Below, one piece after another: positions 1 to 64,000 of a stretch of DNA of 64,000 bases; positions within the stretch are counted from its first letter, which is position 1; the number at the start of each line of letters is the position of its first letter. Origin of the DNA: Lachnospiraceae bacterium. Lineage in GTDB: Bacteria; Bacillota; Clostridia; Lachnospirales; Lachnospiraceae. The notes under the pieces are model-generated. The model saw nothing but the letters and a program-made list of their open reading frames with translations. It did not search any database and was not told the DNA's origin. The translations under genes and the position numbers were made by a program. The stretch covers positions 1 through 64,000 of the forward strand of contig JAKSRM010000007.1 in the NCBI GenBank assembly GCA_024403615.1, read 5' to 3'.

Positions 1-2
1 AA

Positions 3-953
3 ATGAACAATATTATCCTTTGCGGCGTTGGTGGAAACTTAGGTTCCAAAACCGCCGAAATACTCTTGAAAAAATATCCACACGACCATCTGATTTTCAC
101 TTCCCCTCTTGCAGAGAGGTTGGAAAAATATGCTGCACTGGGTGTAGATACTCGCGTGGCAGATTTTAATAAAGCCGAAAGTCTTTCCGACGTTTTTAAA
201 GACGTGGATGTTATGATTTTGATTTCTATGCCGTTCGTTGGTCAAAAAAGAAGAGAGGCCCATAAAAATGCCCTGGACGCTGCAGTAAAAGCCAGGGTAA
301 AGAAAATCGTTTATACATCCGTCGTTGGTGCCGGTCATAAAGACATTGACGCTTATGAAGTAAATGACCATGTTTGGTTTGAAAAATATATTCAAAGCCA
401 GCCGATTCATTATCTTTTGATGCGCAATTCACAATATGCAGAAGCCATGATCAACGGATATTTATTTGCTCATGAAAACGGCACCAATACGATCGCCAAC
501 AATATGGGCGATGGAAAAATGGCATTAATTTCCAGAAAGGATTGCGCGAAAGCAGCTGCTTATGCTGCCATGAGTGATTGGGAAGACCGGGTGGTAAATG
601 TCAACGGTGCTCAGTTACTCACCACCAGCGAATTTGTAGAAATTGGAAATTCGGTTACGGGATATGAAGTCCGCCATGAATCGATTACAGACGAAGAGAA
701 TTACCGGATGTTGGATGAGCTCGGTGTTCCAAGAACAACGGAAGGAACCTGGGAAGGGGATGCTCAGAAATTCCCTTACTGCGGAGATGGAATGGTCACC
801 TTTGGCAGAGCCATACGAAAAAATCAAATGGCCGTTCATACCGATGAGTTCCACCAGTTAACAGGAGATGAACCCATTACCTTAAAAGAAATGTTTGAGA
901 ATATTGATGATTACATGGATCAAGGACGAAATTCCGTAGATACCTACAAATAA
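3..953 (+). CDS. NmrA-like NAD(P)-binding oxidoreductase (atypical SDR)
   Basis: 316 aa. The N-terminus has a Rossmann dinucleotide loop (GxGGxxG, G8-G14), and YTSVVGA at residues 104-110 fits the central strand of atypical short-chain dehydrogenases of the NmrA/QOR2 group. These bind NAD(P)H and act as reductases or redox sensors in the cytoplasm; the substrate cannot be inferred. The ATG is two bases inside the window, so its ribosome site and promoter are not visible and a slightly longer start is possible. It converges on the acyltransferase gene and shares a terminator with it. Confidence 0.75.
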   Translation: MNNIILCGVGGNLGSKTAEILLKKYPHDHLIFTSPLAERLEKYAALGVDTRVADFNKAESLSDVFKDVDVMILISMPFVGQKRREAHKNALDAAVKARVKKIVYTSVVGAGHKDIDAYEVNDHVWFEKYIQSQPIHYLLMRNSQYAEAMINGYLFAHENGTNTIANNMGDGKMALISRKDCAKAAAYAAMSDWEDRVVNVNGAQLLTTSEFVEIGNSVTGYEVRHESITDEENYRMLDELGVPRTTEGTWEGDAQKFPYCGDGMVTFGRAIRKNQMAVHTDEFHQLTGDEPITLKEMFENIDDYMDQGRNSVDTYK

Positions 954-963
954 AGCCAAAAGC

Positions 964-993
964 AAGGGAAACTATTTTGTTTCCCTTTTTTTT
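964..993. terminator. Convergent terminator overlapping the acyltransferase stop
   Basis: A 9-bp stem (964-972 with 979-987), a 6-base loop and a T run on the plus strand end the oxidoreductase gene. The minus-strand gene's TAG (972-974) lies inside the hairpin, so the two convergent transcripts overlap at their 3' ends. Confidence 0.8.
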
Positions 994-1997
994 AACGTCT
1001 GATACGGCTTAAACAACAGGGAGTGCAGTTTGATTTTTTTCACAATCCAGTCGAAGGCCAGAGATAAGAATAAGCTTAATACCGTATTAAGGATGAGACT
1101 TAATACGGAAGAAGTGATACCGATTCCGTTCAGAACAACCCGGAAGCCTGCCGTAAAGAAGCAATGAATCACATAGATTTCTAAAGCTCGTTTTCCGCAA
1201 TACTGTAAAAAGCGGTTATTTCCTAAAGCTTTGACTTTCTCGAATAAGAAAATAAAGAGGAAAGAAATACCCACGGCAACAAATATATTCGCCACCGGAA
1301 CTTTATCGATTCTTTCGGAAAATGGCCACACAACAGCCAGTAAAACGATGGAACATCCGCTAAAAATATAGAGTTTCTTTCTGTGTTTTTCAAAGAAATC
1401 CGTTCTCTTTCTCCAGAAACAGCCAAGCATAAAAATCAGAAAATAGTACAGTATTTTCGGGAGTTCAGAAACCGTACCCAGATTACTTAAAAAATTGCTA
1501 AAAATATTAAAAGCAAGTCCGATTCCTAACAGAAGATATGGATTTATTTTTATTTTGATAAAAAGGGCTGCTAATAAATAGCAGAAAAACAGAACGTATA
1601 AATACCAATATGGGCTAATGGCCTTAGCCCATATGAACAAGATATCGCGAGGAGAAACGGTACGATTCACAAACCGCTGGCTGAGAAGCTTAAACACCCA
1701 CATAATTACGCTGAAGATAATATAAACGTATCCAATATTAATCAGCTGTGGCTTAAACTTTTCTTTCTTGATGGTGCCATCGTCGTTTACATAGGCGTTG
1801 TAAAATAAAAATCCACTTAAAATAAAAAACAGTGCCATATGGAAAGAATATATCGCTTTAAACAGAACGTACAAAAAGCCGCCGTAGCCAAAAAGCCCGC
1901 TGTTCAGATAGCCATCGCAAACATGCCCTATTATGACACAAATAGCGGCAAATCCTTTTATGGCATCGATATATTCTATCCTTTTGCTTTGCACCAT
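972..1997 (-). CDS. Membrane acyltransferase, acyltransferase_3 (OafA/YrhL-like) family
   Basis: 341 aa, strongly hydrophobic with about ten predicted membrane segments. The first helix carries the family pattern R6, D11, G15 and H25 (RIEYIDAIKGFAA...GH), where the Arg and His belong to the active site in this family. Such proteins move acetyl or other acyl groups onto cell-surface sugars, lipids or antibiotics; the acceptor here is unknown. The gene starts 13 bases after the lipase-like gene, so the two are probably co-transcribed. The ribosome site is weak (GAAAGAAG-like). Confidence 0.85.
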   Translation of the reverse strand: MVQSKRIEYIDAIKGFAAICVIIGHVCDGYLNSGLFGYGGFLYVLFKAIYSFHMALFFILSGFLFYNAYVNDDGTIKKEKFKPQLINIGYVYIIFSVIMWVFKLLSQRFVNRTVSPRDILFIWAKAISPYWYLYVLFFCYLLAALFIKIKINPYLLLGIGLAFNIFSNFLSNLGTVSELPKILYYFLIFMLGCFWRKRTDFFEKHRKKLYIFSGCSIVLLAVVWPFSERIDKVPVANIFVAVGISFLFIFLFEKVKALGNNRFLQYCGKRALEIYVIHCFFTAGFRVVLNGIGITSSVLSLILNTVLSLFLSLAFDWIVKKIKLHSLLFKPYQTLKKRETK

Positions 1998-2010
1998 CTT
2001 TTCTTCTTTC

Positions 2011-3438
2011 TTATTTTGCTACATTCTGTCCCAATACATAACTATTGGCAATAAGATGTCCGCCACTGATTCCTGCCAGATTGTCAGATAAAAGAGTAGC
2101 GATATCACAAACCTGCGCATCTTGTGCAAACAAGTCTACCAAAGGTTCGTAAACTGATGGACCATAAGCAAGTAATTTCGAGAAGCCGATTAAAACAGCT
2201 GCTCCGTTATATTTCGTCGTAAGCTCGAATTTTCCATCGGCAACTTCTTTGATTTCTCCAACGCTGCAGAAGGCTTCTGCTCCCAGTCCGTTTTCTTTTC
2301 CAATCAGGTTCTGTAATTCCTCTGCTCTTGCCTCTGCTTCTTCCTTTGTTGCAAAAGTTTCGGTAAAGTACTTTTCTTCATACAAGGAAGCCCGGTCGGA
2401 GAAAGCTGCTCCAAACAGTTCCTGATACTGTGCTTTGGCATCTGGCTCTACGCAAATATAGTCGTCTCTTCCTTTTAATTCTATCAAAGCATTTAACAGT
2501 TCCGCATTATTTGAAATAGGTTCCGTTACATCAGTTCCGTAACGGACAAATTTTTCTGTTCCAAAAGGCAGAGGATCGGTAAAGAAATCATTGGCATCAA
2601 AAATATTGAACACGGTCTTATACTCGCCTGCGTCTTCGCTGCAAGTAGTGTCTGCGGTATTAAAGGTATAAGTATAGGTACGAGCCTGTCCTTCCTTTTC
2701 GTATTTTGCTCCAAGAATATTCGCTAAAGAACCGCCTCTGGAATGTCCCGTAAATAAAATGCAGTCTTTGCACTTCGGATCATCATTGGCTGCCATAAAT
2801 TCCTTTATGAATTCATCGGCACGGTTTGCAGCAATATCCATTCCTTTGAAATGGTTTTTATTTGTCCATTCTGGATGTTCTCCTGTAAGTTCCGTATAAA
2901 TGTCGCCGTCACAGCCTGGGTCAAAAACGCTCAGCCATTCTCCGGAAGAAAAGCATCCACGGAGAGCAACGACATACATATCATATTTCTTATCCACATT
3001 GCAGTAAGCCATAGTCATGGTTACGCTGTCGTTGGAGTCTGAAGCATATTCTTTCTCGCTGAAAGACTCCACATGTTTTACTTCCGTAAATCCCAACTTT
3101 TTGAAAAAGGTCGTAAAGTCGTAAGCGCTTTCTTCTTCCTCGTCAAACAGAACCCGGTTCTGGGTTCCTTTGTCATAATCTTTCAAACGGAAATAAGAAT
3201 CGGCGCTGCAAAGAGCAGCAAATGCCGCCAGATCCGGATTGTATTTTGTATTATCATTTTTCGTGATCCACTTGCTGTCAAAGGTCACATCCACCGCAAT
3301 ACTGTCATCGCTTGCTCCACCAAATAAAGCGCCTTCCACATGTGCCGGATAGGTAGTAGCAGTTGATCCGCAACCTGCTAAAAGAGCGATAGATAAAATA
3401 ACAGTAAAAATAATAAGGGAAATTTTTAAGCGTTTCAT
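2011..3438 (-). CDS. Secreted lipase-like alpha/beta hydrolase lipoprotein
   Basis: 475 aa. It has a lipoprotein signal with lipobox LAGC (C23), so the protein should be anchored outside the membrane. The nucleophile elbow GHSRGG lies at residues 231-236 (Ser233), as in class 3 lipases and Mbeg1-like proteins. A following Asp-rich stretch (FDANDFF) and a late His (SGGHL) are plausible partners but unproven. The substrate could be a lipid or another ester. SD GGAG precedes the ATG. It is followed closely by the acyltransferase gene, which suggests linked envelope-lipid or ester chemistry. Confidence 0.75.
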   Translation of the reverse strand: MKRLKISLIIFTVILSIALLAGCGSTATTYPAHVEGALFGGASDDSIAVDVTFDSKWITKNDNTKYNPDLAAFAALCSADSYFRLKDYDKGTQNRVLFDEEEESAYDFTTFFKKLGFTEVKHVESFSEKEYASDSNDSVTMTMAYCNVDKKYDMYVVALRGCFSSGEWLSVFDPGCDGDIYTELTGEHPEWTNKNHFKGMDIAANRADEFIKEFMAANDDPKCKDCILFTGHSRGGSLANILGAKYEKEGQARTYTYTFNTADTTCSEDAGEYKTVFNIFDANDFFTDPLPFGTEKFVRYGTDVTEPISNNAELLNALIELKGRDDYICVEPDAKAQYQELFGAAFSDRASLYEEKYFTETFATKEEAEARAEELQNLIGKENGLGAEAFCSVGEIKEVADGKFELTTKYNGAAVLIGFSKLLAYGPSVYEPLVDLFAQDAQVCDIATLLSDNLAGISGGHLIANSYVLGQNVAK

Positions 3439-3494
3439 AAAAGTGTCTCCAATAAATTTATTTATCGTATTATACCATTTTTGTTTGTATATAT

Positions 3495-3905
3495 TTAAAT
3501 TAATATGCCATTACAATGATCGATTTCATGCTGAATAATCTGGGCCGTCCAGCCAACAAAGATTTCACTTTGCTTTTTAAAATTCCGGTCCATCCATTCC
3601 ACCTTAATCAACTTATAGCGCTGAGTTTTCCGGATGCCAGATAACGAAAGACAGCCTTCTTCCGTATCGAACAATCCGTTTTTCATAACGATTTCCGGAT
3701 TATACATTACCATGTATGTCCCATTATTATCAAAAACAATGATTCTTTTTTTAACACCAATCATATTGGCAGCCATACCTACGCAAGCGTCTTTATGAGC
3801 TTTCAAAGTATCTAACATATCGTCGCCAAGGGAAACATCCGCCTTGGTTGCAGGTTCCGACTTCTGTGCTAAAAATATTGGGTCATGCATAATCTCTCGT
3901 ATCAT
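3495..3905 (-). CDS. def: Peptide deformylase family protein with altered motif I
   Basis: 136 aa. The metal-binding motifs are intact: EEGCLS (82-87, Cys85) and HEIDH (126-130, His126 and His130, catalytic Glu127). Motif I reads GMAANMIG (43-50), whereas bacterial deformylases have G-L-A-A-P-Q-I/V-G. The oxyanion-stabilising Gln is therefore Met48. The C-terminus ends six residues after HEIDH, much shorter than E. coli Def (about 168 aa). It may remove N-formyl groups from nascent proteins or act on another substrate. It lies 24 bases after the alkyltransferase gene and has SD GAGAGGA. Confidence 0.8.
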   Translation of the reverse strand: MIREIMHDPIFLAQKSEPATKADVSLGDDMLDTLKAHKDACVGMAANMIGVKKRIIVFDNNGTYMVMYNPEIVMKNGLFDTEEGCLSLSGIRKTQRYKLIKVEWMDRNFKKQSEIFVGWTAQIIQHEIDHCNGILI

Positions 3906-3929
3906 TGTTTCTATTCCTCTCAGCCTAAT

Positions 3930-4451
3930 TTATCTGTCTGTTTTATCGTTAATTTGAATTCCTTCTAATTCCAACAAATACTTTTTCCGATCCATTCCAC
4001 CGCCATAGCCAATCAAACTTCCATCGGTGCCGATTACACGGTGGCAGGGAATAATAATAGAAATCGGATTCTTTCCAACTGCTCCTCCTATCGCTTGTGC
4101 TGACATTTTCTTCATCCCACGGTGAGCAGCAATCTTTTTCGCCAAGTCTCCATAAGAAACCGTTTCTCCATAAGGAATGTCCTTCAACAGTTCCCATACT
4201 TCTTCTCGGAAAGGAGTATCGTGAAAACCTACTTCCGGAAAGAAATTAGGTTTTTCCCCTCTAAAATAAATATCCAGCCAATGGTTCGTCGTTTCAAAAA
4301 CTGGCAATGGTTCTTTTAAATCTGGAGTTGGATTAAGGTCCTTTTGCACCAACTCATTTTCCGCATCAAAAAACAAACCGGTCAGGACTGCTCCGTCGCT
4401 GACCAGGAAAAGTTCTCCGATAGGGGAATGGTAAGTTGAATAATAATTCAT
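3930..4451 (-). CDS. ogt: Methylated-DNA--protein-cysteine methyltransferase
   Basis: 173 aa from the chosen ATG at 4451 (MNYYSTYHSP...). An upstream ATG at 4499 would overlap the ABC ATPase gene by 44 bases, and the 4451 start matches the usual N-terminus. The acceptor-cysteine motif IIIPCHRVIG is present near the C-terminus, after a helix-turn-helix region. The enzyme repairs O6-alkylguanine by transferring the alkyl group irreversibly to its own Cys. It begins four bases after the stop of the peptide transporter ATPase gene and is probably in that operon. Confidence 0.92.
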   Translation of the reverse strand: MNYYSTYHSPIGELFLVSDGAVLTGLFFDAENELVQKDLNPTPDLKEPLPVFETTNHWLDIYFRGEKPNFFPEVGFHDTPFREEVWELLKDIPYGETVSYGDLAKKIAAHRGMKKMSAQAIGGAVGKNPISIIIPCHRVIGTDGSLIGYGGGMDRKKYLLELEGIQINDKTDR

Positions 4452-4455
4452 AACT

Positions 4456-5976
4456 TTAAGAAACCGGTTTCCAGTCTTCCATATGGATGACACGGTCACA
4501 AATTCTTTCTACAACTGCTCTGTCATGAGAAATGAAAAGCATGGAAAGGTCCAGGTCCTTCTGCAGTTTCAAGAGAAGCTCGATAATCTGCTCCTGAATA
4601 GAAACGTCCAAAGCAGAAACCGGCTCATCGGCGATAATAAATTTACTTCCGCTCATTAACGCCAAAGCAATATTGACTCTTTGTTTCTGGCCACCGGAAA
4701 GCTGCCGCGGATAACGGTCTAAGAATTCTTCTGGAAGCTCTACTCGTTCCATCATCTCTTTTACCAGGCGCTTCCGTTCTGCTGGTTCCACTTTTTTATT
4801 TTTTAAAGGCTCCTCTAAAATCCATCCGATTTTCCGAGCTGGATTTAAGGAAGCAGCGCTGTCCTGAAAAATCATCTGCGGCTTATCGGTATGATGGATA
4901 ATCTCGCCGGTATAGTCTTTATGAAGGCCTAAAATGGCACGGGAAATACTGCTCTTTCCAGAACCGCTCTTTCCAACTAATCCTAAAATCTCGCCCTTCT
5001 TTACATCAAAGGTCATGCCTTTGCAAATAACATTTTTCTTCGGCTTTTCACCCAATTTTTCTGATTTCTTTACATAGTAGACGGACAGGTCCTTAACCTC
5101 CAATGCAGCCTCGCCTTCAATCGGATTGGAATTCTTTTTCTCATCCGTAATGGCTGCAATCAGGCTCTTGGTATAAGGATCCTGTGGATGTTCGAAAATA
5201 TCTTCTACGGTTCCTCGTTCTACGATTTCGCCTTTATACATAACGATTGCTTTATGGCAGACTCTACGGATAACTCGCAGGTCATGGGAAACCAACATAA
5301 TACTGGTGCCACGTTTTGCATTAATACTCTTTAACAGGTCCAAAATCTGGTCCTGAATATCAGCATCCAAAGCCGTGGTTGGCTCGTCTGCAATTAAGAT
5401 TTCCGGTTCGCACATTAAAGCCATGGCAATCATGACTCTTTGCTGCATACCACCAGAAAGTTCGTGAGGATATTTCTTATAGGTTTCTTCTGGCTTTGGA
5501 AGCTCTACAGCTTCAAACATTTCCAGAACTCTTTTCTTTCGCTCTTCTTTGGATAATTTCTCGTGGTGACGGTTCAGTTTCGTTCCATCCGGAGCCTCGG
5601 TCATGGCATCGTCTTTATCTTTTAAATGAAGCAGAAGCATTTCCTCTACCTGCTTACCAACTTTAATCAGCGGGTTCAAAGAGGTCATTGGCTCCTGGAA
5701 GACAACAGAAATCTCATCGCCTTTAATCTGACGCAATTCTTCAAAGCTCATCGGAATCACATCCCTGCCCTGAAAATAAACATGTCCGGAATAAGAGGCA
5801 TGAGAAGGAAGAAGGCCCATCATGGTCAGACCTAAGGTACTCTTTCCGGATCCAGATTCTCCAACGATGCCTAAAATCTCGCCTCTTTCCATTTCGAAAG
5901 AAACGCCTTTTACTGCATAGCTGGTCTTCTCTGCCGTATTATATTGAACTTTTAAATCTTCTACTTTCAGTAACAT
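4456..5976 (-). CDS. Dipeptide/oligopeptide ABC transporter, fused double ATPase
   Basis: 506 aa with two full nucleotide-binding domains in one chain. Domain 1 has Walker A at 39-46, signature LSGGMQQR at 173-180 and Walker B ILIADEPT at 193-200. Domain 2 has Walker A at 335-342, LSGGQKQR at 426-433 and Walker B at 446-452. It replaces separate DppD and DppF (OppD/OppF) subunits and powers peptide import through the two permeases encoded just upstream. The region after residue 260 (HPQDPYTKSL) is typical of the DppD family. The start lies 10 bases after the permease stop. Confidence 0.92.
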   Translation of the reverse strand: MLLKVEDLKVQYNTAEKTSYAVKGVSFEMERGEILGIVGESGSGKSTLGLTMMGLLPSHASYSGHVYFQGRDVIPMSFEELRQIKGDEISVVFQEPMTSLNPLIKVGKQVEEMLLLHLKDKDDAMTEAPDGTKLNRHHEKLSKEERKKRVLEMFEAVELPKPEETYKKYPHELSGGMQQRVMIAMALMCEPEILIADEPTTALDADIQDQILDLLKSINAKRGTSIMLVSHDLRVIRRVCHKAIVMYKGEIVERGTVEDIFEHPQDPYTKSLIAAITDEKKNSNPIEGEAALEVKDLSVYYVKKSEKLGEKPKKNVICKGMTFDVKKGEILGLVGKSGSGKSSISRAILGLHKDYTGEIIHHTDKPQMIFQDSAASLNPARKIGWILEEPLKNKKVEPAERKRLVKEMMERVELPEEFLDRYPRQLSGGQKQRVNIALALMSGSKFIIADEPVSALDVSIQEQIIELLLKLQKDLDLSMLFISHDRAVVERICDRVIHMEDWKPVS

Positions 5977-5986
5977 CGAAAAACCT

Positions 5987-6784
5987 TTAATCTATTTTGC
6001 TAACACCGTCGGAAATTAAAGCGACGCCTAAAACTAAAACAATAATGGCAACACCTGGGAAAATCGCATACCAAGGAGCCTGCATCAGGAAACTTCCGGC
6101 CTCATTAATCATTCGACCTAAAGAAGCATCTGGCGGCTGAACACCTAAACCTAAATAGCTTAATCCAGCCTCTGCGATTACCGCGTTGTTAAAACCAACA
6201 GCGGCACTACTTAAAATGCTGATGTAAGCATTCGGCAGAATCTGTGAGAAAATAATTCTTCCCCGGCTGTCACCAATTAATACTGCGCTTTGCACGAACT
6301 GCATGCCTTTTAAACGAAGCATTTCGCTTCGTGCAATTCTTGCAAAACTCGGTATAAATAAAATTCCTAAAGCTAAAATTATATTTAAAAGACCGCTTCC
6401 TAAAAAGCTTACAAAAACTAAAGCTAAAAGGAGGCTTGGGAACGCATTAATTACGTCGTTGGCTCTCATGATTACTTCATCCAGCCATCCGCCAGAATAA
6501 CCAGCTAAGAAACCGATAATGGTGCCTGTTACCATACCAAAAGCGATGGTAGATAAGGAAACTAAGAAAGTCGTTCCTGCGCCCTGCATAACACGGCTGA
6601 AAATATCACGACCAAAGTTATCGCAGCCAAAAATATGAGCGAAACTTGGCGGTGCAAATTTCAAAGAAATATCCATCTGAGTCGTAGAATAAGGCGTCCA
6701 AAACAGACCTACGATTGCCATCAGCAAGATAAGTCCGGTTATGATGATTCCTATGATTAAGCTTGGATTGTTCTTTATTTTCAT
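5987..6784 (-). CDS. Peptide ABC transporter permease, DppC-like
   Basis: 265 aa with one N-terminal membrane helix and about five more. The binding-protein-dependent transport domain contains an EAA-type loop (GDSRGRIIFSQILPNA) about residues 170-186 that docks on the ATPase. It forms the membrane channel with the DppB-like protein. Its ATG overlaps the stop of the upstream permease gene (ATGA-type overlap at 6781-6784), a sign of translational coupling. The ligand class is inferred from family and operon. Confidence 0.92.
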   Translation of the reverse strand: MKIKNNPSLIIGIIITGLILLMAIVGLFWTPYSTTQMDISLKFAPPSFAHIFGCDNFGRDIFSRVMQGAGTTFLVSLSTIAFGMVTGTIIGFLAGYSGGWLDEVIMRANDVINAFPSLLLALVFVSFLGSGLLNIILALGILFIPSFARIARSEMLRLKGMQFVQSAVLIGDSRGRIIFSQILPNAYISILSSAAVGFNNAVIAEAGLSYLGLGVQPPDASLGRMINEAGSFLMQAPWYAIFPGVAIIVLVLGVALISDGVSKID

Positions 6785-7722
6785 AACTTAACTCTAGGGT
6801 CTACGGCCTGATAAATCATATCTACAACAAAGTTGATCGCAATAATGAAAAATGCAATCAACAAAACAACTGCTTCCACAACCGGATAATCACGGTTGGT
6901 AATGGCAGTAATTAAAAGAGTTCCAATTCCCGGAACGGAAAATACCTTTTCTACAATAATGCTACCGGCAACGATTTCCGCAACAATAATGCCCATAAAT
7001 GTAATAACCGGAACCAGGGAATTCTTCAGAACATGTCCGTAGAATACGCCGTTTCTGGTATTACCTTTTGCATAAGCAGTTCTTACATAATCCTTATGAA
7101 GTTCTGAGCGGATAGAGGTGGCAAGGAATTTTACCGTCATAGCAATTTTCGGTAAAGCAATTGCAATGGCTGGGAAAACCAGATAGCCACAAGCAGCTAA
7201 GAAATTCTCGGATGGCGGAGTATATCGCCCGATATAGAACCAATGTAGAACAAGGGAAAACAGATACGTTAGGAGCACGCCCAAGAAGAAGGATGGGATG
7301 CCCATAGTAATCTGAGTCACTGTTGTCATAGCACCTCTACCCAGGAAGGATTTCCTCTTTGCAGAGAAAATTCCGATTGGGATAGAAAATACGACAACCA
7401 TGACAAAAGAAATCAGACTAAGTAAAGCGGAGTTTCCCAGTCTGGAAGCGATTAAAGAAGTTACGCTGACACCGGTGTACTGGAAAGATTCGCCAAAGTT
7501 TCCGCGAACTGCATTTGCCAGCCACCAGAAATACCGTTCAAGAACTGGCCGGTTGAGACCTAACTGCTCTCTTAAGGCTTCAATTCTCTCTGGAGTTGCA
7601 TCGGTTCCCAGTTTTGAAATCGCAGCATCTGCCGGTAAAACGGAGAATGCGATAAAAACGATGATGGAAATCACCAGCAACGCAATTATTAAAGTTAAAA
7701 TTTTCTTTAATATGTATTTCAT
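6781..7722 (-). CDS. Peptide ABC transporter permease, DppB-like
   Basis: 313 aa. The N-terminal helix and extracytoplasmic loop (LGTDATPERIEALREQLGL) are typical of DppB/OppB. The C-terminal transport domain has an EAA loop (GHVLKNSLVPVI) near residue 230. It pairs with the DppC-like subunit encoded next. It starts 53 bases after the binding-protein gene, with a stable hairpin in the gap. Confidence 0.92.
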   Translation of the reverse strand: MKYILKKILTLIIALLVISIIVFIAFSVLPADAAISKLGTDATPERIEALREQLGLNRPVLERYFWWLANAVRGNFGESFQYTGVSVTSLIASRLGNSALLSLISFVMVVVFSIPIGIFSAKRKSFLGRGAMTTVTQITMGIPSFFLGVLLTYLFSLVLHWFYIGRYTPPSENFLAACGYLVFPAIAIALPKIAMTVKFLATSIRSELHKDYVRTAYAKGNTRNGVFYGHVLKNSLVPVITFMGIIVAEIVAGSIIVEKVFSVPGIGTLLITAITNRDYPVVEAVVLLIAFFIIAINFVVDMIYQAVDPRVKL

Positions 7723-7742
7723 GTATCAGTCGCACAACGGCC

Positions 7743-7760
7743 GCAGGCTTTACAGCCTGC
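7743..7760 (-). other. Intercistronic hairpin after the peptide-binding protein gene
   Basis: A perfect 7-bp inverted repeat (GCAGGCT / AGCCTGC) with a 4-base loop lies between the binding-protein and DppB-like genes. There is no T run on the minus strand, so it is more likely an mRNA-stabilising or processing element than a terminator. Such hairpins often raise binding-protein levels over membrane subunits. Confidence 0.55.
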
Positions 7761-7775
7761 AGCCTCTGTTCATTC

Positions 7776-9305
7776 TTATTTGTATTTTACAACAGACATA
7801 TCCTGAGCGGATACTGGATAGAAAACATATCCTTCCAACTGATTATTTACAGCTACCAGATTGGATGGATCCTGTACATAGATAGATGCAGCATCGTCCG
7901 CAAGAATCTGCTGAAGCTGTTTATAATACTCTACCTTCTCGTCTGGATCAATCGAAGAAATGGCTTTATTGTAAAGTTCATCAAATTTTGGATTGTTGTA
8001 ATTTGTAAAGTTTTTATTGCCGGTACTTACATTTTTAATAAACCATGTAAATGGAGCAAGTCGGCCATCAACCGCGGTAATGGTTGCATCATAGTTTCTG
8101 TCAACGTATGCTTCTGCATGCCAGGTATTGAATTCTACTAAGTTGATTTTTGCAGTAATTCCAACTTCTGCCAGGGATTCTACAATAATCTGGGCTGTGC
8201 TTTCATGAGGAGCATAGTTATTTGGAACTGTAATCGTAAAGGTAAATCCGTCTGGATATCCAGCTTCTGCTAAAAGCTGTTTTGCCTTTTCTACATCATG
8301 GGTATAAGTCTTCTCTGTGTCAGCATTGTAATACTTGCTAGCACCAGGAATCATATTCGTTCCGATAACATGAGACTTTCCACCAAATACCATATCGTTA
8401 ATCAGGTCGCGGTCTACTGCGTAGTAAATAGCCTGACGAACTTTAATATTATCAAAAGGAGCTCTTGCATTGTTCAGGAACATGCCCTGTACATAGTTTA
8501 CGTTTCCTTCCAGAATGTTAAAGTTGTTGCCTACAGTCATTGCCTGATCTGCGGTCAGATACTGGTAAATATCCAAAGTGCCGGAATTCAGCTGCATAAC
8601 TGCCATATCGGTATCTGCAACAACCTTAAAGGTAACTTTGTCCAGATATGGCTGGCCTGGTTTCCAATAATTTTCATTCTTTACAACAACCAGCTTATCG
8701 CCAGGAGTATAAGAATCATATTTAAATGGGCCAGTACCGATTGGGTTACTGTTAACGTTTGCATCATTTGCCTCTGGCAGGATTGCACATGTTAATTCAA
8801 AGATGAATTCTGTGTTCGGATTCACAAGATTGATGATGACGGTCTTATCGTCCACGATTTCCGTATCTTTATAGTCAGAAAAAGCGGACCCCTCACCCTG
8901 GATGCCCGCATAACGATCGATAGAATACTTAACATCTTCAACGGTAACCGGTGTGCCATCACAGAATACGATACCATCCCTTAATTTAAAGGTGATGCTC
9001 ATCGCATCTTCTGCCACGGTATATTCACTGGCAACTGCTGGTTCGATATCGCCGGTAGGCGTAGCTTTTACCAAGCCTTCGAACATGTTAAACAAAACCT
9101 CTCTGGTTCCTGCGTATGCTGCATTGTGCGGGTCAAGACTGTCGAGTTCTTGTGAAATGCCTACAACTACAGAATTGGAAGCTTTCCCATCTGTGCTTGT
9201 GCCTGAGCCCTGGCCGCTCGGATTATCTCCGCCGCCGCAAGCTACCAGTACACCTACTGTGACAAGTGCAATTAAACTGCAAAGGATAATTCTAATCTTT
9301 TTCAT
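7776..9305 (-). CDS. Peptide ABC transporter substrate-binding lipoprotein, family 5
   Basis: 509 aa. A signal peptide ends in a lipobox with Cys23 (GVLVACGGG), followed by a Gly/Ser-rich linker. The rest matches SBP_bac_5: the DLDPHNA-type N-terminal pattern, the GTGPFKYDSYTPGDKLV region and the late IYVQDPSN segment. Family members bind di- and oligopeptides, nickel complexes or some glycosides. The neighbouring DppBC/DF-type subunits favour peptides. It is the first gene of the operon, behind a near-consensus promoter. Confidence 0.92.
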   Translation of the reverse strand: MKKIRIILCSLIALVTVGVLVACGGGDNPSGQGSGTSTDGKASNSVVVGISQELDSLDPHNAAYAGTREVLFNMFEGLVKATPTGDIEPAVASEYTVAEDAMSITFKLRDGIVFCDGTPVTVEDVKYSIDRYAGIQGEGSAFSDYKDTEIVDDKTVIINLVNPNTEFIFELTCAILPEANDANVNSNPIGTGPFKYDSYTPGDKLVVVKNENYWKPGQPYLDKVTFKVVADTDMAVMQLNSGTLDIYQYLTADQAMTVGNNFNILEGNVNYVQGMFLNNARAPFDNIKVRQAIYYAVDRDLINDMVFGGKSHVIGTNMIPGASKYYNADTEKTYTHDVEKAKQLLAEAGYPDGFTFTITVPNNYAPHESTAQIIVESLAEVGITAKINLVEFNTWHAEAYVDRNYDATITAVDGRLAPFTWFIKNVSTGNKNFTNYNNPKFDELYNKAISSIDPDEKVEYYKQLQQILADDAASIYVQDPSNLVAVNNQLEGYVFYPVSAQDMSVVKYK

Positions 9306-9382
9306 TTAATTCCTTCTTTCTGCATGTAGCATTTTATTCAGTTTTCAAATCCATTACAGAACTACTTCTGCAATGTCCCGTG

Positions 9383-9411
9383 ATTATACTCCAAATGGAA
9401 AAAAATTACAA
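9383..9411 (-). promoter_or_regulatory. Sigma-A-type promoter of the peptide transporter operon
   Basis: Reading the minus strand, TTGTAA (9406-9411), a 17-base spacer and a perfect TATAAT (9383-9388). The predicted 5' leader is about 70 nt before the ATG at 9305. Confidence 0.7.
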
Positions 9412-9481
9412 CTTTTTCTCTCTAGAGTATGGGTTTTGGAAAAATCTTAAAGCCAAATTATGGAAAGTCCGTGAAAAAATT

Positions 9482-9511
9482 TTTACATATATATTGCAAT
9501 CGTGTTATACT
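9482..9511 (+). promoter_or_regulatory. Sigma-A-type promoter of the FAD oxidoreductase gene
   Basis: TTTACA (9482-9487), an 18-base spacer and TATACT (9506-9511), each one base from consensus. The gene's SD (GGAGG, 9537-9541) follows. The promoter faces away from the peptide-operon promoter about 70 bp to its left. Confidence 0.6.
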
Positions 9512-9548
9512 TAAAAAAATTTTTTTGAACATTTTTGGAGGTATTAAC

Positions 9549-11036
9549 ATGGGCAATACTTATTTAGAGCAGGCAAGAGAACTGCCTATATATGATGAGT
9601 GCGATGTTCTGGTAGTCGGCGGCGGCGCAGCAGGACATTCTGCAGCCATTGCAGCAGCTCGTGCTGGCAACAAAAACATTATTTTGATGGAACGTTACGG
9701 ATACTGTGGCGGCGATGTAACTGGCGGTTATGTAATTATGGTTCCAAACCTTTCTTGGTATAACAAACAGTTCGTACGTGGTCTTCAGGAAGAATGGTTC
9801 CAGCGTCTGAAAAAGATTCCAAACGCTGTAAGAGGTCCGGAAGGCGAAGAATTAGGAAGCACAGATCCTTTGCTGATTGATTCCTGGAGTGCAATTCATG
9901 ACTGCGTAAGCCGTGGCGGTTTCGAAGGTGCAAAACCTAGCTGCCTGGTTCGTGCCGTATACTATGAGCCAAACCAGTTAAAAATTGAAATGGATAAAAT
10001 GCTTCTGGAGCATAAAGATTCCATCAAAGTTATTTACCATTCTTGGGGCGTACGTCCAATCGTGGATGACGATGTAATTACCGGCGTTATTTTCGAAAGC
10101 AAAGAAGGCCGTAAAGTTATTAAAGCCAAAGTTGTTATCGATGCTACTGGTGATGGTGATATCTTCAGCCAGACTGGTGCTCCTTTCGCATCTCTCGCTG
10201 ACGCTGAGACCAGAAGTAGCACAACCGCTCTCGTATGGAGAATCGGTGGCGTAAACTATGATCTCTTTGATGAATGGAAACGCGTTCATCCAACACAGAT
10301 GGCAGCTTTAAGAGAATGCCTGTCAAAGAAGGCTGGATTCCGCAGCATGGTTCTTCCATCTAACCAGAACGACATTGTATGGGTTAACAACTGGCATGCA
10401 GACAGAGACTGCTCTAACGTTGCAGACATCACTTTCACAGAGATGCAGACCCGTGACACGATGAGAGACGTTCTCGAATACTTAAGAGCTACGATTCCTG
10501 TAGCTTTCCGTGATGCTTATATTTATGATATCGCTCCACAGTTAGGTGCTAGATGCAGCCGTAGACTGAAAGGCGAATACATTATGACAATGAAAGATTT
10601 CGCTCTTGGCCTGAAACACGAAGACGTTATCGCATGGCATTCCACCATCTGCCAGCTCAACGACTGTGGCCCAGTAGAAATCCCTTACAGAGCTATTCTT
10701 CCACAGAAGACAGAAAACATGCTCTGCCCAGGACGCCATATTTCCGCAGATGATGTTGCCATTGACTGGCTGACACTGATTCCTCAGTGCGTAGGTACTG
10801 GTCAGGCTGCCGGCGTTGCAGCAGCAGTTGCTATCGCAGACGGAACCACAACCCACGACGTAAACATCAAGAAGGTTCAGGACATCTTAGTTTCTCAGGA
10901 CGTTCCTCTTCCACGCCGTGACGATGTTGACCCATCTTACACAGAGCTTTGCGAAGAACATGAATATGGTCTTTACACAGCAATGGCTAAGAAGGCAAAA
11001 GCTGAAGCTGATATTTCAAGCTTCCGTCAGTGGTAA
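9549..11036 (+). CDS. FAD-dependent oxidoreductase (FAD_oxidored family)
   Basis: 495 aa from ATG 9549, chosen because GGAGG lies 7 bases upstream; an upstream ATG at 9429 precedes the likely promoter. The FAD Rossmann loop GGGAAG lies at residues 24-29, and a second FAD contact (VIDATGDGD) lies mid-protein, as in PF12831. Family members oxidise or reduce small organic substrates; the substrate is not identifiable. Synonymous codon choice is strongly biased (many CGT, CTG, GTT), unlike the neighbours, suggesting high expression. It stands alone, divergent from the peptide transporter, with its own promoter and terminator. Confidence 0.85.
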   Translation: MGNTYLEQARELPIYDECDVLVVGGGAAGHSAAIAAARAGNKNIILMERYGYCGGDVTGGYVIMVPNLSWYNKQFVRGLQEEWFQRLKKIPNAVRGPEGEELGSTDPLLIDSWSAIHDCVSRGGFEGAKPSCLVRAVYYEPNQLKIEMDKMLLEHKDSIKVIYHSWGVRPIVDDDVITGVIFESKEGRKVIKAKVVIDATGDGDIFSQTGAPFASLADAETRSSTTALVWRIGGVNYDLFDEWKRVHPTQMAALRECLSKKAGFRSMVLPSNQNDIVWVNNWHADRDCSNVADITFTEMQTRDTMRDVLEYLRATIPVAFRDAYIYDIAPQLGARCSRRLKGEYIMTMKDFALGLKHEDVIAWHSTICQLNDCGPVEIPYRAILPQKTENMLCPGRHISADDVAIDWLTLIPQCVGTGQAAGVAAAVAIADGTTTHDVNIKKVQDILVSQDVPLPRRDDVDPSYTELCEEHEYGLYTAMAKKAKAEADISSFRQW

Positions 11037-11057
11037 TTTAAACCAAACCATAAAATT

Positions 11058-11088
11058 AAGGGCTTCGCATCAAGCGAAGCCCTTTTTA
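11058..11088 (+). terminator. Terminator of the FAD oxidoreductase gene
   Basis: A 9-bp GC-rich stem (11060-11068 with 11074-11082), a 5-base loop and a run of five T. Confidence 0.9.
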
Positions 11089-11119
11089 TTATTCTATTTT
11101 ATTTGAATATCAAAAGTTT

Positions 11120-11689
11120 TTAATATAAGCCCTTTTTCATATCCCACAGGTTTACAAAGGTTTTAATTTTTATTTTTTCTGGTTCCGGATATTCTACGCC
11201 AAAAGTTTCTACCGTTACGCTTTTCATGATTTGCGGTTGCGCTGGGCGATCACGTCCATCGGTATGAACGCTGGCAATTTTGTCAACAACTTCCATTCCT
11301 TCAATTACTTTTCCGAATGCAGCATATTTTCCATCCAGAGAAGGAGCATCCTGATGCATAATGAAAAACTGAGACCCAGCAGAGTCCGGTAAGGCAGCAC
11401 GAGCCATGGAAAGGACTCCTCTCGTATGGGACAAATCGTTCTGGAAACCGTTATCAGCAAACTCTCCCTTAATATTATAACGAGGACCTCCATCGCCTTT
11501 TCCCTTCGGATCGCCGCCCTGAATCATAAAACCTTCAATTACTCTATGAAAAATAAGATAGTCATAGAATTCATTTTTAATTAGATAAATAAAATTGTTA
11601 ACAGTATTTGGTGCAATTTCCGGATATAATTCCGCTTTGATAATTCCACCATCTTCCATTTCAATTGTAACGATTGGATTTTGTGCCAT
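11120..11689 (-). CDS. Peptidyl-prolyl cis-trans isomerase, cyclophilin type
   Basis: 189 aa, no signal peptide, so cytoplasmic. The cyclophilin core is clear: FHRVIEGFMIQGGDP with the catalytic Arg, SQFFIMH, and LDGKYAAFGKVIEGM. A C-terminal extension of about 30 residues follows the fold. The enzyme accelerates proline isomerisation during protein folding. It is a single-gene unit on the minus strand, converging with the FAD oxidoreductase gene. Confidence 0.93.
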   Translation of the reverse strand: MAQNPIVTIEMEDGGIIKAELYPEIAPNTVNNFIYLIKNEFYDYLIFHRVIEGFMIQGGDPKGKGDGGPRYNIKGEFADNGFQNDLSHTRGVLSMARAALPDSAGSQFFIMHQDAPSLDGKYAAFGKVIEGMEVVDKIASVHTDGRDRPAQPQIMKSVTVETFGVEYPEPEKIKIKTFVNLWDMKKGLY

Positions 11690-11890
11690 AATACTTTGTT
11701 CCTTTCTTTATCTTTTGTATCGGTTAGTACAAAATAAGATGATTTTATTTATTTCTATTTGTTCACAGACTATTCACAATTAGAACATTTTTTGTTCACT
11801 ATCTAACATTATTATACACACATAAGAGAAGAAAACCAAATGAAATTCTCACCTCCCTTTTTTTATTATACATTTAACAAACAAGTTTGA

Positions 11891-11918
11891 AAAAGCGCTT
11901 TCCCCGAAGCGCTTTTTT
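11891..11918. terminator. Bidirectional terminator after the LytTR gene
   Basis: A 10-bp inverted repeat (11891-11900 with 11907-11916) around TCCCCG, with A/T tracts on both sides. It can end the minus-strand regulator transcript. Confidence 0.75.
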
Positions 11919-11933
11919 ATTGTCTTATTATCA

Positions 11934-12419
11934 TCATAAGCTCGTATACCATTCTTCCAATCTCTCTTTCACCTTTTTGTAATATGTCTTTCCGACTGGT
12001 AGTTCTTCCCCATTCTCCAATACCAGAGAAGTTCGGCTGACTTTCTTTATTTTATTTACAGATACTAAAAAAGAACGGTGAACCCGGAAAAATCCCAAAT
12101 CCCATAACCGTTCTTCCATTTCTTCCAGCGCAGCATAAGCCTCAACCGTTTCTTCGTCTAAATGAATTGCCACAATCCTTCCGAAAATTTCTATGTAATT
12201 TATCTTTTCTATTTCTAAAACATGGAGCTCCCCCCGGGACCGTACCAGCATCTTCACGGGCACATATTCCCGATTTCCCTGAAGGATTTCCGTCAAAAAA
12301 CGCCGATAATACAATAATGATGCTTCTTTTTCTATGATGTCGGTCCTTGACGTAAATTCAAAAGCATCATCGATACGTTTATTGTTTTCATTGAAACAAA
12401 AAACGATGTTGTACATCAA
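11934..12419 (-). CDS. Solitary LytTR-type DNA-binding regulator
   Basis: 161 aa. The C-terminal ~100 residues (from about residue 58, VKMLVRSRGELHVLEIEKINYIE) match a LytTR domain, including the FFRVHRSFLVSVNKI signature. The N-terminal ~55 residues are not a response-regulator receiver domain: no phospho-acceptor Asp pattern is seen. LytTR proteins bind direct repeats upstream of virulence, competence or bacteriocin genes. No histidine kinase or small membrane partner is adjacent, so the signal input is unknown. Confidence 0.82.
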   Translation of the reverse strand: MMYNIVFCFNENNKRIDDAFEFTSRTDIIEKEASLLYYRRFLTEILQGNREYVPVKMLVRSRGELHVLEIEKINYIEIFGRIVAIHLDEETVEAYAALEEMEERLWDLGFFRVHRSFLVSVNKIKKVSRTSLVLENGEELPVGKTYYKKVKERLEEWYTSL

Positions 12420-12474
12420 TATTCCCCAAGTTGTCCACTAAATAAGTCAATATTGTTATATGAATATTTTATTA

Positions 12475-12512
12475 GAAAAAACGGATTGTTCCTTGTTATG
12501 GAACAATCCGTT
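12475..12512 (-). terminator. Terminator of ileS
   Basis: A perfect 12-bp stem (12481-12492 with 12500-12511), a 7-base loop and a T run on the minus strand. It lies about 40 bases past the ileS stop. Confidence 0.9.
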
Positions 12513-12549
12513 CTGAATATTATTCATTATTATTGCATATTTTGAATTA

Positions 12550-15500
12550 TTAGTTTTTCTTTACGCCGATTTCAACCTTTTCGCCGTTGATATCCCATTC
12601 CTTAGAAATACCATCTACCTGGCCAGTTACAACATCGCTTGCCATAACATCCGTCAGCATCAGGTCTTTCTTACGATTTACAATCTCTTCTACCTTGGCG
12701 TTGTTATTGATATAGATGGTAATCATATCCATAACTTCGAAGTCTGCTTCTTTTCTCATGGTCTGGATCTTGCTTACCAGCTCACGGATGAAGCCTTCTT
12801 CAATCAGGTCATCAGTTAAGTTCAGGTCAAGAACAACCGTAATACCGAAATCGCTCATGGACTCGAAGCCTTCTACCTGAGCAGTTTCAATCAGCAGATC
12901 ATCTTTTGCAAGTTCTACTTCTCCTCCAGATAATGCTAACTTCAGGCTACCGGTTGCATTGATTTCATCCATTGCTGCGTTTCCATCTACTGCTGCCAGA
13001 GCATTTCGGATTTCACCAACCTGTTTACCGAATTTCGGTCCAACGGTCTTCAGTTGTGGTTTGAAAGAGTAAGATGAGAAGTCTCTTACATCGTCTTTCA
13101 TCTCAACCTTCTTAACATTCAGCTCGTCGGCAACGATATCGGTAAAGTAAGAGCTCATTTCCCATGGAGCCTTAATGTACATATTTGCTAATGGCTGACG
13201 GTTCTTCATCGCAGAATTATTTCTGCAAGCACGGCCCATAACTACAACATCCAGTACATGATCCATGTTCTCTTCTAATTCTTTGTCAATGAGGCTCTCA
13301 TCTGCTACCGGATAATCGCAAAGATGGATACTTTCCGGAGCATCTGCAAAATCACGGCGAACCAGATTCTGGTAAATATCTTCTGTCATAAATGGAACGA
13401 ATGGAGCTGCTGCTTTGCAAAGAGTTACCAGGCAAGTATATAAGGTCATGTAAGCATTAATCTTATCCTGCTCCATTCCCTTCGCCCAGAAACGGTCACG
13501 GCAACGACGAACATACCAGTTACTTAAATCGTCGATGAAGGCCTGCAGAGCTTTACCAGATTCTGGAATCTTGTAATTTGTCATATCGTCATCAACTTCC
13601 TTAATCAGGGAGTTCAGTTTGGACAGAATCCATTTATCCATTACCGGTAATTTCTCCGGCTCTAATTTATAATCTTTTGCATTGAAGTTATCAATGTTTG
13701 CATACAGTACGAAGAATGCGTAGGTATTCCATAAGGTTCCCATGAACTTACGCTGGCCTTCTACTACCGCATCCCCATGGAATCTGCTTGGCAGCCATGG
13801 AGCGGAGTTGGTATAGAAATACCAACGAATTGCGTCAGAACCATATTGTCCAAGAGCTTCCATAGGGTCAACCGCATTGCCTTTGGACTTACTCATCTTC
13901 TGACCATCTTTATCCTGAACGTGGCCTAAAACGATAACGTTCTTATATGGAGACTGGTTAAATACCAGAGTAGAAATTGCCATCAGGGAATAGAACCAAC
14001 CTCTGGTCTGGTCAACAGCCTCAGAAATAAAGTCTGCAGGGAAGTGAGCCTTGAACAGTTCCTGATTCTCAAACGGATAATGGTACTGTGCGAAAGGCAT
14101 AGAACCGGAATCATACCAGCAGTCAATAACTTCCGGTACACGGTGCATTTCTTTTCCACAGATTGGACATTTAATGGTTACTTCGTCGATGAACGGACGG
14201 TGAAGTTCGATATTCTCTGGGCAGTTGTCTGACATTTCTTTTAATTCTGCAATGCTGCCAATGGAATGCTGATGTCCGCATTCGCACTCCCAAATATTCA
14301 AAGGAGTTCCCCAATAACGGTTACGGCTGACAGCCCAGTCCTGAACGTTCTCCAGCCAATCGCCGAAACGTCCTTTACCGATGCTTTCCGGAATCCAATT
14401 AACAGTATTGTTGTTACGGATTAAGTCATCCCGTACAGCGGTCATCTTGATGTACCAGCTCTCTCTAGCATAGTAAATCAAAGGAGTATCGCATCTCCAG
14501 CAGAATGGATAGCTATGCTCAAAAGAAGGAGCGGAGAATAAAACGCCGCGTTCTCTTAAGTCCTGAAGAATTAATGGATCTGCGTCTTTTACAAAGGTTC
14601 CTTCCCAAGGAGTTTCCTTTGTCATGCAGCCCTTGGAATCAACAAACTGTACGAATGGTAATTCATAATTTCTTCCGATACGGGAGTCGTCCTCACCGAA
14701 TGCAGGAGCGATATGAACAATACCAGTACCATCAGTTAAGGTTACATAACCATCACAAGTTACATAATGAAGTTTTCCTTTTACGCCGCTATAGTCAACG
14801 TTCGGGAACAGTGGATGGTACTCTTTGTACTCTAATTCTTTTCCTTTATATCTCTTAATTACTACATAGTCAGACTCTAAAACGGTATCCAGTAAAGCTT
14901 CTGCCATGTAATAGAATTCGTCACCCTTCTGAACTTTTACGTAAGTCTCATCTGGATTTACGCAAAGAGCGGTGTTAGATGGTAAAGTCCATGGAGTTGT
15001 GGTCCATGCTAAGAAGTAAGCGTTTTCGCCTGCAGCTTTAAATTTTGCAATAGCAGAACGTTCTTTTACATCTTTATAGCCCTGTGCAACTTCGTGGCTG
15101 GAAAGAGGGGTTCCACAACGTGGGCAGTAAGGAACTACTTTATAGCCTTTGTATAAGAGGCCCTTGTCCCAAATCTGCTTTAAAGACCACCATACAGATT
15201 CAATATAATCGTTTTCGTAAGTAACATATGGATTCTCCATGTCAGCCCAAAAGCCAACGGTAGAAGAAAAGTCTTCCCACATGCCTTTATACTTCCAAAC
15301 GCTTTCTTTACATTTCTCAATGAAAGGAGCCAGACCATATTCTTCAATCTGCTCTTTTCCGTCCAGTCCTAAGAGTTTCTCAACTTCGATTTCAACTGGA
15401 AGACCATGAGTATCCCAGCCAGCTTTTCTAGGAACTTCGTAACCCTTCATGGTCCAGAAACGTGGAACCAAGTCTTTAATAACACGGGTTAAAACGTGTC

Positions 15501-15669
15501 CAATGTGAGGCTTGCCGTTAGCTGTTGGTGGTCCGTCGTAGAACATGTACTGAGGCTTTCCTTCGTTCTCTTCCATGCTCTTTTCGAAGATGCGGTTCTC
15601 TTTCCAGAACTGCTCAACCTTTTTTTCTCTTGTCACAAAATCCATGTTTGAATTAACTTTTTCGTACAC
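12550..15669 (-). CDS. ileS: Isoleucine--tRNA ligase, long type-2-like form
   Basis: 1039 aa. Class I signatures are HIGH (in GKPHIGHVLT) and KMSKSKGN; the CP1 editing domain has the AWTTTPWTLPSNT and GTGIVHIAPAFGEDD motifs. The start is GTG with AGGAGG upstream, and the N-terminus then aligns with the usual YxKVxxxxDF pattern. The length (about 1040 against 930 aa for E. coli-type IleS) and the KMSKSKGNAVDP context suggest the eukaryote-like IleS2 class, whose members tolerate mupirocin. No T-box leader is seen in the 88 bases upstream. Confidence 0.95.
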   Translation of the reverse strand: MYEKVNSNMDFVTREKKVEQFWKENRIFEKSMEENEGKPQYMFYDGPPTANGKPHIGHVLTRVIKDLVPRFWTMKGYEVPRKAGWDTHGLPVEIEVEKLLGLDGKEQIEEYGLAPFIEKCKESVWKYKGMWEDFSSTVGFWADMENPYVTYENDYIESVWWSLKQIWDKGLLYKGYKVVPYCPRCGTPLSSHEVAQGYKDVKERSAIAKFKAAGENAYFLAWTTTPWTLPSNTALCVNPDETYVKVQKGDEFYYMAEALLDTVLESDYVVIKRYKGKELEYKEYHPLFPNVDYSGVKGKLHYVTCDGYVTLTDGTGIVHIAPAFGEDDSRIGRNYELPFVQFVDSKGCMTKETPWEGTFVKDADPLILQDLRERGVLFSAPSFEHSYPFCWRCDTPLIYYARESWYIKMTAVRDDLIRNNNTVNWIPESIGKGRFGDWLENVQDWAVSRNRYWGTPLNIWECECGHQHSIGSIAELKEMSDNCPENIELHRPFIDEVTIKCPICGKEMHRVPEVIDCWYDSGSMPFAQYHYPFENQELFKAHFPADFISEAVDQTRGWFYSLMAISTLVFNQSPYKNVIVLGHVQDKDGQKMSKSKGNAVDPMEALGQYGSDAIRWYFYTNSAPWLPSRFHGDAVVEGQRKFMGTLWNTYAFFVLYANIDNFNAKDYKLEPEKLPVMDKWILSKLNSLIKEVDDDMTNYKIPESGKALQAFIDDLSNWYVRRCRDRFWAKGMEQDKINAYMTLYTCLVTLCKAAAPFVPFMTEDIYQNLVRRDFADAPESIHLCDYPVADESLIDKELEENMDHVLDVVVMGRACRNNSAMKNRQPLANMYIKAPWEMSSYFTDIVADELNVKKVEMKDDVRDFSSYSFKPQLKTVGPKFGKQVGEIRNALAAVDGNAAMDEINATGSLKLALSGGEVELAKDDLLIETAQVEGFESMSDFGITVVLDLNLTDDLIEEGFIRELVSKIQTMRKEADFEVMDMITIYINNNAKVEEIVNRKKDLMLTDVMASDVVTGQVDGISKEWDINGEKVEIGVKKN

Positions 15670-15757
15670 TTTCGTTTCCTCCTTTTTCTCACAGGCTTTC
15701 TCGTCACCTGTAAGCGTGTCCGTTTTTTATATTGACCCGTCCTGCGGGTTTTTCACT

Positions 15758-17215
15758 TTATTTATTTAGATTATGAGCCTTGTCCAGAAGCTGATGCTTG
15801 GTCTGATAAAGCTTATCGGAAAGATCTACATAAACCTTGCTTGGATTTACCAGACGTCTGGTCTCATCCCACAAAGTATTCAGTTCTTTCGCACAGTTTT
15901 CTGTAATTTCTGCTACGCTTGGGCTTTCATAAACGCAAACGCCTTTATCAAATACTTTTACAAGAAGCTCTCGTAAAGTAAAGGTGCCGGCTTTTACTAA
16001 AGTCTTTTTCCAGGTATTGACTGGATCGAACAGCAGAATGTCTTCATCCTCTGGATATTTCTCATCTGCCATACAGATTAAATCGCCGATAATTTTACCT
16101 GTCTCTTTTCCGTAAATACGGTAGATGGTTTTATTACCAGGGTTCGTAATCTTTTCGATGTTTTCTGATACTTTAATCTTCGGCAGGAATTCTTCGGAAC
16201 CTTCTGGTTTTACAGCAACTAATTTATATACGCCACCGAAAGAAGGCCAATCTTTGGAAGTAATCATGTTGGTACCAACACCCCAGGAAGTAATGGCTGC
16301 GCCCTGGCTCTTCAGGGAAGCAATCAGATTTTCATCCAAGTCAGAAGAAGCAGAAATAACTGCGTCTGGGTAACCAGCATCATCTAACATCTTACGAGCT
16401 TTCTTGGAAAGATAAGCTAAGTCTCCAGAGTCTAAACGGATTCCGTAGAAATTAGATTTAATTCCCTTTGCTTTCATTTCATCGAAAACTTTGATTGCGT
16501 TTGGAACGCCGGAATTTAAGGTATCGTAAGTATCTACCAGAAGAATGCATGCGTTTGGATAAAGCTCTGCATAAGTCTTGAACGCAGTATATTCGTCTGG
16601 GAAACTCATAACCCAGCTATGAGCATGAGTACCTTTTACTGCCACATCGAACATCTGGCCCGTTAAAACGTTCGAAGTTCCTACACAGCCTGCGATACAA
16701 GCAGCACGTGCGCCGTAGATACCAGCATCTGGTCCCTGAGCTCGGCGAAGTCCGAATTCCATTACACCGCCACCTGCAGCATAAACTACACGGCTGGTCT
16801 TGGTTGCAATCAAACTCTGATGATTTACGATATTCAGTAAAGCTGCTTCTAAGAGCTGAGCTTCCATAATTGGAGCAACAACCTTAATCATCGGTTCGTA
16901 TGGGAACATTACGGTTCCTTCTGGAAGGGCGTAAATGTCGCCGGTAAAATGATAAGAGCTTAAGTAATCTAAAAAGTCCTCATCAAAAATCTTCAGGCTT
17001 CTTAAATAAGCGATGTCATCGTAAGAGAAGTTTAAGTTCTTTACATACTCAATTACCTGCTCTAATCCACAGCAGATTGCGTAGCCCCCATCACATGGAT
17101 TTTTGCGGTAAAACGCGTCAAAAACAACGGTCTCTTTGTTGCCATATTTAAAGTAGCCCTGCATCATCGTCAGTTCATACAAGTCGGTCAGTAAAGTAAG
17201 ATTTCTTTTTTCCAT
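15758..17215 (-). CDS. pncB: Nicotinate phosphoribosyltransferase
   Basis: 485 aa, the length usual for Gram-positive NAPRTase. Conserved pieces are NLTLLTDLYELTMMQGY at the N-terminus, a central GTHAHSWVMSF and the phosphoribosyl-binding region with IRLDSGDL and SWGVGTNM. It makes nicotinate mononucleotide from nicotinate, PRPP and ATP in NAD salvage. It lies upstream of ileS with an 88-base gap containing a small GC hairpin but no convincing minus-strand terminator, so read-through into ileS is possible. Confidence 0.95.
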   Translation of the reverse strand: MEKRNLTLLTDLYELTMMQGYFKYGNKETVVFDAFYRKNPCDGGYAICCGLEQVIEYVKNLNFSYDDIAYLRSLKIFDEDFLDYLSSYHFTGDIYALPEGTVMFPYEPMIKVVAPIMEAQLLEAALLNIVNHQSLIATKTSRVVYAAGGGVMEFGLRRAQGPDAGIYGARAACIAGCVGTSNVLTGQMFDVAVKGTHAHSWVMSFPDEYTAFKTYAELYPNACILLVDTYDTLNSGVPNAIKVFDEMKAKGIKSNFYGIRLDSGDLAYLSKKARKMLDDAGYPDAVISASSDLDENLIASLKSQGAAITSWGVGTNMITSKDWPSFGGVYKLVAVKPEGSEEFLPKIKVSENIEKITNPGNKTIYRIYGKETGKIIGDLICMADEKYPEDEDILLFDPVNTWKKTLVKAGTFTLRELLVKVFDKGVCVYESPSVAEITENCAKELNTLWDETRRLVNPSKVYVDLSDKLYQTKHQLLDKAHNLNK

Positions 17216-17250
17216 TTTTCTATTCCTTTCACAAGGTGATAATCTTTGAT

Positions 17251-17280
17251 ATTATAGCACATTCTTATAAAAATAGTCAT
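17251..17280 (-). promoter_or_regulatory. Promoter of the nicotinate phosphoribosyltransferase gene
   Basis: On the minus strand: ATGACT (17275-17280), an 18-base spacer and a perfect TATAAT (17251-17256) with an extended -10 TGC in front. It starts transcription about 30 bases before the ATG. Confidence 0.6.
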
Positions 17281-17313
17281 TGGAAGTTTCACATTTTTCT
17301 AGTCCTCTTTGGC

Positions 17314-17342
17314 TTTACTAAGGAGCCGTAAAATGATAAAAT
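17314..17342 (+). promoter_or_regulatory. Candidate murI promoter abutting the start codon
   Basis: TTTACT (17314-17319), a 17-base spacer and TAAAAT (17337-17342) with an extended -10 TGA. Transcription would start about 17349, one base from the murI ATG, implying a leaderless mRNA. It overlaps a competing SD-led out-of-frame ATG at 17333. Confidence 0.4.
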
Positions 17343-17349
17343 TTCAACC

Positions 17350-18162
17350 ATGGAAAAGAATAATTTACCGATTGGCGTTTTTGATTCCGGTGTCGGCGGC
17401 CTGACCGTCTGCAGAGAAATTTTCCGAAATCTGCCAAATGAAAAAATCATATATTTCGGCGATACTGCCAGAGTACCTTACGGCAACAAATCCCAGGAAA
17501 CCATTATCCGTTATTCCAAGCAGATTGCTCAGTTTTTGGTAAATCAGAACGTTAAGGCAATCGTTATTGCATGTAATACGGCCAGTGCCCTGGCTTTAGA
17601 TGCCTTAAAGGATTTCGTAGATGTTCCGGTTATCGGTGTAGTAGAACCGGGAGCTGTTGCAGCAAACAAAGTAACCCGGAATAACCGCATCGGTGTTATT
17701 GCGACTGCCGGTACCATCAGCAGCGGCCTTTATGGAAGATATATTCGGGAACTGAACCCAGAGGCTCAGATTTTCGGTCAGCCTTGTCCCCTCTTTGTCA
17801 GCTTGGTGGAAGAAGGCATGATTGATGACCCCGTTACGATTATGATGATTCATCGCTATATTGATGGACTGATTGAGAAAGACGATATTGATACGTTGAT
17901 TTTAGGCTGCACCCACTATCCGCTGTTACGGACCGTGATTGCGCGGGAAATCGGAAACGGAATTACTTTAGTTAATCCAGCTTATGAAACGGCCAACGCC
18001 CTGAAAGATCTGTTAATTCGCGAAGGACTGGAAAGTACAAAGAAAGCGGATTTCCATGACCATGATTTCTTTGTCAGTGATGGAACGAAAAAGTTCCAGG
18101 AATTCGCAAAAGAAGTTTTGGAATTAGATATCGAAGATGCAAAACTGAAAATATTAGAATAA
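17350..18162 (+). CDS. murI: Glutamate racemase
   Basis: 270 aa. Both catalytic cysteines are present: Cys75 in ACNTASA and Cys187 in GCTHYPLL. The N-terminal IGVFDSGVGGLTV signature is intact. It converts L- to D-glutamate for peptidoglycan. The ATG at 17350 fits the family N-terminus but has no usable SD: the only AAGGAG (17320-17325) is ideally spaced to a different, out-of-frame ATG at 17333. It converges on a small membrane-protein gene with a shared terminator. Confidence 0.95.
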   Translation: MEKNNLPIGVFDSGVGGLTVCREIFRNLPNEKIIYFGDTARVPYGNKSQETIIRYSKQIAQFLVNQNVKAIVIACNTASALALDALKDFVDVPVIGVVEPGAVAANKVTRNNRIGVIATAGTISSGLYGRYIRELNPEAQIFGQPCPLFVSLVEEGMIDDPVTIMMIHRYIDGLIEKDDIDTLILGCTHYPLLRTVIAREIGNGITLVNPAYETANALKDLLIREGLESTKKADFHDHDFFVSDGTKKFQEFAKEVLELDIEDAKLKILE

Positions 18163-18175
18163 GAACTTTCCCAAT

Positions 18176-18210
18176 AAAAAATGCCGCACATAAGTGCGGC
18201 ATAATTTTTT
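18176..18210. terminator. Bidirectional terminator between murI and the membrane-protein gene
   Basis: A 9-bp inverted repeat (18181-18189 with 18194-18202) around ATAA, with an A run on the left and a T run on the right. It serves both convergent genes. Confidence 0.88.
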
Positions 18211-18221
18211 CTTTTTTCGAA

Positions 18222-18677
18222 CTAACGAAGTCTGTCGATGAAGCTGACTTTCTTCTTTCCGTTTTTGTCTTTCTTGCCTTCTGTAGCAATCGGTCCACGA
18301 ATTCTCTTCGCGGCGGAAATATAAATACCAGATACCATGGCATGTACTTCCTGTTTTGGAAGAAGGGTCTTGAAAACTTTATCATCACAAACCAACTTAA
18401 TAATACGGCTACCTACTTTCGCTTTAACGATAGGTACTCTACCGATTTTTGCCATGAAATTAGCTCCCTCATAAACAGCCTTTGGTAAACCTGCCTTTTT
18501 CAGAGGCATTTTCTTCATGTCAATAATATAGAAATCCATTGGCTGTGCAGCACGATCAATATCTTCCTGACGCTGTGCGGTTTTCTTTTCCATTTTCTTT
18601 CCGAAAATAAGGAAGAAGATAGCCAACGCTGCCGCTATACCAAATACAATAATTGTAACTATTAACCATGCAGACAT
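18222..18677 (-). CDS. Unrecognised small membrane-anchored protein
   Basis: 151 aa from the ATG at 18677, which has AGGAG 8 bases upstream; a TTG two codons earlier is too close to that site. One N-terminal membrane helix (residues about 3-25) is followed by a short basic/polar stretch and a cytoplasmic domain rich in Lys and Val, ending in a Lys/Gly-rich tail (KKDKNGKKKVSF). I do not recognise the soluble domain. It follows the GntR gene by about 45 bases and may be the last gene of the ispE-gntR unit. Confidence 0.7.
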   Translation of the reverse strand: MSAWLIVTIIVFGIAAALAIFFLIFGKKMEKKTAQRQEDIDRAAQPMDFYIIDMKKMPLKKAGLPKAVYEGANFMAKIGRVPIVKAKVGSRIIKLVCDDKVFKTLLPKQEVHAMVSGIYISAAKRIRGPIATEGKKDKNGKKKVSFIDRLR

Positions 18678-18722
18678 GATCAAATCTCCTTTAATGAATA
18701 ATATACGTCATAGTATTTTACA

Positions 18723-19397
18723 CTATTTTGTTTCTTTAATCAATGTGTTAAGAATATATTTCTCCTGAACTTCGATATGACGTTCAATCTCCTTGCAGGC
18801 TGCTTTTGCATTATTTTGCTCAATGGCTGCAATGATTTTCTTATGCTCTTCCACAATCATTTCTTTGTTCTTCATGTCTTTGATATATTCAAAGCGATAG
18901 CGGAAGATATGTTCCTTCAACTGATGAAGCATATGTACCAGACGGTCATTCTTCGTAGTTGTGTAAATTGCTTCGTGGAAGTCCACGTCCTGCTTGGTGA
19001 TTTCTTCAATATCTTCTTCTTTTACAGCCTTTTCGATGGCTTCATTCAGAACACGCATCTTAACGATGTCCTCTGCAGAAGCATTTTTGCAAGCAAGCTC
19101 GCAGGCAAGGCTCTCTAAAGATTTACGGATTTCAAGAACCTCTTTCAGGTCCTTTTCATTAATTGGAGCAACTTCTGCTCCTTTTCTGGCGGTCATAATA
19201 ACCAGACCTTCCAGTTCCAGTTTTCGGATAGCTTCACGGACCGGAGTTCTCGATACACCTAGTTCATTCGCCAACTTGATTTCCATTAGCCTTTCTCCAG
19301 GTTTTAAATCTCCTGTAATAATGGCTTCTCTAAGTGTCTTAAAAACGATGTCTCTTAATGGGATATACTCATCATAACTGACTTTTAAATCTACCAT
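18723..19397 (-). CDS. GntR-family transcriptional regulator, FadR/FCD type
   Basis: 224 aa. The N-terminal winged helix (to about residue 75) has the SRTPVREAIRKLELEGLV recognition-helix pattern; the C-terminal ~130 residues are an all-helical FCD ligand domain with metal-binding His candidates (DVDFHEAIY, EEHKKII, ERHIEVQ). The ligand is probably a small carboxylate or metabolite. Its ATG lies inside the end of ispE (26-base overlap) with its own AGGAG, so the two are translationally linked. Two operator-like palindromes at the ispE promoter suggest autoregulation. Confidence 0.9.
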   Translation of the reverse strand: MVDLKVSYDEYIPLRDIVFKTLREAIITGDLKPGERLMEIKLANELGVSRTPVREAIRKLELEGLVIMTARKGAEVAPINEKDLKEVLEIRKSLESLACELACKNASAEDIVKMRVLNEAIEKAVKEEDIEEITKQDVDFHEAIYTTTKNDRLVHMLHQLKEHIFRYRFEYIKDMKNKEMIVEEHKKIIAAIEQNNAKAACKEIERHIEVQEKYILNTLIKETK

Positions 19398-20220
19398 ATG
19401 CCTCTCCTTTGAATAATTCTAACCCTTGATTACACTCTTCCTCTTCTGCGAAAATACCAAAAACCGTAGGTCCGGACCCACTCATTAATGTCCCCAAAGC
19501 TCCCGCAGATTTTAGTTTGTCTTTTATTTCCTGAATCTGTGGATATTTCCCCAAAGCAGCCCGTTCCAGCACATTTCCCATTTCCAGAGAAACTCGCTCC
19601 AAATCCTGCGCCCCCATTGCGCTGATAATCTGGTCAATATCCGGATGCTTGATGTCTGGAGTTTTATCCAGCTGTTCATAAGACCATTTTGTTGAAATAC
19701 CGAAGTGCGGATTAATAATGGCAAGATAGCAATGCGGCATATCCGGAAGTTTCGTCAGTTCTTCTCCAATTCCTTCTGCCAGATAGGTTCCTTTTCGTAA
19801 ACAGAACGGAACATCTGCGCCCAGCTTTACAGCAAGTCGGTCCATTTCCTCCGAATCGATTTCCAGTTCGAAAATCTCATTCATCAGTTTTAATACCGCT
19901 GCTGCATCGGTGCTGCCTCCAGCCATTCCTGCAGCGATTGGAATGTTCTTTCCAATATCGATGCGTACACCGCCTGGAATATCATAGGCATCCATCAGCA
20001 TCTTTGCTGCCTTATAAGCCAGATTTCTTTCGTCCGTTGGGAGAAACGGTTTATTGGTCTGAACCGTTATGCCTTCTTCCTGTTTCCGGACACATATCTC
20101 GTCATATAAATCCACGGTCTGGAGAATCATTTTTACCAGATGATAGCCGTCATCTCGTCTTCCTGTTACATCCAGTCCGATATTCACTTTTCCATAAGCT
20201 TTTGTGCAAGCCTGATCCAT
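19372..20220 (-). CDS. ispE: 4-diphosphocytidyl-2-C-methyl-D-erythritol kinase
   Basis: 282 aa from ATG 20220 (MDQACTKAYGKVNIG), chosen over an upstream start because it gives the family N-terminus and has an AAGGGA ribosome site. The GHMP kinase ATP loop PIAAGMAGGSTDAA and the C-terminal LMSGSGPTVFGIF are intact. It phosphorylates CDP-methylerythritol in the non-mevalonate isoprenoid pathway, supplying undecaprenyl phosphate among other products. It is first in a unit with the GntR regulator. Confidence 0.95.
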   Translation of the reverse strand: MDQACTKAYGKVNIGLDVTGRRDDGYHLVKMILQTVDLYDEICVRKQEEGITVQTNKPFLPTDERNLAYKAAKMLMDAYDIPGGVRIDIGKNIPIAAGMAGGSTDAAAVLKLMNEIFELEIDSEEMDRLAVKLGADVPFCLRKGTYLAEGIGEELTKLPDMPHCYLAIINPHFGISTKWSYEQLDKTPDIKHPDIDQIISAMGAQDLERVSLEMGNVLERAALGKYPQIQEIKDKLKSAGALGTLMSGSGPTVFGIFAEEEECNQGLELFKGEAYGRFKSQL

Positions 20221-20248
20221 TGTCCAAGTCCCTTTTTCAAAACATAAC

Positions 20249-20278
20249 TTGTTGACAAGTTGTGTATATTGTATACAA
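20249..20278. promoter_or_regulatory. Two GntR-type operator palindromes
   Basis: TTGTTGACAA (20249-20258) and TTGTATACAA (20269-20278) both fit TTGT-NN-ACAA, the kind of short palindrome bound by FadR/FCD GntR proteins. The first extends to a 7-bp-arm repeat (20246-20261). Centres are 20 bp apart, about two helical turns. The second covers the -10 of the ispE promoter and the first covers the start site. Confidence 0.55.
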
Positions 20279-20296
20279 AATACCAGATTTGTGCAA
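20268..20296 (-). promoter_or_regulatory. Promoter of ispE-gntR
   Basis: On the minus strand: TTGCAC (20291-20296), a 17-base spacer and TACAAT (20268-20273). Its -10 lies within one of the paired operator palindromes. Confidence 0.5.
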
Positions 20297-20463
20297 GAAA
20301 AAATGCACGAAAAACCTTCGATTTTCTTTACTTTATAGAGAAAAAAAGTTAAAATCATAAAAAGTTAAGATGGGGGAAAGTTCGAAGTTTCTATGGAACT
20401 ATAACAACAGCAATAACGCACCTAGGTAACCACAAATCATCAACACTTCGGACGTAATCATAA

Positions 20464-22299
20464 ATGAGCGTATTTAATATTATTTCTCTGTTCGGCGGTT
20501 TGGCCATGTTCTTATATGGAATGAGACTCATGGGCGACAGTTTGAAGGAAGGTTCTTCGGGAACGTTAAAGGTTGTTATGGAAAAGGTTACGAACAATCC
20601 TATTAAGGCGTTTCTCTTAGGTCTTTTGGTAACTGCCATTATTCAGTCTTCTACGGCCACCATCGTAATTACTTCCGGCTTGGTTGCCGCCGGTATTTTA
20701 AATCTGCACCAGTCCGTTGGTATTATTGTTGGTGCCAACGTCGGTACTACCGTAACCGGTCAGATTATTCGTCTTTTAGATATTAATTCCGATTCTTCCT
20801 CTGTTTTAAAATTCTTCCAACCATCTACTCTCGCTCCTATCGCATTAATTATCGGTATTGCGTTAATCATGTTTTTCAAATTCAAGAATTCCAACACTAT
20901 TGGAAATATTGCCATGGGCTTTGGTATTCTGTTCAGCGGATTGTTAAATATGACTGCAGCCGTAAATGTGCTTTCAGAAACTGGTATTATCGACCAGTTA
21001 TTTGCAAGTCTGGGCGATAACGTATGGTTAGGCTACCTGATTGGAGCCGGCGTTGCCTTTGTACTGCAGAGTTCTTCTGCTACCGTTGGTATTCTTCAGG
21101 CCTTCGCCCTTTCCGGAACCATTCCGTTTAAGGTTGGATTTGTCATCATCGTCGGCATTTATTTAGGCGACTGCGTTACCACCGGCATCGTATGCTACAT
21201 CGGTGCACAGACCGATGCAAAACGAGTTGGTATTGTAAATATTCTTTACAACTTATGCGAAACCATTGTAGTTCTTATCGTGGTAACCTTACTTCATAGT
21301 TTCGGACTGTTCACAGAACTTTGGAACACTCCAATGACCCCAGGAACCATCGCCAACTCCAACACCGTCTTCAACTTGGGTTGCGGTATTGTTCTCATGC
21401 CGATTATCGGATTATTAGAAAAGCTTGCTTGCAAGCTGGTAAAAGATAAACCAAAGGCAGCGGGCAAATATGATGAAACTCTTTCTGAGCTGAACCCAGT
21501 ATTCTTCTCTACTCCTGCTTTAGCTTTTAGAAGCTGCTACGATGTTCTTACTGCAATGTTTAATGCAGCTACTTCCAACATTCATAAAGCTCTCAGCCTT
21601 TTCGATCATTATGATGCGAAAGTTCTGGCAGAAATTGATGAGGAAGAAGAATATATCGACCAGATGACCGACAGCGTTTGCAATTATCTGATGCAGCTGT
21701 CTCCTTACGCAAAGGAAGATCTTCATATCGCTATTTTGGATGAGTACAATAAGCTGTCCACCCAGTTTGAACGCTTAGGAGACCATGCTTCGAATATTTC
21801 GGAAGCTGCTTCCAATATGCATGAAAATAAAGCTCAGTTTTCTGAGGATGCAAAGAAAGAAATTGCTGTTGTAAAACAGCTTCTGGATGAGATTCTGGAA
21901 AATACACGAATCGCTTTTGAAAAGCGTGATTTTGATTCAGCAAAAAACATCGAGCCTTTGGAAGACGTTATGGATGACATGGTAAATTCCCTCCATGACA
22001 ACCACATTACCAGATTAAGAGTAGGTCTTTGCTCCAGCCAGAACGGTATTTACTTCCTGGATGTTTTATCTAATCTGGAACGTATTTCCGATACCTGCTC
22101 CAACATCGGTATTTCCGTTGTCGCTCGTATTAATCCAGAGATGGCTTCTTTGGCTCATACCTATGTAACCTCCCTTCATCAAGGAACGGACGCAGCCTTC
22201 AATGAGGCTTATCAAAAAGCTCATGATCGCTATTTCAGCCAGTTAGAGAAAGAAGTATATCTGGACAAGGTTCTGGACGCAGAAACCGCAAATGCGTAA
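20464..22299 (+). CDS. Na/Pi cotransporter family protein with PhoU-like tail
   Basis: 611 aa. The membrane part contains the two inverted Na/Pi repeats with QSSTAT (near residue 62) and QSSSAT (near residue 202), the substrate-site motifs of the NptA/SLC34 family. From about residue 340 a soluble all-helical PhoU-like domain follows (QFERLGDHASNISEAA; LERISDTCSNIG). It probably imports phosphate with sodium, or exports phosphate-containing solutes. The ATG matches the family N-terminus (FGGLAMFLYGMRLMGDSL), but no SD is visible; the preceding 100 bases form an unexplained leader. Confidence 0.88.
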   Translation: MSVFNIISLFGGLAMFLYGMRLMGDSLKEGSSGTLKVVMEKVTNNPIKAFLLGLLVTAIIQSSTATIVITSGLVAAGILNLHQSVGIIVGANVGTTVTGQIIRLLDINSDSSSVLKFFQPSTLAPIALIIGIALIMFFKFKNSNTIGNIAMGFGILFSGLLNMTAAVNVLSETGIIDQLFASLGDNVWLGYLIGAGVAFVLQSSSATVGILQAFALSGTIPFKVGFVIIVGIYLGDCVTTGIVCYIGAQTDAKRVGIVNILYNLCETIVVLIVVTLLHSFGLFTELWNTPMTPGTIANSNTVFNLGCGIVLMPIIGLLEKLACKLVKDKPKAAGKYDETLSELNPVFFSTPALAFRSCYDVLTAMFNAATSNIHKALSLFDHYDAKVLAEIDEEEEYIDQMTDSVCNYLMQLSPYAKEDLHIAILDEYNKLSTQFERLGDHASNISEAASNMHENKAQFSEDAKKEIAVVKQLLDEILENTRIAFEKRDFDSAKNIEPLEDVMDDMVNSLHDNHITRLRVGLCSSQNGIYFLDVLSNLERISDTCSNIGISVVARINPEMASLAHTYVTSLHQGTDAAFNEAYQKAHDRYFSQLEKEVYLDKVLDAETANA

Positions 22300-22325
22300 T
22301 TAAAAAAGAATTTGACAAAACATAG

Positions 22326-22362
22326 TCCCCGAGAGTGAATAACACTCCTCGGGGATATTTTA
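22326..22362 (+). terminator. Terminator of the Na/Pi cotransporter gene
   Basis: An 8-bp stem (TCCCCGAG, 22326-22333, with 22348-22355) is extended by a 4-bp inner stem with one bulged C. A short T tract follows. Confidence 0.85.
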
Positions 22363-22452
22363 CAATAATCAAGGAATTAAATATAGGCTTTTCTTTACTT
22401 CCGTTCATAACGCTCAAAAGCGCTCTCTGCATCCCACATCCGTTCCTAGGGG

Positions 22453-22649
22453 GTAAAAGTAGTGTTTTCTTGATAAAAATACATCCTGAAACACACATTT
22501 TATCCTCATTTAATTGTAGGGACTTTTATTTTGTATGTTTTTTTCCTGTTTTTATATGTATAAACACACTTTTTTCAGTTGGCTTATATATTTTCCGTAT
22601 AAATTGTGTGTTTCTCACATCTAAAAATCATAAAAAACACTACTTTTAC
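22453..22649. repeat. 197-bp element with nested inverted repeats, MITE-like
   Basis: The ends are a perfect 16-bp inverted repeat (22453-22468 and 22634-22649). A second inverted block, GAAACACACA, lies at 22488-22497 and 22605-22614, at exactly the same distance (35 bases) from each end; the 19 bases between blocks differ. A third AAACACAC copy is near the centre (22562). It occupies most of the gap between two terminators and has no credible ORF. No target duplication is evident. Confidence 0.5.
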
Positions 22650-22651
22650 TA

Positions 22652-22687
22652 TAAAAGGGATGGCTTATCTTAGAAAAAGCCATCCCT
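22652..22687 (-). terminator. Terminator of the pth-mfd...ABC-F operon
   Basis: A perfect 11-bp stem (22656-22666 with 22677-22687) and a TTTT tail on the minus strand, just past the ABC-F stop codon. Confidence 0.9.
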
Positions 22688-22693
22688 ATCTTC

Positions 22694-24670
22694 TCATCCC
22701 TGCTGTTCTAATTCTTCTTCGGTTTCTAAGATCTGGTTCAGCAGGTCTTCGGCGAGGGCTTCTGCCGCTTCGATTTCTTTTTGGATTTCCATCAGCTTCT
22801 CATAATCCGAGGAAAGTTCCGGATCCGCCAGTTGCTCTTTCAGCTCATCAATGTGTTCGTCGTTGGCCTGGAGCTGTTCATTTAATTTCTGGATTTTTCG
22901 TTCAATACGGGCACGGATTTTTCCTGGGTTCTTCACTGGTGCCTGTCCAGCTCCTAAACCATTCGGGTCCGAATCACTTTTTTGTGCCGTTTCTTTTCCT
23001 GCTCCAGAAGATTTTGCGTTTCCGTTCTTAGATGCAACCAAAGCTTCGATTTTATTTCGTTCTTCTAAATATTCTTTATAGGTACAGTTGTATTGAATAA
23101 CGCCTTTATCCGTGAAGTCCAAAATACCTGTTGCAATCTGGTCGATGAAATAACGGTCATGGGAAACGAAAAGAACGGTTCCCGTGTAAGTCTTCAGCAT
23201 CTGCTCCAAAGACTCCTTACCTAAGATATCCATATGGTTGGTGGGCTCGTCCAAAATTAAAAGGTTCGGACGGGTGTAAAACATCTTACACAAAGCCAAA
23301 CGGACTCTTTCGCCTCCGGAAAGCTGGCCCAGTTCTTTTTCCACTTCTTCTTGAGAAAAAGCAAAGGCGCCTAAGGTGCTCCGTACTTCGTTGTTAGTCA
23401 GCTTCGGATACATTTCCCAGAAATTCTCTAAAACGGTCTGGTTTGGATCTTCGTCATTTACTACCGCATACTGCTGGTCGAAGTATCCCAAGTCCACATT
23501 ATTACCAATAATAAAGTCTCCGCCTAAAGCCGGAACCAATCCCATAATCGTTTTCAGAAGAGTAGATTTTCCTTTTCCATTTTCGCCGATAATGGCCAGA
23601 CGTTCCCCTCGCATAAGCTTAAAAGACACTTCGCTCAGTTCCCGGTCGTAACCGATTTTCAGTTTCTTTACGTTCAAAACTTCCGAGTAACTTACCTGGT
23701 AAGGAGAGAAATATGCCTTAAAGGTCGTCGTATCAAACTTTCTCGGCTTTTCAATCAATACCATATGCTCAATGGCTTTCTTTTTAGATCTGGCTGCCGT
23801 AACTTTTGTCGGCGTATTTTTCCATTTTTCAATCCACTCATTCAAACGTTTGATTTCTGCCTGCTGAGCTTCATAATCTTTTTCCTGCTTTGCCAGGGCT
23901 TCTTCTTTCTGCCGTACAAAAGCAGAATAATTGCCTGCATAGCGGGTAATGTGATGATATTCGATTTCATAAGTAACCGTAGTCACCCGGTCCAGGAAGG
24001 CCCGATCATGGGATACGATTACTACTGCGTTTTTATAATTCTTCAAATAACCTTCCAGCCACTCGATGGTTGGCAGGTCCAGATGGTTGGTCGGCTCGTC
24101 TAACAACAAAATGTCCGGTTTGCTCAAAAGCAGTTTAATAAAAGCAATTTTCGTCTGCTGTCCACCGGAAAAAGTTCCGATCGGACGTTGTAAATCTTCT
24201 AAATCAAAGCCGAACTTCTGGAACATGATTTCCATTTCCCGCTCGCAGGAATCGCCTTCCAGGGCTTCATTCTGTTTCTGCAGGTTGCTGTATTCATTTA
24301 ACAGGCGGTCGCTATCCTCACCGGCAAATTCCAGACTCTGCTCAATTTCTGTCATTCTACGGCGAACGGCAAATACTTCCGAGAATACTTTTTTGATTTC
24401 ATCTTCTACGGAAATTTCCGTATCTGGAAAACTAATCTGCTTTAAAAAGCCAATGGACTGTTTTCCCTGCATCACAATACCGCAGCTTTCATCGCTGCTG
24501 GAATTGCTCATTTCGATGTCTCCGGCAATCAGCTTCAGCAAGGTAGTCTTGCCGCAGCCGTTCCGTCCTACCACCGCGATTTTTTCCCGGTCATGGATTT
24601 CGAAATTGGTATCTTCAATTATGGTCTCTGCGCCGTATTGAACCAGCGCATGTCGAATCTGATATCTCAT
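22694..24670 (-). CDS. ABC-F family ATPase (ribosome-associated)
   Basis: 658 aa, two ABC domains and no membrane segments. Walker A motifs are at 35-42 (GRNGCGKT) and about 355 (GENGKGKS), with LSGGERVR-type signatures and the ABC-F linker between domains. A C-terminal extension (after about 560) ends in an acidic, Glu/Gln/Leu-rich coiled coil, as in Uup or YdiF-like ABC-F proteins. Members act on stalled or antibiotic-bound ribosomes, or in quality control. It is the last gene of the operon, six bases after a membrane-protein gene. Confidence 0.92.
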   Translation of the reverse strand: MRYQIRHALVQYGAETIIEDTNFEIHDREKIAVVGRNGCGKTTLLKLIAGDIEMSNSSSDESCGIVMQGKQSIGFLKQISFPDTEISVEDEIKKVFSEVFAVRRRMTEIEQSLEFAGEDSDRLLNEYSNLQKQNEALEGDSCEREMEIMFQKFGFDLEDLQRPIGTFSGGQQTKIAFIKLLLSKPDILLLDEPTNHLDLPTIEWLEGYLKNYKNAVVIVSHDRAFLDRVTTVTYEIEYHHITRYAGNYSAFVRQKEEALAKQEKDYEAQQAEIKRLNEWIEKWKNTPTKVTAARSKKKAIEHMVLIEKPRKFDTTTFKAYFSPYQVSYSEVLNVKKLKIGYDRELSEVSFKLMRGERLAIIGENGKGKSTLLKTIMGLVPALGGDFIIGNNVDLGYFDQQYAVVNDEDPNQTVLENFWEMYPKLTNNEVRSTLGAFAFSQEEVEKELGQLSGGERVRLALCKMFYTRPNLLILDEPTNHMDILGKESLEQMLKTYTGTVLFVSHDRYFIDQIATGILDFTDKGVIQYNCTYKEYLEERNKIEALVASKNGNAKSSGAGKETAQKSDSDPNGLGAGQAPVKNPGKIRARIERKIQKLNEQLQANDEHIDELKEQLADPELSSDYEKLMEIQKEIEAAEALAEDLLNQILETEEELEQQG

Positions 24671-24675
24671 TCAAG

Positions 24676-25575
24676 TTATGCTTTCTTTGTACGTTTCTTT
24701 TTCAGTTTAATTGCAAGATACAGGCAGTAGAAGCCTAAAATGTACATAAGGCCGAAATGAACGATAACGTCCAACGGCATAGTTGCCAGTCGTTCCAAAG
24801 CTAAAGCTGGAGAGATGGCGGAAATGAAAACGGTGTACTGACTTCCCAGATAAAATACGACTGCTGCCAGAATGGTATTCACAATAAGGAATACGACTAC
24901 GAAAACAATGTCTGCGGTCAGGTGGTTCTCATATACTCCGAAAATATAAAGCGTAATCTGAAGGACCAATGCCATTGGCAGAAGCAGCGAAATATAGAAC
25001 GGGAAGGTTAAGTATAACGTACTGGTCTGTACATATACTACCGCCCACATTAATGCGCCGAACCGATTCATTGCCAGGAAGATTACCAGTACGCAGGCGA
25101 TAGAATAAAGGACATAGCCAAAATCGATTCTTCTCTTTGCCGTGTCTTCTTCCATGTTTTTACATTTGCCACGGACAATAAGGGCCACTACGAAAAGGGC
25201 GGCATGAACAATCATACTTAAAATTACATATCCTGGGAATGGATACGGTTTTACGAAGGAATGATAAATCATGACACCCGTAAGGATTGCCGTGATAAAT
25301 CCGAGAATAGAAAATACCATGAGAATGACAGAATAGGTCATGGTCATTTTCTTTTTATGCTGACTTCTTCCGTAGAAACGGATGCAGTATAAAACCGCCA
25401 GAACAAAATCCCAGGAGAAAATAAATCCCGGAAGGCTGGCAATAAAATTCACATCGTGAACTCCATAGGCCATATTGGCAATGTCACTCATAATAAAATT
25501 CGATACATAAAAGGTTACGAAAGATCCCACAAGGAGCAACAGAACTAAAATAGAAATCGCTTTACTTCTCTTCAT
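24676..25575 (-). CDS. Unrecognised polytopic membrane protein
   Basis: 299 aa with about eight hydrophobic helices; the C-terminus is strongly basic (KLKKKRTKKA), consistent with a cytoplasmic tail. I find no transporter signature or catalytic motif. It lies one base from the metallophosphoesterase lipoprotein gene and six from the ABC-F gene, so it is co-transcribed with both. A partnership with the metallophosphoesterase at the membrane is possible but only inferred. Confidence 0.75.
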   Translation of the reverse strand: MKRSKAISILVLLLLVGSFVTFYVSNFIMSDIANMAYGVHDVNFIASLPGFIFSWDFVLAVLYCIRFYGRSQHKKKMTMTYSVILMVFSILGFITAILTGVMIYHSFVKPYPFPGYVILSMIVHAALFVVALIVRGKCKNMEEDTAKRRIDFGYVLYSIACVLVIFLAMNRFGALMWAVVYVQTSTLYLTFPFYISLLLPMALVLQITLYIFGVYENHLTADIVFVVVFLIVNTILAAVVFYLGSQYTVFISAISPALALERLATMPLDVIVHFGLMYILGFYCLYLAIKLKKKRTKKA

Positions 25576-25576
25576 T

Positions 25577-26578
25577 TTACTCTACCTCCTCATAAGAATG
25601 GAATAACTGCTCGAAGTCTAAAGAGCCATCGGAGTGGATGGTAATCACATGACCTCCTAAAACAGATGGATCATAATAAATACGGTCCGTAGAAGTTACG
25701 CCGTAGCATAAATAAACGCCTTTATATTTCACACGGAAATTGTTGAGGTGGTCATGGCCAACGACAATTGCCTTGGTGGAATCCAGTTCCAATACCTTAT
25801 CAAAAAATCCAGTATTGATATCCGGGCAACATACCGCCTCTCTCTTCTCGCCAAACTCAAAAACAGCATCCATACTTCCTGCCTGGGCAGCCTCCCATGC
25901 ATCGTCGAATTCCGGGACCGGAATATGGAAGAAGCAAATGGAAGGAACCGGGCTTCCGCCGTTCTTCTTTGTGGTATCTTTTACCAGATCTTCGTACCAT
26001 GCAATCTGGTCTTTCTTCATATAATCGTATCCGATGTATTCGCCATAGTTGTAACGGTTGCTATCCAGCAGAATCAGTTGTTCTTTTACTATCCCGTTTT
26101 CCATCAGGTTAATGGCAAAGTTAGCGTCGCCATATACATCATCGTTTTGAATATCCTTAAACACGCAGTTGGAACCATAGTTGTTCAAAAGGTTGGTCAG
26201 CCAGTCCACAGAGAAATAGCACTGCTCGTCATGGTTTCCAAACGTAACCGTCCATTTAATTCCATAGCTGTCCAAAAATGCAAAGAATTCTTTCGCCGTA
26301 ACTTTATCTGCAAACGTAAATAAATCGCCGGTAACGACAATCAGGTCGGCATCTGCATCCCGAATTACTACATCCAAAAAATCGTACTGATACTGACGAT
26401 CGTCTTTATTTCCAACATGGACATCCGTCAACTGAAGAACCTTGAAATCCTTTGTGTAGTCCAGCTCCATAATATAATCGGATATTTCATGATGTTCCGG
26501 TACTGGACCACAGCCCGTCAGAACGGTTGCCAAGACACAAGCGCATAAAAGCACCCCTATCAACTTTTTCATTTTCAT
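25577..26578 (-). CDS. Metallophosphoesterase lipoprotein
   Basis: 333 aa. Signal peptide with lipobox Cys23 (ATVLTGCGP), so surface-anchored. Calcineurin-type motifs are complete: D52-V-H54 in LTDVHVG, GD85 in VVTGDLF, GNH115D, a His in CFFHIP, and GHDH in VVGHDHLNNF. The enzyme should hydrolyse phosphate mono- or diesters outside the cell. Its ATG overlaps the stop of nth, so an exported hydrolase is embedded in a DNA-repair operon. Confidence 0.88.
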   Translation of the reverse strand: MKMKKLIGVLLCACVLATVLTGCGPVPEHHEISDYIMELDYTKDFKVLQLTDVHVGNKDDRQYQYDFLDVVIRDADADLIVVTGDLFTFADKVTAKEFFAFLDSYGIKWTVTFGNHDEQCYFSVDWLTNLLNNYGSNCVFKDIQNDDVYGDANFAINLMENGIVKEQLILLDSNRYNYGEYIGYDYMKKDQIAWYEDLVKDTTKKNGGSPVPSICFFHIPVPEFDDAWEAAQAGSMDAVFEFGEKREAVCCPDINTGFFDKVLELDSTKAIVVGHDHLNNFRVKYKGVYLCYGVTSTDRIYYDPSVLGGHVITIHSDGSLDFEQLFHSYEEVE

Positions 26579-27216
26579 TTTTCCCCTTTCTCACAGCCTG
26601 GACAATACGGTTTCAAGAAGCATTCTTTACATTTCGGGCTTCTTGCCGTGCATATGGTCCTTCCATGAGCAATAATCTGTATATTCCATAAAATCCAATG
26701 TTCCTTTGGCAGACATTTCTCCAGGTCATGTTCCACTTTCACTGGGTCTTCGTTTTTCGTAAGACCCAACTTTCTGGAAATACGGCCTACATGAGTATCT
26801 ACCACGATGCTTGGAATGTCGTAAATGTTTCCACGGATAACATTGGCGGTCTTTCTTCCTACTCCCGGAAGCTTCGTCAGCACATCGATGTCCGACGGAA
26901 CTTCGCCGACCTGTTCCTCTACCAGTTTTTTCGCGCAAGCAATAATATTCTTCGCTTTATTATGATAAAAGCCGGTGGAATGGATGTCTTGCTCCAGTTC
27001 CTTCAAATCCGCCTCTGCAAAAGCTTGTAAGTTTGGATATTTTTTGAATAAATCTTTTGTAACGATATTGACTCTGGCGTCAGTACACTGGGCAGAAAGA
27101 ATGGTTGCAATCAAAAGCTGCCAAGGCGTTTCGTACTCCAGCCAGCATTTTTTCTGGACGCTGTAATGTTCATCCAACAGTTCTAAAATTTTCGCAATTC
27201 GTTCTTGTTTTCTCAC
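26575..27216 (-). CDS. nth: Endonuclease III (DNA glycosylase/AP lyase)
   Basis: 213 aa, GTG start. The helix-hairpin-helix LPGVGRKTANV carries catalytic Lys122, with Asp140 in VVDTHVGR. The 4Fe-4S cluster is canonical: C189-x6-C196-x2-C199-x5-C205. It removes oxidised pyrimidines. It starts four bases after the mnmA stop and overlaps the next gene, fitting tight co-transcription with mfd. Confidence 0.96.
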   Translation of the reverse strand: MRKQERIAKILELLDEHYSVQKKCWLEYETPWQLLIATILSAQCTDARVNIVTKDLFKKYPNLQAFAEADLKELEQDIHSTGFYHNKAKNIIACAKKLVEEQVGEVPSDIDVLTKLPGVGRKTANVIRGNIYDIPSIVVDTHVGRISRKLGLTKNEDPVKVEHDLEKCLPKEHWILWNIQIIAHGRTICTARSPKCKECFLKPYCPGCEKGEK

Positions 27217-27219
27217 GGT

Positions 27220-28260
27220 CTACTCTATGATGCCTCCACCAACTACTAAGTCCCCTGCATACATTACCAGGGATTGTCCCGGAGCCGGCGCCCGTACGGG
27301 TTCGTCAAACTGTACCACCAATTTATCATCTACCAGAAGAACCATGGCCATGGTTTCATGCTGGGAATATCTTACTTTCGCGCTGACACGAATTGGAACA
27401 TTAATAGAGTCCATGCAAACCAGATTTACATTTCCTGCTACTACGTTTTTCTTAAATAAGCCATCGTTATCGCAAAGCACTACTTGATTGGTCTGTGGAA
27501 TTTTCGCACAAACATACATCGGTGCCGGAAGGCTTAAGCCCAGTCCTTTCCGCTGACCGATGGTGTAATGAACCAGTCCTTTATGCCGACCTAACACTTT
27601 TCCTGTCCGATCCACAAAATCTCCTGGCTGGAAAGCTGGACCAGTGGTATTTTCTTCCTTCTTTTCAATAAAAGCTGCGTAGTCTCCGTCTGGGATAAAG
27701 CAAATGTCCTGGCTTTCTTTCGCTTCTGCATTGGCAAATCCTGCCTCCCGGGCCATTTGACGAATTTCTTCTTTTGTATAATCGCCTAAAGGCATAATGA
27801 TTCTAGATAACTGTTCCTGGGTCAACTGATATAAAACGTAACTCTGATCCTTGCTGGCATCTTTTCCCTTCCGAATTACATAACGTCCATTGTCCGACAT
27901 TTCCACTTTTGCATAATGGCCGCTGGCTACATAATCGAAGCCCTCTTCTTCCGCATATTCCAAAAGGAGCTGGAACTTGCAGTTCTTATTGCAGTAAATA
28001 CATGGGTTTGGCGTAATGCATTTTTTGTAGGATTCCGTAAAATTCTTTACGACGGTATTCTTAAAATATTCTCTTTTATCTAACACGATGTGTTCGATTC
28101 CCAACTGAGCTGCCGTCTCTTTTGCACGAAGGATTTCTTCATTTTCTGCATCATGAAGAAGGAGGGTTGCTCCTACAATTTCATGTCCTTGGTTTTTCAG
28201 TATCATCGCAGCTGTGGTAGAATCTACGCCGCCGCTCATTGCCATTAAAATCTTACTCAT
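27220..28260 (-). CDS. mnmA: tRNA-specific 2-thiouridylase
   Basis: 346 aa from ATG 28260 (MSKILMAMSGGVDS); an ATG three codons upstream is also possible. It has the PP-loop SGGVDST, a first catalytic Cys in the NPCIYCN region and a second in SQDICFIPDGDY. It installs the 2-thio group on U34 of Lys, Glu and Gln tRNAs using sulfur relayed from a cysteine desulfurase. The start overlaps the end of mfd, indicating coupling. Confidence 0.95.
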   Translation of the reverse strand: MSKILMAMSGGVDSTTAAMILKNQGHEIVGATLLLHDAENEEILRAKETAAQLGIEHIVLDKREYFKNTVVKNFTESYKKCITPNPCIYCNKNCKFQLLLEYAEEEGFDYVASGHYAKVEMSDNGRYVIRKGKDASKDQSYVLYQLTQEQLSRIIMPLGDYTKEEIRQMAREAGFANAEAKESQDICFIPDGDYAAFIEKKEENTTGPAFQPGDFVDRTGKVLGRHKGLVHYTIGQRKGLGLSLPAPMYVCAKIPQTNQVVLCDNDGLFKKNVVAGNVNLVCMDSINVPIRVSAKVRYSQHETMAMVLLVDDKLVVQFDEPVRAPAPGQSLVMYAGDLVVGGGIIE

Positions 28261-31200
28261 CTGTTTCACCTTCCGTGCGAATAATTCCGCTCATTTTTGT
28301 AAAGAATTGAAGTAATGTATTCTGAACTTCCTCCATGCTATGAGGAATCGTTTTCGGTCGATATACAAAGTACGGCTGAGAATCTGCAACAAACTTCAAA
28401 ATGTTATTGTGCAGTCCCACGCCTTTTCCTTCATTGATTTCACTTAAGAATCCATGAAGTTTATAGGTATCGATTGGCGCCGTCTTCAACATGCTGATTT
28501 TGTATTCTTTCCGGTCTCCGGAAATTTCCGTAATATAGACTTCATGAGCTTTCGCCTTGATAATCGCAACGCTTAAGAGATTTTCCGTCACTTGTGGAAC
28601 CTCTCCAAACCGGTCCATTAACTCTGCCCGGATATCCTCTAAGTCTTCTCCGTTTACGATGGCAGAAATCTTTTTATACATGTTCAGCTTTTCATATTCG
28701 TTCTTGATGTAATCCGAAGGAATATAGCCGTCAATATCCAAATCTACGGTGGTTTCAAAATCGCCTAAAATATGCTCGCCCTTCAGCAAGGAAACCGCTT
28801 CATTTAACAGCTTACAATAAAGCTCGTAGCCTACGGCTTCCATATGGCCGGATTGTTCTGCTCCTAAAACGTTTCCAGCGCCACGGATTTCTAGATCTCT
28901 CATGGCAATCTTAATGCCACTTCCTAAATCAGAAAATTCGCGGATGGCTTTCAAACGGTTTTCTGCCACTTCCCTTAAAATTTTATCCCGGCGATACATA
29001 AGGAAGGCATAAGCCGTCCGGTTGGCTCTTCCTACCCGGCCTCGTAACTGATACAGCTGGGAAAGTCCGTAACGGTCGGAATCATGAACGATAATGGTAT
29101 TTACGTTGGAAATATCCATACCCGTTTCAATAATGGTGGTAGAAACCAGAACGTCAATATCTCCCGCGATAAAGTCTTCCATAATGTTTTCCAGTTCTCT
29201 GGAAGACATTTTTCCATGAGCATAGGCTACATTCAGATCCGGTACCATTTCCTGGATATGGCCTGCAACTACATCAATGTTATTGGTAAAGTTATATACG
29301 TAATAAACCTGTCCGCCTCGTCTGGCTTCGCGAAGAATAGCTTCTTTTACCGCTTCTTCCGAATATTCCAATACATAGGTCTGAATCGGCACACGGTCTA
29401 CCGGAGGCTCCGTTAAAATACTCATGTCACGAATGCCAGCCAGAGACATATGCAAGGTTCTTGGAATCGGCGTAGCGCTTAAGGTCAAAACGTCTACATC
29501 TTTTCGAATCTGTTTTATTTTTTCTTTATGGGAAACGCCGAAGCGTTGTTCTTCATCAATAATCAAAAGACCTAAGTCTTTAAATTCTATATCTTTGCTT
29601 AAGAGACGATGGGTTCCAATGACAATATCCACCATTCCCTTTTTCATGTCTGCAACGACTTTTTTCTGCTCCCCGGCAGTTACAAAACGGGACAGCATTT
29701 TTACAACCACTGGATAGTTGGCCATGCGTCGTACGAAAGTGTTGTAATGCTGCTGAGCAAGAATGGTAGTCGGAACTAAGAAGGCAACCTGTTTTCCTTC
29801 CTGAACGGCCTTGAAAGCTGCTCGAATGGCAACTTCCGTTTTTCCAAACCCAACGTCGCCACAGATAAGACGGTCCATGATTTTCGAAGACTCCATGTCT
29901 TCCTTTACCGCCTCGATGGCCCGTAACTGGTCATCGGTCTCTTCGAATTCAAACTCGTCTTCAAACTCCCGCTGCCATACGGTGTCCGGCATATAACGGT
30001 AGCCCTGCTTTGCCTGGCGTACCGCATACAACCGTACCAATTCTGCTGCAATATCCTTTACGGCAGAACGGACTTTGGCTTTGGTGTTATTCCATTCTTT
30101 TCCTCCCAGCTTGTTGATTTTCGGCTTCGTACCTTCCGCGCTGGAATATTTTTGTATTTTATCGAACTGGGTGGCAAGGACATACAAAGACGCATTATTG
30201 GCATAATCAATCTTCATGTAGTCTTTTTCCACGCCATCCATGGTCATTCGCTCAATGCCTCGGTAAACGCCGACCCCATGATGTTCATGAACTACATAAT
30301 CGCCGATACTTAAATCTGTAAAGTCTTTAATCGGATCGCCGGAGTATCTTCTTCTCTTCTTTCGGTTCTTTCGCCGTGCGCCAAAAATATCGACTTCTGT
30401 AATCACCGAGCTATGAATTTCCGGATACTCGAAACCAGTGCGGATATTGCCTACGCTTACCTGCAGTTCCACACCGTTATCCCGTAATTCATTCTGCAGA
30501 CGTTCTGCACGAATCTGACTGGCTGTATACAGATATACGGTCCAGTTTTGCTCCTTATATCGTTTCAGGTCATTGATCAGCTCTTCAAATCGTCCGTTAT
30601 AGGAAGGAATATTCCGAGTCTTTACAAAGAATTTCTCATCTTCCGGAAGTTCCTCACAAGCCGTATCCAACATAGAGAACAGAAGGCAGGTTCGTTTTTG
30701 GAACTCCTCCGGTAGAGTTTCATCAAACAGGAACTGGTCGAAAACTTTCGCCGGTTCATCAAAAATGTATAAGGTGTTCTCTGGGAAATAATCGAAGAAG
30801 GTCGCAGAATTTCCTTTTTCACCTCCTGGGAAAACAGTAAATTCCTCTACGGTTTCGATAGACCGTTGACTCTCCACATCGAACATTTTGATTTTTTCTA
30901 CTTCATCGCCCCATAAATCGATACGGAAGGGAGCATCCTGAGTATATGGGAAAATGTCGATAATATTGCCTCGCAAGGAGAACTCGCCATGGGCGCCTAC
31001 CTGAGACTCATTTTCATAGCCTAACTCTACTAAGCGTTTTGCCAACTCCTCCATGTTTACCGTATCGCCGGTTTTGATGGTAATCAGGTCTTTGGAAATT
31101 TCCCGGAAGGAAGAGAGTTCCTCGGAGAAGGCATCCAAGGTCGTGATGACCGTCAGATTCTCTTTATCAAAAAGGCGTTTTGTAATTTCCAACCGTTGTT

Positions 31201-31474
31201 CCGAAAGATAAGTTCCACGAATATCCGCTTTGTCAAATACTGGATCCTTAGCGGGATAATACACGCCGTTGTCATCAAAGGCTTTATAGGAAGAAAGGAT
31301 GTCCATGGCTTTTGGCTCATCAAAAGTAATGATGACTTTTGCATCAAAGCCATCACCTAACTGCCATATCATATGCTCCATCTGGGATGGAACGCATCCA
31401 GTTACCCGAATCATTCCCGTTCCCAAGGCAGATTTTATTTCGTTAAATACTTTCAGCCCTTTCAGGTCAAACAT
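28253..31474 (-). CDS. mfd: Transcription-repair coupling factor
   Basis: 1073 aa, somewhat shorter than E. coli Mfd (1148). It has an N-terminal UvrB-like region, a CarD-like RNA-polymerase interaction domain (GDYVVHEHHGVGVYRGIERM), a RecG-like translocase (Walker A GDVGFGKT, DEEQRFG box) and the C-terminal D7 domain. It removes RNA polymerase stalled at lesions and recruits UvrA. It is the second gene after pth, the order found in many Firmicutes. Confidence 0.97.
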   Translation of the reverse strand: MFDLKGLKVFNEIKSALGTGMIRVTGCVPSQMEHMIWQLGDGFDAKVIITFDEPKAMDILSSYKAFDDNGVYYPAKDPVFDKADIRGTYLSEQRLEITKRLFDKENLTVITTLDAFSEELSSFREISKDLITIKTGDTVNMEELAKRLVELGYENESQVGAHGEFSLRGNIIDIFPYTQDAPFRIDLWGDEVEKIKMFDVESQRSIETVEEFTVFPGGEKGNSATFFDYFPENTLYIFDEPAKVFDQFLFDETLPEEFQKRTCLLFSMLDTACEELPEDEKFFVKTRNIPSYNGRFEELINDLKRYKEQNWTVYLYTASQIRAERLQNELRDNGVELQVSVGNIRTGFEYPEIHSSVITEVDIFGARRKNRKKRRRYSGDPIKDFTDLSIGDYVVHEHHGVGVYRGIERMTMDGVEKDYMKIDYANNASLYVLATQFDKIQKYSSAEGTKPKINKLGGKEWNNTKAKVRSAVKDIAAELVRLYAVRQAKQGYRYMPDTVWQREFEDEFEFEETDDQLRAIEAVKEDMESSKIMDRLICGDVGFGKTEVAIRAAFKAVQEGKQVAFLVPTTILAQQHYNTFVRRMANYPVVVKMLSRFVTAGEQKKVVADMKKGMVDIVIGTHRLLSKDIEFKDLGLLIIDEEQRFGVSHKEKIKQIRKDVDVLTLSATPIPRTLHMSLAGIRDMSILTEPPVDRVPIQTYVLEYSEEAVKEAILREARRGGQVYYVYNFTNNIDVVAGHIQEMVPDLNVAYAHGKMSSRELENIMEDFIAGDIDVLVSTTIIETGMDISNVNTIIVHDSDRYGLSQLYQLRGRVGRANRTAYAFLMYRRDKILREVAENRLKAIREFSDLGSGIKIAMRDLEIRGAGNVLGAEQSGHMEAVGYELYCKLLNEAVSLLKGEHILGDFETTVDLDIDGYIPSDYIKNEYEKLNMYKKISAIVNGEDLEDIRAELMDRFGEVPQVTENLLSVAIIKAKAHEVYITEISGDRKEYKISMLKTAPIDTYKLHGFLSEINEGKGVGLHNNILKFVADSQPYFVYRPKTIPHSMEEVQNTLLQFFTKMSGIIRTEGETDE

Positions 31475-31481
31475 TCTTTTC

Positions 31482-32042
31482 TTACCCGTTATATTTATTC
31501 ATGGCAATATCGCAGCCGTCTGTAACTACCGCCTTGGCCGCTTTCGCTGCTCGATCCATGGCATCTTCTACCTGGGCCCGATCCTCCTTAGAAAACCGGC
31601 CCAGAACATAATTAATCATATCGATTTCTTCTGGGCGATGGCCAATGCCTACCCGGATACGGCAGAACTCTTCACTGCCAACCTGGGCAATGATGCTCTT
31701 CATGCCATTATGTCCGCCCGCGCTTCCTTTTTTACGGATTCTCAAACGGCCCACATCCAAATCTACGTCGTCATAAATAACCACCAATTTGGAAACATCA
31801 ATTTTATAGAAATGCATAATGGCACGGATGGCATTTCCGCTTAAATTCATGAACGTGAGAGGTTTTACCAACAGGACTTTTTCACTGCCAATCATGGTCT
31901 TTCCTACCAGCGCCTTAAAGATGGATTTTCCCATAGTTACGCCCAGGTCCTTTGCCAGTAGATCAATGGTGTCAAAACCTACGTTATGTCTCGTTTTTTC
32001 ATATTTATCAGTAGGATTTCCAAGTCCTGCAATAATGTACAT
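31482..32042 (-). CDS. pth: Peptidyl-tRNA hydrolase
   Basis: 186 aa. The catalytic His19 and Asn20 lie in KTRHNVGFD, with N9 in GLGNP, and the second active-site segment is VIYDDVDL. It frees tRNA from drop-off peptidyl-tRNA. It is the first gene of the seven-gene minus-strand operon that ends with the ABC-F gene, behind a near-consensus promoter, and is divergent from spoVG. Confidence 0.96.
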   Translation of the reverse strand: MYIIAGLGNPTDKYEKTRHNVGFDTIDLLAKDLGVTMGKSIFKALVGKTMIGSEKVLLVKPLTFMNLSGNAIRAIMHFYKIDVSKLVVIYDDVDLDVGRLRIRKKGSAGGHNGMKSIIAQVGSEEFCRIRVGIGHRPEEIDMINYVLGRFSKEDRAQVEDAMDRAAKAAKAVVTDGCDIAMNKYNG

Positions 32043-32089
32043 GGTCAGCGCCTCTTCTATAAAAATATATATTTTTCCTTATTATACAG

Positions 32090-32118
32090 ATTATATAGGC
32101 AAACAGTAGTCCTTGCAA
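32090..32118 (-). promoter_or_regulatory. Promoter of the pth-mfd operon
   Basis: On the minus strand: TTGCAA (32113-32118), a 17-base spacer and a perfect TATAAT (32090-32095). A second TATAAT lies 9 bases further on (32081-32086). Confidence 0.7.
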
Positions 32119-32232
32119 CAAAAACGGGGGCTGAAAAATCTTATAAATATTTTTAAAATTTCACTAATTATGCATTTTTTATAAACATTTTTAGAACTTT
32201 TTCCGCCCTACTTTTTTTTTGATTTTCTCGCG

Positions 32233-32241
32233 TGGTATAAT
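32233..32241 (+). promoter_or_regulatory. Extended -10 promoter of spoVG
   Basis: TGG plus a perfect TATAAT (32236-32241). The -35 region is a T tract with no clear hexamer. No good sigma-H match, as known at B. subtilis spoVG, is apparent. The predicted leader is about 38 nt. Confidence 0.5.
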
Positions 32242-32285
32242 CCGTCCAACATTGGTATAGTATGCCAATAGAGAGGAATGAAAAT

Positions 32286-32567
32286 ATGGAGATCACTGAT
32301 GTAAGAGTAAGAATGGTCACCAAGGAAGGCAAGATGAAAGCGGTTGCATCCATCACTTTGGATTCACAATTCGCAATCCATGACATTAAGATTATCGACG
32401 GAGAAAAAGGATTATTCATTGCTATGCCTAGCAGAAAAACTCAGGACGGCGAGTATCGCGACATTGCTCATCCTATCAACACCGAAACACGCGATCGCAT
32501 CCAGCGTATCATCCTCGAAAGATACGAAGAAGAAGCTGCTAAAAACCCAGAAGGCACAGAATTCTAA
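32286..32567 (+). CDS. spoVG: SpoVG, septation/sporulation regulatory protein
   Basis: 93 aa from ATG 32286 ([11 protein letters not shown]), with GAGAGGA upstream; an in-frame ATG at 32262 is less likely. The conserved core [19 protein letters not shown] and the DIAHPIN segment match SpoVG throughout. It is a small nucleic-acid-binding regulator affecting sporulation, capsule and division. In Bacillus it sits beside prs, pth and mfd, and all four genes occur here within 10 kb in a rearranged order. Confidence 0.96.
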
Positions 32568-32599
32568 GTACTCAAAAAAGAAAAAAAGAAGAATGATGA

Positions 32600-32624
32600 G
32601 CGGCACTTGTTGCCGCCATTTTTC
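32600..32624 (+). terminator. Terminator of spoVG
   Basis: A 6-bp GC-rich stem (32600-32605 with 32611-32616) followed by CATTTTTC. The -35 of the murC promoter begins at the next base. Confidence 0.75.
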
Positions 32625-32653
32625 TTGTAAACGGCCTTTATTTTTGTTATAAT
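32625..32653 (+). promoter_or_regulatory. murC promoter immediately before the start codon
   Basis: TTGTAA (32625-32630), a 17-base spacer and a perfect TATAAT (32648-32653) with an extended -10 TGT. The expected start site is about 32660, two bases from the murC ATG. Confidence 0.6.
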
Positions 32654-32661
32654 TTTGTATC

Positions 32662-34041
32662 ATGAAAACAATAGATTTTGAACAAAAACAACACATTCAT
32701 TTTATTGGAATCGGCGGCATCAGCATGAGCGCTCTGGCTCATATTCTCTTAGCCCGCGGATTTCAGGTAACCGGTTCAGATTCTAAGGAAAGCGACCTGA
32801 CAAAGGAGCTGGCATCGCTTGGCGCAGTTATCTATATTGGCCAATCTAAAGACAACATCTCTAAAGACATCGACCTTATCGTATATACAGCTGCAATTTC
32901 AAAAGAAAACCCTGAACTGGTTCGTGCACAGGAACTGGGCATTGAAGCCATGACCCGTGCGGACTTTTTAGGCTTACTGATGAAGAACTACGAAACTGCA
33001 ATCTGCGTTTCCGGAACTCACGGTAAAACTACCACCACTTCCCTTATTTCCCAGATTCTGATTGATGCAGAAACGGATCCTACAGTTATGGTAGGCGGCA
33101 TCCTTCCGGCAATCGGTGGAAATATCCGTATTGGTAAATCCGGTAATTTCATTACCGAAGCTTGTGAGTATACCAACAGTTTCCTGTCCTTCTTCCCGAC
33201 AACCGAAATTATCTTAAACGTACAGGCAGATCATCTGGATTTCTTTAAAGACCTGGATGATATCCGTGCTAGTTTTAAGAGATATACCCGCCTGCTTCCA
33301 GACGATGGCGTACTGGTTATTAACGGCGATATTGACAATCTTTCCTACTTTACAGACGGTCTGAAGTGCAGAATCCTTACCTTCTCCTTGAAGGGAAATG
33401 GTGATTTCACGGCTGCCAACATTTCTTATAATGAAACCGCCTGTGCAGAATTTGATGTTCTTTATAAGGGAGAGAACATCACCCACTGCAAGCTCCTGCT
33501 TCCAGGCGAGCATAATATTTATAATGCGCTGGCTGCTTTTGCTTGTGTTTACAGTTTAGGACTTCCTTTAGAAAAGGCTGCAGACTCCATCGGTTCCTTT
33601 ACTGGTGTTGACCGTAGATTCCAGGTAAAAGGAGTTGTAGACGGCTATACCATCATCGATGATTATGCCCATCATCCAGATGAAATCCGTGCAACCCTTA
33701 CCGCAGCTCGGAACTATCCACATAAGAAATTATGGGTTACTTTCCAGCCTCATACCTACACCAGAACCCAGGCGTTCTTAGATGAATTTGCGGATGCTTT
33801 AAGTCTGGCAGACGCTGTGGTTCTTGCAGATATTTATGCGGCAAGAGAGGTGAATACCATCGGAGTTTCTTCGGAAGATATTCAGCAGAGAATCCTCAAA
33901 AATGGCAAGGAAGCATATTATTTCCCAACCTTCGGAGAAATTGAAGAATTTTTGAAAAAAAATTGTTCCAACGGTGATGTGTTGATAACTATGGGAGCCG
34001 GAGACGTGTATTTAGTAGGGGAAAACCTACTTTCCAAATAG
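32662..34041 (+). CDS. murC: UDP-N-acetylmuramate--L-alanine ligase
   Basis: 459 aa. The N-terminal Rossmann motif HFIGIGGISMSALA, the Mur ligase P-loop GTHGKTTTT, and DDYAHHPDEI in the C-terminal domain are intact. It adds L-alanine to UDP-MurNAc using ATP. The ATG fits the family start, but there is no SD and the -10 box ends only eight bases before it, so the mRNA may be effectively leaderless. DnaA-like boxes begin at the base after its stop codon. Confidence 0.96.
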   Translation: MKTIDFEQKQHIHFIGIGGISMSALAHILLARGFQVTGSDSKESDLTKELASLGAVIYIGQSKDNISKDIDLIVYTAAISKENPELVRAQELGIEAMTRADFLGLLMKNYETAICVSGTHGKTTTTSLISQILIDAETDPTVMVGGILPAIGGNIRIGKSGNFITEACEYTNSFLSFFPTTEIILNVQADHLDFFKDLDDIRASFKRYTRLLPDDGVLVINGDIDNLSYFTDGLKCRILTFSLKGNGDFTAANISYNETACAEFDVLYKGENITHCKLLLPGEHNIYNALAAFACVYSLGLPLEKAADSIGSFTGVDRRFQVKGVVDGYTIIDDYAHHPDEIRATLTAARNYPHKKLWVTFQPHTYTRTQAFLDEFADALSLADAVVLADIYAAREVNTIGVSSEDIQQRILKNGKEAYYFPTFGEIEEFLKKNCSNGDVLITMGAGDVYLVGENLLSK

Positions 34042-34208
34042 TTATCCACAGTATCCACAAAATTTCTGGATTATTTCCGTAAACCCTGATTTGGATAAAA
34101 AAATTGTAATTTAGCACTTGACATGCACTATTTAAGCCACTCTTCGGGAGTGGCTTTTTTGTACTTTTTTTCGACCCTATTTTATCCACTTTATCCACAC
34201 TATCCACA
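34042..34208 (+). promoter_or_regulatory. Two tandem DnaA-box arrays
   Basis: Array A: TTATCCACA (34042-34050, perfect) directly followed by GTATCCACA (34051-34059). Array B: TTATCCACT (34182-34190), TTATCCACA (34191-34199, perfect) and CTATCCACA (34200-34208), also head-to-tail without gaps. A reverse near-match (TTATCCAAA) lies at 34090-34098. The consensus DnaA box is TTATNCACA. The AT-rich stretch and the murC terminator lie between arrays. The arrays precede a dnaD-dnaI-like operon, so DnaA control of primosome genes is likely. Confidence 0.75.
34134..34160 (+). terminator. Terminator of murC
   Basis: A perfect 9-bp stem (34134-34142 with 34148-34156), loop TTCGG, then a T run. It lies between the two DnaA-box arrays. 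Confidence 0.9.
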
Positions 34209-34245
34209 TTATAAGGTCCGTTGCCATTGGGCCCTTTTGCCCCTA

Positions 34246-34274
34246 TTTTCAAATCAAAATTTGTGTGATATAGT
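34246..34274 (+). promoter_or_regulatory. Candidate promoter of the dnaD-dnaI-prs unit
   Basis: TTTTCA (34246-34251), a 17-base spacer and TATAGT (34269-34274) with an extended -10 TGA. It starts about 40 bases after the second DnaA-box array and would give a leader of about 114 nt. I see no known riboswitch in that leader (34281-34394). Confidence 0.5.
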
Positions 34275-34394
34275 CCACCTACACTTGAATGAAAACTGAT
34301 CATTCCCGGTGTTGTATTACAGCCTTTACCCGCTCGTATTACGCACCTGGAGTGAGGTTTTCCGGGGTGTTTATGGGATTGGAGTTTTATTTGA

Positions 34395-35555
34395 ATGAGC
34401 AATTTTAAGTTACAACAAGAAGGATATACAAGCACCACCAGTATTCCGAACTGCTTTATTGAAAAATATATGCCAAAGGCTGCCGGTGAGTTTGTAAAAA
34501 TCTATATCTACCTTCTGAAGTGTCTTTCAGAAAATCAGTCAGAGCTGTCTATTTCTAAAATCGCAGATGCTTTTGACGACTCTGAAAAAGACGTTACTCG
34601 TGCCCTCAAATACTGGGAGCGCAAGGGCCTTCTGAAGCTTGAATTTGACGATAAAACTTTGGTATCCCTTCAGCTTATTTCCGCAGCGGAAATGGATGGA
34701 GATTCTAAGGAATCTGTTGCTCAGGAAGCAAAAGAAGAGGTATCCTCCAGCGATGTTGTTACTACGATTGTACGAGATGAAGTTTCTGTTACTCCAGATG
34801 CTTCTCTCTCTGCTAACGACTCCGAAAAAAATACTCTTACTTTTGAAAAGAAACAGTATTCCAAAGAAGAGATCAATGCGTTCTCCCAACAGGAAGATAT
34901 CTACCAGCTCATATTTATCATTGAACGATATACGGGCCATGCTCTTACAGGAACGGATATGAATACTATATTCTTCTTCTATGACACCTTACAGATGTCG
35001 GTAGATCTGATTGAATATCTGTTTGAATATTGCGTAACCCTGGGTAAGAAAAGTATGAGATACATTGAAACAGTGGCGATTAGCTGGGCTGAAAGAGGTA
35101 TCAAAACCGTTAGCGCAGCCAAAACCCTGAACGCCATCTATTCCGACAACTGCTATTCGGTACTGAAAGCTTTTGGTCTTACTGGAAGGCAGCCGGCTAA
35201 GAGCGAGGTTGAATATGTTTCTACCTGGTCACTGTCCTACGGTTACACTCTGGAGTTAATTTTGGAAGCATGTAATCGGACCATAAAAACCATTCACCAG
35301 CCAAGCTTCGAATATGCAGATTCGATTCTCCGCAGATGGAAAGCCAGTGGAGTAAAGTCCATGGATGATGTAAAAGCCCTGGATGAAAAACGAGAAAAAG
35401 CTGTGGCAAAAGCTGAAAATATAGCAAGCAAGAAGAATTATGACGGTACCGGTAATAAATCGGCTGCCGACCGTCCTTCTTCCAACAAATTTACGAAATT
35501 TGACCAGCGCACCTACGACTACGATGCCCTGGAAGAAAAACTGTTTAATTCATGA
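34395..35555 (+). CDS. DnaD-domain replication initiation protein
   Basis: 386 aa. The N-terminal ~85 residues form a winged-helix-like domain (STTSIPNCFIEKYMPKAAG; DVTRALKYWERKGLL). An acidic, low-complexity linker (about 100-150) follows, then two consecutive DnaB_2/DnaD C-terminal-like helical modules (about 150-220 and 230-325; the second has SYGYTLELILEACNRTI and ILRRWKASGVKSMDDV). In Firmicutes, DnaD and DnaB proteins bridge DnaA and the helicase loader at origins and restart sites. Its stop overlaps the next ATG (ATGA), so the two products are coupled. SD is GGAG. Confidence 0.88.
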   Translation: MSNFKLQQEGYTSTTSIPNCFIEKYMPKAAGEFVKIYIYLLKCLSENQSELSISKIADAFDDSEKDVTRALKYWERKGLLKLEFDDKTLVSLQLISAAEMDGDSKESVAQEAKEEVSSSDVVTTIVRDEVSVTPDASLSANDSEKNTLTFEKKQYSKEEINAFSQQEDIYQLIFIIERYTGHALTGTDMNTIFFFYDTLQMSVDLIEYLFEYCVTLGKKSMRYIETVAISWAERGIKTVSAAKTLNAIYSDNCYSVLKAFGLTGRQPAKSEVEYVSTWSLSYGYTLELILEACNRTIKTIHQPSFEYADSILRRWKASGVKSMDDVKALDEKREKAVAKAENIASKKNYDGTGNKSAADRPSSNKFTKFDQRTYDYDALEEKLFNS

Positions 35556-36520
35556 TTTCACGAACTGCTTTTGAAAACATATTAAAAGAATATGACGCAA
35601 AGCAGCTGGCATCCCAAAGAGACCTTCAGGAGCGCCGGGAGATGATTGACCGTCAAGTTCCCCGGCTGAAGGAAATCGATAAGGAAATCGCTGCTCTGTC
35701 TGTGGAAAAAGCGATCCGCAGAATCCGGGGCGGTTCTTTGGATAGTTACTATGAAAAGATGGATGGCTTAAAAGAAGAAAAAGCCTCTCTTCTAGCTCTG
35801 TCCGGTTTTTCCTTAGAAGACTTAGAGCCACGCTATGAATGTTCCAAATGTAAGGATACCGGTTACATTGGCAACGAATTATGCAGCTGTTTTAAAAGCC
35901 GCATTACGGATGTGCTCTACGATCAGTCCAACATCAAGGAAATTCTAAAGGATGAGAATTTTAATACCTTCTTCTTTAAGTACTACCCTACCGGACCGGC
36001 TCTGGAGAATGCAGAAAAAGCCGTAGAGGCTGCCAAAGCTTTTGTCCGGGACTTTGATAAGGGCCCTTCCAACCTCTTCATTTCCGGAAACACCGGTGTT
36101 GGAAAAACCTTCCTTACCAACTGTATTGCTAAGGACCTTATCGATAAAGGATATTTTGTGGTTTATTTATCCGCGATTCGTTTATTTGATATATTATCAG
36201 ATGCTGCGTTTGGTTCCGGAAAGGCCGAAACAGACTCTGTATCTGCTGATTATATGAAAAAAATAATTTATAATTCTGACCTACTTGTTATTGACGATTT
36301 AGGTACCGAGATGGTAAACTCTTTTACTAGCACACAGTTGTTTAACTGCGTAAATGAGAGACTGCTGAAGGACAAACATACCATCATTTCTACCAATTTC
36401 TCATTGAAGCAATTACAGGAAAACTATTCCGAAAGACTTGTTTCCAGAATAGTTAGCCGATACACCTTAATCCGGTTACTCGGCGACGATATCAGAATGA
36501 AGAAAAAGTTGGAGGCTTAA
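35552..36520 (+). CDS. DnaI/DnaC-like helicase loader ATPase
   Basis: 322 aa. A helical N-terminus is followed by a zinc-binding cluster C97-x2-C100-x10-C111-x-C113, as in Bacillus DnaI. The AAA+ domain has Walker A GNTGVGKT (179-186), Walker B LLVIDDLG (244-251) and a sensor region with TIISTNFSL. It should load the replicative DnaB-type helicase with help from the DnaD-like protein encoded just upstream. prs starts one base after its stop. Confidence 0.9.
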   Translation: MISRTAFENILKEYDAKQLASQRDLQERREMIDRQVPRLKEIDKEIAALSVEKAIRRIRGGSLDSYYEKMDGLKEEKASLLALSGFSLEDLEPRYECSKCKDTGYIGNELCSCFKSRITDVLYDQSNIKEILKDENFNTFFFKYYPTGPALENAEKAVEAAKAFVRDFDKGPSNLFISGNTGVGKTFLTNCIAKDLIDKGYFVVYLSAIRLFDILSDAAFGSGKAETDSVSADYMKKIIYNSDLLVIDDLGTEMVNSFTSTQLFNCVNERLLKDKHTIISTNFSLKQLQENYSERLVSRIVSRYTLIRLLGDDIRMKKKLEA

Positions 36521-36521
36521 C

Positions 36522-37727
36522 ATGCTGCGTGAAGAGATCGTAATTAATTCTATTCCGGTTGGACCTTTAGGGATTATCTCTCTGAAAGGTTGTTCCGAAC
36601 TGGGAGCAAGTGTAGACAGTTACATTACCAGATGGCGTAAAAACCGTCAGACAGATTTAAAGGGAAGCATTGCTTTTGCTGGTTATGAAAAAGATTCTTT
36701 CCTTATTGGTGCAGATACCCCTCGTTTTGGTTCTGGTGAAGCAAAAGGTGTTATCAAAGAAACTGTCCGCGGTAAAGATATATTCCTTTTAGTTGATGTT
36801 TGTAACAACAGCATCGAATATGACATGGCTGGTTATAAAAACCACATGTCCCCAGATGACCATTTTCAGGATCTGAAGAGAGTCATCGCAGCTATCGGAG
36901 GAAAGGCAAGACGTCTTACCGTCATTATGCCATTCTTATATGAGAGTAGACAGCACAAGAGAACCGGCCGCGAATCATTAGATTGCGCCATGGGTCTGGA
37001 TGAGCTTTACAATATGGGAGTCGACAACCTGATCACTTTCGACGCCCACGACCCTAGGGTTATCAATGCTGCTCCTTTAAATGGATTTGAATCCATCAAG
37101 CCTTCTTATCAGTTCTTAAAGAACCTTTGCAAATACGAAAAGGATCTGAAGTTCGATAAGGATCACTTGGTAATGATCAGTCCAGATGAAGGCGCCATTG
37201 ACCGAAGCGTTTACTTTGCCAGTGTCCTAGGCATTGATATGGGCATGTTCTACAAGAGACGTGACTATTCGCAAGTTGTAAACGGTTCAAATCCTATCGT
37301 TGCACATGAATATTTAGGAATCGACCTAGCTGGAAAGGATTGTATTGTCGTAGATGATATGATTTCTTCTGGTGGAAGCATGATCGATACCGCCCGTGAC
37401 CTTAAAGCACGTGGCGCAAATCGCGTATTTATCTTTGCTACCTTTGGTCTTTTCACAAATGGCATGGAAAAATTTGATAAAGCTTACGAAGACGGTTTGT
37501 TCACTCGTATTCTGACTACTAACTTAACCTACCAGAGACCTGAACTTCGTGAGAGAGAGTACTTCACAAGTGTTGATATGTCTAAGTACATTTCTTACAT
37601 TATTGATACCCTTAATCACGATGCTTCCATCAGCGATTTATTGGATCCGTCAACGAAGATCAAGAATTTAGTAGCGCGGTACAACGCTGGACAGCTTTCT
37701 GCCAACGATATCGACGAGTTAGAGTAA
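36522..37727 (+). CDS. prs: Ribose-phosphate pyrophosphokinase, long divergent form
   Basis: 401 aa against about 315 for classical Prs. Recognisable PRPP synthetase motifs are ITFDAHDPRV (173-180), PDEG (221-224), KRRD (245-248) and the phosphoribosyl-binding VVDDMISSGGSMIDTA (276-291). The flexible-loop and C-terminal regions are divergent, and the DLHA-x-QIQGFF segment is replaced by DAHDPRVINAAP. It makes PRPP from ribose 5-phosphate and ATP for nucleotides, NAD and amino acids. It has a GGAGG ribosome site and follows the primosome genes directly. Confidence 0.88.
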   Translation: MLREEIVINSIPVGPLGIISLKGCSELGASVDSYITRWRKNRQTDLKGSIAFAGYEKDSFLIGADTPRFGSGEAKGVIKETVRGKDIFLLVDVCNNSIEYDMAGYKNHMSPDDHFQDLKRVIAAIGGKARRLTVIMPFLYESRQHKRTGRESLDCAMGLDELYNMGVDNLITFDAHDPRVINAAPLNGFESIKPSYQFLKNLCKYEKDLKFDKDHLVMISPDEGAIDRSVYFASVLGIDMGMFYKRRDYSQVVNGSNPIVAHEYLGIDLAGKDCIVVDDMISSGGSMIDTARDLKARGANRVFIFATFGLFTNGMEKFDKAYEDGLFTRILTTNLTYQRPELREREYFTSVDMSKYISYIIDTLNHDASISDLLDPSTKIKNLVARYNAGQLSANDIDELE

Positions 37728-37734
37728 GAAATGT

Positions 37735-37933
37735 CTGCAAAACAGCATGGATGTTACATCAAGTAGCTACCCATCGAAGATTTTCATCTCACAATGTCTC
37801 TTCGAGGTAAGGAACGAGTAACGATGAAATGTTGTCTATAGGGGGGACTATATTCCCACAAGGTAAGGGGTTACCTCGGGCATTTAATATAATCCCAAAA
37901 AATTAATGATATAGCGTTTAGCTATACAGGCCT
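37735..37933 (+). ncRNA. Candidate structured RNA downstream of prs (unassigned)
   Basis: This 200-base stretch has no ORF but is dense in local stems: TCGAAGA/TCTTCGA, AGGTAA-GGGG-TTACCT (37861-37876) and TATAGC-GTTTA-GCTATA (37910-37926). It ends in a very strong terminator. It could be an independent small RNA or a long structured 3' UTR of prs. The small GGGG-loop hairpin is reminiscent of the 3' central bubble of 6S RNA, but I cannot fold it confidently into a 6S, SRP, RNase P or tmRNA form. Confidence 0.3.
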
Positions 37934-37985
37934 AAAGTAAGAGCAAGCGAGAAAATCTCGACTTGCTTTTACTTTGCTTTTTTTT
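37934..37985 (+). terminator. Strong terminator after prs / candidate small RNA
   Basis: A stem of about 19 bp (37934-37952 with 37956-37975, one bulged A and one G-T pair), AAA loop, then a T8 run. Confidence 0.92.
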
Positions 37986-38086
37986 CGGATAAGTTCTGAG
38001 GTTAGTGGTTATCGTTCCTTAGCTTCTGCCAAAGGTATAGACTATTCAAAAAAAATATTTACTAATGCAATATCACTAATGTAAAT

Positions 38087-38116
38087 AAAAAAGCGGCTCG
38101 GATGAGCCGCTTTTTT
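38087..38116. terminator. Bidirectional terminator after the amino-acid ABC operon
   Basis: A perfect 9-bp stem (38091-38099 with 38104-38112) around GGAT with A and T runs on either side. Between 37986 and 38086 I see nothing further. Confidence 0.9.
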
Positions 38117-38151
38117 ATACTCTATTTTACCCCTCGATCGTATAAACAAAA

Positions 38152-38904
38152 TCAGATTTCCAGTACCTTGCTTAAGAAGTCCTTGGTTCTTGGGTTCTGA
38201 GGATATTTCAGAACTTCCTCCGGAGTGCCCTCTTCCATGATGATGCCTGCGTCTACGAAAAGTACACGATCTGCAACTTCCATGGCGAATCCCATTTCGT
38301 GGGTTACGATTACCATGGTCATTCCGTCTGCTGCCAGCTGTTTCATAACCTGAAGGACTTCGCCGATCATTTCCGGGTCGAGAGCCGAAGTAGGTTCGTC
38401 AAACAGCATGATATCCGGTTTCATGCAAAGGGCCCGGGCGATGGCTACACGCTGCTTCTGGCCACCGGAAAGATTTTCCGGAAGCTCGTTGGCTTTCTCT
38501 GCCAGCCCTACTCTGCCCAGCATCTCAATGGCAGTTTCCTTTGCCTGTTCCTTGGTGGCCTTTTTCAGGTCAACCGGTGCCAGGGTCAGGTTCCGTAAAA
38601 CATTCATATTGGCAAACAGATTGAAATGCTGGAATACCATTCCTACATTCTCTCTGATTTTATTGATATTTTCTTTTTTATCGGCAATATTATGGCCGTC
38701 TACGATTACTTTACCGGAGGTAATCTCTTCAAGCCCATTCAGACAGCGTAAAAAGGTGGATTTTCCGCTTCCAGAAGGTCCGATGACAACTACTACCTCT
38801 CCTTCATAAACGTCCGTAGAAATGCCTTTTAAGACTTCAGATTTGCCATAGCTTTTATGTAGATTCTCTACATGGATCTTTACGTTACGCTCTTCTCCTA
38901 CCAC
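38152..38904 (-). CDS. Polar amino acid ABC transporter ATPase
   Basis: 250 aa, GTG start with AGGAGG upstream inside the permease gene (20-base overlap). Walker [10 protein letters not shown], signature LSGGQKQR, Walker [14 protein letters not shown] and the H-loop VTHEMGFA are all present. The sequence is of the GlnQ/HisP type. It energises the permease and binding protein encoded upstream. Amino acid specificity cannot be read. Confidence 0.94.
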
Positions 38905-39562
38905 GGTTCAGCCTCCTTTCTAATGCCTTTGCAACCTGCTGCATAAGCAGAATGACAATCAGGTACATTACACCAACAACAAGCCATACCTGGAATGACT
39001 TAAAAGTGATTGCAATAACGTTCTGGGCTTTATTAACCAGCTCTGGGAAACCAATAACAGAAAGAATGGAAGTATCCTTTAAGGTAATGATGAACTGGTT
39101 TACGATACTAGGAATCATATTACGAATAGCCTGTGGAAGAACTACCCGGAACATGCCTCTCCAGTAGGTAAGTCCTAAACTTCTAGCAGCTTCCATCTGG
39201 CCAACATCAATGGACTGGATGCCGGCACGGATGATTTCTGACATATAGGCTCCACAGTTTAAAGCCAGACAGATGGTACCTGCCTGAAGAGCTGTCAGTG
39301 TCATTCCTGCATGAAGGAAATTATTCAGCGCATAAGGAACGCCGAAATAAACGAACATAGCCAATACAATCATTGGGACACCTCTGATTATATTGACATA
39401 TATGGTAGATATAATATTACATGCTTTGTTTTTGACTACGCTCAGCATACCGAAAATTATGCCGAGAACGCAACCAAAGGCCAGACCCAAAAGCGCGAGA
39501 AGCAAAGTCTGCCCCATGGCTTTCAGTAAAAGCATTCCGTACACCGTAATGATCTGTGCCAT
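38885..39562 (-). CDS. Polar amino acid ABC transporter permease
   Basis: 225 aa with five predicted membrane helices, HisM/GlnP type. The EAA loop reads [25 protein letters not shown] in the family pattern (about residues 128-152). It is the single permease gene present, so it probably works as a homodimer. It lies about 90 bases after the binding-protein gene, across a strong intercistronic hairpin. Confidence 0.94.
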
Positions 39563-39586
39563 TAGAATCTCTCTCCTTTACTTTAG

Positions 39587-39620
39587 ATAAGGGCATCAGA
39601 GGAATCCCTAATGCCCTTAT
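39587..39620 (-). other. Intercistronic hairpin after the amino-acid-binding protein gene
   Basis: A 10-bp inverted repeat (39587-39596 with 39611-39620) between the binding-protein and permease genes. It may protect the upstream mRNA or partly terminate transcription. Confidence 0.6.
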
Positions 39621-39655
39621 GAAAAAGCTATAGTTTTTATTTTTATGTTTAAAGA

Positions 39656-40477
39656 TTAGCCAAGGTATTTAGCGATGATTTCGTCGTATTTTCCATTTGC
39701 CTGGATGTTTGCAAGTCCTGCATTGAAGAGGTCAACCAGTTCCTGTTTGTCTGCGTTGAAGATTGCAAATCCATAAGCTGCTGGGTCATTTTCTGTTCCA
39801 TCAATGTATTTCATTGTTAAGTCGCCAGCTTTGATGGAGTATTTCAGAATAGGAGTATCATCGAAGCAAGCTGCTGCCTGTCCGCCCATAACTGCCTGAT
39901 ACATATCAGGAGATGTGGAAACTCTGGTTACTGTGAATCCAAATTCTTCTGCAAGAGCTGTTGCGTACTGATCACTCATAGTACCATTCTTAACAACAAC
40001 GTTCTTTCCTGCTAAGTCTGCGAATCCAGCAATATCAGAATCAGCTGCTACAGCCATACCCTGTGTTGCGTTGTAGTATCCGTCTGAGAAAATCCAGCCG
40101 TTTGCTTTTCTTTCATCCGTGATAGAAGCGCCTGCGATCATACCATCTGCCTGTCCAGCCTGGCATGCTGCGATAGCTGCATCCCATCCAATGTACTGAA
40201 GGTCAAATGTGAAGCCCTGATCTTCTGCAACTGCTGCAAGGATGTCCATATCGATACCTACGATGTTTCCATTTGCATCTTCAAATTCGAATGGGCTGAA
40301 ACCTTTATCGGTTGCAACTACAAAGTGTTTTGGACCTGCTGGTGCGGAACCAGAGCCTGAGCCTGCTGGTGCTGGAGCATCGCCGCCGCCATTGTCAGCG
40401 CCACCGCATGCTGCGAGCATTCCAATTGCGAATACTGCTACTAATACCAATGCTAAAATTTTCTTGATATTCTTCAT
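39656..40477 (-). CDS. Polar amino acid ABC transporter substrate-binding lipoprotein
   Basis: 273 aa from ATG 40477, chosen because AGGAGG lies close upstream and a signal peptide then begins directly (MKNIKKILALV). The lipobox Cys (LAACGG) is followed by a low-complexity Gly/Pro/Ser/Ala linker (PAPAGSGSGSAP), then SBP_bac_3 motifs (KGFSPFEFEDANGNIVGIDMD; GMIAGASITDERK). It captures an amino acid outside the membrane. Its linker is closely similar, even in DNA, to that of the sugar-binding protein at 51.5-52.7 kb. Confidence 0.94.
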   Translation of the reverse strand: MKNIKKILALVLVAVFAIGMLAACGGADNGGGDAPAPAGSGSGSAPAGPKHFVVATDKGFSPFEFEDANGNIVGIDMDILAAVAEDQGFTFDLQYIGWDAAIAACQAGQADGMIAGASITDERKANGWIFSDGYYNATQGMAVAADSDIAGFADLAGKNVVVKNGTMSDQYATALAEEFGFTVTRVSTSPDMYQAVMGGQAAACFDDTPILKYSIKAGDLTMKYIDGTENDPAAYGFAIFNADKQELVDLFNAGLANIQANGKYDEIIAKYLG

Positions 40478-40528
40478 AATTTTTCCTCCTGTTACAAATC
40501 TGGGTTTTCCCAAAAATAATATTGGCTG

Positions 40529-40537
40529 ATTATATCA
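40529..40537 (-). promoter_or_regulatory. Extended -10 promoter of the amino-acid ABC operon
   Basis: On the minus strand: TGA plus perfect TATAAT (40529-40534). The normal -35 zone is occupied by the terminator stem of the upstream gene and has no good hexamer; a TTGACA further up (40574-40579) is too far away. Confidence 0.45.
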
Positions 40538-40566
40538 AAAACCTATGGAAAAAGTCCATAGGTTTT
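40538..40566 (-). terminator. Terminator of the flavoprotein gene, abutting a promoter
   Basis: A perfect 12-bp stem (40538-40549 with 40555-40566) with a 5-base loop and a T5 run on the minus strand. It lies about 90 bases past the flavoprotein stop, and the -10 of the next operon begins within the tail. It might instead serve as an operator palindrome for that promoter. Confidence 0.7.
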
Positions 40567-40655
40567 GATTTTTTGTCAATACATCTTTAACACTTTGTCA
40601 CATTAGAAAACTGCACGAAATTTCGCTCCTCTACGCAGGATTCCTCTGGTAACTC

Positions 40656-42188
40656 TTATTTATTTCCGTTCTTTTCTGCAGAAATGGTTTCTGCTGCCAG
40701 ATAGCCCCAGGTAAGAGCTCTGCCGTGGCTGTTTCCAAGAATGGATGTAACATATTCATGTCCGTACATACCGCCAGTGGTATCGCCTACTGCATAAAGA
40801 CCTGCAACTGGTTTTTTATTCTTGTCCAAAGCATGCATCTGCGTATCGATTTCTACACCACCAACAACTTCCAGAAGAGCGGTTCCTAATTTTGCTGCAA
40901 TGAATGGACCTTTCTTCAATGGGTAAAGGAGTTCTTTTCTCTTACCAAACTGAAGATCCTGTCCTTTTTCACAGAATTCGTTATACTTCGCAAAGGTTTT
41001 CAGGAACTCTTCTTTATCAACATCGATTAAATCTGCTAACTCTTCGATGGTATCAGCTTTTACTGCATTTCCCTGCTCGATGGCGGTATCAACAGATAAG
41101 AAATCCGTAGCAATATTCATTGGCTCGCCATAACGAAGACCTGCATTGCCCCAAAGGATTCCGCCGCCGTACTTCAAGCTATCTAAAACGTTTTCTGCAT
41201 AGTCTGCTGCCATAATACTGTAGCAGTAGCCGTCTGGCTGACGCATAATGGAAGTAGCTCTGCCCTGTACGTAGCAGTCTTCGTTCATGAAACGTTTACC
41301 ATTTTTATTTACGAAAAGGAAGAAATAGTTTACCCATGCATAGTTCTGTGGATGCATCATCAGTGGGAATACTTCTTCTGCCATGGTTGCGCCTGCCCAA
41401 AGAGCCATCTTATGACCATCACCGGTGTTACATCCAACCGGAGTGTACTGGCTGGAAAGGGTACGAAGAGCGTCTGGTGCGTAAGCACGGCACATTTCTT
41501 CATCGCCGCCGATGTCGCCGGTAGCAAGAATAACGCCATATTCTGCATTAATCTTAATAATGCCAGCTTCGGTCTTTGCATAAGCTCCGATAACCTTGCC
41601 TTCTTCGTTCTGAATCAGCTGAGTTACTGGAGTATTAAATCTGCAAGGAATGCCTAATTCCTGTGCATATTTATATAAAGCCTTTGGTGCGAAATTACCA
41701 CGGATATATCCCTCTGGCGGGAAGGAATGAGCGCCGAAAAATTCTGTATAAGGAGCGCTTGGATAAATACAGTCAACCAGTCTTGGAGCCAGTCCATCAC
41801 GTTCCGTAATAGGAAGGAGCCAATCCATGGCCTCTTTGGATCTTACAAGGAATGTCCAAAGAAGTTCCTGGTCAATATTGTTACCACTCATCAGAATCCA
41901 CTGACGGGCTACTTCCTGCAGGTCGTTCTTGATTCCGTATTTTTCCATAAGGGATGAGTTTGGAACGCCGAAATGTCCACCTCTTCCGGAGAAAGATTCA
42001 CTCTTTTCCAGAACCAGTGGAGAAACTCCTAATTCTTTCAGTCTGCATGCGGTGGAAAGTCCGCCAAGACCAGCGCCTACTACCAGGGCTTCACAATCCA
42101 GGGTTTCAACGATTTCGCTATCCTTTGGTGCCTCTGGAACAATCTGAAAGCTCCATTTTGCTTTATCTTTTGTCGTTGCTTCGTACAT
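40656..42188 (-). CDS. FAD-dependent oxidoreductase, fumarate-reductase flavoprotein type
   Basis: 510 aa, no signal peptide. The N-terminal FAD loop is GAGLGGLSTACRLKELG (about residue 37), followed by an ADP-ribose strand and the FAD_binding_2 pattern; the C-terminal FAD site reads GLYAVGDTTGGMYGHEY. Relatives reduce or oxidise C-C bonds next to carbonyls (fumarate reductase, ketosteroid dehydrogenases, urocanate reductase). The substrate is unknown. It is on the same strand as, and upstream of, the amino-acid transporter, separated by a terminator. Confidence 0.85.
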   Translation of the reverse strand: MYEATTKDKAKWSFQIVPEAPKDSEIVETLDCEALVVGAGLGGLSTACRLKELGVSPLVLEKSESFSGRGGHFGVPNSSLMEKYGIKNDLQEVARQWILMSGNNIDQELLWTFLVRSKEAMDWLLPITERDGLAPRLVDCIYPSAPYTEFFGAHSFPPEGYIRGNFAPKALYKYAQELGIPCRFNTPVTQLIQNEEGKVIGAYAKTEAGIIKINAEYGVILATGDIGGDEEMCRAYAPDALRTLSSQYTPVGCNTGDGHKMALWAGATMAEEVFPLMMHPQNYAWVNYFFLFVNKNGKRFMNEDCYVQGRATSIMRQPDGYCYSIMAADYAENVLDSLKYGGGILWGNAGLRYGEPMNIATDFLSVDTAIEQGNAVKADTIEELADLIDVDKEEFLKTFAKYNEFCEKGQDLQFGKRKELLYPLKKGPFIAAKLGTALLEVVGGVEIDTQMHALDKNKKPVAGLYAVGDTTGGMYGHEYVTSILGNSHGRALTWGYLAAETISAEKNGNK

Positions 42189-42237
42189 TATTATCTCCTC
42201 CTAATTTCTAAGGGTTTTTACTTATTCATGTGATTTT

Positions 42238-42266
42238 ATTGTATTTCTTCCCTAATGGGATTTCAA
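42238..42266 (-). promoter_or_regulatory. Promoter of the flavoprotein gene
   Basis: On the minus strand: TTGAAA (42261-42266), a 17-base spacer and TACAAT (42238-42243). AGGAGG and the ATG follow about 50 bases later. Confidence 0.5.
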
Positions 42267-42272
42267 TATTTT

Positions 42273-43025
42273 TTATTTCAAATCCAATTCAATTGGGCAA
42301 TGATCAGAACCGAAAACATCTGTGTGGATTTTTGCACCTGCCAGACGGTCCTTCAAGACTTCGGAACAGATGAAATAGTCAATTCTCCATCCCGCGTTCT
42401 TCTCTCTTGCATGGAACCGGTAGGACCACCAGGAATAAATATCTTTCTGGTCCGGATAGAAGTAGCGGAAAGTATCAATAAGCCCTGCGTTCAAAGCATT
42501 CGTCATCTTGCCACGCTCTTCGTCCGTAAATCCAGCGTTATGATGATTGGTTTTTGGATTTTTAATATCGATTTCTTCATGGGCCACATTCAAGTCACCG
42601 CAATAAATTACCGGTTTCTTCTCTTCTAACTTCTTCACGTAAGCCAGGAAATCATCTTCCCATTTCATGCGGTAATCCAGGCGCTTTAATTCGTCCTGAG
42701 AGTTTGGTACATAAACCGTAATAAAATAAAAGTCTTCAAACTCTGCTGTAATAACACGGCCTTCGTGGTCATGCTCTTCAATACCTAAGCCTTTGGTTAC
42801 ACTTAATGGCTCCTTCTTCGTGAAAAGGGCGGTTCCGGAATAGCCTTTCTTTTCTGCAGAATTCCAATACTGATAGTAGCCCGGAAGTTCCAGATCCAGC
42901 TGGCCTTCCTGCATTTTCGTTTCCTGAAGGCAGAAAATATCTGCATCGATTTCATTAAAAAAGTCCATAAAGCCTTTGCCCATGCAGGCTCTCAATCCGT
43001 TAACATTCCATGAAATGAATTTCAT
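42273..43025 (-). CDS. xth: Exodeoxyribonuclease III
   Basis: 250 aa from ATG 43025 ([13 protein letters not shown]) with GGAGGG upstream. Endonuclease/exonuclease/phosphatase motifs are complete: N7 region SWNVNGLR, catalytic Glu in [22 protein letters not shown] and the final GSDHCPIEL. It cleaves AP sites and degrades 3' ends in base-excision repair. It is the last gene of the run that begins with the sugar transporter and NagA genes. Confidence 0.95.
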
Positions 43026-43057
43026 AAGTCCCTCCAAAATTGTTGTCTATTCATAAG

Positions 43058-44428
43058 TTATACTTCTAATTGCAACTTTTCTCGTTCTTTCCGCATGCTC
43101 CGGAAATAGTAGATGAGCAACGCCACATCCGTAACCACCCAGGACACTGGATAAGCCATACTCAATACAAACAGGGTCGGTACAAAGTGGAAAATCGTAA
43201 AGATCCAGATGATTCGTAAAACACATACGCCACCAGCTACAATGGCTGTCGGTTTTACCGCATCCCCTTTGCCTCTTAGGATTCCCGATAATACTTCGAT
43301 AACAGTCCAGGTAACGTAGGTTGGTACGAAATACCAAATGATTTTATTGGTTGTCTCTATTACTGCTGCATCCGGTGTGAAAATATGAAGCAATGGTTTT
43401 GCCACAAAAAGAATAATCACACTCAAGATTGCGGTTCCGATTAAAGAATAAATCAAACTGGTTTTGGTGCACTCCCGAATCCGTTCCTTTTTCCCGGCTC
43501 CGTAGTTTTGGGCCACGAAATTCATAACCGCGACACCAAAGGAATTTATTAAGGACCAATAAACGCCGTCGATTTTTCCAGACATGGACCAGCTGGCAAC
43601 AACGATGGTTCCTAAACTATTTACGCCAATCTGCAACAGCATGTTGGAAACGCCGTACATGGCAGACTGAACTCCGGAAGGAATACCGATGCCCAGCATC
43701 TTTCCTAAAATCTTCAGGTCAAAAGAAAACTCTTTTAAATTCAGCCGGTAGTATTCTTTTCTCCGGAACAGATTCAAAATTACCAAAATGCAGCTAATAG
43801 CCTGAGCAATGGTGGTCGCCCATGCAACGCCGGCAACTCCCCACTGAAAGGCAATAACAAAAATCAGGTCCAGCACGATATTAATGGCACAGCTGACCAT
43901 CAGATAAACAAAAGGCTTTCTGGAGTCACCTACGGCCCTTAAAATACCAGAGCCCATGTTAAACAGGAGCATAAAAATGCATCCTGCATAGTAAATCCGA
44001 GTGTAAACGATGGCGCCTTCCAACGTATCGGCCGGCGTCTTTAACAGTTTCAATACGCCTGGTGCAAAAATACACACCACTACGGTCAGTATGGCGCCTA
44101 TAATCAAGCAGAAAATCAAAGAGGTGCTGACCGATGTTTTTACTTTCTTTTCATCTTTTGCGCCAAAGAACTGGGCAATAATAACTGCGCAGCCTCCGGA
44201 AAGAGAAATGAAAAAGCCTAACAGTAGCTGAATCAGAATCGATGGGCTTCCACCGACAGAGGCTAAAGCTTCCGTGCCGACGAAACGGCCTACGACGATG
44301 GCATCTACGGCATTATATAATTGTTGAAATAAGGCACCCGCTGCTATGGGCAGGAAATATAAGAATAATTTTTTCAGAATGGGACCTTGGGTAAGGTCGT
44401 TTTTATCAACTTTAACAGTTTCGCTCAT
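43058..44428 (-). CDS. MATE-family efflux transporter
   Basis: 456 aa with twelve predicted membrane helices in two six-helix halves (N-half LFLYFLPIAAGALFQQLYNAVD; C-half GIPSGVQSAMYGVSNMLLQ). It exports drugs or metabolites in exchange for H+ or Na+. It sits 15 bases after the AlkD-like gene and 32 before xth, so co-transcription with repair genes is likely. Confidence 0.93.
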   Translation of the reverse strand: MSETVKVDKNDLTQGPILKKLFLYFLPIAAGALFQQLYNAVDAIVVGRFVGTEALASVGGSPSILIQLLLGFFISLSGGCAVIIAQFFGAKDEKKVKTSVSTSLIFCLIIGAILTVVVCIFAPGVLKLLKTPADTLEGAIVYTRIYYAGCIFMLLFNMGSGILRAVGDSRKPFVYLMVSCAINIVLDLIFVIAFQWGVAGVAWATTIAQAISCILVILNLFRRKEYYRLNLKEFSFDLKILGKMLGIGIPSGVQSAMYGVSNMLLQIGVNSLGTIVVASWSMSGKIDGVYWSLINSFGVAVMNFVAQNYGAGKKERIRECTKTSLIYSLIGTAILSVIILFVAKPLLHIFTPDAAVIETTNKIIWYFVPTYVTWTVIEVLSGILRGKGDAVKPTAIVAGGVCVLRIIWIFTIFHFVPTLFVLSMAYPVSWVVTDVALLIYYFRSMRKEREKLQLEV

Positions 44429-44443
44429 TTAGCGTTTGTCCTT

Positions 44444-45121
44444 TTATTTTTTTAATGTCCGGAGATAGGCTTTCTGCTCCTCCGTAATGCGGTAGCTTTC
44501 ACAAGCTTTCTGGATAGTTTTATTATGAGTCCATTTATCCAATTTTTCGTTTTCAATATATGGAATGGCCGCTTCCCATTGTTTTGCCAAAGCTGTCGCA
44601 AAGAACCATGCGGTCATCATGTTTACATAATACTCTTCGCTCCGGACCGCTGCCGGCAGTTCCAAATACTCTGGCTGAAAGTCCTCATCCAGAAAATGGC
44701 TCATGAGCATCTCAATGCCGAACCGACAGGTATAGGTCTTCTCGCTTTGAATCCATTCCGGTATTTTTTCCATCAGTTTTTTCCGGTTCTTTTTGAAAAC
44801 CTTTGGAGACATGATGTCGCATACGGCCCAATTATCCACATAAGGCAGAAACGCATCTACCGCTTTGATGCATTCGTCGTAGTCTTTAATCTGCTCTACT
44901 AAAAGTCCGTGAAGCATGTTCTCGTCATAATATTTATGAGGCAAAGTTTTAAGAAACTTTTCATGCTCTGGTTCTTTCATATATTCTTTGGCAAACTTCC
45001 TTACCATCGGAACCCTTACGCCAATAAATAAAGACGGGTCCACACTAGGGGTCAGCTTGCTCTGAAATTCTGCATATTTTTTATCTTGTAATTCAAATAA
45101 TCGTTTCTGTAAATTTGTCAT
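44444..45121 (-). CDS. DNA alkylation repair protein, AlkD-like HEAT-repeat glycosylase
   Basis: 225 aa, all-helical. The pattern (GVRVPMVRKFAKEYMKE; DNWAVCDIMSPKVF; MMTAWFFATALAKQWEAAIPYI) matches the PF08713 DNA alkylation repair family, whose members remove N3- and N7-alkylpurines. The Trp and Asp of DNWAVCD correspond to the usual catalytic pocket. It lies after hflX, across three degenerate GC-rich repeats. Confidence 0.9.
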   Translation of the reverse strand: MTNLQKRLFELQDKKYAEFQSKLTPSVDPSLFIGVRVPMVRKFAKEYMKEPEHEKFLKTLPHKYYDENMLHGLLVEQIKDYDECIKAVDAFLPYVDNWAVCDIMSPKVFKKNRKKLMEKIPEWIQSEKTYTCRFGIEMLMSHFLDEDFQPEYLELPAAVRSEEYYVNMMTAWFFATALAKQWEAAIPYIENEKLDKWTHNKTIQKACESYRITEEQKAYLRTLKK

Positions 45122-45133
45122 AGTTTTATTTTT

Positions 45134-45207
45134 TCACGCGCTTCGCTGTACTTTTTTCTCTCGCGCTTTCGCGCTACTTTATATTTCTCGCGTCTTTGCG
45201 TTACTTT
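45134..45207. repeat. Three degenerate tandem repeats between hflX and the AlkD-like gene
   Basis: Units start at 45134, 45159 and 45186, 25-27 bases apart. They share TCTCGCGC-TTT-CGCG-TACTTT with a few changes. The middle unit can form GCGC-GAAA-GCGC on the minus strand. The last unit includes the hflX stop codon. The GC islands contrast with T-rich spacers. Confidence 0.6.
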
Positions 45208-46523
45208 TCCCACTCTTCCAATTCTTCTTCGGGTTCTGGGAGTCCCCCTAAGACATAGTCGCTTACTTCACCCAAGAGCCGTTCCGGACATTCCACGGTC
45301 ACTTTCGTTCCTTCCGCTACATATTCTTCCGAAAGAATATGAGCCTGGTTATGAAGCAGGTTCATTAAGTCGCCCCTCTGAAAAGGAACCAAGAGATCTA
45401 AGGTCTGGTTGCCGGAATAAACGGAACTTAAAATCAAATCCACCAGTTCCTGCATGCCAATTTCTTCTTCTGCAGAAATCCAGATTTCATCGCCTTTGAT
45501 TTTCGGAATAGTTTCCGCTACATCCGGAACCATATCTGCCTTATTCATGACATAGATTCGCGGAATGGTGTCTGCTTCCAATTCTTTTAACGTATCTTCC
45601 GTTACTTTTTTATGCTGCCGGTAATATGGATCAGAAACGTCCAAAACCACCAGAATCAAATCTGCCTGAGCCGCTTCTTCCAATGTAGAACGGAAGGCCT
45701 TAATCAAGGAGTGCGGCAGGTTTTCAATAAATCCTACGGTATCCGATAATAAAAAATCCTTATTGCTTTCCGTATGAATTCTACGAATGGACGTATCCAA
45801 GGTCGCGAACAGCATGTCTTTCTGGAAAACTTTCTTTTCCTCTTCGCCACCGCTCATAGCCAGCATCTTATTCATAATCGTAGATTTTCCGGCATTGGTA
45901 TAACCTACCAACGCAACGCTTGGTAACGTTCCCCTCTTCCGGCCCTGACGTTGCACGCTTCGGGTTCGGGAAATTACATCCAACTCTCTACGTAACTCTG
46001 CGATTCTCTGGTTAATCTGCCGACGGTCCAGTTCCAGCTGGGTCTCGCCCACACCTTTATTGGCACGGCTTCCGCCACCGCCGCCCTGACGTCCTAAGTG
46101 CTGCCACATACCGGAAAGTCGTGGAAGCATATATTGTAAATAAGCGGATTCTACCTGAAGCCGGGCCTCACGGGTTTTCGCTCTTCGGGAGAAGATTTCC
46201 AGAATCAACGTGGTCCGGTCCCAGATTTCGCAACCTACAATATTCTGTAAATTCTTTAACTGGGCTGGGCTCAGATTGTCTTCAAAAATACAATAGGTAG
46301 CACCAGTTTCAATTACCGCTGCTTTTAATTCTTCTACTTTTCCCCGACCTAAATAAGTACCTGCTTCCGGATGGGGAAGTTTCTGGCGGATAACGTCCAC
46401 AATTTCCATGTTGCAGGCCTCAATCAGGTTCAGCATTTCTTCCATGCTGTGGTCAAAGTCTTCACTGGAATCCAGTTCCAGTCCTACCAATATTACATTT
46501 GTGATTTCTTCTACGTCTGCCAT
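45201..46523 (-). CDS. hflX: Ribosome-associated GTPase HflX
   Basis: 440 aa. The HflX N-terminal domain precedes the Gly-rich signature GGGGGSRANKGVGETQLE (147-164). The G domain has G1 GYTNAGKST (207-215), G3 DTVGF and G4 NKAD. It splits stalled 70S ribosomes under stress. The ATG immediately follows the nagA stop, with no space between. The last codon lies within a tandem-repeat tract. Confidence 0.95.
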   Translation of the reverse strand: MADVEEITNVILVGLELDSSEDFDHSMEEMLNLIEACNMEIVDVIRQKLPHPEAGTYLGRGKVEELKAAVIETGATYCIFEDNLSPAQLKNLQNIVGCEIWDRTTLILEIFSRRAKTREARLQVESAYLQYMLPRLSGMWQHLGRQGGGGGSRANKGVGETQLELDRRQINQRIAELRRELDVISRTRSVQRQGRKRGTLPSVALVGYTNAGKSTIMNKMLAMSGGEEEKKVFQKDMLFATLDTSIRRIHTESNKDFLLSDTVGFIENLPHSLIKAFRSTLEEAAQADLILVVLDVSDPYYRQHKKVTEDTLKELEADTIPRIYVMNKADMVPDVAETIPKIKGDEIWISAEEEIGMQELVDLILSSVYSGNQTLDLLVPFQRGDLMNLLHNQAHILSEEYVAEGTKVTVECPERLLGEVSDYVLGGLPEPEEELEEWEK

Positions 46524-47642
46524 TTATCGAACTTTCTGTCCTTCTATATAAACTGCTTCTAAATTCCAGTCTTTATCGCAGATAATGAAATCTGCGCGTT
46601 TTCCTTCTTTTATGGAGCCGATTTCGCTCTCCATCTTCAACTGTTTTGCTGGGTTAATGGTGCAGGAGCGGATTGCTTCTTCTGCCGGAATGCCATAAGA
46701 AATAACATTCTTCATCATGCCAAAGAGATTTGTAACAGAGCCAGCTAAAGTTCCGTCATCTAAGGTAGCCGTAAGGCCTCTTAAAGTAACCCGGAGTTCT
46801 CCTAAATCATATTCTCCGTCTTCCATGCCGCAGCAAGACAGGGCGTCGGATATCATAACCACTCTTCCTGCAAACAGTTGGAATACCATACGAATGACTG
46901 CCGGATGGATATGGATACCGTCACAAATCAGTTCTGCAAATACCTGCTCTTTTTCCAAAGCTGCCAACTGTACACCTGGATTCCGGTGATGAATTCCGTT
47001 CATACCGTTGAACAGATGGGTCACATGAGTTGCCCCTGCAGCAAAAGCTTCCAGAGCTAAATCATAACCAGCTTCTGTATGAGCTACGGACACGGTGCAG
47101 AGTTCCGATGCCTTTTTAATAAAATCCATAGCTCCTTCTAATTCTGGAGCTACATCTGCTATTTTGATTAATCCTTCGCAAGAATCATAAAGGTCTTGAA
47201 ACACTTCAAAATCCGGCAGCTTTAAATATTCCGGATTCTGGGCGCCTCGCTTTCCATAAGAGAAAAACGGGCCTTCCATGTTAATTCCAACAACCTTCGC
47301 TTCTTTTTCTTTTCGATTTTTATGGAGAGCCAAAGCGTTTCCATAGGCCTTTTTCAGGGAATCATAGGAAACTGTCATGGAAGCAGGTGCAAAGGACGTA
47401 ATACCGTTTTCTGCCAGATAGGTCGCCATGGTCCGTAATCCATTTTCATCACAGGTAGAAAAATCATAGCCGGAATTTCCATGACCATGAACATCAATCA
47501 GTCCCGGAAGAACATACTTTCCGGTAACATCCAGAACTTCTCCCTCTGCACTACCTGCATTCACAAAGGTTCCCTCTACAACGCCAATAGAGCCTTCCTG
47601 AAAACCGTCTTCTGTAAAAATTGTGCCGTTTTTTAAAATCAT
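46524..47642 (-). CDS. nagA: N-acetylglucosamine-6-phosphate deacetylase
   Basis: 372 aa, amidohydrolase fold. Metal and catalytic residues are visible: H52/H54 in DVHGHG, E123 in NMEGPFF, H188 in VAHTEAGYD, H209 in THVTHLFNGM and D266 in MISDALSCCGM. It converts GlcNAc-6-P to GlcN-6-P for amino-sugar use and wall recycling. No nagB is adjacent. It follows the sugar ABC transporter across a terminator-like hairpin, so the link to that transporter is uncertain. Confidence 0.93.
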   Translation of the reverse strand: MILKNGTIFTEDGFQEGSIGVVEGTFVNAGSAEGEVLDVTGKYVLPGLIDVHGHGNSGYDFSTCDENGLRTMATYLAENGITSFAPASMTVSYDSLKKAYGNALALHKNRKEKEAKVVGINMEGPFFSYGKRGAQNPEYLKLPDFEVFQDLYDSCEGLIKIADVAPELEGAMDFIKKASELCTVSVAHTEAGYDLALEAFAAGATHVTHLFNGMNGIHHRNPGVQLAALEKEQVFAELICDGIHIHPAVIRMVFQLFAGRVVMISDALSCCGMEDGEYDLGELRVTLRGLTATLDDGTLAGSVTNLFGMMKNVISYGIPAEEAIRSCTINPAKQLKMESEIGSIKEGKRADFIICDKDWNLEAVYIEGQKVR

Positions 47643-47672
47643 AATAGCCTCGATCTATTAAAAGATGTACAA

Positions 47673-47698
47673 AGGGCCGGCCAAAACTGACCGGCCCT
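47673..47698 (-). terminator. Terminator-like hairpin after the sugar ABC operon
   Basis: An 8-bp GC-rich stem (47673-47680 with 47691-47698) in the gap before nagA. The T tract on the minus strand is short, so read-through is possible. Confidence 0.6.
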
Positions 47699-47722
47699 GA
47701 TTATATTTGATAATCGTCTTTC

Positions 47723-48721
47723 TTACTGTCTTACAGCTTTTCCTCTGTTATAAAGCATTAACAGGAGAACTAAGATAACTGCGTTCAGTACGTTACGGAT
47801 TGGGGAAGCAAGGTTCAGGGATGTTAACAGGTTGGAAAGAAGAACCATAACTAAAGAACCTGCAATACTTCCTGCATAAGATCCGGAACCACCAGCAAAG
47901 GTTGTACCACCGATGATGGTTGCAATCAGGGAATCATATGCATAACCGTCGAAAATCTGGCAACGTGCAGTAGACATATAAGCTGCACCGATGATGCCTG
48001 CGAAAGCTGCTAAAACACCGGAGAAGATGTAAGAGATAATTCTTACTTTATCTACCTTAATACCGGTTAGTTTTGCTGCTGTCGGATTGTTTCCAACTAA
48101 GTATAACTGTTTACCGAAACGGGACTTATTTAAAATATAAAATACCAGCGGCCAGATAATCAGCGCATATACTGCAACGTGAGGAATCACTCCACCGATT
48201 TTGAATTTAACAGTAGAAGCCAGTAACGGAGAAGCAGTTCCGCTTAATACACCCTGGGTCAGGATGTACTGAAGTCTGGTTACGATGTTGGCAATAGCCA
48301 TAGTTACGATCATGGCAGGAAGACCAATCTTTACGGAACAGAAGCCATTTACAAAACCAACAACAACACCGATTGCGATGGAAATAAGGAGTACTGGAAG
48401 AAAATGTCCATTTTCACCCCTCATAGTATAGGTGGTAAGAATCGCTGTAGCACTCATTACCGCACCAACGCCGAAGTCCATTCCCCCGCCAATCAGTACC
48501 AGCGTCTGTCCAGCAGCTGGAATACTTAAGATAACGGTCAGAAGAACGATATTACCAATGGCAACCAGGTTTAAGCTTCTAGGGTTAATGATGATGGTAG
48601 CTGCAAACAAAATTGCTGCAATGATAACTGCCATAAGTGCAGTATGAGTCTGCACGAATAAATTGACCCTAGAGAAGAAATCTTTATTGGATTGGAATTC
48701 CATTGTACTCTTATTTGACAT
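47723..48721 (-). CDS. Sugar ABC transporter permease (RbsC-like), second subunit
   Basis: 332 aa with about ten membrane helices and the BPD_transp_2 pattern (GGGMDFGVGAVMS; ATIIGGTTFAGGSGSYAGSIAG). It overlaps the first permease gene by 11 bases. With that subunit it should form a heterodimeric CUT2-type channel. The substrate is unknown. Confidence 0.93.
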   Translation of the reverse strand: MSNKSTMEFQSNKDFFSRVNLFVQTHTALMAVIIAAILFAATIIINPRSLNLVAIGNIVLLTVILSIPAAGQTLVLIGGGMDFGVGAVMSATAILTTYTMRGENGHFLPVLLISIAIGVVVGFVNGFCSVKIGLPAMIVTMAIANIVTRLQYILTQGVLSGTASPLLASTVKFKIGGVIPHVAVYALIIWPLVFYILNKSRFGKQLYLVGNNPTAAKLTGIKVDKVRIISYIFSGVLAAFAGIIGAAYMSTARCQIFDGYAYDSLIATIIGGTTFAGGSGSYAGSIAGSLVMVLLSNLLTSLNLASPIRNVLNAVILVLLLMLYNRGKAVRQ

Positions 48722-49838
48722 TTTTCTCTCCTCTCTTGAACTGGGACTTTAAGCCCTGCTGTAGAGTCTTTCTTTGCTCTCTTGCAGTTACCAGAGTCAT
48801 TAATAAACCACCGAAGATAATAATATCAGATACAAAGTTATGCCAATAGGAAGTTACGGCAAAACCATTAAACAGTTTGGAGAGTAAGGTGAAGAAGTAG
48901 TAAACCGCATTCTGGATCAGAACCAGGAATCCACCGCCGAATACACCACAGGAGATGGAGCCCCATCCGCCCCAGCCCATACCACCGATGATGGCTGCGG
49001 AAAGAGATTTAATACCATATTCTTCACACTGCAGAGGGTTACCGGATGCGGACATCAAGGTCAAGCAGATACCAGCTACACCTACAAAGAAACCTTTAAT
49101 CAGGAACGCTTTCATCTGAGTGCTTACTGGGTTAATACCAGCTGCAAAAGCGTTTCTCTGGTTCGTTCCTACTGCATAAATATGTTTTCCGAAAGGCTTT
49201 CTTGCAAAGAAATGCCAAATCAGAAGAACTGCAATCAGTACTAAAGCTGCTACTGGAATGTAGTCTAAGAATTTCAGGAAAGATGGTGGATTTTCAAATA
49301 ATCCATACACCGTTGACTGATAAGGTTTCCAGTAAGCTCTAGGAACAGCACCCTGAGGTACGTTCATAATTAATACGTTAATACCTTGTACTAAGAAGGT
49401 CATAGCGTAAGTTGCAAGCAAGGATGGAAGACGTAATACGGAGCAGCAGACACCGGCTAAAGCAGAAATTGCAAAAGCTGCTGCAAAGCCTACCAGCCAG
49501 CCTACCCATACTGGGCATCCAGTTTGCTGAGGAACCATAATGCATACAACGTTTACCAAAGCAATCTGTACACCGATGGAAACGTCCATCTGACCTACTA
49601 AGAGCAAAAGCGCCTGTCCAATAGTTACCAGAATAAATGGCATATTGGACATGAAAATTGAGTTCAGAGAAGATGGCTGGAAGAAGGCCAACGCATTACC
49701 AATGCTGAATCCTCTGGATAAGCACTGAGACCAGCCCTGAACAATAATATTTAATAAAAGAACAACGAGGAACAGAATAAATCCTGTAAAAGCAGGTTTT
49801 CTGCGGAATCGTCTAAAAGAAGCACCTATAGATTTCAT
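48711..49838 (-). CDS. Sugar ABC transporter permease (RbsC-like), first subunit
   Basis: 375 aa with the RbsC signature LVGQMDVSIGVQIALVNVVC and the later LSAAIIGGMGWGGWGSISCG. Having two different permeases differs from the single RbsC of ribose systems. It starts in a 4-base overlap with the ATPase gene. Confidence 0.93.
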   Translation of the reverse strand: MKSIGASFRRFRRKPAFTGFILFLVVLLLNIIVQGWSQCLSRGFSIGNALAFFQPSSLNSIFMSNMPFILVTIGQALLLLVGQMDVSIGVQIALVNVVCIMVPQQTGCPVWVGWLVGFAAAFAISALAGVCCSVLRLPSLLATYAMTFLVQGINVLIMNVPQGAVPRAYWKPYQSTVYGLFENPPSFLKFLDYIPVAALVLIAVLLIWHFFARKPFGKHIYAVGTNQRNAFAAGINPVSTQMKAFLIKGFFVGVAGICLTLMSASGNPLQCEEYGIKSLSAAIIGGMGWGGWGSISCGVFGGGFLVLIQNAVYYFFTLLSKLFNGFAVTSYWHNFVSDIIIFGGLLMTLVTAREQRKTLQQGLKSQFKRGEKNVK

Positions 49839-51349
49839 TCTGCAAGTTCCTCCTTCTTATTTTCGTTAATACCCATCATTGCGGAAACTAAACGTTCCTG
49901 AGTCTTCTCAGGGCCGGCTAACATTGCTGCAACCTTGCCTTCGTAGAAGACATAAATACGCTCGGAAATGTTCATAAGCTCTTCTGTATCGCTGGCGGAA
50001 ATAATAACGGTCATTCCGTTTGCAGCGCACTCACGAATAATGTCATGAATTTCCTGACGGGAGTGAATATCTACACCCTTAGTAGGGTCATCCAGAAGCA
50101 GAAGGTTCGGCTTCATGGCAATCCAACGGGCAACTACTAATTTCTGCTGGTTACCACCAGAAAGAGAGCTTGCCGGATCTTTCAGCTTACCAATTTTAAT
50201 GTTGTATTTATCAACCGCATCCTGTGAGAATTTCCGAACTTCTTTTTTCGTCAGGAATTTAAACATTCTATTCTTTGCAGAGTTTCCTGCAAAAATGTTT
50301 TCACTAATCGGACGAATCGGGAACATAGCTTCTACGTTTCTTTCACCGGAAATAAATCCGATGCCGGCTTTTACGCCGTCTGCAGGAGCTTTAAATTTAG
50401 TCTTTTTGCCAAGATAATCGATAGAACCGCCTTCTGGCTTAACAGCACCTAAAATCGCACGAATAACTTCGGACTGGCCCTGTCCTTCCAGACCGCCGAT
50501 GCCTACGATTTCGCCTTTATAAGCCTTCATGGAAATATCTTTTACCTTAGGAGCAATGGCCAGATCTTTAACATCCACAACCAGTTCCCGATCTGCAAAG
50601 TCTTCGGCTTTTTCAGCTACTGTGTCGGAATGTTCAGGTCTAGCACCAGTCATGTAGTAAACAATATCATCAAGGGAGAAGTCTGATACTTTGCCGGAAA
50701 TAACTGTGTTGCTGCTTCTCATGATTGTAATGGTATCACAGATCTGGAAAATCTCATTCATACGGTGAGTAACGTAGATCATAGATACGCCTTCTGCTTT
50801 CAGTTCACGCATGATACCGAATAAAGTTTCGATTTCATCGTAATGCAAAGAAGCCGTTACTTCGTCCAAAAGAAGAATCTTTGGTTTTCTGTAAACAGCT
50901 TTTGCAACCTCCAGCATACTCTGTGTTGAAGGCATTAAGGTCTGAACATAATCGTCCGGATCACAATCAATATGGAATTTTTCAAGAAGTTCCAGAACGA
51001 TTTTTCTGGCTTTCTTTTCATCAACAAAGCCGTTCTTTTTCGGTTCGCAACCCAAAAGAATATTATCCTGAACGGACATTGTTGGAATCAAGCTCAGGTC
51101 CTGAAAAGCGGTTGCAATACCTTCCTTAACCGAATCGGTACCGGAATGAATCGCTACTTCTTTTCCATCGAAGAAAATCTTTCCACTATTTGGTGCAACA
51201 AGACCTGCCAGCACCTTAATCATGGTAGATTTACCGGAACCGTTGGAACCAGCCAGTGCTAAAATCTCGCCTTCGTTTACAGAAAGAGACGCATCGTTCA
51301 AAGCAACTACTGCACCGAATCTCTTGTGGATGCCTCGCATCTCCAGCAA
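49835..51349 (-). CDS. Sugar ABC transporter double ATPase (RbsA-like)
   Basis: 504 aa from a TTG at 51349, chosen because GGGAGG is 8 bases upstream; the GTG at 51358 overlaps that ribosome site and is unlikely. Domain 1 has a full Walker A (GSNGSGKST) and Walker B (ILLLDEVTAS). Domain 2 has the degenerate GGLEGQGQSE loop typical of CUT2 ATPases plus LSGGNQQK and LLLDDPTKGVD. The D-E-V-T in domain 1 replaces the usual DEPT. It energises the two permeases encoded next. Confidence 0.93.
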   Translation of the reverse strand: MLEMRGIHKRFGAVVALNDASLSVNEGEILALAGSNGSGKSTMIKVLAGLVAPNSGKIFFDGKEVAIHSGTDSVKEGIATAFQDLSLIPTMSVQDNILLGCEPKKNGFVDEKKARKIVLELLEKFHIDCDPDDYVQTLMPSTQSMLEVAKAVYRKPKILLLDEVTASLHYDEIETLFGIMRELKAEGVSMIYVTHRMNEIFQICDTITIMRSSNTVISGKVSDFSLDDIVYYMTGARPEHSDTVAEKAEDFADRELVVDVKDLAIAPKVKDISMKAYKGEIVGIGGLEGQGQSEVIRAILGAVKPEGGSIDYLGKKTKFKAPADGVKAGIGFISGERNVEAMFPIRPISENIFAGNSAKNRMFKFLTKKEVRKFSQDAVDKYNIKIGKLKDPASSLSGGNQQKLVVARWIAMKPNLLLLDDPTKGVDIHSRQEIHDIIRECAANGMTVIISASDTEELMNISERIYVFYEGKVAAMLAGPEKTQERLVSAMMGINENKKEELAE

Positions 51350-51452
51350 GTTAACCACCTCCCATTATGGTTATTTTTATATATCATCATCTGATAATCA
51401 GACGGAATAATCGAATTTAAGAATAATTTTTTGTTTTCTAATTAGTGTAAAA

Positions 51453-51482
51453 CCGGCCGGCAGAAATTTAACTGCCGGCCGG
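51453..51482 (-). terminator. Strong hairpin between sugar-binding-protein and ATPase genes
   Basis: A perfect 11-bp all-GC-rich stem (51453-51463 with 51472-51482), 8-base loop, then TTTTAC on the minus strand. It is a likely partial terminator giving more binding protein than transporter. Confidence 0.75.
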
Positions 51483-51508
51483 AATACCAACCTGGAATTA
51501 ATTACGGA

Positions 51509-52660
51509 TTAGTTAAAATATGTATCCTGTACTTCCTGGAAGTTCAGCCAGAATGTAATGGAGTCTCCAGCTTCGAAGCTATTTGCGTAGTCTTCGATTG
51601 ACATGCCTTCAACCTGTGTTCCAGCTGCAACGTCTTTATCTGTATAGCAAACTTTTGATTTGATCCAAATCTGATGTGTATCTTCATAACCTGGAGCAAA
51701 TACGCCGTCTTTCAGTTTCTTTCCAGCGATCTCGTTAAGAGCAAAGTTAAGAGCTGTAGCACCAACTCCTGGAGGGTTTGAAAGAACGATGTAAGGTGTT
51801 ACAAGACCATCTTTGTTAACTTCAAGCATCTTCTGCATGAAAGCACCTGTATCACCAAATCCAATGAATCCTGGGTAAGCAACGCCTGCTGCGTCGAATG
51901 CTTCAAGAGCGTTCTCTGCACACTGTGATACTAAAACACCATCGAACTGAACGCCTGAGTTCAGGATTTCAGCCATGATCTGCTGTGATTTTGTTGTATC
52001 CCAATCGTGGTTACCTGTTGCAACAACTTCCATTCCTGCTTCAGCGATAGCTTTTTCAAATCCACGCTGACGGTCTGTGTTAGCCTGGTTTCCTTCCCAA
52101 GCAGCGATCATAACAACCTTAGCGCCATTGCCAAGAACTTCACCAGCATACTGGCCTGTCTTGTATCCAAGGTACTCCTGGTCTGTTACAACGTTGAGGA
52201 TGTCAACGTCTGTTGACATATAAGCGCAGTCAGCGTTGATGTAAACGATTCCTGCGTTCTGAGCGGACTCGATGATAGGATCGAGACCTGTAGTAGCTAC
52301 AGGGTTGTTAACGATGATATCAAAACCTTCGTTAATAGAGTTCTGTAACTGCTGCTGCTCTGTGCTGGCATCACTGTTAGCTACGAATGAGTTGTAGCTT
52401 ACGTTGTAGCCATAGTTAACTGCGTCAGCTGCTGCTTCCTGCATATCTAATTCATAACGAACACGATATGGGTTTCCTTCTACAACTGCGTTGTGAGAAG
52501 CCATTTTCAGTGTCTGTCCTGCTGCTGGAGCTGAAGCTGAACCTGAGCCTGAGCCTGAGCCTGCTGGAGCTGGAGTATCTCCGCCTTCAGCTGCGCCGCC
52601 GCATGCTGCAAGAGCGAAAACCATACAAGCTGCCAACATGACAACTAATAATTTTTTCAT
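51509..52660 (-). CDS. Sugar ABC transporter substrate-binding lipoprotein
   Basis: 383 aa from ATG 52660 with GGAGG upstream. Lipobox Cys in ALAACGG, then a low-complexity PAPAGSGSGSGSASAPAAG linker, then a Peripla_BP_4-type ribose-binding-protein fold (DIIVNNPVATTGLDPIIESA; AAWEGNQANTDRQRGFEKA). It captures a sugar or sugar-like solute. It is preceded by a dehydrogenase gene on the same strand, suggesting that the transported solute is oxidised after uptake. Confidence 0.93.
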   Translation of the reverse strand: MKKLLVVMLAACMVFALAACGGAAEGGDTPAPAGSGSGSGSASAPAAGQTLKMASHNAVVEGNPYRVRYELDMQEAAADAVNYGYNVSYNSFVANSDASTEQQQLQNSINEGFDIIVNNPVATTGLDPIIESAQNAGIVYINADCAYMSTDVDILNVVTDQEYLGYKTGQYAGEVLGNGAKVVMIAAWEGNQANTDRQRGFEKAIAEAGMEVVATGNHDWDTTKSQQIMAEILNSGVQFDGVLVSQCAENALEAFDAAGVAYPGFIGFGDTGAFMQKMLEVNKDGLVTPYIVLSNPPGVGATALNFALNEIAGKKLKDGVFAPGYEDTHQIWIKSKVCYTDKDVAAGTQVEGMSIEDYANSFEAGDSITFWLNFQEVQDTYFN

Positions 52661-52706
52661 AGTTACCTCCTTAGTAGTTCCTGGGTTCACCCCATAATGC
52701 AATGGT

Positions 52707-52735
52707 ATTTTATCATTATGAGACATGAAGTTCAA
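52707..52735 (-). promoter_or_regulatory. Candidate internal promoter of the sugar ABC genes
   Basis: On the minus strand: TTGAAC (52730-52735), a 17-base spacer and TAAAAT (52707-52712). It lies in the 84-base gap before the binding-protein gene. Confidence 0.45.
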
Positions 52736-52744
52736 CTAAAATTC

Positions 52745-53860
52745 TTATCGTGATATTTCACAAAGATTTATCTCTTTTTTCTCTTCAGCTGAACGGTAAA
52801 ATGCCTCAATAATACCCGTAACGGTTAAGGTCTGCTCCGGTTTTACCACAAGTTCTTCTCCATTCTGGATGTGGTTCATTAAATTGTCCAGAATCTGGAA
52901 GTGGCCCGGGAATACCTCGGATGCAAACGGTGCTTCTTCGGCAAACACTCTCGGTTCAATGTCTGCCTGATATCTTCCCATGGTTGTTAATAATTTCATT
53001 TCCGGAAGAAGGATGCCTGCCTTGGTACCTGCCAGGGACATGCTGTATTCTGGAGGAAGATTTACGGCCCAGGAAGTTTTGAAATTCATGCTTCCGCCGT
53101 TAGCCAGACGGATAGTACCTGCTGCAAATTCTTCTACTTCGAATTCTTCCGGTTTATATTCCTGTCTTGTAAATACGCCGTCCGGAGCGCCGCTCTCTGC
53201 CAGGCTCATTACAATATCTTTTTCATTTTTTGCAAGGTAAGAAGATGTGGTTCCGGATACGGAAAGAACTTCCGGATTTCCCATTACCCATAAAGCAGCG
53301 TCAATCATATGAACGCCCAAGTCACATAAAGCTCCGCCACCAGATGCAGATTTTTTATGGAAAGCGCCCCACTTCGGTACGCCTCTTCTGCGGATCAGGG
53401 AGAACTCGGAATAATAAACATCTCCTAAAGTTCCGTTATCATGCATTTCCCTTGCGAACTGATATTCCGGATTGTAACGCAGAACCTGGCAAGCCATTAA
53501 GGTTTTATCCAGGCGAGCTGCCTCATCATACATTTCCTTCGCATCTTTATAAGTTAAAGCTACCGGTTTCTCGCAAGCAACATGTGCCCCATAAGATAAG
53601 GACAGCATGGTCATTTCTTTATGGAAGCCATTCGGTACGCATACGGAAACTAAATCCGGTTTTTCCTTTGCCAGCATTTCTTCCGTATCTTTATACCAAT
53701 GAGGAATGCCCCAACGTTCTGCGGTGGCTCTTGCGGTTTCTTCATTCATATCCGAAACTGCTACAACTTCACATTTCTCCGGATAGGTCAGGTAGGCTGG
53801 AATATGAGCCTTATTTGAAATCATTCCGCAGCTGATAACTGCAACTTTTAATTTTTCCAT
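52745..53860 (-). CDS. Gfo/Idh/MocA-family oxidoreductase A
   Basis: 371 aa from ATG 53860. N-terminal NAD(P) fold (VAVISCGMISNKAH, where the usual G-x-G begins with Ser), the EKP motif in HVACEKPVALT (catalytic Lys) and the His of CDLGVHMIDAALW. It should oxidise or reduce a hydroxyl of a sugar, inositol or glycoside. It starts 17 bases after the DUF4340 gene and precedes the sugar-binding protein gene. Confidence 0.9.
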   Translation of the reverse strand: MEKLKVAVISCGMISNKAHIPAYLTYPEKCEVVAVSDMNEETARATAERWGIPHWYKDTEEMLAKEKPDLVSVCVPNGFHKEMTMLSLSYGAHVACEKPVALTYKDAKEMYDEAARLDKTLMACQVLRYNPEYQFAREMHDNGTLGDVYYSEFSLIRRRGVPKWGAFHKKSASGGGALCDLGVHMIDAALWVMGNPEVLSVSGTTSSYLAKNEKDIVMSLAESGAPDGVFTRQEYKPEEFEVEEFAAGTIRLANGGSMNFKTSWAVNLPPEYSMSLAGTKAGILLPEMKLLTTMGRYQADIEPRVFAEEAPFASEVFPGHFQILDNLMNHIQNGEELVVKPEQTLTVTGIIEAFYRSAEEKKEINLCEISR

Positions 53861-53877
53861 AGTAAACCTTTCTTTTC

Positions 53878-55296
53878 TTACTGCCAGTTTTCTTCTATCG
53901 GTAAGCCTGCAACGGAATTGTAGCAAGCATTTTTCATGGTCTCTACGAAGGATTCCTTCATATCAAATTCTGTAATGCCGTTAACTTCTACATTTACTCT
54001 TCGTACGCTGCCCGGATACAGTTTCATTACATCCGGTTGCTTCGTGCCATCGGCATATTTATAAGTAATGGTCATTAATGGTTCCCCTTCGTTCACCGTA
54101 TCTTCCAGATATTTTCCATCGGCTGCCGCACTGGTTACCAAACGATAGAAGGAGAAGAATAATTCCGGATCCATTTCCTGTCCATTTACTTTCGTCCAGA
54201 TTTCCTTATCTACAGAACCGGAAGTATAAACAAAGGACTGTCCGTCAAACTCTACGGTTAAGCTTTCCAGGTCGCTGCGCATCGGCGCCAGGAACCATCT
54301 CATACAAAGTTTGGTGTAATCGATGCTGACAAAGGATGGCGGATCGATCAGGAAAATAATGCCAGAGCCTAACATGGAAGCCATAAACTGATTGCCGTAA
54401 GGAACCAGCTTCAACTGATAATCTGCAATATAGTCGGTGCCATTCTTCAAAGAGAAATCCACCTGCATGTACGGATTGTCAAATCCTAACAAAGAATAAT
54501 CATCATCGGAAACATTGTAGGCAACTACATCCGTCGCATGAATTCCCAGAAGAGAGCCTAACATTTCGATGCCATAGGACTGGTCTAATTCATAGGTGCC
54601 TTTTATTTTAACAATATGAGTCGCTGGACCAAAGGACTTTGCAGCCAGGGCTACATCCGGTTTGTCTGCGGTTACAGCTTCGATGGTAATCGGTTTTTCC
54701 AGAGCAGTTCCGGAGAAGGTTACGTCTCTTACTGCAGACAATGGGCTGGAAACCATCAGTTCCGGAGTAACTACGGTAGAAATATAATCCTGCTTTCTTA
54801 AGTAGAAATACAGCACGTCTTCTTCTGCAAAGAGATAAACGTTTTTATCATCTTCTACCATACCGTAGTAATTTCCGCTTACACGTTCTTTATCGCCTAA
54901 AGAAAGATTAAATTCTTTTCCGTCATTGAAAATAACTTTTACCATGGCGGTAGGATTATCCAATCCATAAATGGAAAGATCTGCTGCATCTTCTTCTACG
55001 GTCCGTAAGGAACCAAAAGCGCAACTATGATTCATCAATTCGAAGAAGCCTTCCTGGTCTACGATATTGGCTGGCATGTCATCAAATACATAACCATCAT
55101 CTTCCGCGTAGATTTTATATCCGCCAGTTGTATTGGCCACATAAAGTTCCGTGATTTCTTCCGGGGCTTTATCTACAAATACTTTTACGCCGCTGTCTCG
55201 GTTGACCGAAATACTATTTACTACAATCAGGGCGGCAACCAGTACAACAACTGCTGCCAAACCACCGATAATCAGTTTTACTAATTTCTTCTCCAC
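53878..55296 (-). CDS. DUF4340 membrane-anchored protein of a Gld-type ABC system
   Basis: 472 aa from GTG 55296, whose GTG overlaps the TAG of the preceding gene and has AGGAGG in front. One N-terminal membrane helix (KLIIGGLAAVVVLVAALIVV region) and a large extracytoplasmic beta-rich domain follow. The NTTGGYKIYAEDDGYVF repeat-like segments match DUF4340 proteins that accompany GldA/F/G-like ABC genes. The role is unknown; envelope or export function is inferred from its partners. Confidence 0.82.
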   Translation of the reverse strand: MEKKLVKLIIGGLAAVVVLVAALIVVNSISVNRDSGVKVFVDKAPEEITELYVANTTGGYKIYAEDDGYVFDDMPANIVDQEGFFELMNHSCAFGSLRTVEEDAADLSIYGLDNPTAMVKVIFNDGKEFNLSLGDKERVSGNYYGMVEDDKNVYLFAEEDVLYFYLRKQDYISTVVTPELMVSSPLSAVRDVTFSGTALEKPITIEAVTADKPDVALAAKSFGPATHIVKIKGTYELDQSYGIEMLGSLLGIHATDVVAYNVSDDDYSLLGFDNPYMQVDFSLKNGTDYIADYQLKLVPYGNQFMASMLGSGIIFLIDPPSFVSIDYTKLCMRWFLAPMRSDLESLTVEFDGQSFVYTSGSVDKEIWTKVNGQEMDPELFFSFYRLVTSAAADGKYLEDTVNEGEPLMTITYKYADGTKQPDVMKLYPGSVRRVNVEVNGITEFDMKESFVETMKNACYNSVAGLPIEENWQ

Positions 55297-56741
55297 TACC
55301 GGTACCTCCTCTTCAGGAATACGATAATTCCTGCTGCAAGGATTCCAACCGGAATAACGATACAGAGGATAACTCCCCAAGTGGAAGCAGAACCGGTTGC
55401 AATACTTAAAATGTTGCCGGACAGAGATTTTGGTTCAATAGAAACCGCATCCTGACGAGCTGTTAAGGTGTTCAGAATGGCTGTTAAGTATTCTGCATTG
55501 GCGATGGAAGTATTTCCCATAAAGGATGCAGAAAGAGCCTGAACCGAAGGAAGCACTAATACCTGGCTGGTGTTCTCGGAATTCGGTACTGCTAAGGTAG
55601 AAAGAAGCATTGCCGGCATCGGGCCCCAACGTAAAGCGTCTTCCGTACGGAAGTTGCTGTCTGCATTTTCCGGTCTTACACCAGCAGACTCTGCAAATTC
55701 CATAAGCTGGGTAACGGTTTTATTGTCTTTATATCCGAAGACGATGTTCAGCGGTCTGGATAATGGAAGTAAAACTTTCTTGGAAGAATCCTTCAGCTGA
55801 GCTACAAACTCTTCTTCGGTGTAAGTTGCAAATGGATAATACGGCTGATATCCATATACATTATTTTCTTCGGTCTCAAAGATAGCGCCGCCATCGACTT
55901 CAATGCCCCACTCTCGTAAGAACGCATCCATGTTCGGCATTTCCGGCTGATTTACATCTGCTGCGTAAATCAAGGAGCGTCCGTATTCGCCATTGTTGTA
56001 AAGGAAAGCATCCAGTTTTGCCAGCACATCTTCTGATAAATCCTGCAGTGGAGCTAAGAGAATCAGAATTTCTGCCTCATCAAAGTTTCCGGTTACTAAG
56101 TCCGCTTCGCTTACTTCAAAGTTGTTGTCCATCAGAATGGTTTCTAATGTAGAACGGTCTTCGCTTACAGAGTTTCCGGTAAGTACATAAACGTTAACTG
56201 GGTCCTCCGTTACGGAACTTACGATAGCGGAAGAAATCGCTTCTTCTGCACGGGAAGCAGATACGACCAGATTGCCTTCCGCGTCATAGGTGTAGTTAAA
56301 CATATTTGCCAGAGGAATCTGCTTTACTGCTTCTGGACCTACAACCAGCACATCTCCGGTGGTTAAGGTCAGATCCGGATACTGAGCGGTAAAGGTCGGG
56401 TTGGTTGTATAATCAATAAATTCCAGAGAAATATGACTGCTGTGTTTTGGATACTGCTCTAAGATTTTTCTTACCTGAGTAAGATATGCATTTCCGGAAT
56501 AACTTCCCTTGGTAGCAAGAGCATAAATACTAACATCCGTGGTCAGCATGTCTAAAACTTCTTTGGAATCGTCGCCGATATCATAGTTTGCATTGGCCGT
56601 CAGATCCGCGCTTAATGGGAAATGCTCGGAAAGAGAATGACCCAATGCATTAATTAAAAATACGATGGCAATAGCTAAAACAATCAGTATTGCCAATAAG
56701 CTATTCAGTCGGCTGGTTTCGTTTTTAAATATCTTTTTCAT
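55296..56741 (-). CDS. GldG-like ABC-associated protein
   Basis: 481 aa with one membrane helix at each end and an extracytoplasmic ABC_transp_aux-type domain between (KEVLDMLTTDVSIYALATKG; EILILLAPLQDLSEDVLAKLDAFL; a flavodoxin-like strand pattern). It matches GldG/IFT52-like proteins that work with a Gld-type ABC permease and ATPase. The substrate in non-gliding Firmicutes is unknown. Confidence 0.82.
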   Translation of the reverse strand: MKKIFKNETSRLNSLLAILIVLAIAIVFLINALGHSLSEHFPLSADLTANANYDIGDDSKEVLDMLTTDVSIYALATKGSYSGNAYLTQVRKILEQYPKHSSHISLEFIDYTTNPTFTAQYPDLTLTTGDVLVVGPEAVKQIPLANMFNYTYDAEGNLVVSASRAEEAISSAIVSSVTEDPVNVYVLTGNSVSEDRSTLETILMDNNFEVSEADLVTGNFDEAEILILLAPLQDLSEDVLAKLDAFLYNNGEYGRSLIYAADVNQPEMPNMDAFLREWGIEVDGGAIFETEENNVYGYQPYYPFATYTEEEFVAQLKDSSKKVLLPLSRPLNIVFGYKDNKTVTQLMEFAESAGVRPENADSNFRTEDALRWGPMPAMLLSTLAVPNSENTSQVLVLPSVQALSASFMGNTSIANAEYLTAILNTLTARQDAVSIEPKSLSGNILSIATGSASTWGVILCIVIPVGILAAGIIVFLKRRYR

Positions 56742-56753
56742 GTCCAGCCTCCT

Positions 56754-57458
56754 TTAATTCCAACGCTTGCGCTCTAACAAAGCCGTAGAAATGGCAATGA
56801 ATAAAGCCGCAATGGTCAGGAAGAATAATACATTCTGGAGTTCTACAATTCCTAAAGTGAAAGGAGAATACCGTTCATTAAAGGAAATGTACTCGAAGAA
56901 CGTCTTTAAAAAGTTACTTTTTACAACATAGGAAATGGCATCAACCAGCATCAAAAACAGGCTGACTGCAAAACCTAAAACTGCTGCGATGACCTGGCTT
57001 TCTGTAATAGAAGAAAGGAACAAGCAGATGGCAATCAGAGCCAAGCCTAACAGGCACAAGCCAATAAAGTTTCCGATGACGCATGGCCAATCTACTTTTC
57101 CATAGAAGGATGCGATAATGGCATCTACCAAAGTTCCGGAAATCGCAATCAGGAATACTACGACTGCAGACAGATATTTGCCCACAATAATTCCCAGACG
57201 GGAAATCGGCGCAGTCAAAAGCTGCTGGTCCGTTTTCGACCGTTTCTCTTCGCTCATTAAGCGCATGGTCAGAACTGGTACCAGGAATAAAACGATTGGG
57301 AACAACAGCTCGAATAATTTTGTTAAATCCGTGGTGTTTCCATATAAGTTATAAGTAAAGAAATAGTATCCGGAGAAGAAATAAGCAACGGCTACAATAA
57401 CATAGCCTAACGGAGTCCGGAAATAAGATCTTACTTCACGTTTGAAAATCGAAATCAT
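56754..57458 (-). CDS. ABC-2-type permease (GldF-like)
   Basis: 234 aa with six predicted membrane helices. N-terminal ISIFKREVRSYFRTPLGYV and EEKRSKTDQQLLTAPISR are typical of GldF/NosY-like ABC-2 permeases. It overlaps the ATPase gene by 4 bases and precedes the GldG-like gene. Confidence 0.88.
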   Translation of the reverse strand: MISIFKREVRSYFRTPLGYVIVAVAYFFSGYYFFTYNLYGNTTDLTKLFELLFPIVLFLVPVLTMRLMSEEKRSKTDQQLLTAPISRLGIIVGKYLSAVVVFLIAISGTLVDAIIASFYGKVDWPCVIGNFIGLCLLGLALIAICLFLSSITESQVIAAVLGFAVSLFLMLVDAISYVVKSNFLKTFFEYISFNERYSPFTLGIVELQNVLFFLTIAALFIAISTALLERKRWN

Positions 57459-58417
57459 TTCTTTTCTCCTCCTTTCCGTTCTTGTCCGGTCAACTGAAGG
57501 AAGGTGCTCTCTAAAGAGATTTCCTTTCCGTACAACTGAAGAAGGGTCATTCCTTTTTCTGAGAAACCCTTAAATAAAAGTTCCCGGATGTCGGAGCCTT
57601 CTTTTCCTTCTACCGTAAAGTCTTCGCAGCCTGGCTCTTTTACTTCCATATGATGGAAGGAGGCGATCTGAGGAATGCTCTTCAAAACAGCTTCTACATC
57701 TTCACGTTTTCCTTTTACGCGAACAATGACCTCACGGCCTTCGGTAATATTTTTTCCAATGGACTCAATCGGTCCGTCAAAAGCAATATGGCCTTCATGA
57801 ATCAGAATGATTCGGCTGCAGATGGCCTGAATTTCAGACAGAATATGGGAAGATACGATAACCGTACTTTCCTTTCCGGAGTCTTTAATTAACTGACGGA
57901 TCTCAATAATCTGGGAAGGGTCAAGACCTACCGTCGGCTCATCTAAAATGATAACCTTCGGGTTGCCAATCAACGCCTGAGCAAATCCGACTCTCTGTTT
58001 ATAACCTTTGGAAAGGTTTCGGATCATACGTCCGGATAAATGAGAAATGCCGGTCTGCTGGCAGATGGCTTCAATATGTTCCTTGCGGGCTTTTTTATCT
58101 TTTGTAAAGCCCTTAATGTCACAGACATAATCCAGATATTCCACGATTCTCATGTCCGTATAGAATGAGAAAATCTCTGGAAGATATCCGATAATTTTCT
58201 TGGCCTTATTCGGGTCTTTTAAGAGGTCATAGCCTCCGATTTTGATACTGCCCTCGGTTGGGGCGATGTATCCCGTAAGACAGTTCATGGTAGTACTTTT
58301 TCCGGCGCCGTTCAGACCTAACAGACCTACGACTTCGCCTTCCTTAATGTTGAAAGAAAGACCGTCAATAGCTACCTTGTCTCCGTATTTCTTTACCAGA
58401 TTATTGACTTCTATCAA
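57455..58417 (-). CDS. ABC exporter ATPase (GldA-like)
   Basis: 320 aa, TTG start with AAGG upstream. Walker A GLNGAGKST (34-42), an LSKGYKQR signature, Walker B VIILDEPTVGLDP and switch His. An additional C-terminal ~100 residues form the domain usual in ABC-2 ATPases. It drives the permease encoded next. Together four genes (57455 down to 53878) form one exporter-like module inside the sugar region. Confidence 0.92.
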   Translation of the reverse strand: MIEVNNLVKKYGDKVAIDGLSFNIKEGEVVGLLGLNGAGKSTTMNCLTGYIAPTEGSIKIGGYDLLKDPNKAKKIIGYLPEIFSFYTDMRIVEYLDYVCDIKGFTKDKKARKEHIEAICQQTGISHLSGRMIRNLSKGYKQRVGFAQALIGNPKVIILDEPTVGLDPSQIIEIRQLIKDSGKESTVIVSSHILSEIQAICSRIILIHEGHIAFDGPIESIGKNITEGREVIVRVKGKREDVEAVLKSIPQIASFHHMEVKEPGCEDFTVEGKEGSDIRELLFKGFSEKGMTLLQLYGKEISLESTFLQLTGQERKGGEKK

Positions 58418-58458
58418 TTTCTTGTTACCTTCTTAGTTACTAATTTTTTTCATGAGAT

Positions 58459-58482
58459 ACCCCCTCTAAGGATAGAGGGGGT
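58459..58482 (-). other. Hairpin between the ROK kinase and Gld-type genes
   Basis: A perfect 10-bp stem (58459-58468 with 58473-58482). The T run is on the plus strand only. It is a possible partial terminator or mRNA-processing site on the minus strand, where no T run follows. Confidence 0.5.
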
Positions 58483-58489
58483 TTTATTC

Positions 58490-59434
58490 TTACATTTCGT
58501 CCAAGTAGGAAGCACCGATGATTCCCGCATCGTTGCCTAATGTAGCGCGTTCAATTGGAGTAGGTCCTGTGATGTCAAAAGCAAAGGTGTATTCCGGCAT
58601 TCTTTCCCGAATCTTGTTCAGGAAGAAATCGCCTGCGTTAGAAACACCGCCACCGATTAAAACTACTTCTGGGCGGAAAATATTAATCAGAGAACCGATG
58701 CCGTTAGCCAGATAACCAACATAAGTATCTACCACCTGCATTGCAGTTTCATCGCCGGCTTTTGCACATTCAAAAGCAGTCTTTCCGTTTACTTCTCCAT
58801 TTTCCTGAACCCATGCATTCATAGCCGATTCCGGATGAGCTTCGATGGCTTCTCTGGTCTGACGCATGAGCGCAGTAGCGGAAGCATAAGATTCCAGACA
58901 GCCATTCATGCCACAGGTGCAAGGATAGCCGTCGTGGGTCAGAACCATATGGCCTAACTCAGCTCCTACACCGTTTCCACCAGAAAATACTTTTCCGTTG
59001 ATGACGATACCACCACCGACACCAGTACCTAAGGTCAGCATAATAACATGCTTTCTTCCCTTTGCAGCACCAGCTACGGTTTCACCGATAATGGCACAGT
59101 TTGCATCGTTAGCAATATAAACCGGAATCGGAATATATTTCTTCAGTTCATCTGCCATTGGAACGTCTTTCCAATTAGTGTTATTGGAAAAGCAAAGACG
59201 TCCGGTTTCCGGAACAACAGAGCCCGGAGTTCCAATGCCGACACATGGAAAATCATGGATGGTCAGTCCTAATTTTCCAATTACTTCCATTACAGCGTCT
59301 GCTGTTGCTTTCATGGATTTTTCAAAAGTATCCGGAGTTACTACGCTATGTCTGGCGATAATATTAAAGTTTTCGTCAACGACACCAACTTTAATGCTCA
59401 TTCCGCCAATATCAACGCCGATACGATAATTCAT
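58490..59434 (-). CDS. ROK-family sugar kinase, glucokinase-like
   Basis: 314 aa. The ATP-binding N-terminus is DIGGMSIK (8-15), the catalytic Asp is D110 in ANDANC, and the ROK zinc site has H162, C172, C174 and C179 (CTCGMNGC). ROK enzymes phosphorylate glucose, N-acetylmannosamine, allose or fructose; the match is closest to Gram-positive glucokinases. It starts 21 bases after the isomerase-like gene. Confidence 0.9.
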   Translation of the reverse strand: MNYRIGVDIGGMSIKVGVVDENFNIIARHSVVTPDTFEKSMKATADAVMEVIGKLGLTIHDFPCVGIGTPGSVVPETGRLCFSNNTNWKDVPMADELKKYIPIPVYIANDANCAIIGETVAGAAKGRKHVIMLTLGTGVGGGIVINGKVFSGGNGVGAELGHMVLTHDGYPCTCGMNGCLESYASATALMRQTREAIEAHPESAMNAWVQENGEVNGKTAFECAKAGDETAMQVVDTYVGYLANGIGSLINIFRPEVVLIGGGVSNAGDFFLNKIRERMPEYTFAFDITGPTPIERATLGNDAGIIGASYLDEM

Positions 59435-59455
59435 GTTATGATCTCCTTCCTGGAA

Positions 59456-60358
59456 TCAGACACCAACTTTTTTCAGAGTTCCGTCTACGAAAGCTTTAGC
59501 TCTCTCGATATCGCCTTCATCGAGATGCTCAATGATCAGAGGGATATTTGGATGAGTTTCTGCCAGACGTTTTACATAAAGGTCATAATTCAGGACACCC
59601 AGTCCTGCTGCAGGAAGCTCGATAGCACCTGAACCACGGAAAGAATGGGAAGCGTCTGCATCGATGTCTGCATGTTTTTCGGAAGTATCTACAGCCTTCA
59701 TGATGTCTTTTGCATGAGCGATCTTCATGTAAGGAGCCAACTTGTCAAAGATTTCATTTAAGGTTCCATCGATGTTTCCGAAATGAGCCTCATCGAAATA
59801 GTTGGTAGGGTCACAAATCAGTCCAATGCCTTCGGTTCCTACTTCATCAAACATACGGAGAACCTGATCCACGCTACCGATAACGTTATTTACATAGTTC
59901 TCTACGATAAAGGTTGCGCCGTAATCTCTTGCATAAGCAGTAATGTCTTTAATGATTTCAATAGCTTCGTCAAAAACTTTTTCGGAACCATTTCTGTCAT
60001 CCCATACCCAGTCGCTTTCCTCGTTGTAAGTACCAGTTTCGCTAGCAACATATGGGCAGCCTAAATCTCTAGCATAACGGATCATCATTTTCAGATAATC
60101 AATATTTTCCTGTCTCTTTACCGGGTCTGGATGAACAAAGTTGGTGTATGCAGAAATTGCGATGATTGGCAGGTTTGCATCACGGAATTTGTCGCGAATC
60201 ATATTGGCTTTTTCTTTTGTCAAAGGCTCCTTGGTAGCGTCCAGGTCCTTAAAGGAAACGTCTAACTGAACACAGCTAAAATCAGAAGCTTTGATTTTTG
60301 CGATAGTTTCATCGATTGTATATGGATAATATCCAGTAAAAATACCTGTACTAATCAT
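59456..60358 (-). CDS. Sugar-phosphate isomerase/epimerase-like TIM-barrel protein
   Basis: 300 aa, AP_endonuc_2/xylose-isomerase-like barrel. Metal ligands are suggested by E in VENYVNNV, D-P-T-N in ICDPTNYFD, H in IAHAKDI and the final E in LIIEHLDEGD. Members isomerise or epimerise keto-sugars or dehydrate inosose. Neighbouring dehydrogenase and kinase genes suggest that it acts on an oxidised sugar or inositol derivative. Confidence 0.88.
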   Translation of the reverse strand: MISTGIFTGYYPYTIDETIAKIKASDFSCVQLDVSFKDLDATKEPLTKEKANMIRDKFRDANLPIIAISAYTNFVHPDPVKRQENIDYLKMMIRYARDLGCPYVASETGTYNEESDWVWDDRNGSEKVFDEAIEIIKDITAYARDYGATFIVENYVNNVIGSVDQVLRMFDEVGTEGIGLICDPTNYFDEAHFGNIDGTLNEIFDKLAPYMKIAHAKDIMKAVDTSEKHADIDADASHSFRGSGAIELPAAGLGVLNYDLYVKRLAETHPNIPLIIEHLDEGDIERAKAFVDGTLKKVGV

Positions 60359-60373
60359 ATTGTTCTCCTTCCC

Positions 60374-61483
60374 TTACAGCAGTTCTTTTAATTCTACCGT
60401 ACGTTTCTCTGCGATGGATTTATAGCAGGTTTCTACGCAGGCAATGGTGATGATATTGTCTTTTGCAGAAATTTCCGGCTCGGTATCGGTTTCGATGGCT
60501 CTCATTAAACTAGCCATAGTTCCCTGGAATGCATCTGGGAACCAAACCGTATTCCACTCTGGAGTAATCCACTGATTTGGATAATTCTTAGAAGTAAATC
60601 TTAAGGTGCTTGGAACTGGGTCTGGATAGAATGGCCATCCGATAGTTCCTTCTGCCATGCCTTCCGTTCCTTCTACTCTCCACTTAATGTAGATGTCTTT
60701 CTCGCAAGGCTCTTCTGGCCAAGCCCAAACGTCGTCTAAGCTGGTAGCCATGAGACCGTCTGCATAATGGAAGGTGTACTGGGTAATACCGTCTACATGA
60801 GGGAATTTGCTTCTAGGATCGGTACGGCATACGCAAGTAATGCTTTCCGGATCACCAAACAGATAACGGAAGGAATCTACGTGATGGATACCCATGCCGA
60901 AGATTTCCAGTTTGTCATATTCGGTCAGGAAAGTCTGCCAATGAGGAATGGCGCGCATCTCAATGGTTGCAACTACGATTTCGCCTAATTCCTTCATATC
61001 CAGCAGTTTCTTTAAAGCACGCATGGACTGGTCATAACGCATGTTGGAGTTAATAGCGATTTTCTTTCCATACTGCTCGCCTAAAGCTGCGATTTCTTTT
61101 GCACCAGCTAAATCCATAGCAACTGGTTTCTGGCAAAGAATACCTTTTACGTTCGGATTCTTAACAGCCTCTCTTACGATTTCCGGCTGGCAATCTGGAG
61201 GATAAGCAATGTCGATAATATCTAAAGTTTCGTCTTTTACCAGTTCCTGCCAAGTATCATAAACTACAGGAATGGCATGCATTTCTGCTACTTCCTCTGC
61301 ATGAGCTTTCGTCCGGGAAGCGATAGCTACTGGATTGAAGCCAGCATTGCGGTAAGAAACCAGATGGCAGTCACGCATAATAAATCCGGAACCGATGCAG
61401 CCAATACGGAAATCTTTTTTCTCCGGGAGCTGCGGAATGGTAGCATCTTCTAATACTTTTTTAATTTCTTCTGCAGTATACAT
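60374..61483 (-). CDS. Gfo/Idh/MocA-family oxidoreductase B
   Basis: 369 aa. NAD(P) fold GCIGSGFIMRDCH, catalytic Lys in ILCQKPVAMD (CQKP instead of the usual CEKP) and His pair GMGIHHVDSFRYLF. A C-terminal stretch WAWPEEPCEKDIYIKWRVEG is unusual and may shape the substrate pocket. It follows deoC across an 87-base gap and precedes the isomerase-like gene. Confidence 0.88.
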   Translation of the reverse strand: MYTAEEIKKVLEDATIPQLPEKKDFRIGCIGSGFIMRDCHLVSYRNAGFNPVAIASRTKAHAEEVAEMHAIPVVYDTWQELVKDETLDIIDIAYPPDCQPEIVREAVKNPNVKGILCQKPVAMDLAGAKEIAALGEQYGKKIAINSNMRYDQSMRALKKLLDMKELGEIVVATIEMRAIPHWQTFLTEYDKLEIFGMGIHHVDSFRYLFGDPESITCVCRTDPRSKFPHVDGITQYTFHYADGLMATSLDDVWAWPEEPCEKDIYIKWRVEGTEGMAEGTIGWPFYPDPVPSTLRFTSKNYPNQWITPEWNTVWFPDAFQGTMASLMRAIETDTEPEISAKDNIITIACVETCYKSIAEKRTVELKELL

Positions 61484-61545
61484 AAGTTTTCCCCCAATAC
61501 TATTTTGTGTTTTTGTTCAACACGTGTCTATTTTATGAAACGGGT

Positions 61546-61561
61546 GTGACCAAAGGGTCAC
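61546..61561 (-). other. Hairpin between deoC and oxidoreductase B
   Basis: A perfect 6-bp stem (GTGACC / GGTCAC) with an AAAG loop and no T run. An ACACGTGT palindrome lies 20 bases away at 61520-61527. It could be an mRNA-processing hairpin or a regulator site. Confidence 0.4.
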
Positions 61562-61570
61562 TTTCGGTAA

Positions 61571-62299
61571 TTACAGTTCCATGTCGTCAGTTACTTCTGG
61601 AAGAACTAAAGTACCTTCTGCTTCTCTCTTCATAGCTTCTTCCATGATGGTTTTGGTTCTGGTGCATCCAAATCTGGAAGCGCCTACGGCTCTTACTTTC
61701 AGAGCAGCGTCTAAAGTACGAACGCCGCCTGCAGCCTTAACCTGCATTCTCTCAGGAGTATTAGCTCTCATGATCTTCAGGTCATGGATGGTAGCGCCGC
61801 TTGGAGCATAGCCAGTAGCAGTCTTTGTAAAGTCAGCGCCAGCTCTTGTGCAGATTTCGCAAAGTTTTACTTTCTGCTCATCGTTCAGATATGCGTTTTC
61901 AAAGATAACCTTTAATAAAGCGCCCTTTGCATGTGCTGCGTCAGCAACAGCCTTGATGTCCGCTTCTACTTTGTCATATTCACCAGAAAGAGTGAATGCA
62001 ATATTGTTAACCATATCTACTTCTACGCAGCCCTGGTCGATTGCTTTTTCAGTTTCAAAAACTTTGGTTTCGGTAAGGCAGGTGCCATGAGGGAAACCGA
62101 TTACGGTAGTAACCTTTGTATCACAGTCTTTCAGCATTTCGTTTGCCAGTTCTACATCACATGGGCGAACGCATACGCTTACTACGTTATATTCTTTTGC
62201 CAGATTCAGGCCGTCTACTACTTCCTGCTCGGTAAAGGTTGGGTTCAGCAGTGAAAGGTCGATCATCATTGCTATGTCTCTAGCTGTTACTTTTTCCAT
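61571..62299 (-). CDS. deoC: Deoxyribose-phosphate aldolase family protein
   Basis: 242 aa from ATG 62299 with AGGAG upstream; a longer frame upstream lacks a ribosome site. Class I aldolase residues align: D95 in EVDMV, Schiff-base K159 in FTKTATG and K188 in VKAAGG, corresponding to D102, K167 and K201 of E. coli DeoC. It cleaves deoxyribose 5-phosphate or a related substrate. Its neighbours are not nucleoside genes, so a different sugar-phosphate substrate is possible. Confidence 0.88.
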   Translation of the reverse strand: MEKVTARDIAMMIDLSLLNPTFTEQEVVDGLNLAKEYNVVSVCVRPCDVELANEMLKDCDTKVTTVIGFPHGTCLTETKVFETEKAIDQGCVEVDMVNNIAFTLSGEYDKVEADIKAVADAAHAKGALLKVIFENAYLNDEQKVKLCEICTRAGADFTKTATGYAPSGATIHDLKIMRANTPERMQVKAAGGVRTLDAALKVRAVGASRFGCTRTKTIMEEAMKREAEGTLVLPEVTDDMEL

Positions 62300-62411
62300 A
62301 ATAAATTTTCTCCTTTGATTCTCTATATTTCCAGGCCACGTTTTGAAGGGATTCCCACGCAAATGCCAGTTGTAATTTCGTCCGATAAATGTGCCCATAA
62401 TAAACAACAAT

Positions 62412-62440
62412 ATTATAGTATTTTTTAGGTTGTCTTGCAA
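62412..62440 (-). promoter_or_regulatory. Promoter of the deoC-dehydrogenase-isomerase-ROK operon
   Basis: On the minus strand: TTGCAA (62435-62440), a 17-base spacer and a perfect TATAAT (62412-62417). The leader to the deoC ATG is about 106 nt. Regulator-like repeats lie just upstream (62459-62566). Confidence 0.7.
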
Positions 62441-62458
62441 TTCAACTTCTGTGAAAAA

Positions 62459-62566
62459 TGCACGAAAAATCGTTTTCAGAGCACTTACATGCGCGAAAAG
62501 TCCGTTTCAGAGTACTCAACCCGCTGTTTACTGGAAAAAAGGTCACTGAAACAAGAAAATCGCGCA
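62459..62566. repeat. Three 31-base regulator-like repeats between deoC and oxidoreductase C
   Basis: Copies 1 and 2 are direct and contiguous (62459-62489 and 62490-62520; about 23 of 31 bases match). Copy 3 is inverted (62566 back to 62536). All share TGC[A/G]CGA-N7-[G/T]TTTCAG with identical spacing. Their position between two divergent promoters suggests operator sites of a common regulator. Confidence 0.55.
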
Positions 62567-62641
62567 TTTTTTAAAGATTTCTTCCTCATAATGTTGTATA
62601 CTGTATGCGTCAAATTAAAAATAATTTTTATGAGGTGAATT

Positions 62642-63787
62642 ATGAAAAAATTAAAAGCATGTGTAGTTGGCGTTGGCTTTATCGGCGTTGCTCATATTGA
62701 AGCATTAAGACGTCTGGGAAACGTTGACGTTGTTGCAATCGCAGATCCTGCGGATGCACAGAAAAAAGCAGACGAACTCTGCGTACCAAAAGCATATTCA
62801 GATTACAAAGAAATGCTGGACATCGAAAAGCCTGACACCGTACATATCTGCGTTCCAAATAATCTTCACTATGAAATCGCAATGTACGCTATGGAAAGAG
62901 GCATTTGCCCAATCTGTGAAAAACCTTTCACTACAACCGTAGAAGAAGCTAGAGAACTGGTTGCTTTCGCAAAAGAGAAAAACATTGTAAACGCAATCAA
63001 CTTCAACTGCCGTTATTATCCACAAGTAAAACAGATGAAGCACATGATCCAGAACGGCGAATTAGGCGATTTGTTCACCATCCATGGCGGCTACATTCAG
63101 GACTGGCTGTTATTAGACACCGACTACAGCTGGAGATTAGAGTCTGCACAGTCTGGTTCTTCCAGAGCATTCTCCGATATCGGTTCTCACTGGATTGACC
63201 TGGTAGAATCTGTTACCGGTCAGAGAGTTGTAGAAGTTTTAGCAGACTTTGAAATCTTCCACAAAACTCGTAAAAAACCTTTAAAACCTATTGAAACTTA
63301 CTCCGGTATGTCTCTTCGTCCAGAAGATTATGCAGAAGTTCCAATTGATACAGAGGACTACTGCACCGTTCTGTTCCACTTTGATGGCGGCGCTCATGGT
63401 TGCTGCAACATTTCTCAGGTTTACGCTGGACGTAAAAACCAGATGATCGTTTCCATCGGCGGCAGCAAAGCTGCAGTTCATTGGGACAGCGAAGACAGCA
63501 ACGAACTGTGGATTGGCCACAGAGAGTCTTTCAATGAGAAAGCTACAAAAGATCCTTCTACCTTAAATCCAGAAACCGGTGCTTTCATCAGCTACCCAGG
63601 CGGACATGTAGAAGGCTTCCCAGATACATTCAAACAGCACTTCAAATGCATTTACAAGGCTGTTGCAGAAGGCGACACCGCAAGCCGTGAGTTTGCAACT
63701 TTCGAAGATGGTCTCCGCGACATGTTAATTTGCGAAGCTGTTGTTAAGAGTTCCAAAGATAAATGCTGGACAAAGATTGGGGAATAA
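62642..63787 (+). CDS. Gfo/Idh/MocA-family oxidoreductase C
   Basis: 381 aa. NAD(P) fold VVGVGFIGVAH, catalytic Lys in CEKPFTTT and His in DIGSHWIDLVE. C-terminal region includes SYPGGHVEGFPDTFKQ, often seen in oxidoreductases acting on glycosides or inositols. SD GAGGTGA precedes the ATG and a TATACT box lies at 62597-62602. Codon choice is biased as in the 9.5-kb flavoprotein gene, suggesting high expression. It is divergent from deoC and leads a new plus-strand operon. Confidence 0.88.
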   Translation: MKKLKACVVGVGFIGVAHIEALRRLGNVDVVAIADPADAQKKADELCVPKAYSDYKEMLDIEKPDTVHICVPNNLHYEIAMYAMERGICPICEKPFTTTVEEARELVAFAKEKNIVNAINFNCRYYPQVKQMKHMIQNGELGDLFTIHGGYIQDWLLLDTDYSWRLESAQSGSSRAFSDIGSHWIDLVESVTGQRVVEVLADFEIFHKTRKKPLKPIETYSGMSLRPEDYAEVPIDTEDYCTVLFHFDGGAHGCCNISQVYAGRKNQMIVSIGGSKAAVHWDSEDSNELWIGHRESFNEKATKDPSTLNPETGAFISYPGGHVEGFPDTFKQHFKCIYKAVAEGDTASREFATFEDGLRDMLICEAVVKSSKDKCWTKIGE

Positions 63788-63805
63788 AACCAGAGAGGAG
63801 AGACT

Positions 63806-64000
63806 ATGTTTAAAATAGGCACTCTCGCCGATTGGTTCGGCGTTGGAATCATCGACGGAATCAAAGAATCGGAAAAATGCGGTGCAACCGGCGTTCAGTT
63901 GTATGCTGCAGATTCCTTTGATCCAAGAACTGCTTCTCCTGCTTTTATCGCAGAGGTTAAGCAGACCGCTCTCGACTGCGGACAGAAAGTAACGGCTCTC
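63806..64000 (+). CDS. Sugar-phosphate isomerase/epimerase-like TIM-barrel protein (3' truncated by window)
   Basis: ATG 63806 has GAGAGGAGAGAC just upstream; the frame is open for 65 codons to the window end. The N-terminus MFKIGTLADWFGVGIIDGIK followed by CGATGVQLYA matches xylose-isomerase-like TIM-barrel proteins. It begins 18 bases after oxidoreductase C, so the two are probably co-transcribed and act on the same substrate. The fold assignment rests on the N-terminal third or less. Confidence 0.75.
   Translation, partial: MFKIGTLADWFGVGIIDGIKESEKCGATGVQLYAADSFDPRTASPAFIAEVKQTALDCGQKVTAL

Follow-up and report, generated by a model that had tools for sequence, protein, structure and literature searches.

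Except in a few models, it is little understood how cells match the supply of helicase loaders to that of the initiator. Among the closest described systems, all cited here from extracts of the respective papers, Escherichia coli DnaA prefers two close boxes that are 2 or 3 bp apart, as seen by ChIP-seq (PMC11317965). The E. coli nrdAB genes are activated at low and repressed at high DnaA-ATP, and in Caulobacter, DnaA boxes are predicted upstream of dnaB, the gene for the replicative helicase (PMC8203912). Class I CRP sites follow a periodicity of ∼10.5 bp, with positions at about −61.5, −71.5, and −82.5 (PMC6301791), and Lac loops in vivo were fitted with helical repeats of ∼11 bp (10.9–11.6 bp; PMC8501960, PMC1762422).

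The window (the whole stretch of 64,000 nucleotides that was analyzed) contains two gap-free arrays of DnaA-type boxes in front of a dnaD-dnaI-like operon. The genes and box elements of this locus are as follows:

32662..34041, + strand: murC, UDP-N-acetylmuramate--L-alanine ligase (TIGR01082, 463 bits)
34042..34059, + strand: distal array, two DnaA-type boxes with zero gap (TTATCCACA GTATCCACA), read directly
34090..34098, − strand: inverted near-box, TTATCCAAA on the − strand (TTTGGATAA in + strand letters), at +48 from the distal array
34182..34208, + strand: proximal array, three DnaA-type boxes with zero gap (TTATCCACT TTATCCACA CTATCCACA), read directly
34395..35555, + strand: DnaD-domain primosome gene, 386 amino acids (PF07261, TIGR01446)
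35552..36520, + strand: DnaC/DnaI-like helicase-loader ATPase, 322 amino acids (NF005304/PRK06835, 339 bits)
36522..37727, + strand: PRPP-synthetase-like gene, directly downstream of the helicase loader (NF005299/PRK06827, 572 bits)

The profile matches agree with the initial annotation, which had placed the arrays between murC and genes for a DnaD-like protein and a helicase loader. The loader also matches DnaC and DnaI, but more weakly and under their cut-offs. Its gene overlaps the DnaD-domain gene by 4 bp, and we assume that the PRPP-synthetase-like gene is co-transcribed with the two. On the other side, the stop codon of murC (34039–34041) directly adjoins the first distal box.

Direct reading of the sequence bears out the pair and triplet of near-perfect boxes described initially. 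The five boxes start at 34042 (TTATCCACA), 34051 (GTATCCACA), 34182 (TTATCCACT), 34191 (TTATCCACA), and 34200 (CTATCCACA), all on the + strand; two are without mismatch, and three have one mismatch each. Within each array, neighboring boxes are exactly 9 bp apart, and the first proximal box is located 140 bp from the first distal box. Two perfect copies and a reverse near-match between the arrays had likewise been reported, and the near-match is the element at 34090–34098. The mutual phasing of the arrays, their phasing to the promoter, the position of the inverted box at +48, and an overlap with terminators in relatives go beyond that annotation.

Clustered matches to TTATNCACA exceed chance, although single boxes are not rare. 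The window contains 74 single boxes with at most one mismatch (62.75 expected). At the same tolerance per box and on both strands, it contains three gap-free pairs versus a mean of 0.005 (maximum 1) in 200 dinucleotide shuffles, and one gap-free triplet versus none. The shuffles rule out a chance origin of the gap-free arrays, and it is the gap-free arrangement only, not the number of boxes, that is remarkable. In the genome of the organism itself (1.67 Mb, 87% complete), the exact pattern TATNCACNNTATNCAC has four matches, three at the dnaD locus and one within an open reading frame on contig 25; its reversed control has none. A scan of this genome therefore did not reveal many equally dense clusters. 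The fourth exact pair (L001 1501–1516, G000:C25:118868-118883) lies in an open reading frame with membrane segments, and homologous frames in L124–L126 and L130 likewise carry a gap-free pair.

Clustered DnaA boxes close to primosome genes resemble a replication origin. The organism's own dnaA, however, is found on another contig (C25:102768-104096), surrounded by scattered boxes and followed, by reading of the gene order, by a dnaN-like gene. GC skew was followed in one relative, G129, on a contig of 3,589,629 bp that has dnaA at its start and the arrays at 3,332,538. In 20 samples of 15 kb, the skew is positive in the first 7 after dnaA and negative in the other 13, including both sides of the dnaD arrays, so that there is no switch at the array locus. 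The arrays thus neither adjoin dnaA nor coincide with a GC-skew switch, as far as skew in G129 is concerned, and we rejected their reading as the main origin (oriC). This agrees with the initial annotation, which had seen no dnaA or dnaN in the window and had considered a regulatory or titration site more likely than the main origin. The same two observations, dnaA with its scattered boxes on a different contig and the uniformly negative skew around the arrays of G129, make a secondary or cryptic origin extremely improbable. Gap-free boxes do occur at some origins. Among 11 dnaA loci examined, only 6 of which include true sequence upstream of dnaA, gap-free pairs are absent from these 6 (L011, L226, L227, L229, L231, and L233). 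Two other relatives, L142 and L155, have gap-free pairs in both directions at their dnaA locus.

The arrays recur upstream of dnaD in relatives, so that the absence from close relatives considered in the initial annotation does not apply. Among 61 genomes (the organism and 60 relatives), 58 have a dnaD match, and in 31 of these 58 an exact gap-free pair lies no more than about 600 bp upstream of that gene, with pattern and dnaD matches paired by eye. The 31 comprise the organism itself, 10 of 12 genomes of the genus, 14 of 22 from other genera of the family, and 6 of 23 from other families of the order. The 61 genomes contain 142 exact matches, 59 of them at dnaD, compared with 36 genome-wide for the reversed control. 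Within the family, the exact pattern is found somewhere in 218 of 250 genomes; a further search for arrays covered 156 genomes with a pattern match, beyond the matches listed in that scan. Outside the order, a gap-free pair near a DnaD-domain gene was found, among the matches listed, in one genome (G375, by coordinates).

Named records with a related dnaD are mostly Lachnospiraceae by label. Named loci whose upstream sequence spans 350 bp or more were collected via dnaD rather than via the arrays. Of these 67 loci, 65 contain a perfect box and 52 contain a gap-free pair; two gap-free arrays are found in 35 and are absent from 32. Perfect boxes at these loci are located 174 times on the strand of dnaD and 5 times on the opposite strand. 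The most common offset between boxes is 9 (98 cases), followed by 21 (22), 12 (17), 18 (16), and 23 (15). An exact gap-free pair on the strand opposite dnaD within 600 bp was found in none of 80 named loci. For the spacing analysis, 168 loci with a dnaD match were reduced to 153 by dropping 15 that were duplicates or had <350 bp upstream. The 153 loci consist of the 67 named loci, 58 that were fetched around arrays, and 28 others; 106 of them have two arrays, including 53 that had been fetched for having arrays.

Between the proximal array and dnaD, a promoter is predicted:

34246..34251, + strand: weak −35-like hexamer TTTTCA (promoter prediction, family profile)
34266..34274, + strand: extended −10 element TGATATAGT of the dnaD promoter (predicted), 84 bp from the first proximal box

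Of the 106 two-array loci, 102 have an extended −10 element resembling TGNTATAAT (at least 8 of 9 positions) between the proximal array and dnaD, compared with 17 of 106 shuffled ones, whereas the −35 region is weak across the family profile. Measured from the first proximal box, this element is about 63, 73, 84, 94, 104, or 115 bp away in nearly all loci; the distance exceeds 120 bp in 4 of 102 and is 109 bp in one. These distances form a ladder with a period of ∼10.4 bp (R = 0.85, n = 102; 0.87 without distances >120 bp, n = 98), and the window is positioned on the 84-bp rung (34266). The phasing is seen in named loci (R = 0.89, n = 35), triplets (0.93, n = 40), and clean pairs (0.86, n = 31), whereas the distance from the −10 element to the start codon, which served as control, gives R = 0.15–0.16. 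In simulations on the DnaD tree, the observed R was reached in 0 of 1000 Brownian runs and in 0, 0, and 2 of 1000 runs of the jump models; at least 29 rung changes are required on the tree. The boxes therefore stand in a fixed relation to the predicted promoter of their target gene (R = 0.85–0.87) and, as in class I activation, are located upstream of the −35 region in helical steps of ∼10.5 bp. Some loci without two gap-free arrays still have single boxes ∼81 and 58 bp from the −10 element.

The two arrays are also phased to each other. First-box distances between them range from 77 to 199 bp over the 106 loci and fit best to a period of 11.3 bp (R = 0.63), with rungs near 77, 88, 98, 108, 121, 132, 141, 155, 166, 176, 188, and 199 bp. 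This holds for named loci (R = 0.74, n = 35), pair–pair loci (0.62, n = 62), and pair–triplet loci (0.65, n = 42), compared with 0.17–0.20 for the control distance from array to start codon. The first-box anchor is the first of several that were tried; R is 0.49 with last boxes and 0.21 with array centers, as would be expected if arrays of two and three boxes are mixed. None of 1000 Brownian runs on the DnaD tree reached the observed R in either of two settings, and the Brownian maxima were 0.29 for the array–array and 0.29 for the array–promoter ladder. Of three jump models, two never reached the observed R, and a model of few large jumps gave p = 0.023. Among 53 tree-disjoint pairs of loci, the 24 that differ by at least 5 bp favor whole turns (p = 0.019), and at least 37 rung changes are needed on the tree. 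We also considered whether the ladders are an artifact of the 9-bp register, caused by gain or loss of boxes, and ruled this out, as the phasing persists in arrays of one size and in clean pairs. Across the loci, the distance between the two sites thus varies in helical-repeat steps, as found for DNA loops; this result depends on the anchor and is less strong under the most demanding null model (p = 0.023). The periods of the two ladders fit the published ones, ∼11 bp per turn for Lac loops in vivo and ∼10.5 bp for class I CRP sites.

One orientation of the boxes, phase to the promoter, and phase between the arrays together point to a regulator that would touch RNA polymerase and bridge two sites. 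DnaA is the likely binder, since the repeated unit is the DnaA box and the organism's own DnaA is complete; it is full-length, and its domain IV resembles that of solved DnaA proteins. Binding of the repeats by another protein is very improbable. An additional motif, TT[TGA]ACATAA, is enriched near the arrays (27 in 40 kb versus 15 in 652 kb), as might be expected for a second factor, but the unit of the arrays is TTATCCACA, the DnaA box itself, and the organism's DnaA keeps the domain IV motif GNRDHTTILH.

We consider it fairly probable that DnaA occupies both predicted arrays, bridges them by looping out the short DNA in between, and touches RNA polymerase from one constant side of the helix. 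The levels of the DnaD-like and DnaI-like helicase loaders would then depend on how much DnaA is present or on its nucleotide state. It is from sequence that we infer DnaA as the binder, the reading of the phasing as loop and polymerase contact, and the sign of control. For the sign, we favor activation, because the extended −10 element is conserved, the −35 region is weak, and the array is centered about 75–100 bp upstream of the predicted start. In these features, the position of the array and the weak −35 with an extended −10, the dnaD promoter resembles class I activator promoters. DnaA on the proximal array would thus activate the dnaD promoter, whereas the distal array might stabilize the complex or, at high DnaA, turn the promoter down.

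Repression would also be consistent with a constant helical face toward RNA polymerase. DnaA on both arrays might act as a looped repressor of the dnaD operon, as a ladder of operator distances of ∼11 bp is classic for repression loops such as that of Lac (extracts of PMC8501960), and DnaA is known to activate as well as repress genes, according to its level and bound nucleotide (extracts of PMC8203912). However, the proximal array in the window leaves the promoter uncovered, as it lies upstream of the weak −35 element at a distance of about 40 bp. Its phasing to the −10 element in one-turn steps of ∼10.4 bp and the combination of a conserved extended −10 with a weak −35 are activator-like, and we regard repression instead of activation as unlikely.

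The initial annotation had left the choice between a regulatory and a titration site. Titration without promoter function, as at datA or at the DnaA-box clusters of Bacillus subtilis, might be expected for dense boxes that appear to be of high affinity. The locus is also origin-proximal, and hence copied early, in complete relatives: dnaA and the DnaI-like gene are about 44–520 kb apart where both are on one contig, the identity of the latter being assumed where no array is listed beside the match. However, titration needs neither helical phase to a promoter, nor a single orientation, nor a position between gene end and promoter. Because the array is in helical phase with the predicted promoter, the regulatory part of the earlier proposal holds, whereas titration as the main function is quite improbable.

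In addition to the loop proposed here, the distal array appears to have a second role in relatives. In 93 of the 106 two-array loci, it begins 0–4 nucleotides after the end of the upstream open reading frame. The heptamer TGTGGAT follows it in 95 of 106 loci, mostly with subsequent T runs; of the 84 longer spacers, 70 have the heptamer at +47 or +48. Folding of three selected relatives gave a strong hairpin between box 2 and the inverted box, ahead of a T run (z = −7.2, −5.3, and −7.1), a predicted intrinsic terminator with TGTGGAT as its 3′ arm. The presence of TGTGGAT in 95 loci suggests a wider terminator role in relatives. A simple terminator finder gave no hit for 99 of 106 loci, a consequence of its restriction to short loops. 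Since the distal array would also be part of a terminator hairpin in many relatives, transcription arriving from upstream probably uses the same stretch of DNA there as the DnaA complex. In the window, the inverted box is located at exactly +48 but is decayed, and two further elements were found in the spacer:

34118..34126, + strand: partial form TTGACATGC of the recurrent spacer motif TT[TGA]ACATAA (motif comparison with relatives)
34134..34161, + strand: separate intrinsic terminator between the arrays (predicted; fold −15.8 kcal/mol, z = −2.31)

We do not claim the distal array of the window as a terminator, given its weak box hairpin (z = −0.39) and the separate terminator. The recurrent motif is ∼29-fold enriched upstream of dnaD (27 in 40,139 bp versus 15 in 651,576 bp, on that strand). 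Its two positions relative to the distal array, +62 and +73/74, differ by one helical turn. The reading of this motif as a −35 element was rejected, since the aligned loci have no −10 element at a distance of 17 bp.

The arrays had been described as a feature of the dnaD locus, which stands for this locus but is too narrow for the family. In relatives, two gap-free arrays are also found upstream of hpf, encoding the S30AE ribosome hibernation factor, at 15 loci (L136, L138, L145, L154, L159, L161, L163, L170, L172, L181, L185, L193, L197, L199, and L218), with a spacing of 97 bp in 12 and of 75, 76, and 86 bp in the others. This arrangement suggests that DnaA may control ribosome hibernation in relatives; the organism's own hpf, for which no array was found, would not be included. 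Gap-free pairs are occasionally found upstream of trmB as well (tRNA methyltransferase; array-oriented, at about 1907 in L132 and about 2010 in L134), in addition to the dnaA locus of the two relatives mentioned above. A primosome-specific account leaves the hpf arrays unexplained. It is conceivable, if somewhat unlikely, that the whole forms a self-closing circuit, in which looped DnaA would drive the operon for the DnaD-like and DnaI-like proteins, which themselves act on origin-bound DnaA. Freshly synthesized DnaD would dock on DnaA at its own promoter and close the feedback. The distal half would double as the murC terminator, and the design would extend to hpf and thereby link initiation capacity to growth arrest across the Lachnospiraceae.

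DnaA feedback on primosome genes through gap-free 9-bp arrays had initially been considered unusual. The boxes upstream of Caulobacter dnaB provide a precedent for DnaA control of a replisome gene, according to the extract of PMC8203912, whereas the zero gap does set the locus apart. Close pairing of boxes is shared with the double DnaA boxes of E. coli, whose targets, in the available part of PMC11317965, include replication and nucleotide genes. The E. coli pairs, however, are 2 or 3 bp apart, in contrast to the dominant gap of 0 bp upstream of dnaD, and the dnaD arrays come in twos that are phased mutually and to a promoter. In B. subtilis, likewise a Firmicute, DnaA acts as a transcription factor at box clusters; the eight sets listed for its direct regulon in the available text are without dnaD or dnaB-dnaI (PMC8203912). 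The same text contains the word “loop” 0 times, whereas a loop is proposed here for dnaD. E. coli nrdAB also has DnaA boxes upstream of a gene that supplies replication, but in the available account these are three boxes with no known two-array loop, and the target is ribonucleotide reductase (PMC8203912). In the partly available literature on Lachnospiraceae DnaA boxes, DnaA loops, DnaA with hpf, and clostridial DnaA regulons, we found no account of the dnaD site, and a DnaA-dependent loop at dnaD would be undescribed as far as this literature was searched.

If the proposed loop is correct, a major family of gut bacteria has its primosome operon directly under DnaA, and both loop phase and promoter phase have been kept by natural variation through dozens of length changes. 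The arrangement shares with class I CRP promoters an activator site that is moved upstream in one-turn steps with a period of ∼10.5 bp (extracts of PMC6301791), although the putative activator at dnaD is DnaA on multi-box arrays. With the repression loops of Lac and AraC, it shares the in vivo period of ∼11 bp, in loops of about 60–160 bp. Whereas the periods of Lac and AraC were obtained from engineered spacers (extracts of PMC8501960, PMC1762422), that at dnaD emerges from natural variation between species, a rare natural experiment, since genomes themselves supply the kind of spacing series that has normally to be constructed for Lac or CRP.
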